Part shown: piece after piece, positions 1 to 49,195 of the stretch
Layout of the letters: every line of letters starts with the position of its first letter
Numbering within the stretch: position 1 is the first letter of the stretch
From: Thioalkalivibrio sp. HK1
Lineage (GTDB): Bacteria; Pseudomonadota; Gammaproteobacteria; HK1
Length of the DNA stretch: 49,195 nt
Direction: 5' to 3'
Assembly: GCA_000583135.1 (NCBI GenBank)
Contig: JFBG01000013.1
Coordinates: forward strand, 1-49,195
Notes under the pieces: model-generated
What the model saw: only the letters and a program-made list of their open reading frames with translations
What the model was told of the DNA's origin: nothing
The model's database searches: none
Translations under genes and position numbers: made by a program

Positions 1-451
1 GATTGAGGATCCCCCCCGCCAGTTCGATCTCCGGATCGAACGCTCGATAGCCCAACAACAACGGGGCGATGCCGCGCGTGATCCCCCGGGTATCGATCAC
101 GAGCGTCACCGAGACTTCGAGGAGCTTGGCCAGCGCCGCATTGCTGTCGTGGCCGTCGATCGACACTCCGTCGTGCAAACCCTTGGTGCCCTCGATCAGA
201 CGAAGACCCGGTGGCTGCGAGCGGTGTCGTTGCCATTCGAAGCGGATCTCCGCCGGACTCATGGTATGGAAATCGAGGTTGCGACAAGGCCTTCCCGAGG
301 CCGCGCCGAGCCACATCGGATCGATATAGTCAGGTCCTTTCTTGAAGGGCTGCACGAGCGTCCCCGACAAGCGCAAGGCGGCGGCGACCCCGACGGAGAC
401 GATGGTCTTGCCGGAGGACTTGCAAGCCGCGGAAAAATAAAGACCGGTCAT
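1..451 (-). CDS. dsrN: DsrN, cobyrinate a,c-diamide synthase-like amidase (partial, runs off left edge)
   Basis: The first ~150 residues are present. They begin MTGLYFSAACKSSGKT, a P-loop typical of the CobB/CbiA family, followed by KKGPDYIDP and LIEGTKGLHDG. CobB/CbiA amidates siroheme-type or cobyrinate side chains; DsrN is thought to make the amidated siroheme used by DsrAB. It follows dsrP closely, as in Allochromatium. The ATG at 451 is preferred because the P-loop lies where the family expects it; an in-frame GTG at 484 would overlap the end of dsrP. The C-terminal glutaminase domain lies outside the window. Confidence 0.9.
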   Translation of the reverse strand, partial: MTGLYFSAACKSSGKTIVSVGVAAALRLSGTLVQPFKKGPDYIDPMWLGAASGRPCRNLDFHTMSPAEIRFEWQRHRSQPPGLRLIEGTKGLHDGVSIDGHDSNAALAKLLEVSVTLVIDTRGITRGIAPLLLGYRAFDPEIELAGGILN

Positions 452-485
452 CGTCGGGCATATCTCGCGCTCGGGGATTTGCACT

Positions 486-1781
486 TCATAGCCCGCTGCC
501 CGAGGCTTCGGATACCTTCGGTACGGCATCCGTCTCATCGGCATCCCCCGAAAGGGACTTCGGCAAGATGCGCAGCAATCGAAGGGCGATCACGATGATC
601 AGCAAGGCCGACGCCACCCCGCCGAGTCCCAGCAAGAATTCCGGGAGGGTGGGGGAATAGCCCACGGGGTTGCCGTCGATCAAATCGCCCTCGATGATCT
701 CCTTGCCGGGAAAAATCTCGAGGGGCGCCGCCTGACCGCCGATGACGATGCCATGAAGCCAAGCAAAACCTCCGATAACGACCGCACCCGCCGCCAGGAC
801 GATCCTCTTCGCCGATGGCGGCTTTGCGATCAACCATGGAATGCCCAGCAGCAAGGCAAGCGGCGTCAAGGTCCCGAGCAGGATCTGTCCGATCCAGAAA
901 ATCGCCGGATGCAGCCCTCCGTCGATCAGCAAAAAGCGCTCTATCTCACCGTGCTCGGCGGCATAGAGATTGGTCAGGTGGCGCACGATCACGAAATACG
1001 AGGTCAGCGCCACGAAGATCCCCTGCAAGCGCGCCAACTGTCCGAGCGTTGCATCGAAGGCCGCTCCCGGTTGCGGCCGCTTCGCCCAATACGCCGTCGC
1101 ACAAAGCACCAAGATGAATACCGCCATGCCCGAAGAAAGCGACATCGCCACGAACAAGGGGGCCATGATCGCCGCATCGTAGGCTTGACGGGCGACCAAA
1201 AAACCGAAGATGCAACCGGTGCCGGTGGTCAACGCCAGGCGCCACGACAAGGCGACGATGCCGATCCCGCTGACCCATCTCGCCCTTTTCGGATCGCCGG
1301 CATCCGGGGCGAGCAACACCCCCAAATAGATTCCGCTCACGGTGATGAAAACGCTGTAGAGCATGACATTCCAAGCGAAAACGGATACGGGGTTGTAATG
1401 CGTCAGGGCGATGATCAGTCGGTCCGGTCGTCCGAGATCGAGCACCAACACCATCAACCCTCCCGCCAGCAGGGCGATCGCCATCACCGCCGAGAGCCGC
1501 GCCAAGGGGGTATATCGCTTGCGCTTGAAGACGGAAGAAAGCGATGCGATGTTGAGGGCGCCGGAGGCGGCGACGATCAGGAAAATCGCGAAGACATGGG
1601 GTAGCCCCCAAACGATGCGATTGTTCATGCCGGTGATATGGTGGCCTTCGCTGTCCATCGTATGCGCCGCTGCAAGGCCGGCGACGATGACGAGCAGCAA
1701 AGCGACGATCAACGCGATGAAGGGCCCGCTGCCGCGTCCGATCGTGCGGTATTCGGCATAAGAGATCTCGTGCGAGCCCAT
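486..1781 (-). CDS. dsrP: DsrP, NrfD-family membrane quinone-interacting subunit of DsrMKJOP
   Basis: This 431-residue protein has about ten hydrophobic helices and no cofactor-binding cysteine motif, as expected of the NrfD/PsrC family. In the DsrMKJOP complex DsrP is thought to exchange electrons between the quinone pool and the periplasmic subunits DsrJ and DsrO. The first helix begins near residue 20 (IALIVALLLVIVAGLAAAH). The tail after residue 415 is hydrophilic. It lies between dsrO and dsrN, the canonical order. The gap to dsrO is 180 bases, longer than elsewhere in the cluster, and I see no gene in it. Confidence 0.95.
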   Translation of the reverse strand: MGSHEISYAEYRTIGRGSGPFIALIVALLLVIVAGLAAAHTMDSEGHHITGMNNRIVWGLPHVFAIFLIVAASGALNIASLSSVFKRKRYTPLARLSAVMAIALLAGGLMVLVLDLGRPDRLIIALTHYNPVSVFAWNVMLYSVFITVSGIYLGVLLAPDAGDPKRARWVSGIGIVALSWRLALTTGTGCIFGFLVARQAYDAAIMAPLFVAMSLSSGMAVFILVLCATAYWAKRPQPGAAFDATLGQLARLQGIFVALTSYFVIVRHLTNLYAAEHGEIERFLLIDGGLHPAIFWIGQILLGTLTPLALLLGIPWLIAKPPSAKRIVLAAGAVVIGGFAWLHGIVIGGQAAPLEIFPGKEIIEGDLIDGNPVGYSPTLPEFLLGLGGVASALLIIVIALRLLRILPKSLSGDADETDAVPKVSEASGSGL

Positions 1782-1961
1782 CTTGCTATCGATCCTCCGG
1801 CCGGATCTTCATTCGATGGGGCGCTTGGCGAGCGTTTCGAGTCGGGCGACATCGCCGCGCAAGCGAACGATGCGGGCGCGCCGGCAGGTCCTCGATCGAT
1901 CGGTCTTCGATGGGCAAATCGATGGTGCGCATGCTTTGTCCTCGATCTTCGCCGTCGCCTC

Positions 1962-2864
1962 TCACACTCCGCGATAGAGAACCTTGGTATCGAGGGCGAG
2001 ATCGGGGCGCAACCCCTGGCCGCCCCTCTCGGCGATGGCTCTCGCCACCGGGTCTAGCGGATCGTTCAGATCGCCGAAGACCAATGCCCGATATCCCCTC
2101 GTGTCGCAGGCCTCGACGCAAGCGGGGCGCGCCCGACTCGCCGATCCCTCGCTTTCCTTGGACGCATCCAAGCGGTGCACGCAGAAATTGCATGATTCCA
2201 CCGTGCCCTTGCCTCTGGGGGACCAAGGCTTGGGATCGGTGACCTCCTCGTGCACGAAGGATCGCGCCTGGAAAGGACATGCCATCACGCAATAGCGACA
2301 GCCGATGCAGATATGTTTATCCACCAGCACGATCCCGTCGGCGCGTTTGAACGATGCTCCCGTGGGGCAAACATCCACGCAAGGCGGCTCCTCGCAATGC
2401 TGGCACATCAACGGCAAGGTGCTGATCCGACCGCTGCGGCGATCGAGCAAGGTGACCTTGCGGATCCATTGCGGGTCGGTGGCGATACCGTGTTCGGGCT
2501 CCAATCCATGCTCTTCGTTGCAAGCGCGAACGCAAGCATCGCAGCCCCTTGCGCACCGATCCGCATCCACGAAAAGACCGTAGCGAATCTTCGCGCCGAC
2601 CGGCTCGCCCGATGAACGCTCGTCGGCGATCGCCCGGGAGATGGCAAAGCCGCCGATACCCGAAACCGCCGCCAACGCCCCGATCCGTATCAGGAAATGC
2701 CTTCTGGCCTCGGTGGCCGGAGTCGATGGGTCGGCGGATTCTCGCTTGGCGAACAAGGCCTCGAAGGCCTCACCACTTTCGGAATCGCCACCGAGTCCTG
2801 CCCCCGAGGAGCCGAAAGACTCCTCCTTATCCCCCGGTGCCGGAAGGTCGTTCTCGCCCCTCAT
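1962..2864 (-). CDS. dsrO: DsrO, periplasmic iron-sulfur protein of DsrMKJOP
   Basis: DsrO is a ferredoxin-like electron carrier exported folded by the Tat system. With the start at 2864 it has 300 residues. A twin-arginine signal (ARRHFLIRI, arginines near 54-55) follows an unusually long polar leader and precedes a hydrophobic stretch. Four cysteine clusters follow: CARGCDACVRAC, CQHCEEPPCVDVC, CIGCRYCVMAC and CNFCVHR...C. They fit several [4Fe-4S] clusters as in DmsB/NrfC-type proteins. The start overlaps the end of dsrJ by 38 bases. An in-frame upstream extension to 3035 lies wholly inside dsrJ and was not used. Confidence 0.93.
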   Translation of the reverse strand: MRGENDLPAPGDKEESFGSSGAGLGGDSESGEAFEALFAKRESADPSTPATEARRHFLIRIGALAAVSGIGGFAISRAIADERSSGEPVGAKIRYGLFVDADRCARGCDACVRACNEEHGLEPEHGIATDPQWIRKVTLLDRRSGRISTLPLMCQHCEEPPCVDVCPTGASFKRADGIVLVDKHICIGCRYCVMACPFQARSFVHEEVTDPKPWSPRGKGTVESCNFCVHRLDASKESEGSASRARPACVEACDTRGYRALVFGDLNDPLDPVARAIAERGGQGLRPDLALDTKVLYRGV

Positions 2865-3405
2865 CGCCCCCCTCCTCCTCGAAAGCCACCTCGGGCAACG
2901 CCGAGTGGCAACCGAAGCAATCCGGCTCCACCGCCACATAAGCGTGGCAGCTCTCGCAAAACTGACCCGGGGCGTCGATCCGGATCCATTGCCCTCGGTC
3001 ATCGCGCGCCGCATGGCAATCGATGCATCCGGCAAGGCTATGGCGCTCTCGGCGAATGCCCAGATAGACGGTGCGATCCCGTTGATGCTCGAGCAGTTGC
3101 GGATGCCGCCGACGAATGACGGGGATCGGCTCGACGCAATGCTCCCCCAAACCCGCTTCGATCAGCTGCGGCCGCGGCACTCGATCCGACAAAGCCGATC
3201 CGGCGCTTCGTCCCGATGGCGTCGGCGAGACGGGCAAAATCATCTCGCCTCGCTCCTCGGATACCCGCTCTTCGGATACGCCCTTGGCGGAGAGGATCGG
3301 CAATCCCGCCACCGACAGCACTGCAAGCAGCATCCCGAGAGCGACCCAAGGCGCAAGAGAAAGAAAAAGTCGGGCTTTTCGACCCCCGTGATTTTCTTTT
3401 TCCAT
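2827..3405 (-). CDS. dsrJ: DsrJ, triheme cytochrome c of DsrMKJOP
   Basis: This 192-residue protein has an N-terminal membrane anchor (residues 12-38) and three heme-binding CxxCH motifs: C127-H131, C150-H154 and C163-H167. The family-typical stretch HCVEP...RRRHPQLL...HQRD.TVYLGIR...HSLAGC lies before the first heme. Cys90 corresponds to the cysteine that in known DsrJ acts as an unusual heme ligand. It carries electrons on the periplasmic face. Between the anchor and Cys90 there is a spacer with a short SEERVSEER duplication, which may be lineage specific. Confidence 0.95.
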   Translation of the reverse strand: MEKENHGGRKARLFLSLAPWVALGMLLAVLSVAGLPILSAKGVSEERVSEERGEMILPVSPTPSGRSAGSALSDRVPRPQLIEAGLGEHCVEPIPVIRRRHPQLLEHQRDRTVYLGIRRERHSLAGCIDCHAARDDRGQWIRIDAPGQFCESCHAYVAVEPDCFGCHSALPEVAFEEEGGDEGRERPSGTGG

Positions 3406-3453
3406 CGCGATCGAACTTCGACGATCTCGTATCGAGACGCTTCGGGCGCCGAA

Positions 3454-5409
3454 CTACTCGCCCATCCCCATATCGATATAGCCGCTCGGACAGACATCGG
3501 CGCAGATATGGCAGCCGATACATCGGGCATAGTCGGTATCGACATAACGCCCGGTGGTTCCCTGGTTTTTCTTGACCCGAAAGACCGCATCCTGGGGGCA
3601 GTAGATGACACAGTTATCGCATTCGAAACAAAGTCCGCAGCTCATGCAGCGACCCGCCTCGGCCACCGCTCGATCCTCGTCCAAGGGAACGATGCGCTCC
3701 TCGAAATGGCCGAGTACGGCGTCTCCTTGGGGCACTCGCTCGGCCCGCCGATGACGGGGGGTGTAGGTGAAATGCCCGAGAAAAAGCTCCTCGGCGGGAA
3801 CGATTTCATGGGCCGATCGATCCTCGTAGTTATGGATCGCATAGTTCGAAAAGCAGGTGCCCCATTCTTGACGGCGCTCGTATTCCTCGGGCTCCAAGTG
3901 TTGCTCGCGCAGTTTTTCCAGCAAACTGAAATGGTGCACATCCACCCTCGGCCGCTTCCTCTGATCCCCCCCGGATAGATATCGATCGATACAACTCGCC
4001 GCGACCGAGGCCTGACCGATCGCGGTGGTCAGCAAATGGGGGCGAATGATGTCGCCGGCCACGAAATGCCCCTCGCGATCGGGCACGCGATAGAAGGCGT
4101 CGGCATCGATCAGGCCGCGTCCGTTATCGAATTCCTCCAATCCCTCGAGATTGCCGCCCTGGCCGATCGCGCTGACCACCAAATCCGCCTCGATATCGAA
4201 TTCCGTCCCTTTACGCATCACCGGGCGACCGTCGATCAGATCGCACTTGGCCATTCGAAGGCTGCGGGCTCTGCCGTCCTCGCCGAGGATCACCTCCAAG
4301 GGCATCACCCCGTCGAAGATCCTCACCCCCTCTTGCATCGCATCCTCGACTTCGTTTTCCGCCGCGGTCATCTCTTGGCGTCCCAACAAGGAAGTCAAGG
4401 TGACATCGGCCCCGGTTCGTACCGCGGCCATCGCGGCGTCGTGAGCGACGAATCCGTGCACCGCCATCTCCGGCCGATCCTTGGGATTGGTGCGCTTGAT
4501 GCGACCCAAACGTCGGGCGACGGAAACGACATCGATCGAGGTATCGCCGCCGCCGATGCATACGACCTTCTCCGCCGTGAACTTGAGTCGACCGTCGTTG
4601 AAAGCCTCCAAGAACTTCACGCCGCTGACGCAGTTCGGAGCGTCTCCGCCGGGAACCGGCAAGGGCCGACCGCTTTGACAGCCGATGGTCCACAGCACGG
4701 CATCGTATTCGCGCTCGAGATCCGCAACGCGCATATCCTTTCCTACCCGCACATTCAGCCGGGTCTCGATCCCGCCCAAGGCGAGGATGCGATCGATCTC
4801 GTGATCGAGGAAGCGACGGGGGGTGCGATAGCCGGGGATGCCGTAGCGCATCATGCCCCCCAAGGCTTCGTGATCGTCGTGGATCGTGCAGCGATGCCCT
4901 CGGCGACGAAGCTGGTAGGCGGCGGTCAATCCCGCCGGGCCGCCGCCGATGATCGCGATCCCTTTCCCGCTTTCGGTCTCGGGAACGGGAAAGGAAAAAT
5001 CACAGCCGATCGCGGTATCGCCGATGTACTGCTCCACGGCATTGATGCCGACGAAATCCTCCACCTCGTTGCGATTGCAGCCATCCTCGCAAGGAGCCGG
5101 ACAGACCCGACCCATCTGCGACGGAAAGGGGTTGGCCTCGCTGAGCCGTCGGAAAGCGTATTCCTGCCAGCTCATCCCTTGGGGCGGTTTTTCCAGCCCG
5201 CGGACGATCTGCAACCAGCCCCTGATATCCTCGCCCGAGGGACAACTGCCCTGGCACGGCGGCGTGCGCTGCACATAAGTCGGGCATTTATGGGAATGAT
5301 CGGCATCGAAGATATTCGATTCCCAATTCGACCATCGATGCTCACCCTCCTTGAATTTACGGAAGGTGTGGTTGTCTTCCCGGTAGGTCTTGCTCCAAGG
5401 AGTCGCCAT
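3454..5409 (-). CDS. dsrL: DsrL, NAD(P)H:acceptor iron-sulfur flavoprotein
   Basis: The 651-residue protein resembles the small subunit of glutamate synthase. N-terminal cysteines (C42, C52, C56 and a VCPAPCEDGC cluster) bind Fe-S. An FAD-binding GGGPAGLTAAYQLRRRGH motif sits near residue 155, with a second dinucleotide-binding GGGDTSIDV further on. The C-terminal ferredoxin domain has CMSCGLCFECDNCVIYC and CIGCHICADVC. In sulfur oxidisers DsrL accepts electrons from DsrAB-dependent persulfide oxidation and reduces NAD(P)+. It lies between dsrK and dsrJ as usual. The 92-base gap to dsrK contains small GTTTCGGTGCCC direct repeats. Confidence 0.95.
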   Translation of the reverse strand: MATPWSKTYREDNHTFRKFKEGEHRWSNWESNIFDADHSHKCPTYVQRTPPCQGSCPSGEDIRGWLQIVRGLEKPPQGMSWQEYAFRRLSEANPFPSQMGRVCPAPCEDGCNRNEVEDFVGINAVEQYIGDTAIGCDFSFPVPETESGKGIAIIGGGPAGLTAAYQLRRRGHRCTIHDDHEALGGMMRYGIPGYRTPRRFLDHEIDRILALGGIETRLNVRVGKDMRVADLEREYDAVLWTIGCQSGRPLPVPGGDAPNCVSGVKFLEAFNDGRLKFTAEKVVCIGGGDTSIDVVSVARRLGRIKRTNPKDRPEMAVHGFVAHDAAMAAVRTGADVTLTSLLGRQEMTAAENEVEDAMQEGVRIFDGVMPLEVILGEDGRARSLRMAKCDLIDGRPVMRKGTEFDIEADLVVSAIGQGGNLEGLEEFDNGRGLIDADAFYRVPDREGHFVAGDIIRPHLLTTAIGQASVAASCIDRYLSGGDQRKRPRVDVHHFSLLEKLREQHLEPEEYERRQEWGTCFSNYAIHNYEDRSAHEIVPAEELFLGHFTYTPRHRRAERVPQGDAVLGHFEERIVPLDEDRAVAEAGRCMSCGLCFECDNCVIYCPQDAVFRVKKNQGTTGRYVDTDYARCIGCHICADVCPSGYIDMGMGE

Positions 5410-5501
5410 TTCGTTTCAATCTCTGAAAGGGTTTCGAAAAGGATGTCGGAAGGGTTTCGGTGCCCGATGTTTCGGTGCCCTGTGAAAAGTGCGAAGCGAT
5501 T

Positions 5502-6998
5502 TCAACGCTCGCCCAGCACGATCGCATCGCCCACCAGCTGATGAAGACTGAGCACCTGATCCATCGTGAACCCGTAAAAGGGCAGGACTTTCGAAAACTG
5601 GCTCTTGCAAATCGCGCAGATCGCCACGAGATGGGAAACGCGATGACGCCGGACGATTTCTTTGAATGCCTGCATGCGAGGCAAAGAGCCCTTGACCCGC
5701 AGTTCGACGAGATCGTCGGTCAACAACCCGCCCCCGCCTCCACAACAAAATGTTCGTTCGCCGGTGGCATCGGGGTCCATCTCGAAAACATGATTGCAGA
5801 CCGATCGCAGGACATCTCGGGGCAAAGCGAACTGACCGCCCGCCACCTCCCCCATCCTCGAGGCCCGCGCGATATTGCATGAATCATGGAAGGTGACCCG
5901 GCGCTCGTCGTTGGCGGACGGATCGAGGCGCAAAGCCCCGCGGGAAATCAGATCGTGGGTGACTTCGACGATATGCTGCGGCGCCGGATACTTCGGATCG
6001 AGGAAATCCAAAGGGCCGGCGAGGGTATCGAGAAAGTTATAGGCCACCCGCCAAGCATGGCCGCATTCTCCGAAGACGATTCGACGAGCGCCCAGATCCA
6101 AGGCCGCATCCCGGATACGCAAAGCGACCTTGCGCATATTTTCGTAGCTACCGATGAAAAGACCGAAGTTCGCAGCCTCCGAGGCCTTGGTGCTCAAAGT
6201 CCACCTGAGCCCCGCTTGGTGAAAGACCTTGGCATAGCCGATCAAGCCATCGACATGGGGCTCGGCGAAGAAATCCGCCGACGGCGTCACCAATAAAATA
6301 TCGGAATCCGCTTGATCCAAAGGCAGTCGGACCCGAACTCCGGTCTCCTCTTCGATATCCTCCTCCAAGCCCTCGAGGGTATGGGCAAGCGCAGGCTGCG
6401 GAAGCCCTAAGTTATTTCCGATCCTGTGCACCTTGCCGATGATTTCATTGCTGTATTTTTGCCCCATGCCGATGCTTGCGAGGATCTCCCGCCCGGCCAT
6501 CGAGACCTCCGCGGTATCGATGCCGTAAGGACAAAATACCGAACAACGTCGACATTGGGAGCATTGGTGAAAGTATCGATACCAATCGTCGAGCATCTCC
6601 TCGCTCAAGTCGGCGGCCCCGACCAGCTTCGGAAAAAACTTGCCCGCCAAGGTGAAATGACGTCGATAGACCTTGCGCAGCAGATCCTGTCTGCCGACCG
6701 GCATGTTTTTCGGATCCCCGGTGCCCAAAAAATAATGGCATTTATCGGTACACGCCCCGCATTTGACGCAAGCATCGAGAAAGACGCGAAATCCTCGATA
6801 TCGATGCAGCAGATCCCCCATTTTTTCGATCGCCCGATCGTGCCAGTCATCGACCAACTCCCCGGGGAAACCCAAGGCTCGTTGATGTTCGGGCTCGGCC
6901 ACAAAGGGACGGCTATGGCTCATCGCCCCTTCGACAAGCGCCGGAATCTGCGGCGCGGGCGGGATCGGAGGAGCCTCGAATGCCTTTTCCTTGCTCAT
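5502..6998 (-). CDS. dsrK: DsrK, catalytic HdrD-like iron-sulfur subunit of DsrMKJOP
   Basis: The 498-residue protein is related to HdrD and is the site proposed to act on the DsrC trisulfide or disulfide. Two [4Fe-4S] motifs are visible: C77-x2-C80-x2-C83-x3-C87 and C146-x2-C149-x2-C152-x3-C156. CCG-type motifs follow: FGECGHAWR, HDSCNIAR, FCCGGGGG and CAICKSQ, which fit a non-cubane cluster. The start ATG at 6998 overlaps the dsrM stop (ATGA). That coupling and the absence of similarity upstream decide against longer forms. Confidence 0.96.
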   Translation of the reverse strand: MSKEKAFEAPPIPPAPQIPALVEGAMSHSRPFVAEPEHQRALGFPGELVDDWHDRAIEKMGDLLHRYRGFRVFLDACVKCGACTDKCHYFLGTGDPKNMPVGRQDLLRKVYRRHFTLAGKFFPKLVGAADLSEEMLDDWYRYFHQCSQCRRCSVFCPYGIDTAEVSMAGREILASIGMGQKYSNEIIGKVHRIGNNLGLPQPALAHTLEGLEEDIEEETGVRVRLPLDQADSDILLVTPSADFFAEPHVDGLIGYAKVFHQAGLRWTLSTKASEAANFGLFIGSYENMRKVALRIRDAALDLGARRIVFGECGHAWRVAYNFLDTLAGPLDFLDPKYPAPQHIVEVTHDLISRGALRLDPSANDERRVTFHDSCNIARASRMGEVAGGQFALPRDVLRSVCNHVFEMDPDATGERTFCCGGGGGLLTDDLVELRVKGSLPRMQAFKEIVRRHRVSHLVAICAICKSQFSKVLPFYGFTMDQVLSLHQLVGDAIVLGER

Positions 6999-7777
6999 CG
7001 AGAGTCCTTCGAAGGCTCGGCGGGTACATCGGGCATCGAAGCGCTCGCCGATCGATCCTCGATCGGGGTCCATCTCGGTAGATGGCGACGCTCTCGGGGA
7101 TCGTCCGCTTGATTGCGGGTGGGGCTGAAAAAGAGCCCGGGGACATGGAGGAGTTTGCTGAACGGAAATATCGCCATCAGCGCCAGCGCCGAGACGATAT
7201 GCAGCAAGAGGATCGCATCGACAGGGATGGTCTGCCAATCGAAACGAACGAGCCCCAAGGTGAAGATCTTGAGTTCGACGATATCGGTCGGCAAAAACAA
7301 GCGCATAAAAACCCCGCTACCGGCGATGATCACCAGCAATGCGAGCATCAAGTGATCCGACGGCGCCGATATATAACGCACCCGATCCACGAATATGCGG
7401 CGCGCCCATAATCCGCCGAGCCCGACGAGCATCGCCAACCCGACCCATAGTGCGATCCCTTGAACGAGGGCCGCAGGCCACCAAGCAGGCTCGGTGAAAT
7501 ACCGAAGATGCCCGATGAGGGCGACTACCAAAGCGGCATGAAAAATCCACCCGAAAAGCCAAGTCCACTTCGAGGCCTTGAACAGGCTTTCGAAATAAAC
7601 GACTTCTCGAGCGAGCCGCAAGATCGTCCCCGAGCGGGTGGTGGGGGCGGGGGTGGTCGGGATTTTGAGCGGCGCCGGGGTGCGGGCGTACTGCAGGATC
7701 TTTCCCGCCACTCCCACCACCAAAATCAGTGCCGCAAGATAAAAAGCGATGGCGATGATCGAGGGCAGGACGAGCAT
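6995..7777 (-). CDS. dsrM: DsrM, heme b membrane subunit of DsrMKJOP
   Basis: This 260-residue NarI-like protein has five or six transmembrane helices, beginning with residues 4-25. Histidines inside helices (FHAALVVALIGHLRY, and HIVSALALM before FPFSKLLHVPG) can ligate two b hemes. It anchors DsrK and links it to the quinone pool. The tail after about residue 222 is polar. Its stop overlaps the dsrK start by ATGA. It is separated from dsrC by 291 bases, the longest gap in this dsr cluster. Confidence 0.94.
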   Translation of the reverse strand: MLVLPSIIAIAFYLAALILVVGVAGKILQYARTPAPLKIPTTPAPTTRSGTILRLAREVVYFESLFKASKWTWLFGWIFHAALVVALIGHLRYFTEPAWWPAALVQGIALWVGLAMLVGLGGLWARRIFVDRVRYISAPSDHLMLALLVIIAGSGVFMRLFLPTDIVELKIFTLGLVRFDWQTIPVDAILLLHIVSALALMAIFPFSKLLHVPGLFFSPTRNQADDPRERRHLPRWTPIEDRSASASMPDVPAEPSKDSR

Positions 7778-8025
7778 CGGATACTCGCTGATCCCTTAGG
7801 GGCCTTGCATCGAAAGCGATCGACGGCTTGGTTCGTCTTCGCCCCGACATCGAATATCGAGCGCTTGCCATGGCTCGCACCGGATTGCGAACGACGATGC
7901 GATGACGCGGTCAATCGCATCGTCGGCCCTCATGCTTCTCATCGACATGTCCACAGCGGGCAATCCCGAGCCAAACGTTCCCGAAGGGCGGCGCTGCGAG
8001 GATGTCGATCCCGCAAGCGAGGTTC

Positions 8026-8048
8026 CAAAAAAAGAGGATCCGATCACG
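8026..8048 (-). terminator. Possible weak terminator or attenuator between dsrC and dsrM
   Basis: On the minus strand a short GATCC...GGATC hairpin is followed by CTCTTTTTTT. The stem is only about five base pairs, so termination would be partial. It could let the abundant DsrC messenger stop early while some transcription continues into dsrMKLJOPN. This is inference from position and sequence only. Confidence 0.35.
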
Positions 8049-8068
8049 AGGATCGACGCCCGCTTTAT

Positions 8069-8401
8069 TTAGACGCAGCCCGTAGGCTTGGGCAATCCGG
8101 CATAGCGGCAAGCCTGTTTGGCCGGACCATAAGGATAGAGCTGATAGAGGTATCGGCTATTGCCCTTGTCCTGTCCGAGTTTTTTGCCGATCGCCTTGGT
8201 CAGCACGCGCACCGCGGGGGCGATTTGATATTCCTCGTAGTACTCGCGAAGAAAGTTGATCACCTCCCAGTGATTGTCCGTCAGCTCGCATTCGTCGGCA
8301 TCCGCCATCGCCTGCGCCACCTCCGGAACCCAATCGCCAAGATTCGAGAGATAACCCTCCTCGTCGGTATCCAAGGTCTTGCCATTGACTTCCAACGCCA
8401 T
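8069..8401 (-). CDS. dsrC: DsrC, sulfur-carrier protein
   Basis: DsrC carries sulfur as a persulfide or trisulfide between DsrEFH, DsrAB and DsrK in the cytoplasm. The 110-residue product has the family's flexible C-terminal arm ending QACRYAGLPKPTGCV. The two redox cysteines are Cys98 and the penultimate Cys109, eleven residues apart as in all active DsrC proteins. EVNGKTLDTDEEGYL at the start and GNSRYLYQLYPYGPAKQ before the arm are also typical. The ATG at 8401 is preceded by a GGAG-like site (AAGGAGAAGG). It follows dsrH. Confidence 0.97.
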   Translation of the reverse strand: MALEVNGKTLDTDEEGYLSNLGDWVPEVAQAMADADECELTDNHWEVINFLREYYEEYQIAPAVRVLTKAIGKKLGQDKGNSRYLYQLYPYGPAKQACRYAGLPKPTGCV

Positions 8402-8506
8402 GATTTCCTTCTCCTTACGTTCGTGGTTGCGCAGTTGCGCCGGGCGGCTCGATTTCAAAATGGGAGATCGACCTTCGAAACCCATGCCGAGATCGAGCCC
8501 GAGCAC

Positions 8507-8815
8507 TCAAAGCCATGCCTGTACATTATCGTGCTCCACGACCAAGTCGACAAATCCGGCATCGTCCACCGAGCCCACTCCCTCGATCAGGGCATCTTCG
8601 GATATCCCGCGCGCTCGGCAATCGTTTTCCAAGACATGAATTCGAAGGCGCTTCAATGCCCTGCGAATGCGAGGCTCGATCGAACTCGCCCGCATCGCGG
8701 CATAGACCCCGTCTTCGATCAACAACAACGTGCTGCCATCGAGCGCATGGGACAGGCAACTATCGAGAGCGTTCTTCTCGAAGGGCGATTTATTGACGGT
8801 ATGCAATACGGGCAT
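8507..8815 (-). CDS. dsrH: DsrH, subunit of the DsrEFH sulfurtransferase
   Basis: The 102-residue protein is TusB-like. Cys20 in the motif LDSCLSHALDGSTLLLIEDGVYAA is at the position of the conserved DsrH cysteine. DsrE2F2H2 is a cytoplasmic hexamer that passes sulfur to DsrC. DsrEFH is found in sulfur oxidisers and not in dissimilatory sulfate reducers, which supports an oxidative role for this cluster. It sits between dsrF and dsrC. Confidence 0.94.
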   Translation of the reverse strand: MPVLHTVNKSPFEKNALDSCLSHALDGSTLLLIEDGVYAAMRASSIEPRIRRALKRLRIHVLENDCRARGISEDALIEGVGSVDDAGFVDLVVEHDNVQAWL

Positions 8816-8889
8816 CGAGGGTGTTCTCGTTTCATTGCGACCAAGCGGCGGACGGGGGCGGGGGGTGAATCCTCGGGGGTTTGGATGGG

Positions 8890-9300
8890 CTAGAAATTGA
8901 ATACCACGTCCTGGGCGTCGATGAGCCGCCCGATCTCCTTGCGATCCACGATCACGATGGATGATTTTTCCGCCCAATCATCGTTTTCATCCTCGTATCG
9001 AAGCGGCATCAAGTCCTCTTCTCGAAGGCCCCGCTCATCCAAGGATTCGCGCTCGACATAGAGCCGGGTGACGTCGTAATCGCCCAGCGCCCGCCAAGCG
9101 GGCGAGAAATTCTTCATCCCGACGGCGGATGTATCCTGGCCCGCTTTGAGCTGATAGACCCCGTCATCGACGAACGCCATGCACACATCCTGATCGAAGG
9201 CGGCCCCGATCAGCACCACCTCCAATCCCTCCTGCGCATAGACCGTTCCATAAGGAGCGCGCCGATGGAGGTACATGATTTTTTTGCATTGCCCGGCCAT
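8890..9300 (-). CDS. dsrF: DsrF, subunit of the DsrEFH sulfurtransferase
   Basis: The 136-residue protein is TusC-like: KKIMYLHRRAPYGTVYAQEGLEVVLIGAAFDQ is followed by the DDGVYQLKAGQDT loop. It is the structural partner of DsrE and DsrH in the hexameric sulfurtransferase. The ATG at 9300 places the first beta strand near residue 7, as in the family. An open frame extends to 9501 but that part runs inside dsrE and shows no similarity. Confidence 0.93.
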   Translation of the reverse strand: MAGQCKKIMYLHRRAPYGTVYAQEGLEVVLIGAAFDQDVCMAFVDDGVYQLKAGQDTSAVGMKNFSPAWRALGDYDVTRLYVERESLDERGLREEDLMPLRYEDENDDWAEKSSIVIVDRKEIGRLIDAQDVVFNF

Positions 9301-9338
9301 CGATCCCCATCTCGTCCCTTGTCTCGCCCTTCGCTGCG

Positions 9339-9731
9339 TCAATCGCCGAAAGTGACCAGCCGATCGCATTCGATCGCGGCTTCCACCAACTGACCGAGCC
9401 CGGAAATCCGAAATCCCGGGGCGATGTTGTCGGCATCCTTGGCGTTTCTTTTGGCCTCGTCGGGATCGCATATACCGCGTCTTTGGGCGGCGGCCACGCA
9501 CAGCACGAGATCCACACCGTGAGTCCTGGCCAATTCACTCCATCTTTGCTGAATATGCCGATCGTCTTGGGGCGGGGTCATCAAACGAGTGCCGTTGTTG
9601 ACCCCGTCGTGATAGAAGAACACGCGAAAAATCTCATGCCCCTTGGCAAGGGCGGCGCAGGCGAAGCGATAGGCGCTATCCGCCGCCTGATGTTGGTAAG
9701 GGCCCTCGTTGACCAGCAATCCGATTTTCAT
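9339..9731 (-). CDS. dsrE: DsrE, catalytic subunit of the DsrEFH sulfurtransferase
   Basis: The 130-residue TusD-like protein begins MKIGLLVNEGPYQHQ. Cys78 in DLVLCVAAAQRRGI is the active cysteine that carries persulfide sulfur before transfer to DsrC; its number matches Allochromatium DsrE. The ATG at 9731 is preferred over 9743 because the family begins with this beta strand. It lies directly downstream of dsrB. Confidence 0.95.
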   Translation of the reverse strand: MKIGLLVNEGPYQHQAADSAYRFACAALAKGHEIFRVFFYHDGVNNGTRLMTPPQDDRHIQQRWSELARTHGVDLVLCVAAAQRRGICDPDEAKRNAKDADNIAPGFRISGLGQLVEAAIECDRLVTFGD

Positions 9732-9764
9732 CGTTCTTGGCATCCGCTTGATCGATACGAATCG

Positions 9765-10838
9765 TCAAAATCTCAGGTGCGCCGAGGCGTTGAGGCTCTT
9801 GCGCGAGCCCCGCCAGTTATCGATATGGAATTTCGTGAACGGCAACTCGGTCAACTCGAAAAAGCGCGGCCAGCCGATACGATCGATCCAATCGTTGATC
9901 CGCTCCCAATCGCGAGCGTCCTCTTTATAGGCGCGCAGGATATTTTTGACGACCGCCGTCGCCTCCGGCCATCTGGGGGGATTGTTCGGAATTCCGGCCG
10001 CGACCAACTTCTGAAACGAGGGCTTGCTGCGAGCGTTGGAATGATTGCCCCCCACCCATATCGCGAGTTTCGAGTGCTCGGGATCATTGATCTGCATCGG
10101 AGTGCAAGGGGGATAGCAGGCTCCGCAACATATACATTTCTTCTCGTCGACTTCCAAAGAGGGCTTGCCGTTGACCATTGCCGGACGGATGGCGGCGACC
10201 GGACAACGCGCCACCACCGAAGGGCGCTCGCAGATATTCGCCACCAAGTCGTGATTGATCTTCGGCGGCTTCGTATGCTGGATATTGATCGCGATATCCC
10301 CCTGACCGCCGCAGTTGATCTGGCAGCAGGAGGTGGTGATATGCACCCGATTGGGCATTTCGGCATTGCGAAACTCGTCGATCAGCTCGTCCATCATGGC
10401 CTTGACGACGCCGGAGGCGTCGGTGCCCGGGATATCGCAGTGGAGCCAGCCTTGGGTATGGGAAATGAAGGCGACGGTATTTTGAGTGCCGCCGACGACG
10501 AAACCCTCGGCTTCCAAGGCTTCGATCAAAGGATCGACCTTCTCTTGCCGATCGACCATATATTCGATATTGCTGCGAATGGTGAAGCGAACATGGCCAT
10601 CTGCATAGCGATCACCTAAATCGCAAAGTTTTCGCAGCGTGAAAACATCCAGAATACGCTGGGTGCCGACCCGCACCGTCCAGACCTCGTCGCCGCTCTC
10701 GGCGACATGACAAAGCACTCCGGGGCGAGGGTGGGTGTGGTATTTCCACTGCCCGAAATTGCGCACCATCGTCGGGTGCATGTACTGAAATCCGTCGGGG
10801 CAGCCGGATTCGATCGGCATGCGATGTTTTTGCGCCAT
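9765..10838 (-). CDS. dsrB: DsrB, reverse dissimilatory sulfite reductase beta subunit
   Basis: The 357-residue protein pairs with DsrA in a cytoplasmic alpha2beta2 siroheme enzyme that here oxidises sulfane sulfur to sulfite. Cysteines C171, C172 and C176 (SCCQINCGGQGD) belong to the cluster-siroheme region. A ferredoxin domain follows with C235, C238, C241 and C245 (KKCICCGACYPPC). N- and C-terminal family stretches (HPTMVRNFGQWKYHTHPRPG; WERINDWIDRIGWPRFFE) are intact. A purine-rich AGGGAAGA precedes the ATG at 10838. Confidence 0.97.
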   Translation of the reverse strand: MAQKHRMPIESGCPDGFQYMHPTMVRNFGQWKYHTHPRPGVLCHVAESGDEVWTVRVGTQRILDVFTLRKLCDLGDRYADGHVRFTIRSNIEYMVDRQEKVDPLIEALEAEGFVVGGTQNTVAFISHTQGWLHCDIPGTDASGVVKAMMDELIDEFRNAEMPNRVHITTSCCQINCGGQGDIAINIQHTKPPKINHDLVANICERPSVVARCPVAAIRPAMVNGKPSLEVDEKKCICCGACYPPCTPMQINDPEHSKLAIWVGGNHSNARSKPSFQKLVAAGIPNNPPRWPEATAVVKNILRAYKEDARDWERINDWIDRIGWPRFFELTELPFTKFHIDNWRGSRKSLNASAHLRF

Positions 10839-10999
10839 CTTCGATCTTCCCTCTTTATGCGTGTTTTTCGGGCCCTTGTTTCAAGGCCTTCTCGTCGATT
10901 CTCTATCGTCGGGAGCGGCAAGATGCGATACCGAAATCCGAGATTTCGTTTTCAATCGATACCGATATCGATATCGACCTCGATCCGGCTCCGACGACT

Positions 11000-12307
11000 C
11001 TAAGCCGCCGATTGATCGGATGCCTTCTCGCCCTTCGGCGACGCATCCTTGGTCTTTGCGGCAGTCTGACGGCGATCGAACCACTTCGCCGCCTCCTCGT
11101 CCCAATCATCGGTGCGCACATAAGAACTCTCGCGCGGATGAGCGATCATGTTGGGATCCGGCTCCAAGCCGATCCCTTCGAGGAAGTTGACCAACCCGAT
11201 ACGCTCGATCATCTCCCCGGTGCGTTCGTGCTCGAGGGCGTTCTCGGCGAAGAAATCGATCGTCTCCTCGGCGATCTCCACGATGCGGGCGTAATCCTCT
11301 TTGGTTTCGAGCCTCATGAAAGGCACGATCACGGTGCCGAAAAGATCGCCGATCTTGAGGGTGCGCTTGCCCCCGATCAGAATGGACACCCCCTTTTCAT
11401 CCCCCGGGGAAAGGCATTTCGGCATCACGTTCAGGCAGTGCATGCAGCGCACGCAGTTGCGGTTATCGACCTCGAGGCTATCGTCATCGGCCAAGGACAG
11501 GGCATTGGTCGGGCAGCGGGTGATCACGTTGTCGATGAGATATTTACGTCCCTTGCGCTCGATATAGGCCTTCACCTCAGCCTGATCGACCTTCATATCG
11601 TCCCGCCACGTGCCGATCACCGCGAAATCCGCCCGCTCGATCGAATTCATGCAATCGTTCGGACAGCCCGAGACCTTGAATTTGAATTTATAAGGCAACG
11701 CCGGACGATGGACATCGTCGACGAAGTTATTGACCAAGGAACGATGGATGGCGTGCTCGTTACAACAGGATTGTTCGCAGCGAGCCGCCCCCACGCAGGA
11801 TTGCGCGGTGCGCACGCAAGGGCCCGCCCCTCCCAAGTCGAATCCGTAATCGTTGATCTCGTCGAAGAAATGCTGGGTGTTTTCGGTATCGGCGCCGATA
11901 AACATGATATTGCCGGTCTGACCATGAAAGGTCACCAGCCCCGAACCCCATTTTTCCCACGAATCGGCGAGTTTGCGCAAGATATCGGTGGTGTAGTGAT
12001 TGCCCGCCGGAGGTTGTACGCGCAGGGTATGGAATTCGCGCGATTTGGGATATTGATCGCCGACCTCGGAAAAACGGGGAATGATGCCCCCGCCATAGCC
12101 GTAGACGCTGACCGTTCCGCCTTTCCAATAGCCGCGCCGGGTCTCGTAGGAGTGCTCGAGCTGACCCAGGAGATCATTGGCCATTGCATTGATTCGGCCC
12201 TCTTCATGATCGTCCCGCAGGCGTTTGATGCCGGAGATGAAACTCGGCCATGGTCCTTGTTCGAGCTGATCCAGCATGGGAGTGTCGTGCTTTTTCATGG
12301 CGTTCAT
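11000..12307 (-). CDS. dsrA: DsrA, reverse dissimilatory sulfite reductase alpha subunit
   Basis: The 435-residue protein contains the coupled siroheme-[4Fe-4S] ligands as C171-x5-C177 and C215-x3-C219 (VSGCPNDC), and a ferredoxin insert with C285, C288, C291 and C298. It is the first gene of the cluster and is preceded by AGGAGG. That site lies 3 bases before the ATG at 12307 and 12 before a second in-frame ATG at 12298; the protein from 12298 (MKKHDTPMLDQLEQGPW) looks most like other DsrA starts, so either is possible. The C-terminus carries a lysine- and serine-rich tail. The 161 bases before dsrB hold alternating GATATC/ATCGAT sequence. Confidence 0.97.
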   Translation of the reverse strand: MNAMKKHDTPMLDQLEQGPWPSFISGIKRLRDDHEEGRINAMANDLLGQLEHSYETRRGYWKGGTVSVYGYGGGIIPRFSEVGDQYPKSREFHTLRVQPPAGNHYTTDILRKLADSWEKWGSGLVTFHGQTGNIMFIGADTENTQHFFDEINDYGFDLGGAGPCVRTAQSCVGAARCEQSCCNEHAIHRSLVNNFVDDVHRPALPYKFKFKVSGCPNDCMNSIERADFAVIGTWRDDMKVDQAEVKAYIERKGRKYLIDNVITRCPTNALSLADDDSLEVDNRNCVRCMHCLNVMPKCLSPGDEKGVSILIGGKRTLKIGDLFGTVIVPFMRLETKEDYARIVEIAEETIDFFAENALEHERTGEMIERIGLVNFLEGIGLEPDPNMIAHPRESSYVRTDDWDEEAAKWFDRRQTAAKTKDASPKGEKASDQSAA

Positions 12308-12345
12308 CGACCTCCTGATTGGAAAATCACGGGGATATTCGCATC

Positions 12346-12373
12346 ATTCTAATCAGGCGCATATTCGTTTCAA
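12346..12373 (-). promoter_or_regulatory. Candidate sigma70-type promoter for the dsr cluster
   Basis: On the minus strand TTGAAA (12368-12373) and TAGAAT (12346-12351) are separated by 16 bases and lie about 40 bases upstream of dsrA. Both boxes match four to five of six consensus positions. No operator is recognisable. Confidence 0.5.
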
Positions 12374-12740
12374 TACGCCCGATGGGAGGGTGATCATCGA
12401 TTTTTTCTATTCCGATATGGATATATTCCTTCGAAAACGACCCTCTTTCGTCAGCATGCCCATCGACGGGTCAATCGATATGTCGATCGATAACGAACAC
12501 CTCGATCGAGCGCCTCTTTTCCTCGACATTTTTCTTTCGCACCCGGCGTAGTCTTTTTCGCACCCTCATGGGAGCCTCGATTTCCAAGGAGATCGATGTG
12601 CACATCGGATTGGCGCTATCGAGCGATCGAAAAACCCTTTGACCTTTTCGCTCAAACCCCGATGATGAGTCCGGCGGATGGGCCGGGCGGTGATGAACGA
12701 TATATCTTGAACCTTGCTTCTTGCGCCGACGATTACGCTT
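12374..12740. other. Intergenic region without a recognised gene
   Basis: Between the dsr promoter and the convergent 3' end of the repeat-protein gene. It holds several GATATGGATAT and CGATATGTCGATCGAT-like alternating stretches. No frame on either strand has a ribosome site and plausible protein. Confidence 0.5.
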
Positions 12741-13256
12741 CTACTGCGCCCGCAAAGATTCGATGGCCTTGATCAACGCTTTTCGGACGAAGGCCTCTTT
12801 CGCCGCATCCTGCCGATCTCGGCTAACACCCAAGATATCGATGAGCTCCCGCTCGATGACGGCATATTCGGCTTCCCTTTGCGCCGAAGTGATCCCGTAG
12901 TCGATCGGCTTGTGCCGGAGGAAGCTTTCCCTCGCATCCCCCCTTTGCGCCTTTCGAGCGTTGATGGCGTCGATCGTCACTCGCCGGATGAAGGCCTCTT
13001 CCGCCTCGTCTCTATGGCCATCCGGGACATCGATGAAGTCGATGAGCCCTTGTCGGATGAAGGCATATTCCCTTTTCACCTGCACTGCGTGCATCTTGGC
13101 GAACGATGCCTCCTTCGGCCTTTCCATCGACTCTCGGCCACCGCTCCCTCCCCATATCTTTCCATCGATCCAGAACATGGCGATGATCGAAGCAAAGAAG
13201 GTCGGCGCCGCAAGGATACCCGCCAATATCCAACAAACGATACGCCCAAGTGTCAT
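12741..13256 (-). CDS. Membrane-anchored protein with five ~25-residue helical repeats
   Basis: I do not recognise the family. The 171-residue product starts with one long or two short hydrophobic helices (residues 5-33), then a polar linker. Five imperfect repeats follow from about residue 62 to the end, with the pattern [EY]-[AS]-F-[IL]-R-x3-I-D-x-I: YAFIRQGLIDFI, EAFIRRVTIDAI, ESFLRHKPIDYG, YAVIERELIDIL and EAFVRKALIKAI. The charged repeats suggest amphipathic helices or a coiled structure, probably cytoplasmic. A GGTGG precedes the ATG. It is transcribed toward the dsr cluster from its own unit. Confidence 0.65.
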   Translation of the reverse strand: MTLGRIVCWILAGILAAPTFFASIIAMFWIDGKIWGGSGGRESMERPKEASFAKMHAVQVKREYAFIRQGLIDFIDVPDGHRDEAEEAFIRRVTIDAINARKAQRGDARESFLRHKPIDYGITSAQREAEYAVIERELIDILGVSRDRQDAAKEAFVRKALIKAIESLRAQ

Positions 13257-13558
13257 CGATATTCCACCGTTTTCGCCACCGCTCTCACCGAAGGCCGATC
13301 CTCGACGGCATCGACGAGACGATGCCTAAGATACCAAGACTCCAATCCAAGGCTCCAACCGATGTCCCTCGCCGATGACACATCCCCTCATCTTTTTTCA
13401 CCGGGCTCAATATGGGATCGAGGAATCTCGTCGGGCTTTCGACTCGCCTTGGCCCTCGCTCGATGCGGTCTCATTCCACATCCCTCGGGCCACAAGACGC
13501 CAAATGGCATCGATCCGACAGTCGTTTCTTGTTCCCATCGGTCCGCCGGCGGTTTTTA
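13257..13558. other. Divergent intergenic region
   Basis: It separates the repeat-protein gene (minus) from the small Cys/His protein (plus). No supported coding frame. Its right end becomes AT-rich and leads into a promoter. Confidence 0.45.
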
Positions 13559-13588
13559 TTGACTAAACATTTATTTTATGCTTATATG
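13559..13588 (+). promoter_or_regulatory. Strong promoter for the small Cys/His-rich protein
   Basis: TTGACT (13559-13564) and TATATG (13583-13588) are 18 bases apart in an AT-rich stretch unlike its surroundings. The gene begins 46 bases downstream of the -10 box. This suggests high or constitutive expression. Confidence 0.6.
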
Positions 13589-13633
13589 AAAAAAGTTTTT
13601 CAAATTCAACATAACTACTCAAGGAGATGCGCC

Positions 13634-13855
13634 ATGTCCGGTCCCGGCGAATACTTCGTGAACAAAAAACCCCAAGAAAACGGTGAACACGAGATTCATA
13701 ACGGCTCCGATCCATGTCGTTGCTTCCCCGCACCGGAGAACTTGGTATCCCTCGGCCAATGCATCGACTGCCATAAAGCCGTCGCCATCGCAAGGAGGTA
13801 TTACTCGAAGGTCGATGGCTGCAAGTACTGCGCCCTCGCTTGCCACAAAGGGTAA
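13634..13855 (+). CDS. Small conserved cysteine/histidine-rich protein
   Basis: This 73-residue protein resembles an uncharacterised family of small proteins I recall as having the layout YFVNKKPQ..GEHE.H, then a cysteine, a LPAPENR-like turn, and a C-terminal VDGCKYC...CH. Here residues C-R-C, CIDCHKA and CKYCALACHKG supply six cysteines and several histidines. There is no signal peptide, so the CxxCH is more likely a metal site than a heme site. AAGGAG lies 7 bases before the ATG, and a strong promoter lies just upstream. The role is unknown. It is convergent with the nitrile hydratase operon. Confidence 0.8.
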   Translation: MSGPGEYFVNKKPQENGEHEIHNGSDPCRCFPAPENLVSLGQCIDCHKAVAIARRYYSKVDGCKYCALACHKG

Positions 13856-13986
13856 AGGCATCGACGGTGCGGAAAAAATCGCCGAATCCTCGCTACCGAA
13901 ATCGACGAGCGATCGAAAACGGCGAGAGAAGAAGGGGAAGGCGATTGAAGGATAAGGGGCGTCGATGCCGGAGCTGAAAAGACGCT

Positions 13987-14409
13987 TTATCGCTTTTTCA
14001 AATCATCGAGCAAACGGATCGGCTCGCCGTGAGGGGAGGCGATCGCCGCCGCCTCCCATTGCGAGCGCCTAGCTTCTCGCTGCTCGAAAGATATCAACTC
14101 CACCTCGGCAAGAAGCCCCTCCAAGGCCGCAAGCCAGTGTTCGTAATAGCCTTTTGGCTTCGATGAGCCGTCGGCGGATGCGATCTCGCGGGCGAGGGCA
14201 TCGGCCCACCGCTGCCATGTAAAAACCCCGCGTTCGTGCAAAGCCACGACCATCGCAAAGGCTTGGGCCTCCCATGGCGCTTGGAATAGCGGACCATCGT
14301 CATCGCGGGGAATCGCGGGCAAGGATTCAAGATCGGCAATCGCCGACGCCATCGGATTCGACGGCTCGATCGCCGATATCGCGGGGGGTTCGGGCTCAAA
14401 CGGACTCAA
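13987..14409 (-). CDS. Nitrile hydratase accessory protein (P14K/NhlE-like activator)
   Basis: The 140-residue protein resembles the N-terminal half of the nitrile hydratase beta subunit: APWEAQAFAMVVALHERGVFTWQRWADALAREI and GYYEHWLAALEGLLAE. Such proteins escort the alpha subunit during cobalt insertion. The beta stop overlaps its start, and the best start is a TTG at 14409 ([10 protein letters not shown] follows); an ATG at 14442 would overlap beta further. It is the last gene of the operon. Confidence 0.85.
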   Translation of the reverse strand: MSPFEPEPPAISAIEPSNPMASAIADLESLPAIPRDDDGPLFQAPWEAQAFAMVVALHERGVFTWQRWADALAREIASADGSSKPKGYYEHWLAALEGLLAEVELISFEQREARRSQWEAAAIASPHGEPIRLLDDLKKR

Positions 14410-15073
14410 GGTGAGGCTCCCAAAGATCGAGACGAACGACATCGCGGGCAACGGCCCCTTCGCCCCATAACTCCTCGGCCGTGAACTCCACGTTGTAGAG
14501 GTGTTCGCCCTCGCCCTTTCCCAAGCCCTGCGCATTGGTATCGGCAAAGATATGCGCCCCTCGGCATTCGCGTACGATGCCGCAACGACCGCGGGCGTAG
14601 CGCGGCAAGCGGGTGTGCCCGATCGGGTGGTGGTTGCGGGCGCGCACCCGATCGCCCAAACGAAAACGCGGCGATCGCTCGGTCGGCACGGAAACGGAAG
14701 ACCCTTGCGCGAAGGCGGCGAGCACCTGATCGGCATTCATCGCCGCCGGGGCATCGGGCACCGGCGATGCGCGCGAAAGATCCCCTCGCATTCGAGCCTC
14801 GATCTCCTGCACACTTATCAATCCGCTTTCGACCAACAAGGTCTCCAATCCGTGCAGCCAGTGTTCGTAGTAGCCGGTGCTCAGGTATTCATCGGGCTTC
14901 ATCCGCTCCCGGGCATGGCGCGACATATCGAGATTCCAACGCTTGGTAAACGCGGCGGCGAGGGTGATGGCGAAGCATCGGCGCTCCCACTCATGGGCGA
15001 AGATCGGCTCGTTTGGATCGGGATCGATCGGGCCGAATCCGTGCATGCCTCCCAAGTCGTGGGCACCGTTCAT
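14396..15073 (-). CDS. nthB: Nitrile hydratase beta subunit
   Basis: The 225-residue protein begins [16 protein letters not shown], a hallmark of the beta subunit. It continues with [24 protein letters not shown] and the C-terminal SH3-like barrel ([27 protein letters not shown]). It closes the active site over the metal bound by alpha. Both halves are fused, which separates it from thiocyanate hydrolase, whose alpha and beta subunits correspond to separate halves. The ATG overlaps the alpha stop (ATGA). Confidence 0.93.
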
Positions 15074-15747
15074 CGTCCATCTCCTTGGCCTCGCCTTGCG
15101 GCTTCGGGGGGATTCGGGGATTCGACGATCCCCACCCCGATCATCGCATCGCGGGTGACCAGCGCCGCCAGCGCCTCCTCGTCGAGATCCTCGGTACCGG
15201 CCGGACGACGCGGCAAAACGAGGTAGCGCATCTCCGCGGTGCTGTCCCAAACCCGGATTTCGACCTCATCTGGGATCCGCAATCCGAATTCCTTCAGCAC
15301 CCCTCGAGGATCGGATACCGCGCGGGCGCGATAAGGGGCCGATTTATACCAAGTCGGGGGCAAACCGAGCGTGGGCCACGGATAGCAGGAACAAAGGGTG
15401 CAGACCACGAGGTTATGCACCCGCTCGTCATTGACCACCACCTGCGTATGCTCGCCTTGGCGCCCTTGGAAACCGAGCTCCGCGATGGCCGAGGTGGCAT
15501 CTTCGAGCAACCGCTGTCGGTATTGCGGGTCGGTCCAAGCCTTTGCGACCACCCTCGCCCCGTTGCGCGGCCCGACCCGGGTCTCGTAGTTCTCGATGAT
15601 CGCATCGAGCGCCGCCGGATCCACCAAACCCTTCTCGACGAGCAAGGATTCCAAGGCCCGCACCCGAAGTTCCGTATCGCAAAGGCGGGGCTCGTCGTGC
15701 GATCCCGAATCGTGATGATGGTGATGGTGATGATGGTCACTGCTCAT
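15070..15747 (-). CDS. nthA: Cobalt-type nitrile hydratase alpha subunit with poly-His N-terminus
   Basis: The enzyme hydrates nitriles to amides in the cytoplasm. The metal site is C116-T-L-C119-S120-C121; threonine at the second position marks the cobalt type, while serine is usual in iron enzymes. The 225-residue protein starts MSSD followed by eight histidines (residues 5-12), a natural metal-binding leader. [25 protein letters not shown] and [13 protein letters not shown] are typical. The upstream in-frame extension to 15828 lacks similarity, so the ATG at 15747 is used. First gene of a three-gene operon. Confidence 0.93.
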
Positions 15748-16098
15748 CCGCGCGATGCTCCCGCAGGTTTTGACCGCCACGTCGATCCTTGGCCTCGGGC
15801 CTTGCCTGTCCATTCGAATTCTGGGCAACGGAAACGTCCGAGATGATCCGCACCCATCGATTTTCGGCGAACTCCATCAGGCTTCGATCCGAAGGCGCTG
15901 CCAAAGGGGAATGGATTTCCCCCGAGGGTCGAAGCGGATCGAGTCCGGCGGCACGACGACCGGATCGCCATGATCGCTCGGTGCCGATGGCAAGACCCTC
16001 GATGCGCTCGAGGGCCTTGATGGATCCTCAGAAACCTACCCGCGTGGGTATAGACGCACCGCCCTTGACCTACTCTTCGAACCCAAGCCTTGGCCAAA
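15748..16098. other. Intergenic region upstream of nitrile hydratase
   Basis: No supported gene. It must hold the nitrile hydratase promoter and the 3' end of the proline-rich protein transcript, but I see no clear boxes or strong hairpin. Confidence 0.4.
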
Positions 16099-17103
16099 TC
16101 AGTAATGCCAATGCGGGATAGGCTCCGGCCGCGGGCCCGCCCATTCGGAAAAGACCGCCCAAAGATGGTAGCGAATCCGATGCGCCGCATCCTGATCGAT
16201 GCTCTCCACCGCGGGCATCAATTCCAATGCGGCTCGGAACTCTCCCTCGTCGACGAGCAAGATGGCGGCCCCTTCCAAAGCGTAGGCCGCCTGCGCCCAC
16301 TGCTGCATCCGCCACAGAACATTGCCCATCTCGCCCCAAACCACGTGGCTTTCGGGATCGATATCGGCCGCCACGCGATAGTGCGCAAGGGCATCGGACA
16401 ATCGCCCTTCCCATGCCGCCTTGCGAGCGGCTTCCATCGACAGATCGAAGTCCATCGCCACCACCGATGGCGGGCGCGGCCATTGCGGCCACGAGGGGGG
16501 CCAAGCGGGATGAGTCCGATGAGTGTCCGTTCGCGGCATTCGAGGCGGGGGGAAAAACGAACGCGATCGTTGCATCGGCGGGGGATCGAAACCATCCGGT
16601 GCCGGTCGATCCCCGAAATTGCCCGCCTCGGGGGGATCGACATGAACCCCTGCGTGCATCTCGCCGGAAGGCGCAGGCGCACGAGAGGGCGGCGGGATCG
16701 ATGCCACATCCTCGCTTGCACCTTGCGCCGACGAGGTGGAAGGCAAAGCGGGCGCCATCGTCTCTTGCGACGAGCCGGAGGCGGACATCGACTCCACCGA
16801 GGCTTCGGCGCTCGGTTCGGGCCGAGGTTCGGGTTCGGGTTCGGGTTCTGGCTCAGGCTGGGATACGGGCTCGGGGATTCGAGAGTCTTCGGATTCCCCC
16901 ACCGAAGACTCAGGCAAGGAGGGCTCGGTGGTCGATGCGTCGGCGATGGCAATATCGGGCTCCGATGTCCCCTCTTCGTGGATCGGCTCTTTCGGGGGAT
17001 CACCGAAAACCCACACCGCCAGCGCCCATATCAAAATGCTCGCGATCAGAACCCTAAAGCCGGTCAGCTGTTGCATGGTTTTATGGTCTTCATTGGTTGG
17101 CAT
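16099..17103 (-). CDS. Membrane-anchored proline-rich protein with TPR-like C-terminus
   Basis: About 334 residues. An N-terminal helix (FRVLIASILIWALAVWVFG) anchors it. A long low-complexity Pro/Glu/Ser linker follows, including PEPEPEPEPEPRPEP encoded by a GGTTCG hexamer run near 16,820-16,850. The C-terminal ~120 residues form paired helices (AWEGRLSDALAHYRVAADIDPESHVVWGEMGNVLW) like TPR units. The layout suggests a periplasmic scaffold reaching from the inner membrane, but no family is recognised. The start is either 17103 or 17076; neither has a strong ribosome site. The hexamer run could vary in copy number. Confidence 0.7.
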   Translation of the reverse strand: MPTNEDHKTMQQLTGFRVLIASILIWALAVWVFGDPPKEPIHEEGTSEPDIAIADASTTEPSLPESSVGESEDSRIPEPVSQPEPEPEPEPEPRPEPSAEASVESMSASGSSQETMAPALPSTSSAQGASEDVASIPPPSRAPAPSGEMHAGVHVDPPEAGNFGDRPAPDGFDPPPMQRSRSFFPPPRMPRTDTHRTHPAWPPSWPQWPRPPSVVAMDFDLSMEAARKAAWEGRLSDALAHYRVAADIDPESHVVWGEMGNVLWRMQQWAQAAYALEGAAILLVDEGEFRAALELMPAVESIDQDAAHRIRYHLWAVFSEWAGPRPEPIPHWHY

Positions 17104-17620
17104 CTTTTCGATGAGCGATCTTCGAAGCGTGCATCCGAAGATCGATGATTGGCGGGAATACGATCGAGGCGATGTCAATCATACCCATTTTGCACACGAT
17201 AACTATAATGAAAAATTCGAGCGGGCAAGACGATCGTACCGAAAGAGACAACGATGCTTCATCGATCCCATGAATCCAAGGGATATCTTCGAAGGAGATC
17301 GGCATGAATCGTCTACCGACGATACCCGCCTGATCCGATCCTCGGCATCCGCCGCTCGAGTCCACGATGCGATGACGCCATGAATCCACCGCCACTCGCC
17401 GCCATTGCCCACCATCCGAATCATCCGATAAAAGCCGAATAAGCGGCAAGGCACCTTGGCTTCTAGCAAGACAATGCGAACATGGCTCGGATCGCCTCGA
17501 TAGCAGGCGAGACGGCCTCGACGCCTAAGATCCCTCGTTCCATGCCCCGAAAGATTCGCACCCTCATCGGCAAAAGGGACAATCCCGACCACCGCCTTCG
17601 CCACCTACGGAGATCTCCCG
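17104..17620. other. Divergent intergenic region
   Basis: It separates the proline-rich protein from the selenoprotein gene. A TATAAT lies at 17204-17209 (plus) without a good -35 box. Frames on both strands look non-coding. Confidence 0.4.
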
Positions 17621-18577
17621 ATGAAAGACCCCTCATCGACAACGCGCCCATCCGGATCGAAACCGGTCGATTACATCCGCCGCACCAAGGAACGATACGA
17701 TGCCTTGGGCTACCCCCCTTATCGCTGGGTGCATAACGAAGACCCGCCACCCTTTTCGCCCTTTTCCAAAGCGCTCCCCGAGGCGCGCATCGGATTGATC
17801 GCATCGGGCGGGATCTACCTCGAAGGGCAGATCGCCTTCCATCACCGGGACGATGCAAGTTTCAGACTGATCCCCGAAAACACCGCCGGTAACGACCTTC
17901 GCATCACGCATTTCGCCTACGACACCGGCGATGCCCGCATCGATCCCGGGGTCGTCTTCCCCCTCGCCCGACTGCGCGATCTGGCACGAGAGGGCGTGAT
18001 CGGAGGGCTCGCCGCCAACGCCTGCACCTTCATGGGGGGCATCTATTCCTCCCGCAAGGTGAGAGATGCGCTGGCACCGGCGCTTGCGGATCGCATGCAA
18101 GCCGAATCCGTCGATGCCGTGATGCTGGTTCCGGCCTGACCCGTCTGCCATCAGTCCGTGGGATTGATCGCACGCGAGATCGAGGCCCGAGGGATCCCGA
18201 CCCTTTGCTTTTCGAGCGCCCGCTCCATCACCGAGGCGGTCCACCCGCCCCGAGCCGTCTTCCTTGATTTTCCGCTCGGGCACACCACCGGCAAAGCGGG
18301 GGATCCGAGCCTGCAGCGCGATATCATGCTCGCAGCATTGGAGGCGCTGACCACCATCGACACCCCGGGGACCATTCTCGACCTACCTTGGAGATGGGAC
18401 GAAGACGATGCTTGGAAAAAAGACGCCGAGAACGAGGGCGACCTGCGCAGCGAACGCACCGACGAGCCGCAGTACCAACACGAATCGGATCGCATCGCCG
18501 CCCAAGCCATGCTCGAACGAGAGGGCTGCGCCGTCGGCTGCGTCTTTCCCGAAGCCGGGACCGCGAGGGGAACATGA
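17621..18577 (+). CDS. Selenoprotein B (GrdB/PrdB-like) family reductase with in-frame UGA (selenocysteine 173)
   Basis: Reading through the TGA at 18137-18139 gives one 318-residue protein. The codons before and after stay in frame and both parts are family-like: ADRMQAESVDAVMLVPA before and PVCHQSVGLIAREIEARGIP after. The UGA therefore lies in a U173-x-x-C176 redox motif, where homologues have Sec or Cys. The second half carries RAVFLDFPLGHTTG and GDPSLQRDI, seen in proteobacterial relatives of glycine/betaine/proline reductase B subunits. A hairpin suited to a bacterial SECIS follows the UGA. GGAGA precedes the ATG. The substrate is unknown; no grdA or grdC partner is adjacent. A nonsense mutation of Cys is the alternative. 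Confidence 0.82.
18150..18168 (+). promoter_or_regulatory. Candidate bacterial SECIS hairpin
   Basis: Ten bases after the UGA, ATCAGTCC (18150-18157) pairs with GGATTGAT (18161-18168) around a GTG loop, with one G-U pair. Distance and size fit SelB-dependent bacterial SECIS elements, which lie inside the coding region just after the UGA. Loop identity cannot be judged without folding. Confidence 0.55.
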
Positions 18578-18683
18578 GGAGCACGGAAGAAGGGATGCAA
18601 CGACCTGAATCGCTTGATGCCCGCAGAACTGACGGGGAGTCGACAAGGTTCTTGCGGATCTGCCTTGGATTGCGAGAGACTCG

Positions 18684-18720
18684 AAAAAAAAAAGCCGGAG
18701 CGGGGGGAACCCGCTCCGGC
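18684..18720 (-). terminator. Strong intrinsic terminator
   Basis: On the minus strand an 11-bp GC-rich stem, GCCGGAGCGGG paired with CCCGCTCCGGC (18694-18720), is followed directly by ten T residues (18684-18693). There is no T run on the plus side, so it terminates minus-strand RNA. Confidence 0.85.
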
Positions 18721-18775
18721 AAAACGCCATCAAGATAAGAGGAGGAAAGAGAAGAATCATCCCAAGGGATGACAA
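18684..18775 (-). ncRNA. Candidate ~90-nt small RNA with anti-Shine-Dalgarno stretch
   Basis: The transcript would start about 18774 under the promoter at 18781-18810 and end in the intrinsic terminator at 18684-18720. It contains a 5' hairpin TCATCCC-TT-GGGATGA (18757-18772), then an unpaired pyrimidine-rich stretch with TTTCCTCCTCTT (18737-18748), complementary to a ribosome-binding site, then the terminator stem and ten U residues. This is the layout of Hfq-type trans-acting small RNAs. No matching family is recognised and no open frame fits inside it. Confidence 0.6.
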
Positions 18776-18780
18776 AGGAG

Positions 18781-18810
18781 ATTATGGACCAAAATTGTGC
18801 AGTGCGTCAA
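18781..18810 (-). promoter_or_regulatory. Promoter of the candidate small RNA
   Basis: TTGACG (18805-18810) and CATAAT (18781-18786) lie 18 bases apart on the minus strand, each matching five of six consensus bases. The next strong feature downstream is the terminator about 60 bases from the -10 box. Confidence 0.65.
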
Positions 18811-19181
18811 TACCCGATCCGCAAAATAATCACAAAACTTTCTTATGAATCCATTTAGAAAATCTAAGGGTAAGTCTTTCATTCATCGCATTTTCACCGA
18901 ATCGATAACCATTCAAAGATGAGATATTTTCCTCTCTCGATAAATAACGCCGAGAAATCTGGTTCATTGTTTTGTTGCGATGCAATATCAATTCTAGAGC
19001 AATTTCGAAGATCCGAGCGACCGGAGCCCACCCAGCCCCGACTCAACGACAAGCGATTGTAATCGCTTTTCTAACCCAGACCGAGCCTTCCGGATCCCCG
19101 GCATCGAGCCGCCCGAATCCAAGACCATCTCCGATCCCTAAACACCCGCTTTCAGGTGCCAGCAGATCCCGACGATCCGAG
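18811..19181. other. AT-richer non-coding region with a perfect hairpin
   Basis: No supported gene. AAGCGATT-GT-AATCGCTT at 19051-19068 is a perfect eight-base-pair inverted repeat followed by TTCT on the plus strand, possibly a weak terminator. Base composition differs from the dsr and atp blocks. Confidence 0.4.
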
Positions 19182-19454
19182 TCACCCTCGAGCGGCACAT
19201 CGCTCGAACCGCAAAGCCACCTCCCGACCAAAGCCGGTCGCTCGGGATACCTCCCTCATCCGATAAAAGGGATCCCCAGCAACGCAGCAACCGCCAAGCA
19301 CCGACCCCGGCACCCGCTTTTTCTCCGGAGATTTCCTTTTCTCCTCTTGCCTGCCCACCTTCCTCTGTGCCATCGCCACCTGTACCACCCCTGTTTTTCG
19401 TGCCTGCTGCGCTTTCCGCTCATGAACCATCCGTGTACTCGGGAACTCCGCCAT
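19182..19454 (-). CDS. Possible small basic hypothetical protein
   Basis: A GGAGG lies five bases before the ATG at 19454, which is the main support. The 90-residue product is rich in Arg, Lys and Gln (MAEFPSTRMVHERKAQQARK...) with no recognised domain, signal or membrane segment. Codon choice (CGG, AGG, GCA) differs from the dsr and atp genes. Just upstream, two copies of a GTGC[AG]ATTCAAAGC element occur about 110 bases apart. It may not be a real gene. Confidence 0.25.
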   Translation of the reverse strand: MAEFPSTRMVHERKAQQARKTGVVQVAMAQRKVGRQEEKRKSPEKKRVPGSVLGGCCVAGDPFYRMREVSRATGFGREVALRFERCAARG

Positions 19455-19787
19455 CCTTGCCTCCGAGCACACTTACTTGCAGGCTTTGAATTGCACATTT
19501 GCCCAAAGACACTCCTTCGTCACGCTTGTTACCATTATCAAAACCGGATTCGCACCCTCTCCTGACGACAGAGCACCCTTTTTTGAACGGCGAGGGCGTC
19601 TTCCTGCTTTGAATCGCACTTTCAGATGCTCGGTCTTCATTCAATTTTCCCTACTGCCGGTAGCTTCTTGAAGACACTTCTAATCCGTCGGATGCGACGC
19701 AAGATACCCCCACCAGCAACCACGTAAGCCGAACGAGCGTCTCGATTATCCTAAGACACTACATCAATTCACTTTATCCATCGTCGT
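19455..19787. other. Non-coding region with two short direct repeats
   Basis: GCTTTGAATTGCAC (near 19,484) and GCTTTGAATCGCAC (near 19,607) are near-identical. Two copies are too few for an array. No convincing gene. Confidence 0.35.
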
Positions 19788-21188
19788 TTATCTCGTTTGA
19801 CGCTTCGGCGCTCTGCGAGAAACGGCAGAAACCAAAGACCGATTTCGTTCGGCACTTTGCCTGTAGATGGCGTCGATGTCGCGCCGTATATCGCTCAGCG
19901 CTTTATAGATGCCGGACATTTCTTTACGCAGCTGCACAGCGACAGCATCGGAAATTTCCCGCTTGAGGGTGTTTGCCAACTTCTCGACCGATGCGAGTAT
20001 TTCCATGCGAGACTCTAATCGCTCTTTTGTCCGCAAAGAGATACTTACGCCCCGGTTTTCTCGATCCAAAGTCTCTCTCCACCCAGCTGGGTAAAGCTGC
20101 TTACGAGTAGTTTTTCCTTGGGTAACCAATGGGCGATCCGGGTTCTTGATATCTATATCTCTTTCCTTTCTTTTCAAGATACTTACCCCTTGCTCTCGAT
20201 CCAAAGCCTCCCTCCACCCGGCTGGATAAAACTGCCTACGAATAGTTTTTTCTTGTCTTTGCAAAGCGATTACCCCTCGTTCTCGATCCAAAGCCTCCCT
20301 CCACCCAGCTGGGTAAAACTGCCTACGAATAGTTTTTCCACGGATAATCGGTGATCGATCTGCCCTCCCTACATCTACTTTCCTTGTCACCTCTTGCCAT
20401 TTCGGTATGGACAGATTTGCTTTTTCGACTAGATCAGCAAAATGATTTTCGTATTCCAAATGTCCAAATTTGAAATCCTTACCCACATCCACTGCTGTCA
20501 ACCTCGGATAATACCTTTCGGGACCAATCACCCCTAGCGCTTTCTTTCTACAGGAGACAAGCCAGAAGAATACCCTGAGGATCCAGTCATTTTTTGTATG
20601 GCAAAGCCATGTATGATCCCGGGACAACCTTCCCAAGATATCTTTTTCATCATCCTCGCATATAGCAGGCGCAAGAAGAATCAACGACGACGGGCGATCA
20701 CTTAAGGGAAGGCTTGCGGTAGCACGGACGGCGAGCAAACAACCCAAAGAATGCGCCACCACCCTCACATTTTCGTACCTTGAACTCAGATCTTTAATTT
20801 GGATGGCCAGATCCGGAGCCCCATCAATTGCTTCTTTTTTTGCACGCACGTAGGCTTTTTTTAGCTCTTCGAGAGCCAACCAAGCTCCCAAAGGCAAGCT
20901 GATGGGATGTGGCACAAAAAGTCGAGCAGCAAAAAAACCACACATGAAGCCTAGGAGGCTTCTAGGGATCACTTTCCAGAAATCTCCTGATTTCCATAGA
21001 TATCCATAAACATCATCGGGGAGCCAAATTCCGCGACGTCTAAGTTTGATGTGCTGCTCATAGAAAGGACGGAAAAAATCTTTAGAGTCTTTGGGGTTGG
21101 ATGAATCGCTCTCATTCAAAAATCCCTTTATGTATAAGGTTGCGGTAGACAACCCCCTTGTCCTTTCGATGGGTAAGCATCTCGTCAT
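19788..21188 (-). CDS. DUF726-like alpha/beta hydrolase with triplicated YPAGWRE motif
   Basis: The 466-residue protein has an N-terminal alpha/beta hydrolase domain. AHSLGC supplies the nucleophile serine, and KNDWILRVFFWLVSC resembles the stretch carrying the acid residue in DUF726 proteins. A hydrophobic patch (SLLGFMCGFFAARLF) precedes it. From about residue 295 three repeats with KT[IT]R[RK]Q[FL]YPAGWRE[AT]LDRE occur; the DNA copies start near 20059, 20194 and 20281. A predicted coiled coil ends the protein (SVEKLANTLKREISDAVA...). The gene is AT-richer than its surroundings, as if acquired. Substrate unknown; phospholipase or effector activity is possible. Confidence 0.75.
   Translation of the reverse strand: MTRCLPIERTRGLSTATLYIKGFLNESDSSNPKDSKDFFRPFYEQHIKLRRRGIWLPDDVYGYLWKSGDFWKVIPRSLLGFMCGFFAARLFVPHPISLPLGAWLALEELKKAYVRAKKEAIDGAPDLAIQIKDLSSRYENVRVVAHSLGCLLAVRATASLPLSDRPSSLILLAPAICEDDEKDILGRLSRDHTWLCHTKNDWILRVFFWLVSCRKKALGVIGPERYYPRLTAVDVGKDFKFGHLEYENHFADLVEKANLSIPKWQEVTRKVDVGRADRSPIIRGKTIRRQFYPAGWREALDRERGVIALQRQEKTIRRQFYPAGWREALDREQGVSILKRKERDIDIKNPDRPLVTQGKTTRKQLYPAGWRETLDRENRGVSISLRTKERLESRMEILASVEKLANTLKREISDAVAVQLRKEMSGIYKALSDIRRDIDAIYRQSAERNRSLVSAVSRRAPKRQTR
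20059..20341 (-). repeat. Three DNA repeats of ~60 bases inside the hydrolase gene
   Basis: Copies beginning near 20059, 20194 and 20281 each encode the YPAGWRE-type motif. Spacing is 135 and 87 bases, both multiples of three, so copy number could change without breaking the frame. The last two copies are almost identical, indicating recent duplication. Confidence 0.85.
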
Positions 21189-21338
21189 CTCATCACCGCC
21201 TCTTTTTGAAATGTTATGGATTGAAGACGATGCACTCGGTTGATACCTTGCGCAGGAACAACGTTTTTATCGTAACCGCTTTTCAAAGGAAAAATCGACC
21301 GATCTCCCGCCTCAAAGGATATACTTTTTCTGGCAAAT

Positions 21339-22389
21339 TCATTTTTTTGATCCTCTAAAGATCAGAATCTCATGAGAATCTTTCACGTTATTAAATGTCC
21401 CATTATTAATACGATTCTTTCCGATTCTCGTCTCGCCTTGTCCCATCGTATATTGCCACTCAACCCGACGAATGTCACAAGATGAGTACCATTCTCGGAT
21501 GACATCACAATCGTTATAGGACATCAAGAAACCACCTTCATGATCCAAAAGTAGATCGCGTAATGCTCGATGATCGAATCCATCATGATGAACCGGGAAA
21601 TTCCTCTGAGGATAAATACCTCGAAACATCTTGCTGTTTCCATGCAGATAGTAGGGAGGATCGCAATATAGAAAATCACCTTTGTGCTGTGGCAATGACT
21701 TTTCGAACGATCCTTGCCTAACCTTTAGACTCTTCGCATCGAAGTGACGCACTTTATCAACGAGACGCTTATATCTATTGGGACATTCGTATATTTTTGA
21801 TATCCAGCCCAGAAAACCCGGGCCATAAGATAGGCCAATAGTGAGCCGCCAAGAGAGTCTTGTCCTTTATCTTACACTCTCCTCGCCAGTGCGACTTAAG
21901 GCGATCTTTTACTTCCTTGTAAGTATCTTGGCTCGGCTGCCACTGCATGAGCGTATCCGCCAACTCTTCCGGCTTACTGATCTGCACCTGCCAATACTGG
22001 CAGAGAATCGCAAAGATATCATATGAGATCACCGGCAACCCCAGTTCACGCGCAAGAGCGATCTCAACCGATCCGCCTCCCATAAAAGGTGATACGACCA
22101 TTTCTATGTTAGCAGGTATTGATTCTACGATAAGGCCAACGGCAAGACTTTTGCCGCCCGCATAGCGCAAAGGAGACTGGGTATATCTCTTATAGGGATT
22201 CTTGCCGGTACTGGCCAACCGAGAGAGAAACAAGTCACGCCTGCATTGCCGTGTGTTCCACTCGGGGGCTTCACACATGATATCGATCAACGCACTGTAC
22301 GGCCGAGCACCATGAGAGAAGTGTTTTCTGATCGGCCTTGCAAGATCTGTCATCTGTCCATCATCCTCGGCAGATTTCTCAAGAGTCAT
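21339..22389 (-). pseudogene. D12-class DNA adenine methylase, frameshifted
   Basis: Two overlapping frames make one Dam-like enzyme. The first (to a stop at 21775) has YTQSPLRYAGGKS, the cofactor motif SPFMGGGSVEIA and the start of the target domain. The second resumes with SYGPGFLGWISKIYECPNRYKRLVDKV and carries the catalytic DPPY (FLYCDPPYYLHG) and a normal C-terminus. The frames switch near 21,840, at the TAT-T-GGC boundary, consistent with one extra T or two lost bases. It may be a mutation or a sequencing error, since the rest is well conserved. The start is the ATG at 22389, after GGAA. Confidence 0.8.
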
Positions 22390-22579
22390 CACGCATTCCT
22401 TCGTGTGATTTTACATATAAAGTCCATGCATTGGGAATGGACAGTCTCTCTTCGGGCGATCATCCGCACCCATCTCGTCACCGAATCTCACCTCCCGCCT
22501 CAAAAAATCCGTTAGGCCGGGGCGATGGATATTACTAGCGAAGATACAAGTGCATATCATGTATCCGCTTCTTGCGCCG

Positions 22580-24100
22580 TCAAGCCTCCGTGCTGCGTTT
22601 GAAGTTGAAGACCGCGCCTTCTCGGATGCCGGAGGGCCAGCGGGAGGTCACGGTCTTCAAGCGGGTGAAGAAGCGTACGCCCTCGGGGCCGTGCATCGAG
22701 TGGTCGCCGAAGAGGGAGCGCTTCCAGCCCCCGAAGCTGTAATAGGCGGTCGGCACCGGGATGGGGACGTTGACTCCGACCATGCCGATTTCCACGCGAT
22801 GGGTGAAGTCTCGGGCGGCATCGCCGTCGCGGGTGAAGATCGCCGCTCCGTTCCCCAGTTCGTGCTCGTTGACCAGTCGCACCGCCTCTTCGTAGTCCTT
22901 GGCTCGCACCACGCTCAGCACCGGTCCGAAGATTTCTTCTTTGTACACCTTCATCTGCGGGGTGACGCGATCGAGAATGCAGCCGCCGATGAAAAAGCCC
23001 TCTTCGTGCCCGGGCACTTTCACTTGGCGTCCGTCAACTACCAGATCCGCACCCTCGGCGACGCCGCTATCGACATAGCCTTTGACCTTGTCCCGATGCT
23101 CTTTGGTTACCAAAGGCCCCATTTCCACCCCTTCGCCGTCGAAAGGTCCGATCTTCAAGGATTCGACTCGGGGTTTGAGCCGATCGATCAGCGCATCGGC
23201 GGTATCCTCGCCGACGGCGACCGCGACCGAGACCGCCATGCAGCGCTCTCCCGCCGATCCGTAAGCGGCTCCGATCAAGGCGTCGGTGACCTGTTCCATA
23301 TCGGCATCGGGCATCACCACCAGATGGTTTTTCGCCCCGCCCAGCGCTTGCACTCGCTTGCCCGCGGCGGTCCCGGTTCGGTGGACATACTCGGCAATCG
23401 GAGTGGATCCGACGAAACTCACCGCGGCCACATCCGGATGATTCAGCAAGGCATCGACGGTCTCCTTGTCGCCGTTGACGACATTGAGCACGCCCGCAGG
23501 GATCCCGGCCTCGACCGCCAGTTCCGCCAATCGCAGACCGCAGGAGGGATCCTTTTCCGAGGGCTTCAAAACGAAGGTATTGCCGCAAGCCAGCGCGATC
23601 GGATACATCCACATCGGCACCATCGCCGGGAAGTTGAAGGGGGTGATGCCGACGCACACCCCGAGCGGTTGGCGAAGGCTATAGCTGTCGACCCCGCCGG
23701 CGACGTTCTCGTTGATCTCCCCCTTGAGCAGCTGCGGGATCCCGCAAGCGAATTCGACGATCTCGATGCCTCGAGTGACGGAGCCGCGGGCATCGTCCAA
23801 GGTCTTGCCGTGCTCGGATGCGCAAAGACGCGCCAACTCGTCGCGATGGGATTCCAGCAGATCGCGATAGCGAAAAAGGATGCGCGCTCGCTGCGAGGGC
23901 GGGGTTCGAGACCATGCGGGAAGGGCGGTGCTCGCCGCTTGCACCGCGGCGTCGACCTCGGCGGGAGTGGCAAAGGGAACATGGGCTTGCACTTGCCCGC
24001 CGGCGGGGTCGTGGATATCGCCGAAGCGGTTGCCCGCCCCCGCCGTCCGCTTGCCGTCGATGAAATGGTCGAGGATGGGAAGTTTTCCGGTATCGGACAT
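22580..24100 (-). CDS. mmsA: Methylmalonate-semialdehyde dehydrogenase (CoA-acylating)
   Basis: The 506-residue aldehyde dehydrogenase converts methylmalonate or malonate semialdehyde to propionyl- or acetyl-CoA in valine, beta-alanine and inositol breakdown. The nucleophile is Cys287 in GSAGERCMAV. The usual general-base glutamate of ALDHs is replaced by Asn258 (GGAKNHLVV), diagnostic of this CoA-dependent family. NAD-binding motifs TPFNFPAM and FVGSTPIAEYV are present. GGAGA precedes the ATG. It stands alone, divergent from hinT. Confidence 0.93.
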   Translation of the reverse strand: MSDTGKLPILDHFIDGKRTAGAGNRFGDIHDPAGGQVQAHVPFATPAEVDAAVQAASTALPAWSRTPPSQRARILFRYRDLLESHRDELARLCASEHGKTLDDARGSVTRGIEIVEFACGIPQLLKGEINENVAGGVDSYSLRQPLGVCVGITPFNFPAMVPMWMYPIALACGNTFVLKPSEKDPSCGLRLAELAVEAGIPAGVLNVVNGDKETVDALLNHPDVAAVSFVGSTPIAEYVHRTGTAAGKRVQALGGAKNHLVVMPDADMEQVTDALIGAAYGSAGERCMAVSVAVAVGEDTADALIDRLKPRVESLKIGPFDGEGVEMGPLVTKEHRDKVKGYVDSGVAEGADLVVDGRQVKVPGHEEGFFIGGCILDRVTPQMKVYKEEIFGPVLSVVRAKDYEEAVRLVNEHELGNGAAIFTRDGDAARDFTHRVEIGMVGVNVPIPVPTAYYSFGGWKRSLFGDHSMHGPEGVRFFTRLKTVTSRWPSGIREGAVFNFKRSTEA

Positions 24101-24381
24101 GGCTCGTCTCCATCTGTTATCGGTTTTTCAAAAGAAAGAAGGAATGCGAAGGGGCCGGCCGCACTTCATGTCGCAATATCGCATCCGATGAATCGCATCG
24201 ACCCGATCGCGCGCTTTTCCCGGCTCATGCCGCTTTTACCGGCACGAAAAAGATCGCAGGATATGATCTCCCGTGAATCGTCATGGATTGCCATGGATCG
24301 CCGCCTGCGGGTTTTTTTCGGGGAAGGTCTTTTTCCGATGCCCGCTTCATCGACTGAACATCCACCGAAGAGAGCAAGCGC

Positions 24382-24732
24382 ATGTCCACGATTTTCTCGA
24401 AGATCATCGAAGGTTCCTTGCCCGCCGATATCGTCTATCAGGACGATCATCTCACCGCATTTCGCGATATCAATCCGGCTGCGCCCACCCATATTCTGAT
24501 CGTACCGAACAGGGAGATCCCCACCGTCAACGATCTCGAGGACGGCGACGAGGCCTTGGCCGGCAAAATGCTGCTCGCCGCTCGCGATATCGCGAAACGC
24601 GAAGGCATCGCCGAAAGCGGGTATCGGCTGATTATCAACTGCAACAAGGACGGGAACCAAGAAGTCTTCCATCTGCATTTGCATCTGATCGGCGGTCGCA
24701 GCCTCGGCAACATGGTCAAACCGGCAAAATGA
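24382..24732 (+). CDS. hinT: HinT-type purine nucleoside phosphoramidase (HIT family)
   Basis: The 116-residue protein starts [20 protein letters not shown] and ends with the histidine triad H97-x-H99-x-H101 ([11 protein letters not shown]). It hydrolyses AMP-lysine-type phosphoramidates in the cytoplasm. Length and layout are typical. It is convergent with the flavoprotein gene, 40 bases away. Confidence 0.93.
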
Positions 24733-24772
24733 AGGGTGCCGATGGCGTGGCATGCCGATGGTCGGGGAGGAA

Positions 24773-25876
24773 TCACGCCCCGACTCGATCCGCCACCTCT
24801 TCGGCAAGCGCAAGCGACGAGGTCAACCCCGGGGATTCGATTCCGAACAGGTTCACCAGCCCGTCGATTCCGTGGGTGTCGACGCACTGGACCATGAAAT
24901 CCGCGGCCTGTTGGCCGGGGCCGTAGATCTTGGGGCGGATACCGGTGTAGTCGGGTTGGAGCGCATCGTCGCCGAGCGCCGGGTAATAGCGCCGGATCGA
25001 GGCCGCGAAATTTCCCGCTTCGGCGATATCCACGTCGTAATCGATATTGTCGACCCAGTGCAAATCCGGCCCGAAGCGACATCGGTTGCCGAGATCCAGC
25101 CCGACATGCACCCCGAGCCACGCTCCCGAGGGCATGGGATAGATCAGATGCGAAAAGGGGGAGGGACCCGTCAAAGAGAAATAATTCCCTTTCGCGTAGT
25201 GAAGGGGCGGGATATGCGCAAAATCCAGTCCCTCGATATTGCGCGCGACCTCTTGGGCACCCAAGCCCGCAGCGTTGACCACGATTTGCGCGACCAGACT
25301 CGCAGGATCACGCCCGCCGATGTCGATACGAATTCCCCCATCGGTGACCGCGCCGCCGAGACAAGGGCTCTCCAGCGCCACCAAAGCGCCTAAGGATTGC
25401 GCCTCTCCCTCGAGGGCGAGCATGTACTCGTGCACATCCACGATCCCGGTCGAGGGCGACAGGAAGGCTCCCCGACAAACAAGAAGGGGCTCGAGGGCGC
25501 ACGCCTCTTGGGGGTCGAGACGCTCGAGATCGTCGACACCGTTGCCGCGAGCACGCTCGATCAGGGCATCCAAGGGCTCGAGCTGATCCTCCTCGGTCGC
25601 CACCACCAGTTTGCCGACCTTGGCATGGGATACCCCGTGCGATGCGCAAAAATCATAGAGCGCGTGTCGACCGGCAACGCAAAATCGCGCCCGCAGGCTA
25701 TCTGCGGGATAGTAAAGACCGGCGTGGATCACCCCTGAATTGCGCGAACTCGTCTCCGAGCCGATCACCGCATGCCGCTCGAGGACGACCACCTCCTTGC
25801 CGCGGCGAGCCAGAGCCCGCGCCACCGCAAGGCCGATCACCCCGCCCCCGATCACGATGCATTCGACGCGATCCAT
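24773..25876 (-). CDS. FAD-dependent oxidoreductase of the L-2-hydroxyglutarate oxidase type
   Basis: The 367-residue protein has an N-terminal FAD-binding GGGVIGLAVARALARRG and ERHAVIGSETSSRNSGVIHAGLYYP, the signature of the DAO/LhgO family. The C-terminal KIYGPGQQAADF...GLVNLFGIESPGLTSSLALAEEV closes the flavin site. Such enzymes oxidise L-2-hydroxyglutarate to 2-oxoglutarate and pass electrons to quinone; the substrate here is inferred only. The ATG at 25876 (MDRVECIVIGGG) places the dinucleotide fold at the N-terminus. Confidence 0.85.
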   Translation of the reverse strand: MDRVECIVIGGGVIGLAVARALARRGKEVVVLERHAVIGSETSSRNSGVIHAGLYYPADSLRARFCVAGRHALYDFCASHGVSHAKVGKLVVATEEDQLEPLDALIERARGNGVDDLERLDPQEACALEPLLVCRGAFLSPSTGIVDVHEYMLALEGEAQSLGALVALESPCLGGAVTDGGIRIDIGGRDPASLVAQIVVNAAGLGAQEVARNIEGLDFAHIPPLHYAKGNYFSLTGPSPFSHLIYPMPSGAWLGVHVGLDLGNRCRFGPDLHWVDNIDYDVDIAEAGNFAASIRRYYPALGDDALQPDYTGIRPKIYGPGQQAADFMVQCVDTHGIDGLVNLFGIESPGLTSSLALAEEVADRVGA

Positions 25877-27759
25877 TATCGACACGATCCTTTGCGACAA
25901 GGAGTTCTTCCAAGCAGTGGCTCATCGATCCCACTGCGGATCTCGATCCCGAAAAAAGCGAATCGCCGAAGCGGACGAGCGCCGGCGGCGATTACATCGA
26001 TGCCTCGATCTCGCTTGCCCTCGATCCTATCCGGGAATTGTACCCATCGCCCCCCAAACCCCAAACCTGAAAGGCGCAAGGCCGTGCGAGCACAGCCGCA
26101 CTTCCCGAAGAGTCGGGGAATTCGATCTTCGATCCCTCTCAGGGGGCACGATATCGAAGAGCGTAAAATCGCCGCCCCCTCGATTCGGGTAAAACCCAGC
26201 CGGCACTGAGGGATGCGCTATCGAAACGCTCGACTCGATCGCCTCATCGTCGGCACCATATCGTCGGCACCTCACCGCTCTATCCGTCTTGATCGCAAAG
26301 CGAGCAGGCGCTTTCGGCATCGGTTTCTCCGACGATGCGAGCAAGGAGGAAGCGATCTCATCGGACTCCGTCAGGGGCGATGGGGATGGCGATTTCATCC
26401 CGTGCCCTTGCGGACGAGGGGTTTCGATAAAAAAGTGAGCGCTCGCTCCGCTTGGATCGAATGCTCCCATAGCACCCTCGACGGTGAAACGACCTCGAGA
26501 ACGCCCGCATCGACGACTGCGGCGAAGGGCTCGATGATGGGCTCCGCTTCAAGATTCGATTCATCCACCGACTCAGGTACTGATTCCGAGCGGGATCTCA
26601 GGGATTCCCGCTTCGGCTACCGCCCGGCGTGACCATTAGGGAGGAGGCGATATCCTCGGACTCGATCGGGCTCTGTCGGGCTCGATATCGAGATAGGCGC
26701 CGAGGCAGCTTCGGCTTGCGTCGTGGTGAGCGTCGGCTCCGACAACGTAGAAGTGAGCGCTCGCTACGCTCGTGTCGAATCCGTTCGATCCTTCGTCGGT
26801 GGAGCCGCCCCCGGCACCTTTGCACTCTCGGCGGTATTATCGATAGCGGCGATGAGCACCGTTGCGGGCTCCGAATCGATCCTCGCTTTTCGACACGCCA
26901 TCGTCTTGCGCTTCGATGGTGAAGCGATCGGACTTTCTTCACGAGACCGACGAGCAAAAGGCGGGCTCCTCGGGCTTGATCGGGATCGATGTCGGTACGA
27001 GCGTCAAGGCAATTTCGGCTTGTGCGGGTAGTCAAGCGCAGGCTTCGACGAAGAAGAAGTGAGCGTTCGCTCCACTCGTGTCGAGTCCGATCGACCCTTA
27101 GGTCGCGGAACGCTTTCGTCACCCCTGCGCTCCACGCCGGTGTTATCGACAGCGGCGATATGCAGATCCATCGCAGGCACCGCTTGGGACCCTCGTTTTC
27201 CGCCGCCGACTCGAACGCTAGCTCCTTAGATGCTTTCAAAAACCGCACATCGGCTGTCACCCCGCTTTGCGATCCCCTTTTGCTCTCCTCGCCCGGCGAT
27301 CGAGCCGGATAGACCATCGCTTCGGGGCTGACAGAAGCGATCCGCTCATTGACCGGCAAGGATCACCGTACCGATGGTCGCCTAACCCCGCTCAAAGGCG
27401 GGAACCTCGACGAGCATTCGAAGCCTCGGCCCATCCCTCGCCCCACATCACCCAAGAGATCGTCTTTCACCTTGACCCCGGTCGATGCGATCGGAATGCG
27501 TGATCGGAAAAAGGAATTAATATTCCCGAAATGCCTTGCATCGATAGGATCATCGCCAAGTCCGACATTCTTTCGATGCACAATCCCTGCTTTCGGCACA
27601 ATTGCCGCACCGCCACGGGATCGAAAGCGCACTCCAAATCGCCGATCTCGAGGCTGGCGAAGGGGCAGTAGCACACCCCTTGGCACCGTGAAAAGCAGGC
27701 TGCTCCCCACCGGGAGTCATCGAAGAACCCCACCAACCCCATCGACGGAAGCCCCCAGC
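25877..27759. other. Long stretch without a convincing gene
   Basis: About 1.9 kb. Several open frames exist on both strands but all are rich in Arg/Ser, lack ribosome sites and match no family. Part of it consists of diverged repeats (26,340-27,240). It may be decayed coding sequence. Confidence 0.55.
26340..27240. repeat. Three diverged ~310-bp tandem repeats
   Basis: GTGAGCG[CT]TCGCT marks recur at 26435, 26753 and 27059, spaced 318 and 306 bases. The second and third units also share GGACTC/GGACTT starts, TTTCGGCTTG blocks and a TATCGA[TC]AGCGGCGAT block. Read on the plus strand, units two and three give similar peptides (RRSERSL.SCR.RS), so they may come from an old repetitive gene; the first unit is more diverged and in another frame. 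Confidence 0.6.
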
Positions 27760-28599
27760 ATGAATACGAAAGATCATCGATCGAGCGTGCCCTACGCCAA
27801 CCCACCTTGGCGGGAAAAGCTGAAAACGCAGTTGGATTCCAATTCGATGAATCACTTCGTTATCGGCATCATCGCCATCAATTTGGTGATTTTGGGGATT
27901 CAGGCGACGCCCGCGGGGAAAGATGAGGGCGTATCGGGGTTATTGGATATCGCAAATGGAATCTGCATCGGAATCTTCGTGATCGAACTCATACTAAAAG
28001 GATTGGCCCGGGGCTCGGAGATGTTCAAAAGGGGTTGGGATATCTTCGATATCGTGGTGGTTGCCATAGCCCTCTTGGCCTCGAGCGGGCCGGCCTCGGC
28101 TCTGCGTGGCTTACGCGCATTGCACCTCTTCCGAGTGATTTCCGCCCTTCCTTCATTGCGCCGAGTCGTGAGGGCTTTTCTGCGCGCTCTACCCGGTGTC
28201 GGAGCGATCGGCCTTTTGATGATATTCTTCCTTTATATCTCCGCAGTCATGGCCACCGGGTTTTTCGGCTTGATCCACCCCGAATTATTCGGACACTTGG
28301 GCAATTCGATCTACTCCCTCTTCCAGATCATGACCTTGGACGATTGGTCCAATGAAATCGTCGGACCGGTCATGAAAACCCACCCATGGGCACTGGCTTT
28401 TTTCATGTCCTTCATCATCTTCGGGGCCTTCACCATCCTCAATCTATTCATCGGCATCATCGTCTCCGCCATGCAGGAACTCGATATCCTCGATCGCCAA
28501 AACAGCAGCGAAAAGAAAGAAGCCCTCGAAGTGGTGGAACGCTTGGAACGAGACCTTGCCGACTTGCGTCGACGACTCAATGAATCGCCGGGGAAATGA
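27760..28599 (+). CDS. BacNav-family voltage-gated cation channel with TLDDWSN filter
   Basis: The 279-residue protein has six transmembrane helices like NaChBac. S4 (residues ~113-142) carries R116, R119 and R125, with H122 where the third gating arginine is expected. The pore loop reads T192-L-D-D-W-S-N198, where sodium channels have TLESW. S6 includes ILNLFIGIIVSAMQE. A C-terminal coiled coil (250-273) should tetramerise it. Extra aspartate in the filter suggests altered, possibly calcium, selectivity. The ATG at 27760 is chosen because the protein then matches family length; the open frame extends upstream without similarity. Confidence 0.9.
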   Translation: MNTKDHRSSVPYANPPWREKLKTQLDSNSMNHFVIGIIAINLVILGIQATPAGKDEGVSGLLDIANGICIGIFVIELILKGLARGSEMFKRGWDIFDIVVVAIALLASSGPASALRGLRALHLFRVISALPSLRRVVRAFLRALPGVGAIGLLMIFFLYISAVMATGFFGLIHPELFGHLGNSIYSLFQIMTLDDWSNEIVGPVMKTHPWALAFFMSFIIFGAFTILNLFIGIIVSAMQELDILDRQNSSEKKEALEVVERLERDLADLRRRLNESPGK

Positions 28600-28647
28600 C
28601 CACGAGGGCTGGGCTATATTCGATAACGAACTCTAGCGAAAGCATCG

Positions 28648-29151
28648 TCACCGCTTGTCGAAATCGGTGCGAAAATCGAGAGATTCAATCAAATCCCATT
28701 GTTCGCAACACTGAACGCCCAAGGTCTTGCATACATCGGGAATTTTGCGATTGGCACGTATTGTCTTGGACCTTGAGGCTTCGCTAGTTACTACGGTACG
28801 ATCTTTTTTATTTACCAAAGCATGTGCAATTAAAAAAGGATCTCCACCTATCTTTTTATATTCTTGCAACCTCAAATCAGGAGCGTAACCCTTATCTATT
28901 ACTTCGTCGAATTCCTTATCGGGTAAGGGTTCTCTCAAAAGAAGAATTCCCTCATTTCGCTTTGCCCATACGACAAGAGGGTCATCTTCGTCCGGTTTTT
29001 CGGCGATTTCCTCGAATATCCTCCGAGGAACTTTAACTCTCCCCTCAGTCGCTTGGATTTCAAGCCATCTCCAGTATTCAGGTACCCGGTCAACCTGATA
29101 ATACCGATCCTTGGCATCTATAAAAATAGATGAGTCTACAAGATAAAGCAT
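28648..29151 (-). CDS. DUF4411 PIN-like toxin
   Basis: The 167-residue protein begins MLYLVDSSIFIDAKDRYY, a PIN-type first acidic motif. Further acidic residues (IFEEIAEKPDEDDP; KKIGGDPFLIAHAL) complete a likely metal site for RNA cleavage. It follows an ImmA/IrrE-HTH gene by fewer than 20 bases, a known toxin-antitoxin pairing. GGAGATTGAGG precedes the ATG at 29151. Lower GC than neighbours suggests transfer. Confidence 0.85.
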   Translation of the reverse strand: MLYLVDSSIFIDAKDRYYQVDRVPEYWRWLEIQATEGRVKVPRRIFEEIAEKPDEDDPLVVWAKRNEGILLLREPLPDKEFDEVIDKGYAPDLRLQEYKKIGGDPFLIAHALVNKKDRTVVTSEASRSKTIRANRKIPDVCKTLGVQCCEQWDLIESLDFRTDFDKR

Positions 29152-29169
29152 CACCTCAATCTCCCTATT

Positions 29170-30390
29170 TCAAGAAATAGATCTCGCCTGAGATTCTCTG
29201 ATCAGCCTTCGTACTTTAAGTGCCTTGACACCCAAGACAATTGCCGCTTTATTAACCGAGAGACTCTCCTCACCCATCATGCGATCGACGAGATCGATCA
29301 AATTCGATCCCAAGCGCTGCTTGGTCAATACATAGTAACTCGGTCCTCCTTCTTTTCTCTCCCCGCTTCTCTCTCTCTTCTTGCCCTCAAGAAACATTCT
29401 TTTGAATTCGCCGGCGAGTTTTCGATAGACCTGCACTTTGATCGAATCGCTGCGATAGAGCCTCAACGCCACCATCGTGCGACTGATTTTTCTTTCCGTG
29501 GCGAACTTATCGATCTTCTCCTTGACCTCATCGAAGGGAGTATTGATGGTAAGTTCCAGTTCGTCTATTTCGGGCTGAGAAACCAGAAATTCGCTCGCCA
29601 CCTCGTTGCAAAATCTCTCGATACCTTCGTTGCCTTCCATCGCACCTGCGCTGATACCGTGCGATCCGATCCAAAGATGAGCCAGCTCATGCACCAAGGT
29701 AAACGATTGAGCGCTCGGGGAATCGTTGGCATTGATCACCACCAAGGGGGCAACCGAATCGGCGATGACGAATCCGCGAAAGAGTTCGACATCGAGGGCG
29801 GTATGCCAACTCCCGAGATTGGCGATCAAGATCACGAAAATCCCGGCCTCCTCGGCTCTTTCGCGCAAATAGGCAAAGCCTTCTTTGGCATTCGCTTTCG
29901 AGCGAAAACGCTTTTGGTCAAAGGCGAGGGTCTTGCGAATCGAATCGGCGACACGCTCGATATCTTTTCGATGACCGCTTCGAAACGCTTTCACCGATCC
30001 GATGAAGGGAAGAGGTTCGGCCTCGTCGATATCTTCCAAAGATGTGCGCAAAATACTTTGTCTGGCGTGCATATCGCGCACGGCGGCGTCGATCAGCCCT
30101 TGGGCCTTTCGATCCGGCTTCTTCGGCAGGGCGCGAAAATCCTCGCCACAATCACCGGGCGGCGGGATATCGGATAGATAGAAAACCACCAGCGGAAGAT
30201 GATAAGCCTTCGACATTTTGGAGATCATGGCCCAAGTGGGCTTTTCTTTGGCGCACTCGAGATCTTCCATCCTCTCGATCGCCGATCGTCCGCGGGCGCT
30301 CTTTACCCCGAGTTTTTTCGCCGCCTCCTCGCGCGTCAACCCAGCTGTTTCACGAGCCCAGACGAGAATCTTCGGATTGACACTCCGCAT
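29170..30390 (-). CDS. HTH and ImmA/IrrE metallopeptidase-domain regulator (antitoxin partner)
   Basis: The 406-residue protein has an N-terminal XRE-type helix-turn-helix (residues ~4-75) and an ImmA/IrrE zinc peptidase domain with H234-E235-x2-H238 (LVHELAHLW). Conserved FRALP and FNEVA-like (FCNEVASEFLV) motifs are present. It probably represses the pair and neutralises the DUF4411 toxin. The ATG at 30390 matches the start of the duplicated copy upstream, which supports it. The last 60 residues form an extra helical domain. Confidence 0.87.
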   Translation of the reverse strand: MRSVNPKILVWARETAGLTREEAAKKLGVKSARGRSAIERMEDLECAKEKPTWAMISKMSKAYHLPLVVFYLSDIPPPGDCGEDFRALPKKPDRKAQGLIDAAVRDMHARQSILRTSLEDIDEAEPLPFIGSVKAFRSGHRKDIERVADSIRKTLAFDQKRFRSKANAKEGFAYLRERAEEAGIFVILIANLGSWHTALDVELFRGFVIADSVAPLVVINANDSPSAQSFTLVHELAHLWIGSHGISAGAMEGNEGIERFCNEVASEFLVSQPEIDELELTINTPFDEVKEKIDKFATERKISRTMVALRLYRSDSIKVQVYRKLAGEFKRMFLEGKKRERSGERKEGGPSYYVLTKQRLGSNLIDLVDRMMGEESLSVNKAAIVLGVKALKVRRLIRESQARSIS

Positions 30391-30665
30391 GACTTGAGTC
30401 CGATGCTTTTTCAATGATCCGGTATTACTATCCAGCGCTTCGATGGAAGGGTCGACCGTTATCGGCGAGTTTGAATACCGGGATCAGATCTTGGATCGGG
30501 TTCGGATTCAAAATCGACCGCGTACTACCCTTGATTGCGAGTTTTTTCGCCGCCTCATCTAGCGTAAGACCGGCTGTTTCCCGAGCCCAGACGAGGATTT
30601 TCGGATTGACGCTTGGCATGACCTAAAATCCGATGCTTTTCGAATGACCCGATATTATCACCGAG
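30345..30665 (-). repeat. Direct duplication of leader and 5' end of the HTH gene
   Basis: Blocks at about 30,345-30,440 and 30,550-30,665 share the coding start and a leader with CCGATGCTTTT and CCCGATATTAT-like elements. The upstream copy retains promoter-like TTTACT-N17-GATAAT on the minus strand, which could drive the intact gene through the fragment. Confidence 0.65.
30428..30619 (-). pseudogene. Truncated duplicate of the HTH regulator start
   Basis: A 63-codon frame begins MPSVNPKILVWARETAGLT and agrees with the first ~30 residues of the downstream regulator, then diverges into unrelated sequence. Its leader also matches the leader of the intact gene. It is a partial tandem duplication, probably without its own function, though a short HTH peptide cannot be excluded. 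Confidence 0.7.
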
Positions 30666-30707
30666 CGTTGCAATGAAGTAAACGATGTCGGGGAGAGATA
30701 AGGAGGT

Positions 30708-32159
30708 CTAAGAGCCGGAATCGGGGCCGGATCTGGAATCGGGATCGGAAAAACCCTCGGGCAAAGACGGATCGCCCTTTTCGGGCGGGGCTTTGCGCCG
30801 CCAACTCTTGAGGCTCCTTTGGGGAGCGCGGGAGAGGGTGAGGGTATCGGGCGGGGCGTCTTTGGTGATGGTCGATCCCGCACCGATGGTCGCACCTCGG
30901 TGGACGGTGATCGGTGCCACCAACATCACCCCCGACCCGACGAAGGCTCCGTCCCCGATCACCGTCGGATGTTTATTCGCACCATCGTAGTTGCAGGTAA
31001 TGCTCCCGGCGCCGATATTGGCTCTCGCCCCTATCCGGGCGTCTCCGAGATAACTCAGGTGGTTCGCCTTCGCCCCCCGCCCCAGCACGCCGTTCTTGAT
31101 CTCGACGAAATTCCCGATTCGAGCCTCGTGCGAAATCCTGGAATTCGGGCGCAGACGAGCGAAAGGGCCGATCCGGCACGAGGCGCCGATCTCGGCCCCT
31201 TCGATGACGCTATGGGCGAAGATCTCGGTCTCATAGCCGATCGTCGCATCTTTAATCACGCAGCCAGGACCGATGCGAACACCGTCTTCGAGCACGACCT
31301 CGCCTTCGAATACGGTATCGATATCGATGAAGACATCGATACCGGTGCGAAGCCTCCCTCTGATATCGATACGAGCCGGGTCGGCGATTCCCGTCCCGTC
31401 CCGCATCAGAGATTCGGCGATACGCATCTGCTCGAACCTTTCCAGCCGGGCCAGTTGCACCCGATCGTTGACTCCGAGCACCTCCTCGGTCGTCTTCGGG
31501 GAAACGGTACGCACAAGGTATCCGTCGGCGGCCGCGCGGGCGAGGATATCGGTGAGATAACACTCGCCTTGGGCGTTGGGATAAGCGGAATCGCCTTGCA
31601 ATCGGGGGCGCAAAATACCGGCACTGGCGGTGAGAATCCCGGTATTGATCTCGCGGATACCGCGCTGTTCCTCGTTGGCATCCACCTCCTCGATCACCTT
31701 GATCAGCCGCCCGCGATCGTCGCGCAAAATACGCCCGTAGCCGTGTGGATCGTCCACTTTCAAGGTAACCAAGGCGATGCCGCGAGCGCCGTCGATGTCG
31801 CGAGCGGCCATCGCCTTGCGCAAGGTGGAAGGGCTGATCAGCGGCACATCGCCGTAGAGCACCATGACGAGGGCTTCGTCGGGGATCGAGGGCAAGGCCT
31901 GCGCGAGGGCGTGTCCGGTGCCGAGCTGCTCTTTTTGCTCGACCCACTCGATATCGCTATCGCCCAAGGCCTTGCGCAGAAGATCTCCGCGGTGGCCGTG
32001 GACGACGTGAATTCGGGTCGGATCGATCTCGCAAGCGGCGGCGACTACGTGCGACAGCAAGGGGCGACCGGCCAAGAGGTGAAGCACCTTCGGCAGATTC
32101 GATCGCATCCGCCGCCCCTTGCCAGCGGCAAGGATGACGACATGCAGCGGCGTCTTCAT
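30708..32159 (-). CDS. glmU: GlmU, bifunctional N-acetylglucosamine-1-phosphate uridyltransferase/acetyltransferase
   Basis: The 483-residue enzyme makes UDP-GlcNAc for peptidoglycan and LPS. The N-terminal uridyltransferase has LAAGKGRRMRSNLPKVLH and YGDVPLI. The C-terminal left-handed beta helix has hexapeptide repeats and the acetyltransferase stretch HLSYLGDARIGARANIGAGSITCNYDG. A Pro/Ser/Asp-rich tail (~25 residues) extends beyond the usual end. It follows atpC, as in many gammaproteobacteria, after a 447-base gap. AAGG lies before the ATG at 32159. Confidence 0.96.
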   Translation of the reverse strand: MKTPLHVVILAAGKGRRMRSNLPKVLHLLAGRPLLSHVVAAACEIDPTRIHVVHGHRGDLLRKALGDSDIEWVEQKEQLGTGHALAQALPSIPDEALVMVLYGDVPLISPSTLRKAMAARDIDGARGIALVTLKVDDPHGYGRILRDDRGRLIKVIEEVDANEEQRGIREINTGILTASAGILRPRLQGDSAYPNAQGECYLTDILARAAADGYLVRTVSPKTTEEVLGVNDRVQLARLERFEQMRIAESLMRDGTGIADPARIDIRGRLRTGIDVFIDIDTVFEGEVVLEDGVRIGPGCVIKDATIGYETEIFAHSVIEGAEIGASCRIGPFARLRPNSRISHEARIGNFVEIKNGVLGRGAKANHLSYLGDARIGARANIGAGSITCNYDGANKHPTVIGDGAFVGSGVMLVAPITVHRGATIGAGSTITKDAPPDTLTLSRAPQRSLKSWRRKAPPEKGDPSLPEGFSDPDSRSGPDSGS

Positions 32160-32606
32160 GACCAAAACCTTGCCTTTCAAGAGCCCGATGCGAATCCCGA
32201 AACAGCCATGCCGGACTTCGAAGATCGTTGGCGTCGGGGCGAGGGAAGAAAAAAGGGAGAGGAAAAAAGGGGATCGCCGCTGCACTTGGCTTCGAGCTTC
32301 GCAGCGCGATTCGTATCGAGCCGATCGCTTGTATCACACGGCGTCGGCTCGAAGCCGATCCGATGGCGGGCTTGAAATATGCCCAAGGTGGCAATCTCGA
32401 TCGGGCGTCATCCTTCACCGAGACTCGCCAATATCCGCTGCGGGAAGAAGCATCCGGCATCGCCCGCCGTCAAAGGGCAAGATCAAAGCCCCGGTTGTCG
32501 GGCTTTGGCGCAAGACTCGGCGGCGGATCGAAAGCGGGTCGAGGCGAACGCGAGTGCGGCGCTTGCCGCTGCGCCCACCACCCGACTTTGAAAGCGAACG
32601 AGATTC
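32160..32606. other. Intergenic region between glmU and atpC
   Basis: No gene. An inverted repeat AAAGCCC...GGGCTTT at 32485-32506 lies about 100 bases after atpC on the minus strand and could be a weak terminator, but has no T run. Confidence 0.4.
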
Positions 32607-33026
32607 CTAACGGCGATTGCGCAAACGCCGAATCGCTTGCAGCTGGGCGGCGGCTTGGGCGAGCTCGGCTCTGGCCCTCGCCTCGTCGATATCGGAGCCT
32701 CGATCCGCAAGCATTCGCTCGGCCTGTTCTTGGGCCGCCAGCGCCGCGGCTTCGTCCAGATCCTCGGCTCTATTACCGGTATCGGAGAGAATCGTGACCA
32801 CATGCGGCTGCACTTCCAAAATCCCCCCGGAGATGTAGAAGGTCTCCTCACCCCCCTGGGGCAGCTCGGCTCGCACCTCCCCCGGCTTTAGGCGAGTAAC
32901 CAACGGGGAATGGCGCGGCATGATACCGAGCTCGCCCATGACCCCGGGGGCGATGACCATCGCGCACTCCCCGGAGAAGAGTTCGCGTTCGGTACTGACG
33001 ATATCGAGACGGATCGTGGATGGCAT
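32607..33026 (-). CDS. atpC: F1Fo ATP synthase epsilon subunit
   Basis: The 139-residue protein has the beta-sandwich domain (IRLDIVSTERELFSGECAMVIAPGVMGELGIMPRHSPLVTRLKPG) and the C-terminal helical pair (residues ~90-139) that can inhibit rotation. It sits on the central stalk with gamma. Last gene of the atp operon, 30 bases after atpD. Confidence 0.95.
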   Translation of the reverse strand: MPSTIRLDIVSTERELFSGECAMVIAPGVMGELGIMPRHSPLVTRLKPGEVRAELPQGGEETFYISGGILEVQPHVVTILSDTGNRAEDLDEAAALAAQEQAERMLADRGSDIDEARARAELAQAAAQLQAIRRLRNRR

Positions 33027-33056
33027 GGGAGGGCTCCGAGAAGGCGGCGAAGAGGA

Positions 33057-34433
<1,377 letters not shown>

Positions 34434-34569
34434 TTATCTCCTTGATGCGCCGAAGGCGCGCCCCGTCATCTCGTCCGGTTTTCCGCCGATCGATACCCGC
34501 TTCGGCGAAGAAGGAATTCCATTGTTTCGAACCATCGTGTCTCGACCCGATCGTGTCTCGGCATCGGCA

Positions 34570-34944
34570 TCACTTCGCTCTGATCGGAATCACGTAACTG
34601 CTCGGATAATCCCGATGCTTGTCAGTGATGGCGTCGATGATTCCCAAACTGAAAAATACGGCGCCGGCGACGATTTTCGTGTTGATCGTGCTCGGGATCG
34701 AGCCCATCGCGCGGCGGCTGTCCTGTGTTTCGCATCGGTACTTGAGGACATCGTCGGATCTTCTGATCGACACATTGGCCGGAATCTCCGCTTCCCAAAG
34801 CCCTCTCTTGTTCTCGAAAGCGCACCGTCCGCTCGATCCGTCGCTGAAGGAAAAGGCGACCGGCATCATCGCGTCGGTGGTCAAAGTCGCGCAACCTCCC
34901 AAAAGAAGCGCCCCCGATACAACGCCAATCTTTTTGCTGATCAT
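34570..34944 (-). CDS. Small lipoprotein inserted in the atp operon
   Basis: The 124-residue protein has a lipoprotein signal: MISKKIGVVSGALLLGGC, with the lipobox cysteine at 18. The mature part contains DGSSGRCAFENKRGLWEAEIPANVSIRRSDDVLKYRC, then a hydrophobic SALGAVFF-like stretch (IVAGAVFFSLGIIDAITD). The pattern resembles small outer-membrane lipoproteins that respond to peptidoglycan stress, but I cannot name a family. A GGAGA lies before the ATG. It lies between atpG and atpD on the same strand, so it is probably co-transcribed with ATP synthase. Confidence 0.8.
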   Translation of the reverse strand: MISKKIGVVSGALLLGGCATLTTDAMMPVAFSFSDGSSGRCAFENKRGLWEAEIPANVSIRRSDDVLKYRCETQDSRRAMGSIPSTINTKIVAGAVFFSLGIIDAITDKHRDYPSSYVIPIRAK

Positions 34945-35128
34945 CTCGTCTCCGTTGCCCACCCTCAGGTGGTAAAAGCCCGTTTCACCGGTTTCGCCTG
35001 CGACCATCTTCTCGCCTGCGGCCATCAAAACATCGTCATTCCATCCATCTCGCACGATGCAGAGGCATTCCTTGGCATCGCTCCTTGCATCGCCCGAAGG
35101 CGCCATCGCCGCCGATATCGCTTCCGCT

Positions 35129-35992
35129 TCAGAGCGCCGCCGCCCCGCCGACGATCTCGGATAGTTCCTGGGTGATCGACGCCTGCCGCGCCTTGTTGTA
35201 TTGCAGCTGCAGATCGTCGATCAAGCCCCCGGCATTGTCGGAAGCCGCCTTCATCGCCACCATCCGAGCCGCCTGCTCGGAGGCGATATTCTCGACCACC
35301 CCTTGGTATACCAACGATTCGATATAGCGGTTGAGAAGGTGATCGAGCACATCCCTCGCATCGGGTTCGTAAAGATAATCCCAGCGATGCCGCACCTCGT
35401 CCTCATCGGAAGGCAGGCGAGGCAGAAGCTGCTCGACCACCGGACTTTGGGTCATCGAGTTGACGAATTTGTTGTAGATGAAAAAGACTCTATCCACCCG
35501 CCCTTCGCTATAAGCATCGAGCATCACCTTGACCGTACCGACCAAGGCATCGACCGTGGGAGCATCCCCGACATGGGCCGTGCTGGCGAGCAGATTGACT
35601 CCCAAGCGCCGGAAGAAAACTCCGCCCTTGTTGCCGATCACGCAAAAATCGCTCTCGACCTTTTCCGATCGCCAACGATCCAGTTCGCGCACCGCTTGCC
35701 GGAAAAGATTGTTGTTGAGCCCCCCGCAAAGACCGCGATCCGAAGAGACGATGATGAACCCGACCCGCTTGACCTCATCTCGTGCAACGAGAAAGGGGTG
35801 ACGGTATTCGGAGTTGGCGGCGCTGACATGCGCGATCACGCTGCGCATTCGCTCGGCATAAGGGCGAGCCTCACGCATCCGCTCCTGCGCTTTGCGCATC
35901 TTGCTCGCAGCGACCATCTCCATCGCGCGAGTGATCTTCTGCGTGTTTTGCACGCTCTTGATTTTGGTGCGGATTTCCTTGGCGCCGGCCAT
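35129..35992 (-). CDS. atpG: F1Fo ATP synthase gamma subunit
   Basis: The 287-residue rotor subunit starts [36 protein letters not shown] and ends with [41 protein letters not shown], both highly typical. It couples rotation of the c ring to the catalytic sites. It lies 36 bases after atpA. Confidence 0.97.
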
Positions 35993-36028
35993 GTCTTTCG
36001 CTCCGTCGGGCGGTCTTTATTCCAAGCC

Positions 36029-37570
36029 CTACCAGGCGTGATTCGCCTTGAAATCCTCGACCGCCTCTTTGAAGCGGGATTCGACGCTATCGTCCCATTT
36101 CGGGTCGGCGTTGACCGCGCTTACGAGGTCGGCGCGATTCGAGTCCATGTAGGAGATCAAGGCATTGGAGAAGGCCCCGGCCCGCTCGAGTTCGACATCG
36201 TCGAGGTAGCCCCGATCCACCGCATAGAGCGTCATCGCTTGGTGGGCCACGGAAAGGGGAGCGTATTGCGGCTGCTTCATCACTTCCATGATGCGTTGAC
36301 CGCGCTCGAGCTGACGGCGAGTGGCGTCATCCAGATCGGATGCGAACTGCGCGAAAGCGGCCAACTCCCGATACTGGGCGAGCGCCAATCGCACCCCGCC
36401 GCCCAGGCGCTTGATGATATCGGTCTGAGCGGCACCCCCGACTCGGGAAACCGAGAGACCGGCGTTGATCGCCGGGCGGAAGTTGGAGTTGAAAAGATCG
36501 CTCTCCAAGAAGATCTGGCCGTCGGTGATCGAGATGACGTTCGTCGGAACAAAGGCGGAGACGTCACCGGCCTGGGTTTCGATGATGGGCAAGGCGGTCA
36601 ACGATCCGGTGCGACCCTTCACCTCGCCTTTGGTAGCCTCCTCGACATATTTCTCGTTGACCCGAGCCGCCCGCTCGAGCAACCGAGAATGGAGATAGAA
36701 AACATCGCCGGGATAGGCCTCTCGTCCCGGAGGCCGGCGCAGCAACAAGGAAACTTGCCGGTAGGCCCAAGCCTGCTTGGTGAGATCGTCGTAGATGATC
36801 AGCGCGTCCTCACCGCGATCCCGGAAATACTCGCCCATGGTGCAGCCGGAATAGGGGGCGATGTACTGCAAGGCCGCGGATTCCGATGCGGCAGCGGCGA
36901 CCACGATGGTATGTTCCATCGCGCCGTGCTCTTCGAGTTTGCGCACGACCCCGGAGATCGACGAATTCTTCTGCCCGATCGCGACATAGATACACTTGAT
37001 GCCGCTGCCCTTCTGGTTGATGATGGCATCGATGGCGACCGCGGTCTTGCCGGTTTGCCGATCCCCGATGATCAGCTCGCGCTGACCGCGGCCGATCGGC
37101 ACCATCGCATCGATCGATTTCAAACCGGTCTGCACCGGCTGGTTCACCGATTGGCGAGTGATGACCCCGGGGGCCACTTTCTCGATGGGGGAGGTTCCAT
37201 CGGATTCGATCGCCCCCTTGCCGTCGATCGGCTGACCCAAGGAGTTGACCACGCGTCCCAACAGGGCTTCGCCCACCGGGACTTCGAGGATGCGCCCGGT
37301 GCATTTGACGGTGTCGCCCTCGGCGATATGACCGTAGTCGCCCATCACCACCACCCCGACCGAATCCCGCTCGAGGTTGAGGGCGAGGCCGAATGTATTT
37401 CCGGGAAACTCGACCATCTCGCCTTGCATGACATCGGAGAGCCCGTGGATGCGGGCGATGCCGTCAGTGAGGGAGACGATGGTCCCTTGCGTGCGCGCCT
37501 CGACGCCGACCTCGAAACTCTCGATCTTCTTCTTGATGAGATCGCTGACTTCCGCCGCGGTCAGTTGCAT
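36029..37570 (-). CDS. atpA: F1Fo ATP synthase alpha subunit
   Basis: The 513-residue non-catalytic subunit has the P-loop GDRQTGKT (169-176) and the family stretch [28 protein letters not shown]. It starts [17 protein letters not shown] and has standard length. It alternates with beta in the F1 hexamer. Confidence 0.98.
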
Positions 37571-37861
37571 GACTCAAAACCTCTATGTGTAGGTGCGAAT
37601 GGACGGCTCAAGTTCGAAGGGCCGTCGGGGCAAGCCCGAAAAAAATATCTCTTTCGCTGCGCGAGGGTCTTTTTCGATCGCGCTTCGACTCGTCGTTCGC
37701 TCGTCACTGCGCCTTGCTTTCAAGTACTCGAAACCGATGAACCGGACTTAAACCCCCCGGATCTCGATGAATCCGAAAGAAGTTCTTGGCCATTGCGATC
37801 GTCGGTTTTGCTCTTGGGCCTTCTACCGGCGAATCGGAGTTTCGGTCGATCGCAGCACCGC

Positions 37862-38395
37862 TCACACCAACGACTGGGCCAACTGCCCCAAACGCCCTCT
37901 GATCGAGGCATCGATCACGAGGTCTCCGGCGCGAATCACGACCCCGCCGATCAAACCGGGATCCAAGTCGAAAACCAAGCTCACCTTCTTGCCGAGATGC
38001 TTTTCCATCACTTGGATGATCTCGGCGCGCTGCGCTTCGTCGAGTTCGAAGGCACCGGTGACATGCACCTCGCTCCTTCCCTCGTGGGCCGCCCGCTCCC
38101 GTTCGAAAAGCCGCGCGATCTCCGGCAAGAGGGCGAAACGCCCGTAATGCCCGATCACCCGAACGAAATTGCATCCGGTCGCGGATAAATGCTCGCCGCC
38201 GACCTCGATGAAGAGATCGACCAAGCGGGCGCGATCGATCCGAGGATTCGCGATCAAGGCATGAACGGAAGGATCGCAGGCGATGGTTGCCAGCAAATCC
38301 AGCATCCGGCCCCACTCACCCAAAGCGGACTCATCCTGCGCTTGCCGAAAAGCGGCGATCGCATAAGGTCGCGCCAATCCCGCCGATTCCGCCAT
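37862..38395 (-). CDS. atpH: F1Fo ATP synthase delta subunit
   Basis: The 177-residue peripheral-stalk protein starts MAESAGLARPYAIAAFRQAQ and ends with the conserved LVFDLDPGLIGGVVIRAGDLVIDASIRGRLGQLAQ. It links the top of F1 to the b subunits. The gap to atpA is about 290 bases, longer than usual in this operon, and holds no supported gene. Confidence 0.95.
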   Translation of the reverse strand: MAESAGLARPYAIAAFRQAQDESALGEWGRMLDLLATIACDPSVHALIANPRIDRARLVDLFIEVGGEHLSATGCNFVRVIGHYGRFALLPEIARLFERERAAHEGRSEVHVTGAFELDEAQRAEIIQVMEKHLGKKVSLVFDLDPGLIGGVVIRAGDLVIDASIRGRLGQLAQSLV

Positions 38396-38434
38396 TTCCG
38401 CCTCCGCTTCCCTTTTACCGATGGATCCGACGAA

Positions 38435-38905
38435 TCAAAGTCGCGATGCCAGACTCTCGAGAGCCTTGGCATGGGCGGCGGCATCGACTTCCCGACCGAG
38501 AACCTGCTCGGCTCCCGCCAGCGCCAGATTCACGACCTCGCCGCGCAGAACCTCGCGGGCTTGGTGGGTCTGCTGATCGATCTCCGCCTGCGCGGCCTCG
38601 ATGATCCGGGCACTCTCGACCCGAGCATCGGCTTTGGCCTCATCGACGATCTCTCCCGCACGACGCTGAGCGTTGGCGATGATCTCGCGGGCCTGCTCTT
38701 TGGCCCCCGAGACTTCCTGCTCGATCCGCACCTGCGCTTGGGCCTTCGCCCTCTGTCCGGCTTCGGCAGCGGCGAGACCATCGGCGATCTTCGTGCGTCG
38801 CTCTTCCAACGCATTGAGGATCGGGGGCCAAACATATTTGAGGCAGAACCACACGAACACCCCGAACGCGATGCTCTGACCGATCAGCGTCATATTGATG
38901 TTCAT
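38435..38905 (-). CDS. atpF: F1Fo ATP synthase b subunit
   Basis: The 156-residue protein has one N-terminal membrane helix ([25 protein letters not shown]) and a long charged, alanine-rich helix for the peripheral stalk. Length equals that of the E. coli subunit. It lies between atpE and atpH. Confidence 0.96.
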
Positions 38906-38929
38906 GATATCGATTCCTCTGGTGGCGGA

Positions 38930-39190
<261 letters not shown>

Positions 39191-39244
39191 TCACGATCTT
39201 CGGGCGATGCCCGAAACAAGGTCGAAAGTACGAAGCGTTGATGA

Positions 39245-40168
<924 letters not shown>

Positions 40169-40209
40169 TCAATCAGTGCTTCATTCAAGTCTGCAAGCGG
40201 TGATTCAAG

Positions 40210-40584
40210 TCATCGGATTCTCGATGTGGACGAGAACACGATGGAGGCGATGACCCCTCCGATATGCACCGTGATGAAGCCGGCAAAAAGCGCCGGTACG
40301 TTCAAATCCTTCAACAACAAGAAAGTGGCGAGAAAAAGCCCGCAGATGATCGCGATCTTCCCCACCTCCGCCCTGAGCCATTGTCCGAGGGCGTTCGCAC
40401 TTCCTCCTTCGGATCGCAAGACCTTGTGCGCGAAGTAGACGCTGGGAACGAGGCTATTGAAGGCCCCGACCAATGCCGAAAAAAGCGCACCTTGCGGACC
40501 CCACAGATAAGCCCCCAAACCCACCGTCACCAAGAGCAGGCCCTGCACCTGCACCACCCGAAGGCCCAAGGAAGACGACTTCAT
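40210..40584 (-). CDS. atpI: ATP synthase protein I
   Basis: The 124-residue protein has four hydrophobic helices (VQGLLLVTVGLGAYL; GALFSALVGAFNSLVPSVYFA; IAIICGLFLATFLLL; FAGFITVHIGGVIASIVF). AtpI helps assemble the c ring and may aid magnesium uptake. The ATG at 40584 (MKSSSLGLRVVQVQG) is used. First gene of the atp operon. Confidence 0.88.
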   Translation of the reverse strand: MKSSSLGLRVVQVQGLLLVTVGLGAYLWGPQGALFSALVGAFNSLVPSVYFAHKVLRSEGGSANALGQWLRAEVGKIAIICGLFLATFLLLKDLNVPALFAGFITVHIGGVIASIVFSSTSRIR

Positions 40585-40692
40585 CACATCGCCGCTTCCC
40601 GATGCTCGATGATCGGACACGGATGCCTTCAATCACCAACGAAGGCTTGCCGTACGCTTCGAGTGCTCGACGACTCGGATTTTGCGCAGCGC

Positions 40693-40722
40693 ATTATAAG
40701 GCAATCTGCGCTTTTGGATCAA
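40693..40722 (-). promoter_or_regulatory. Promoter of the atp operon
   Basis: On the minus strand TTGATC (40717-40722) and a perfect TATAAT (40693-40698) are 18 bases apart, about 110 bases upstream of atpI. The position suits an operon-wide promoter. Confidence 0.7.
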
Positions 40723-41338
40723 ACGAAAACGAGAGTCGGGAATCGCACCCTCTTGGGAGCCTCCTCCATCCGCCCGGTACCGGATCGCCCGTGATCGAGC
40801 CCTCATCGCGCCCGAAATCGGTCGATGAAGGCGATTTCGAGCCCAAGCGGATGCCGCTTGCATCGAAGATGTGCGAGAAAAGACCGCCTCTCATCGGGGA
40901 CAAGCCAAAGACCGGAATCGGCGCTCGTCATACGGAGTTTGTCGACGAATCCGGCATCGATACCGAGAAATCCCCATCATCGATCCACCTGAAACCCGAG
41001 CACCGGGGGCATCGTTCGCACCCTCCCGCCCCCGACGATATCGCCCCGTCATGGCTTCGATCGCGAATGTCGAGTGCCGTGGGAGCCACCTTCTTTTCGC
41101 ATGAGGCTACCGATATCGTCATCGCCCGAACGACGAATCAGCATCCTTTTTACACCACAGCATCGGCTTGATCTGCGCCCATACGGAAAAGCGCCAAGCA
41201 CTCGAAGGGCAAAAATCGGATAATACGCCCATCGTCTTCCTGGCCGGGATCATCGATCGACCTTGTCATCGCGCCGCTCACGAACACCGGCTATCGATTT
41301 CCATTCAAGGATCGATCGTTTGCACGGAGAAAATACCG
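40723..41338. other. Intergenic region between the atp promoter and the inserted genes
   Basis: About 600 bases with no credible coding frame on either strand. It marks the left border of the DNA that separates atpI from parB. Confidence 0.45.
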
Positions 41339-42031
41339 ATGGAAAAATTATCGATAATGGTCCCTTTGGATCTTGAACGGATAAAAGAGATCGAGCGCCG
41401 CGTCGAGGCCGGCGAGTATGAAACCGTCAGGTCGCTCGAATATAAAAGCCCCTTCTTGGATAGCCTCTATCATGTTCGGCATGCGGTGCAGCTGGTGGCC
41501 GAGCGTCGCATCGACGTCGGTGATTATCAAGGCGCATTGAACATCGCAAAAAACATGCGATTCAATCATATCAACCTCCTTCGGAGATCGATGCAACAAG
41601 AATCGGAGCGCCTCGTCGATGCCGGTGAGTGTAACTATGCGATCAATGTCGCAGATGAAATGGGTTTCGATCTCGCCATCATGGCCGAGGGGATTTGCTG
41701 GGCTTGCGGAGGAGATCTCGCCGACGGGGGTCACTACCCCGATATCTGCCTTCGAAGAGAGTGCGACGAAGCTTATAGAGAGCGGATCGGACGGCGACTG
41801 AAATACGGGATGCCCCGCAGCGCAAGGCGAAAGATCATCCTAAGAGTTCGTAGGATCGATGAAGCGCTTCTTAAACAATATGTACAAGAAGTAGTGGATC
41901 GTCTCCATGCTGTCGGAGACATCAAATCCTCTATATTTGCGCGCAATCTTGCGGATAAATCGGGATATACCTTACGCTGGGGAAAAAAATCCGCTTCTCT
42001 ACAAGCCCCTCGATATCATGAAGAACCTTGA
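41339..42031 (+). CDS. Helical-repeat protein with a central zinc-finger-like cluster
   Basis: Family not recognised. The 230-residue product has repeats of the form R-x-[VIL]-x-x-G-[DE]-Y-x-x-A-x-x-[IV]-A-x-x-M-x-F: RRVEAGEYETVRSLEY, RRIDVGDYQGALNIAKNMRF, RLVDAGECNYAINVADEMGF and RLHAVGDIKSSIFARNLADKSGY. Between the third and fourth is CWACGGDLADGGHYPDICLRREC, a likely zinc site. GGAGAAAATACCG precedes the ATG at 41339. It lies in the DNA inserted between atpI and parB. Confidence 0.65.
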   Translation: MEKLSIMVPLDLERIKEIERRVEAGEYETVRSLEYKSPFLDSLYHVRHAVQLVAERRIDVGDYQGALNIAKNMRFNHINLLRRSMQQESERLVDAGECNYAINVADEMGFDLAIMAEGICWACGGDLADGGHYPDICLRRECDEAYRERIGRRLKYGMPRSARRKIILRVRRIDEALLKQYVQEVVDRLHAVGDIKSSIFARNLADKSGYTLRWGKKSASLQAPRYHEEP

Positions 42032-42367
42032 TATCGAGGGGGCGGCGATCGATATATTCGCTCCCATCGGCCAAACGAACGATCTATGCAATCAAAAACA
42101 TCGGCCGATGATGCGACAAGCGATATAGGAACCGATGTCGAAGTCGGTTAGTGATGAAATCCATCTAACTTGAAAGCCATATCCTTTATAAAAACCGATG
42201 AGAGTGTATTTTATAAAATTAACTACCGAGATCGATACGCTCTAAGGAAAGACAATCTTCGGAAAGACGATTCTCGAAAGATAAAAAACATGGTACTTAC
42301 ATGGGAGCATATTCTCCAATGGTTTTAATGGCTTGGTTAGCCAAACCATCCAAGCGGAGATGATCCC
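42032..42367. other. AT-rich non-coding region left of the transposase remnant
   Basis: No gene. GGCTTGGTTAGCC near 42,328 forms a small hairpin; it may be part of the element's left end but no matching right end was found. Confidence 0.35.
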
Positions 42368-43095
42368 ATGAACGACTCGGAAGACAAGCCTGTCGTCCCT
42401 AGTGTACAACAGATTTTCGAATGATTTCTAGACAAAGCCTCCAATCAAGATTCCATTGAGATGCTGCTTTGGAAAGATGGAGAGCCCTCATGTCTGAAAT
42501 GCTCGAGCGAATACCACAGCATCCGGAAGACCAGAAAATAATATTCTCAGTGCAAGGACTGCCGGAAAATCTATTCGGTGAAATACAGTATCATCTTTGA
42601 AAGAAGCGAAGTGCCTCTGCGCAAGTGGCTGTATTTCTTCTACCTGCAGCATGTTTCTTGCAAAAGCATCTATTTGGATAGCAGCCAGCAAAGGATCTGG
42701 ATATCACACGGCCATCGACATAGCATCTGCATCATCGCGGGCGCAAAGCGTGCTCCGGCCAGTTGGCTAATCTCTCGGGTGAGATCGAAATGGATGTAAT
42801 ATATATCGGCGGAAAAGAGAGGAACAAGCAAACCGAAAAAATGAGATGGGCTGCAGACCTACCGAAAAAACAACTCATTCTTGACATCAGAGACCGTAAG
42901 ATAAGCGAGATGAAAGCCATTTTGGTCAACTCTGAGAGCGGACCAACGGTGTATATCGATCTGCTAGACACAGTCGAACCAAGAACAAAGAACTCGCTGA
43001 TGACGACTTGGCTTATCGGCATATTAACAAATTGCCTTATCTACATAAAAGCGTCAGACACTGCCATAGATAAATCAACATCATCATTCTCATGA
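42368..43095 (+). mobile_element. Decayed IS1595-family transposase
   Basis: From ATG 42368 the frame reads a zinc ribbon (CLKCSSEYHS...SQCKDCRKIYSVK) and FERSEVPLRKWLYFFYLQ, typical of IS1595 transposases, but is broken by TGA at 42422 and TAA at 42539. A frame change near 42,670 continues as PAKDLDITRPST, a stop, then LANLSGEIEMDVIYIGGKERNK, matching the family's VDETYIGGKEKNK with the glutamate lost. No terminal inverted repeats were identified. It is not active. Confidence 0.8.
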
Positions 43096-43392
43096 ACAAA
43101 AAATCGATCGAATTCGGCACTATCAATTTTATCAGTACACTGTGCAAATGCACTGTTAAATAACGGCTGACTTACGTCTCCTTAATTAATGAATACTCAA
43201 TGATGCTATCCCTTGACATCAAAGAGCAATGTCTGCGTTGCGACCAAAGCAATTGAGTGAACATCTTGGTTGCTTCGGTGACGTTAGCGGCGACAGCCGT
43301 CAGCATTTGGAATCCGAAAAAAGGCTTTGGTACGATACTCTCTTTTTCAAAAGTGGATCTATTAGTATATAATTTCATTGAATTATAAGACT
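43096..43392. other. Unassigned region right of the transposase remnant
   Basis: AT-rich. A minus-strand frame gives a peptide with FFGFQMLTAVAANVTEATKMF but no ribosome site. An inverted repeat ATAAGACT...AGTCTTAT (43385-43410) straddles the stop of the neighbouring gene. Confidence 0.35.
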
Positions 43393-43680
43393 CTACTGCA
43401 ATAGTCTTATGAAAAGTGAAAAATTTATCCAAACGAAAAATGTACATAACATTAACCCAGATGCGAAGCCAAACCAAAATGATATTCGCTTGGAAGAAAT
43501 GAGTAATTCTTCCATTCTGTCTTTTGGGGGATCATCATCTTTGGTTTCAATGTACCAAATAAATTTCACAACAAATGCAGCGACAACGATCGACAGAATA
43601 AAAGTCCTTTCTTGTTCGTTCGGTGTGATGGTGAATGTTGCTGCAATCGCCCCTAGAGTACCTAGTACATACTTTATCAT
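43393..43680 (-). CDS. Small membrane protein, unknown
   Basis: The 95-residue protein has three probable membrane helices (1-20, 28-45, 69-92) around a charged loop ETKDDDPPKDRMEELL. AAGGA precedes the ATG by nine bases. AT-rich and located in the inserted segment between atpI and parB. Family not recognised. Confidence 0.6.
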   Translation of the reverse strand: MIKYVLGTLGAIAATFTITPNEQERTFILSIVVAAFVVKFIWYIETKDDDPPKDRMEELLISSKRISFWFGFASGLMLCTFFVWINFSLFIRLLQ

Positions 43681-43786
43681 GATCGATTTTCCTTGAAAAA
43701 ATTACCTTGTCTCACTCAACGATTTTCCTCATTAATTTTACACCCTTTTCAAATTAAATTCATTTATTTTATCAAACTGCTTAAGC

Positions 43787-44791
43787 CTAAGCATGAATCC
43801 ATTTTCGATCTTCCAAATAGAATTCGCTCGTTTTGGAAAATTCTTCATAAGCAGCTCGGGTGGATTTCCTCGGCTCAATTTCCAATCGCTTCTCGGCGAT
43901 GGCGACATAGTCGGGATTGATCTCGATTCCGATGCCGAATCGATTCGTTCTTTGCGCAGCAAGGCAGGTGGTACCCGAACCGAGGAAGGGATCCAATATC
44001 GTTTGCCCTTCGCAGGAAAACACTTTGATCAAGTGTTCGCATATCTTGAGGGGCTTTGGCGTCAAATGGCAGTTATATCGATCCTTTGTCGGTTTCTCCG
44101 CGCTCATGACCGTTGACGGGACATTTCCCGTCAGGCTTTGCCTCGAATCGATCAAGCCCGTTCGGTGTCGTCTCCAGTTATCCACGAACGTGCCCTCTCG
44201 AGGTTTTTGGGCGCAGAGAATCGATTCGAATTGAGGTCGAAGCTGCGGGGTTTTACGACCATCCATCTCCTCGGTCAAACGCTTTCGTTCTTGATCGGAG
44301 ATATCGACTCTCTTTTTCAAGAAATGCGTCATGCCGAAGGCTTTGAACTGCGCCCTTTGCGTGAACTGCCAAATATATTGATCCCGAATCTCGAATCGGC
44401 AGTCTTCGGCCGCAATCGCCATCCGGTGATAGAGCCTGGGGGCGGAGAACACCAACATGAATCCGCCGGGCTTCAAAATACGAATCAGTTGCTCGAATAC
44501 CGGCTCCAAGAATGCCTGCAACCTCTTTCCTTGTTCGCTGTCGAACTTCATACCGATCGGCAAGCCCCCGACCGAACCCGTTCCTCGCTTGCCGCGCTTT
44601 CCTTTTTTCCAATCCGCATCCAAGCCGTCCAGAAAATACGGTGGATCGGTCACGACCGAATGGACCGATTCATCGGGAAGATCGGGCAAGATATCGAGAC
44701 AATTTCCGAGGTGGATATCGGGAATCGCCATGTCAAGGTCTTTCTTTCGATCAGGAGTCGATCGCTTGGATTTAACGGTCCGATTCAGCAT
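43787..44791 (-). CDS. Site-specific DNA methyltransferase (beta-type, DPPY)
   Basis: The 334-residue protein has the catalytic motif TDPPYFLDG (49-52) before the cofactor motif ILDPFLGSGTTCLAA near residue 265, the order of beta-class N6-adenine or N4-cytosine enzymes. LKPGGFMLVFSAPRLYHRM and HLTPKPLKICEHLI are typical of phage and solitary enzymes. No restriction endonuclease is adjacent. The start may instead be the ATG at 44731 (MAIPDIHLGNCL), where the family similarity begins. It lies next to parB, inside the DNA that separates parB from atpI. Confidence 0.9.
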   Translation of the reverse strand: MLNRTVKSKRSTPDRKKDLDMAIPDIHLGNCLDILPDLPDESVHSVVTDPPYFLDGLDADWKKGKRGKRGTGSVGGLPIGMKFDSEQGKRLQAFLEPVFEQLIRILKPGGFMLVFSAPRLYHRMAIAAEDCRFEIRDQYIWQFTQRAQFKAFGMTHFLKKRVDISDQERKRLTEEMDGRKTPQLRPQFESILCAQKPREGTFVDNWRRHRTGLIDSRQSLTGNVPSTVMSAEKPTKDRYNCHLTPKPLKICEHLIKVFSCEGQTILDPFLGSGTTCLAAQRTNRFGIGIEINPDYVAIAEKRLEIEPRKSTRAAYEEFSKTSEFYLEDRKWIHA

Positions 44792-44846
44792 CGTTTTGGC
44801 TCATCGATTCCACCTTGGATGTTCGAGATATTAGCACGCCCAATCG

Positions 44847-45728
44847 CTAGCGAATCCGTTCGAGGATGCCGTCGAGGGCATCGAGGCCCGCATAGTGGAT
44901 GACCAGCCGACCGGCGCCGCTTTTCTTGTGATCGATGCGCACCTGCGTTCCCAAGCGCTCTCCGAGATCGTTCTCCATCCGTTGTAGATCCGCATCCCGA
45001 CGAGTCGATGTCCCGTCGCCTTCGGTTGCGCGCTTGCCCGGGGCTTTCGAGCGCACCAAACGTTCGGTCTCGCCGGTCGAGAGCCCTCGGCGCACCACCT
45101 CCTTCGCCGTTGTGCTTTGCGCTGTGCCTTTGATCCCCAGCAACGCGCGGGCATGGCCCATTTGCAGATCCCCTCGCTGCACCAGCGTGCGAACGTCGGG
45201 GTTGAGATCGAGCAGGCGCAGCGCATTCGATATCGAGGGGCGCGAACGCCCCACCGCCTCGGCGAGTTGTCCGTGGGTCAGGCCGAATTCCTCGGCGAGG
45301 GTACGAAAACCCTCGGCCTCCTCGATCGGATTGAGATCTTCGCGTTGAATATTCTCGATGAGGGCGATCGCCGCCGCCTCTTCATCCGGACAATCGCGCA
45401 CGATCGCGGGCACCGTATGCAGCTCGGCGGCTTGCGCCGCCCGCCAGCGCCGCTCGCCTGCGATGATCTCGAACTCCTTGCCTTCGATAGGCCGCACCAC
45501 GATCGGCTGCACGATGCCGCGCACCCGAATCGAGCGCGCGAGATCGTCGATCGACGATTGATCCACGCTTCGCCGCGGCTGATAGCGGCCGGGACGGATG
45601 AGATCGACGGGCATGGAACGAAGGTCGCTGCCCATGTCCGCGGCGCTCTCTCCCATCACCTCCGGGGAGATATCGCCGAGCAGCGCATCGAGACCGCGTC
45701 CGAGACCGCGCCTGCGTTTTTTGGCCAC
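44847..45728 (-). CDS. parB: ParB, chromosome partitioning protein
   Basis: The 293-residue protein begins AKKRRRGLGRGLDALLGD and has the CTP-binding GERRWRAAQ motif, LIENIQREDLNPIEEAEGF, an HTH (LTHGQLAEAVGRSRPSISNALRLLDL) and a C-terminal dimer domain. It spreads from parS near the origin and loads condensin. The start is a GTG at 45728, after the parA stop; a longer frame to 45899 overlaps parA without similarity. No parS site was found in the window by eye. Confidence 0.94.
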   Translation of the reverse strand: MAKKRRRGLGRGLDALLGDISPEVMGESAADMGSDLRSMPVDLIRPGRYQPRRSVDQSSIDDLARSIRVRGIVQPIVVRPIEGKEFEIIAGERRWRAAQAAELHTVPAIVRDCPDEEAAAIALIENIQREDLNPIEEAEGFRTLAEEFGLTHGQLAEAVGRSRPSISNALRLLDLNPDVRTLVQRGDLQMGHARALLGIKGTAQSTTAKEVVRRGLSTGETERLVRSKAPGKRATEGDGTSTRRDADLQRMENDLGERLGTQVRIDHKKSGAGRLVIHYAGLDALDGILERIR

Positions 45729-45747
45729 TAGCGACGCGGCTCGCCTT

Positions 45748-46545
45748 TCAGCGAGCCCCCTCCCGGCGCCGATCCCCGCGTTGACCATCGCGTTGGATGA
45801 TTTCGTTCGCAAGTTCGATATAGGCCAGCGAGCCGCTGCTCTCGCGGTCATAGAGCAAGATGGGCAGGCCGTGACTCGGGGCTTCGGCCAGCCGAACATT
45901 GCGCGGAATGACGGTATCGAAGGTCTTGCCGCCGAAGAGCCGGGTCAGCTGCGCCGAGACCTGACCGGATAGGTTGTTGCGAGAATCGAACATGGTGCGC
46001 AAAAGCCCCTCGATGCGAAGACCGCGATTGATGCGGCGTTGAATCTTCTCGATGGTCTCGAGCAAAGCGGAAAGACCCTCGAGCGCGTAATACTCGCATT
46101 GCACCGGAATGACCACGGAATCCGCGGCGACCAGCGCATTGACCGTCAAAATGCTCAGCGAAGGCGGGCAATCGATCAATATGCTGTCATAGCCCTCGCG
46201 CACCGCCTCCAACGCTTGCCGCAATCGGAATTCGCGCCCGATCTCGTCGAGCAGCCCGACCTCCGCACCGGTCAGGTCGGCATTGCCGGGAAGCAGGTGA
46301 TAGCCGCTATCTGCCAGCATGACCACCGCCGACGATAGCGGAGCCTCGCTCATCAAGACATCGTAGCCCGAACGCTCAAGAGCGGTCTTGTCCACCCCGC
46401 TGCCCATCGTCGCATTCCCTTGGGGATCGAGATCGACCAATAAAACCCGCCGCCCCGCAGCGGCGAGAGAGGCGCTGAGGTTGATGCTCGTGGTCGTCTT
46501 GCCGACCCCGCCCTTTTGGTTCGCCACCGCGATGATCTTCCCCAT
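45748..46545 (-). CDS. parA: ParA, chromosome partitioning ATPase
   Basis: The 265-residue Soj-type ATPase starts MGKIIAVANQKGGVGKTTTSINL with the deviant Walker A (10-17). DLDPQGNATMGSG and YDSILIDCPPSL follow. It moves ParB-parS along the nucleoid. The ATG at 46545 is the family start. It lies between rsmG and parB, the standard order. Confidence 0.96.
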   Translation of the reverse strand: MGKIIAVANQKGGVGKTTTSINLSASLAAAGRRVLLVDLDPQGNATMGSGVDKTALERSGYDVLMSEAPLSSAVVMLADSGYHLLPGNADLTGAEVGLLDEIGREFRLRQALEAVREGYDSILIDCPPSLSILTVNALVAADSVVIPVQCEYYALEGLSALLETIEKIQRRINRGLRIEGLLRTMFDSRNNLSGQVSAQLTRLFGGKTFDTVIPRNVRLAEAPSHGLPILLYDRESSGSLAYIELANEIIQRDGQRGDRRREGAR

Positions 46546-46987
46546 GCCGGCTTCTTCCCGATTGAATGCGCCGCTCCACGGCGAAGCAAGAATGACCTTT
46601 TCGAACGACAACGGTGCCGAATTGCGTTTTCCGCACGGTTCGCTCACGCCGAACGATGCCGCAAGAACCGAAGCGGCCGATCATGGCCCTCGGTGGCAGC
46701 CGGGAACGGGCCGAGTTCGCAGGCAAAGCGAGACCCGAGATGCCTTGTCAAAGAAAGCGGCTCGCTGGGGGGTATTCGAGCGGCGATTGAATCACGTCAC
46801 GATCCTTATCATAAACCCCCGTATCGTCGACCATGTCGCCGATCCCCTGACATCGGTGTCGATATCACTAAGACAAGGCATCGTCGCTCGAATTCGACGT
46901 TATTGCGGCCACCACCTCCCGATAAGTCATATCGACGGATATTCTTTTTCTTCTTCGATCCTTTTATCGGATCGAAAAATCGAAGAT
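46546..46987. other. Intergenic region between rsmG and parA
   Basis: Longer than usual. An inverted repeat TTCGATCC...GGATCGAA at 46954-46976 lies just after rsmG but has no T run on the minus strand. No gene seen. Confidence 0.45.
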
Positions 46988-47677
46988 TCATCGGCCATCG
47001 ATCACCGAACCGGGATCGACTCCGAAAGAAGAAACGATCCCGTCGACGATATCGATCGAAACCAGCGTCGTCGGCGGGCAGCCTTCGCTTCGTCGCACAT
47101 CCTCGATCCGGATCGACAACCCCTCCCCTTCGATGGCATCCAACTCCGGCAAGGGCCGAGGCCCTTTCATCGCGACGATCCGGCCCGGGGGCTCGATCAA
47201 CGGCTTCGACCCCGCCAACAACTCCGCCACCGACATCGCCGCTCGACTGATGACGGTGGAATAGGAGCGAGCGGGCCGATGGTCGGCAAGACGCTCCGTT
47301 GCAACCTCCACGTTCCGAAGCCCGAGTTCCAACACCGCTTGGGCACAAAAGCGAGTCTTCTTACCCACCGAATCGAGCAATGTGCAGTGGATATCGGGGC
47401 GCATGATCGCCAACACGATTCCGGGCAATCCGGCACCGGTGCCGACATCCAAAAGACGAGCTCCATAAACGGATTCGAGCGCGGTCAAGGAATCGAGCAC
47501 ATGCCGTTCGATCATCGAGAAGGGATCTCTGACCGAGGTGAGATTGCTCGCCCGATTCCACTTTGCCAATAGCAGCACATAGCGCGCCAGCAAAAGCCGA
47601 GCCGAAGTCGGGATTTTATATCCCGAACGCATCGCCTGCGCTTCGAGGCAAGATTCAAGCGCATCGAGCGATGGCAA
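46988..47677 (-). CDS. rsmG: RsmG, 16S rRNA (guanine-527-N7)-methyltransferase
   Basis: The 229-residue protein has LLLAKWNRASNLTSVRDPFSMIERHVLDSL and the SAM site LLDVGTGAGLPGIVLAIMRPD. It methylates G527 of 16S rRNA. The TTG at 47677 (LPSLDALESCLEA) fits the length of the family's N-terminal helix; ATG 47632 gives a shorter form and the open frame runs to 47755. The usual upstream partner mnmG is absent here. Confidence 0.93.
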   Translation of the reverse strand: MPSLDALESCLEAQAMRSGYKIPTSARLLLARYVLLLAKWNRASNLTSVRDPFSMIERHVLDSLTALESVYGARLLDVGTGAGLPGIVLAIMRPDIHCTLLDSVGKKTRFCAQAVLELGLRNVEVATERLADHRPARSYSTVISRAAMSVAELLAGSKPLIEPPGRIVAMKGPRPLPELDAIEGEGLSIRIEDVRRSEGCPPTTLVSIDIVDGIVSSFGVDPGSVIDGR

Positions 47678-48266
47678 GGTCGCTCGAGATCCGGCGAAGG
47701 AAGGGTCTTGGGGGGATCGTTTTTGCAACGTTAAAGTGTCTTCGATGGCTCGCAATCATCGGTATCGAGGATCGAGCGGATCGATTTTCCGAGGACGCAA
47801 ATAACGGATGGATTCGATCCTTCGATAGTGTTCAACATGGTGATCGGCAACGCACCCAAGAGGATCGAGATCAACAAGTCGAGCGAAATTATCTCACGAT
47901 CGAATTGCGGCGCATCGAAGAATAAACGAGGCCTTAGCGCCTATCGGCGGCGAAAGAGCGCGAATGCCACCGCTCTTACCGGCCCGCAATGCCCCGGCTT
48001 ACGATGACCGACCGGTAGCCGAGCCCGAAAAGCCGCCACCCTCTTCGCAATCGATCCTACAAGAGACAAGGAATCTCTCCCGCCCGACCATCACCGATGA
48101 AGAGGCGGAAGGCGGAAGGCGGCGAGCCCGAAAGCGCCAAAGCCTTGACCCGAGCCTCTTTGCGACCGAAGAGATTCGCTCATAATCCGGCGGTATTCGA
48201 GCCCCCCGACATCGCTTTGCATCGTTCGAATACCCAACCGCCCGCTCATTGGGAATGCCAATCGAT
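47678..48266. other. Intergenic region where mnmG would usually lie
   Basis: About 590 bases between rsmG and the divergent membrane-protein gene. No coding frame is convincing on either strand and no strong promoter boxes were recognised. Confidence 0.45.
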
Positions 48267-48641
48267 ATGAACGATATCATCTGGATTTGGCTACATCTTT
48301 CCTTCGCCCTTGCCGCTCTTGCGCTCGGAGCGATCAACCTTGCCGGTGCCAAAGGCACCTTGCGCCATGTCATCATCGGATGGACTTGGGTGGGGCTGAT
48401 GTCGGCGGTGGCTCTGGGCTCCTTTCAAATCCGCGAACTCGAGGACGGACGCTTGAGCTGGATTCACTTGCTCTCGGTCTTCACCTTGCTATCGATGGCG
48501 CTGGCAATCCACGCCATTCGCTTTCGCCGCGATGTGAACCGGCACCGCCGAGCGATGATCGGCACCATGATCGGTGCGATCACCGCCGGAGTCTTCGCCC
48601 TCTTGCCCGGACGCTATCTCCCCGGACTCTTGGGCTTTTAG
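48267..48641 (+). CDS. DUF2306-like small membrane protein
   Basis: The 124-residue protein has four membrane helices (IWLHLSFALAALALGAINL; IIGWTWVGLMSAVALGSFQI; WIHLLSVFTLLSMALAIHAI; MIGTMIGAITAGVFALLPGRYL). HRRAMIGTMIGA and the final PGRYL resemble DUF2306 proteins, of unknown role. The start could also be ATG 48255. It is convergent with the repetitive-protein gene. Confidence 0.75.
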   Translation: MNDIIWIWLHLSFALAALALGAINLAGAKGTLRHVIIGWTWVGLMSAVALGSFQIRELEDGRLSWIHLLSVFTLLSMALAIHAIRFRRDVNRHRRAMIGTMIGAITAGVFALLPGRYLPGLLGF

Positions 48642-48694
48642 ATCATCGATCGATCCAATCGAAGATAGCCTCGAAAGAACATTTCTCTATCGAT

Positions 48695-48732
48695 AAAAAG
48701 GGCGGCTCGTCCTTTGGGGAGAAGCCGCCCTT
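48695..48732 (-). terminator. Intrinsic terminator
   Basis: On the minus strand AAGGGCGGCT (48732-48723) pairs with AGCCGCCCTT (48707-48698) and is followed by five T residues (48699-48695). It ends the transcript of the repetitive-protein gene, about 40 bases after its stop. Confidence 0.8.
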
Positions 48733-48769
48733 GATCGAAGCATCCAACTTCGAAGGCGAATACCGAAGG

Positions 48770-49195
48770 CTAGTTCTCGAGCACCCCGGTGGCGCTGTTG
48801 TTGACCAGCGCTCCGCCGCCACCGGTGCGGGTCATCACCTGTACCGTGAAGGGTTGATCGGAGTGCAACTCGCATGACAGCCCCATCTCCTCCCAACGAT
48901 GGTCGATGAGCGATGCCAACTCGCTGGTTTGCAAGTGCCTGACCGTCAGCCGGTCGAGGCGACCCAACGCTCCCTCGTGCAGCATTCCGTCGTCGGTGTA
49001 ACAGGTGAACGCCGTTCTCGTGCAGTGCTGGCCCTCGGGGGCGAGGCATCGGATGCGAAGGTTCGTCTGTTCGTCCCCATCGGGGCCGGGGATGGATTCG
49101 ATATCCACCCGGCGATAGCCGTGGCTGGCATCCAAGACGCTTTCGAGCACGGCGCTGTTGTTGACCAGCACTCCGTCGCCGGAGCGGGTCCATAC
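48770..49195 (-). CDS. C-terminal part of a repetitive protein (partial, runs off right edge)
   Basis: The 141 residues present show a repeated motif at both ends: TRSGDGVLVNNSAVLES at the left of the protein fragment and TRTGGGGALVNNSATGVLEN at its C-terminus, about 120 residues apart. The DNA is also repeated (48779-48831 and 49144-49193). Between them are paired cysteines (RCLAPEGQHCTRTAFTCYTDD). This suggests an exported protein of ~120-residue modules, but the family is unknown and the N-terminus is missing. A terminator follows. Confidence 0.7.
   Translation of the reverse strand, partial: VWTRSGDGVLVNNSAVLESVLDASHGYRRVDIESIPGPDGDEQTNLRIRCLAPEGQHCTRTAFTCYTDDGMLHEGALGRLDRLTVRHLQTSELASLIDHRWEEMGLSCELHSDQPFTVQVMTRTGGGGALVNNSATGVLEN

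Follow-up and report, generated by a model that had tools for sequence, protein, structure and literature searches.

A predicted PrdB-like selenoprotein encoded apart from any detected PrdA in a sulfur-oxidiser genome

The selenogene and its surroundings

We analysed a stretch of 49,195 nucleotides (the window) from a genome of 3.46 Mb in 114 contigs. Its main features are collected in Table 1. At the centre of the analysis stands a gene for a PrdB-like protein, referred to here as the selenogene, whose ATG follows a GGAG at a spacing of 8 bases and whose TGA falls at the first position of a U-P-V-C motif.

Table 1. Features of the window that bear on the selenogene.
Feature	Position	Strand	Basis or remark
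PrdB-like selenoprotein gene	17621..18577	+	318 codons/residues plus stop; single internal TGA
Likely ribosome-binding site GGAG	17609..17612	+	Sequence; putative function
N-terminal module, residues 15-41	17663..17743	+	Conserved in the clade, not in authentic PrdB
In-frame TGA, predicted selenocysteine 173 (U of UPVC)	18137..18139	+	TGA or TGC/TGT at every locus read; sel genes
TGC, Cys176, second residue of the UxxC pair	18146..18148	+	Invariant in a 26-row alignment
SECIS hairpin, 8 bp, loop GUG (18158-18160)	18150..18168	+	Folding and covariation across relatives
C-terminal extension, residues 260-318	18398..18574	+	Authentic PrdB stops short of it
Nitrile hydratase beta (14396-15250) and alpha (15070-15828)	14396..15828	-	Neighbour, not thought part of the system
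dsr genes A, B, E, F, H, M, K, L-like, O, P	486..12304	-	Sulfur-oxidation context, outside the system

The dsr set comprises genes whose products scored above the profile cut-offs (DsrA, B, E, F, H, K and O) or below them (M and P), together with an L-like oxidoreductase. Genes dsrEFH mark sulfur oxidisers, and by its gene content the source of the window is one, as the original prediction had it. Nitrile hydratase lies about 1.8 kb from the selenogene on the opposite strand. Ten neighbours of the selenogene in the window, both nitrile hydratase genes among them, were found in none of 52 neighbourhoods of relatives (up to 20 kb, many shorter), while the selenoprotein itself gave one match per neighbourhood in the same search. 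Because of its strand, its distance and this absence, nitrile hydratase offers no evidence of function and is probably a chance neighbour. The gene had been described as standing alone beside nitrile hydratase: it does appear to stand alone, and the nitrile hydratase genes are near, but they do not recur beside the relatives.

Several smaller observations were made nearby. The nitrile hydratase alpha protein has a natural stretch of eight His close to its start, as well as a CTLCSC motif. A simple scan of the selenogene strand found no promoter-like site. Just downstream of the selenogene, on the minus strand, lies a strong terminator-like hairpin (18694-18720, 11 bp, 10 T). Further on, a D12-type DNA adenine methyltransferase gene (21339-22392, minus strand) looks split, as it is spread over two adjacent open reading frames.

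Residue 173 was compared among homologues, of which 177 were found and 120 listed. Among the 120 listed, 85 end at query residue 172 and 30 carry a Cys aligned to residue 173; the others have Thr (three) or Trp (one), or are unaligned at the site (P0088). The three close homologues with Thr (P0002, P0007 and P0008) keep Cys176 in a TPVCHQ motif. The one with Trp (P0021), whose source is unclear, was perhaps translated under a code in which TGA means Trp.

At the nucleotide level, the codon was read at 32 of 38 places outside the window in a first set, giving 20 TGA, 12 TGC/TGT and no other codon; the remaining six were all reported without an internal stop. A later set, from a search that included the order of genome G091, gave TGA at all 28 places read, a count that leaves aside one locus (L119) stopping short of the site. 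Two plasmid copies from Alphaproteobacteria have TGC at this codon, and three PrdBs on Firmicutes-type plasmids have TGA but in the motif UGTCHR. All five genomes of the window's genus carry TGA at the identical codon. Against the four congeners, pN/pS was 0.33-0.38 for the part preceding the TGA and 0.35-0.39 for the part following it, with dS near saturation; this similarity indicates like protein constraint on both halves of the gene. The TGA is thus bridged by one open frame and sits in a U-x-x-C motif, both of which had been predicted, and it alternates with Cys among homologues as expected of a bacterial selenoprotein gene.

Recoding signal and selenocysteine machinery

Folding of the mRNA recovered the hairpin that had been expected, with eight base pairs and a start ten bases past the TGA (-16.7 kcal/mol for 45 nt). 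With the U of UGA numbered 1, the stem joins positions 14-21 to positions 25-32. Taken alone, the window hairpin is mildly unusual, with z-scores of -1.88 (45 nt) and -0.75 (54 nt), and 3.2% of synonymous recodings matched it on energy and pairs together. Covariation was assessed over 21 Sec loci including the window (17 distinct rows). In a 7-pair helix, 85.7% of cells were paired and five pairs had changes on both sides. The covariation score was 0.641 versus at most 0.101 in six slid registers, and none of 500 shuffles reached 0.641. Two other, less decisive measures were equalled more often, in 22 of 500 shuffles for pairs changed on both sides and in 352 of 500 for further pair types. Evidence for the hairpin is therefore strong across the relatives and mild for the window sequence alone, and a SECIS stem-loop just past the UGA, another mark of bacterial selenoprotein genes, is in place.

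The loop region was compared at 49 Sec loci, which take in the window and nine B-type paralogues (described below). Positions 20-24 from the U of UGA read CCGTG (42), CCGGG (5) or CCGTC (2), so that CCG at positions 20-22, in the loop, occurs at 49/49 Sec loci; it occurs at 2/14 Cys loci (L067 and L081). Residue +7 is Val (44) or Gly (5) in the 49 Sec proteins, and Thr (4), Val (4), Gln (2) or one of Ile, Ser, Ala and Cys in the 14 Cys proteins. The pattern fits a residue held in place by the RNA, one that drifts only once Sec is gone. Together, the loop rule and this residue illustrate cleanly how a SECIS can shape the protein.

The machinery for selenocysteine was sought in the window genome, and selA, selB, selC and selD were all present. 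The tRNA-Sec gene (selC) lies on contig C37 (73.6 bits), and ARAGORN likewise calls it, with anticodon tca; selB and selA adjoin it. The selD gene lies on contig C9 as a match free of stops. The Rfam tRNA-Sec model also matches tRNA-Ser: all 17 genomes of the window's order matched at E 0.001 and 12 of them above the cut-off. ARAGORN called tRNA-Sec in nine of the 17; in the remaining eight it called the best match tRNA-Ser, and three of these eight barely exceed the Rfam cut-off. A TGA-containing relative (E 1e-15) was found in exactly the nine tRNA-Sec genomes and in none of the other eight. This co-occurrence is of limited weight because of relatedness, the nine genomes spanning three genera and the other eight spanning five. 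One of the nine (G669) has the B-type paralogue only.

By these marks the window gene is a real selenoprotein gene, with its TGA predicted to be read as selenocysteine. Neither outcome named beforehand as refuting, a genome without selABCD or homologues without Sec/Cys at the site, was observed. The chance that the TGA is a genuine stop codon, or arose through sequencing error, leaving a broken gene or a protein of 172 residues, appears negligible: although the sequence comes from a single assembly and its own hairpin is only mildly unusual, the same TGA recurs throughout the genus and in many other genomes, constraint is alike on its two sides and the sel machinery is complete.

Kinship with PrdB and GrdB

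Among curated families, the best match of the window protein was PrdB (TIGR04483), at 148.3 bits and below the equivalog cut-off of 300; two PrdBs encoded beside prdA scored 424.7 and 406.7 bits on the same model. The GRDB domain (PF07355) was matched above its cut-off (33.2 bits versus 22, E 4.5e-8) over the C-terminal part of the model only. The GrdB model (TIGR01918) gave 50.8 bits, below its cut-off of 65.45. Here the alignment covers only model positions 261-422 of 431, that is, the last third including the Sec region shared with GrdB/GrdF/GrdH selenoprotein B, and the first 260 positions have no counterpart in the window protein. No thioredoxin-fold family was matched in the profile searches. 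Identity to PrdB was 35% over 218 gap-free residues, with a Sec in UxxC and the GRDB domain in common. The kinship to GrdB and PrdB that had been proposed is supported.

The window protein nevertheless departs from PrdB in several ways. Its motif is UPVCHQ where PrdB has UGTCHR, it falls under the curated cut-off, no PrdA was found with it, and it has additional parts at both ends. PrdB, at 241 residues, starts at about residue 25 of the window numbering, lacks the conserved N-terminal residues and ends near residue 259. Proteins with the UPVCHQ motif, which we call the A type, conserve P15, Y18, Y26, G30, Y34 and W36 in the N-terminal part and W265 and K266 in the C-terminal part, to which the window's own branch adds PQ-Y/F-Q. 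The structure model of the window protein has a pLDDT of 91, and the PDB searches made found no close fold or solved relative.

On a quickly built tree that carried a long-branch warning, three PrdBs, the A type and a B type (UPxCTR/S, about 400 residues) were separate with long branches between them. At least four changes between Sec and Cys were required. The B type is a second PrdB-like selenoprotein (L058-L065 and L070) whose long C-terminal part is of unknown family. Three copies occur in G658, a genome from the window's genus, and none was seen in the window's own genome.

Characterised PrdB and GrdB enzymes operate with a pyruvoyl-bearing partner. Such partners (PrdA/GrdE, PF09338) gave no hits in the window's own genome or in any of the 17 genomes of the order, in a search run without a positive control; the model scores 80 and 93 bits on authentic PrdA. 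GrdA (PF04723) likewise gave no hits in the own genome, in a search without a working positive control. To the extent of these searches, the statement that no grdA- or prdA-type gene neighbours the selenogene agrees with the data.

Neighbourhoods of relatives and proposed function

A match to the selenogene was found in 30 of 36 genomes from the order of G091, which belongs to the same class as the window. At six of these loci, from three genera (L132; L133-L134; L135-L137), the selenogene lies directly behind five same-strand genes for an amine-dehydrogenase heavy chain, MauE, MauD, a light chain and a CxxCH protein. This gene order was derived by clustering, with families scanned on L135 and on the L132 heavy chain only. 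At L135 the matches were PF06433, PF07291, MauD (194 bits, cut-off 188.6) and PF02975, and the CxxCH protein had no hit. Both chains score under the methylamine-dehydrogenase equivalog cut-offs (heavy chain 138 versus 454, light chain 180 versus 197), so a specific amine cannot be assigned. At L132-L134 the next gene past the selenogene is on the other strand. At L135-L137 two more same-strand genes follow (DUF1302; LolA-like/DUF1329), and the selenogene may therefore lie outside the amine-dehydrogenase unit. The gene order at L132-L137 resembles that of the aromatic amine dehydrogenase cluster aauBEDA-orf2-orf3 of Alcaligenes faecalis (heavy chain, E, D, light chain, cytochrome, next gene); unlike that cluster, the window genome has no light-chain gene.

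The association is confined in its extent. A light chain occurs in 29 of the 36 genomes of G091's order and in 0 of the 17 of the window's order. The selenogene accompanies 8 of 43 light-chain loci, all in the three genera and two of them weak matches, and is absent from the flanks of the other 35 (up to 1.5 kb on each side). A further locus from the second genus (L138, another genome) has no amine-dehydrogenase genes beside the selenogene. In a phylum sample of 398 genomes, apparently one draw, 12 light-chain genomes and 16 selenogene carriers had no overlap. As a clue to amine metabolism, the link is local and does not generalise. Other neighbours were CoA-transferase III beside one Sec form (L075) and, by clustering, beside four Cys forms, an FAA hydrolase beside L067, and a class III aminotransferase beside L184.

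We give a probability of about 55% to the reading that the window protein is a member of a PrdB-like clade where predicted Sec173 and Cys alternate, and that it is a stand-alone cytosolic reductase without pyruvoyl PrdA. By analogy, its likely function would be to reduce a C-N or similar bond with Sec or Cys. GrdB and PrdB chemistry consists of selenolate attack, resolution by Cys and recycling by thioredoxin. Following this scheme, SelB and tRNA-Sec would read the UGA through the hairpin; the Sec173 selenolate would attack a carbon-heteroatom bond in a small substrate, most likely C-N as the GrdB/PrdB homology suggests; Cys176, given the invariant UxxC, would resolve the adduct as a Se-S bond with release of the reduced product; and thioredoxin or a similar dithiol may restore the enzyme. 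More speculatively, the N- and C-terminal parts absent from PrdB could replace some roles of PrdA, such as substrate binding. Because the relatives in three genera sit directly behind amine-dehydrogenase genes, the likely setting would be amine or amino-acid breakdown.

The other readings concern what such a protein does. It could use the PrdB fold as a thiol-type redox enzyme that reduces peroxides or disulfides and not C-N bonds. UxxC is a general redox motif, no pyruvoyl partner turned up in the uncontrolled search, and L128 is neighboured by DsbA-like, nitroreductase and, by eye, glutathione-transferase-like genes, with the same three at L131 by clustering. We still think this unlikely, as the homology is to C-N reductases, thioredoxin-fold families went unmatched and none of 44 clustered loci has a conserved antioxidant neighbour. 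Far less probable is that the protein is a D-proline reductase whose PrdA gene lies in another part of the genome. In favour of this, TIGR04483 is the best curated match and JGI calls many relatives D-proline reductase PrdB, but the score is about half the cut-off and far below those of PrdBs beside prdA, the clade is separate and has extra terminal parts, and the uncontrolled search for PF09338 found it in none of the order's 17 genomes.

Extending the stand-alone reductase reading, the clade may form a selenoenzyme family of its own, in which a pyruvoyl-free PrdB-fold reductase has its active site completed by the terminal additions and takes part in amine breakdown beside amine dehydrogenase in oxygen-living proteobacteria. 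We regard this extension as tentative and rather doubtful. If it were true, the 'proline reductase' that ranks as a leading selenoprotein of the oceans would largely be this enzyme, misnamed, and the family would be a main reason for keeping selenocysteine machinery in the window's order. A PrdA-less Sec clade outside amino-acid-fermenting Clostridia would in itself amount to a new chemistry of selenium, and database entries named D-proline reductase would need correcting; the amine-dehydrogenase genes beside some relatives provide a first testable class of substrate.

The gene had been taken for an unexpected outpost of a clostridial family. This was not supported: the phylum of the window has relatives in several of its families, and Sec-containing 'PrdB' is among the commoner selenoproteins of marine metagenomes. 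It ranked third in abundance among the families of a Sargasso Sea set, with 42 genes (PMC1088965), had 235 members in GOS, where the table places them under pfam07355 (PMC2398784), and accounted for 6.4% of the selenoprotein genes in a more recent marine data set (PMC9402790); a Sec 'proline reductase' was also reported in Anaeromyxobacter and a Geobacter (PMC1794560). The accessible parts of these four papers contain no discussion of an absent PrdA. As described there, the marine 'proline reductase PrdB' (PMC1088965, PMC2398784, PMC9402790) is likewise a Sec-containing UxxC protein. On these sources, counts of Sec 'PrdB' in the sea go back to 2005, and the window gene adds a variant to a known kind of selenoprotein.

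Two prdB genes on plasmids were also noted among the loci. One, from Peptoclostridium acidaminophilum (L183, 5935-6648), has no prdA listed within 6 kb in an incomplete gene table. The other lies in a prd cluster of Ligilactobacillus salivarius (L187, 5007-5732), has an in-frame TGA (UGTCHR) and is found near yedF.
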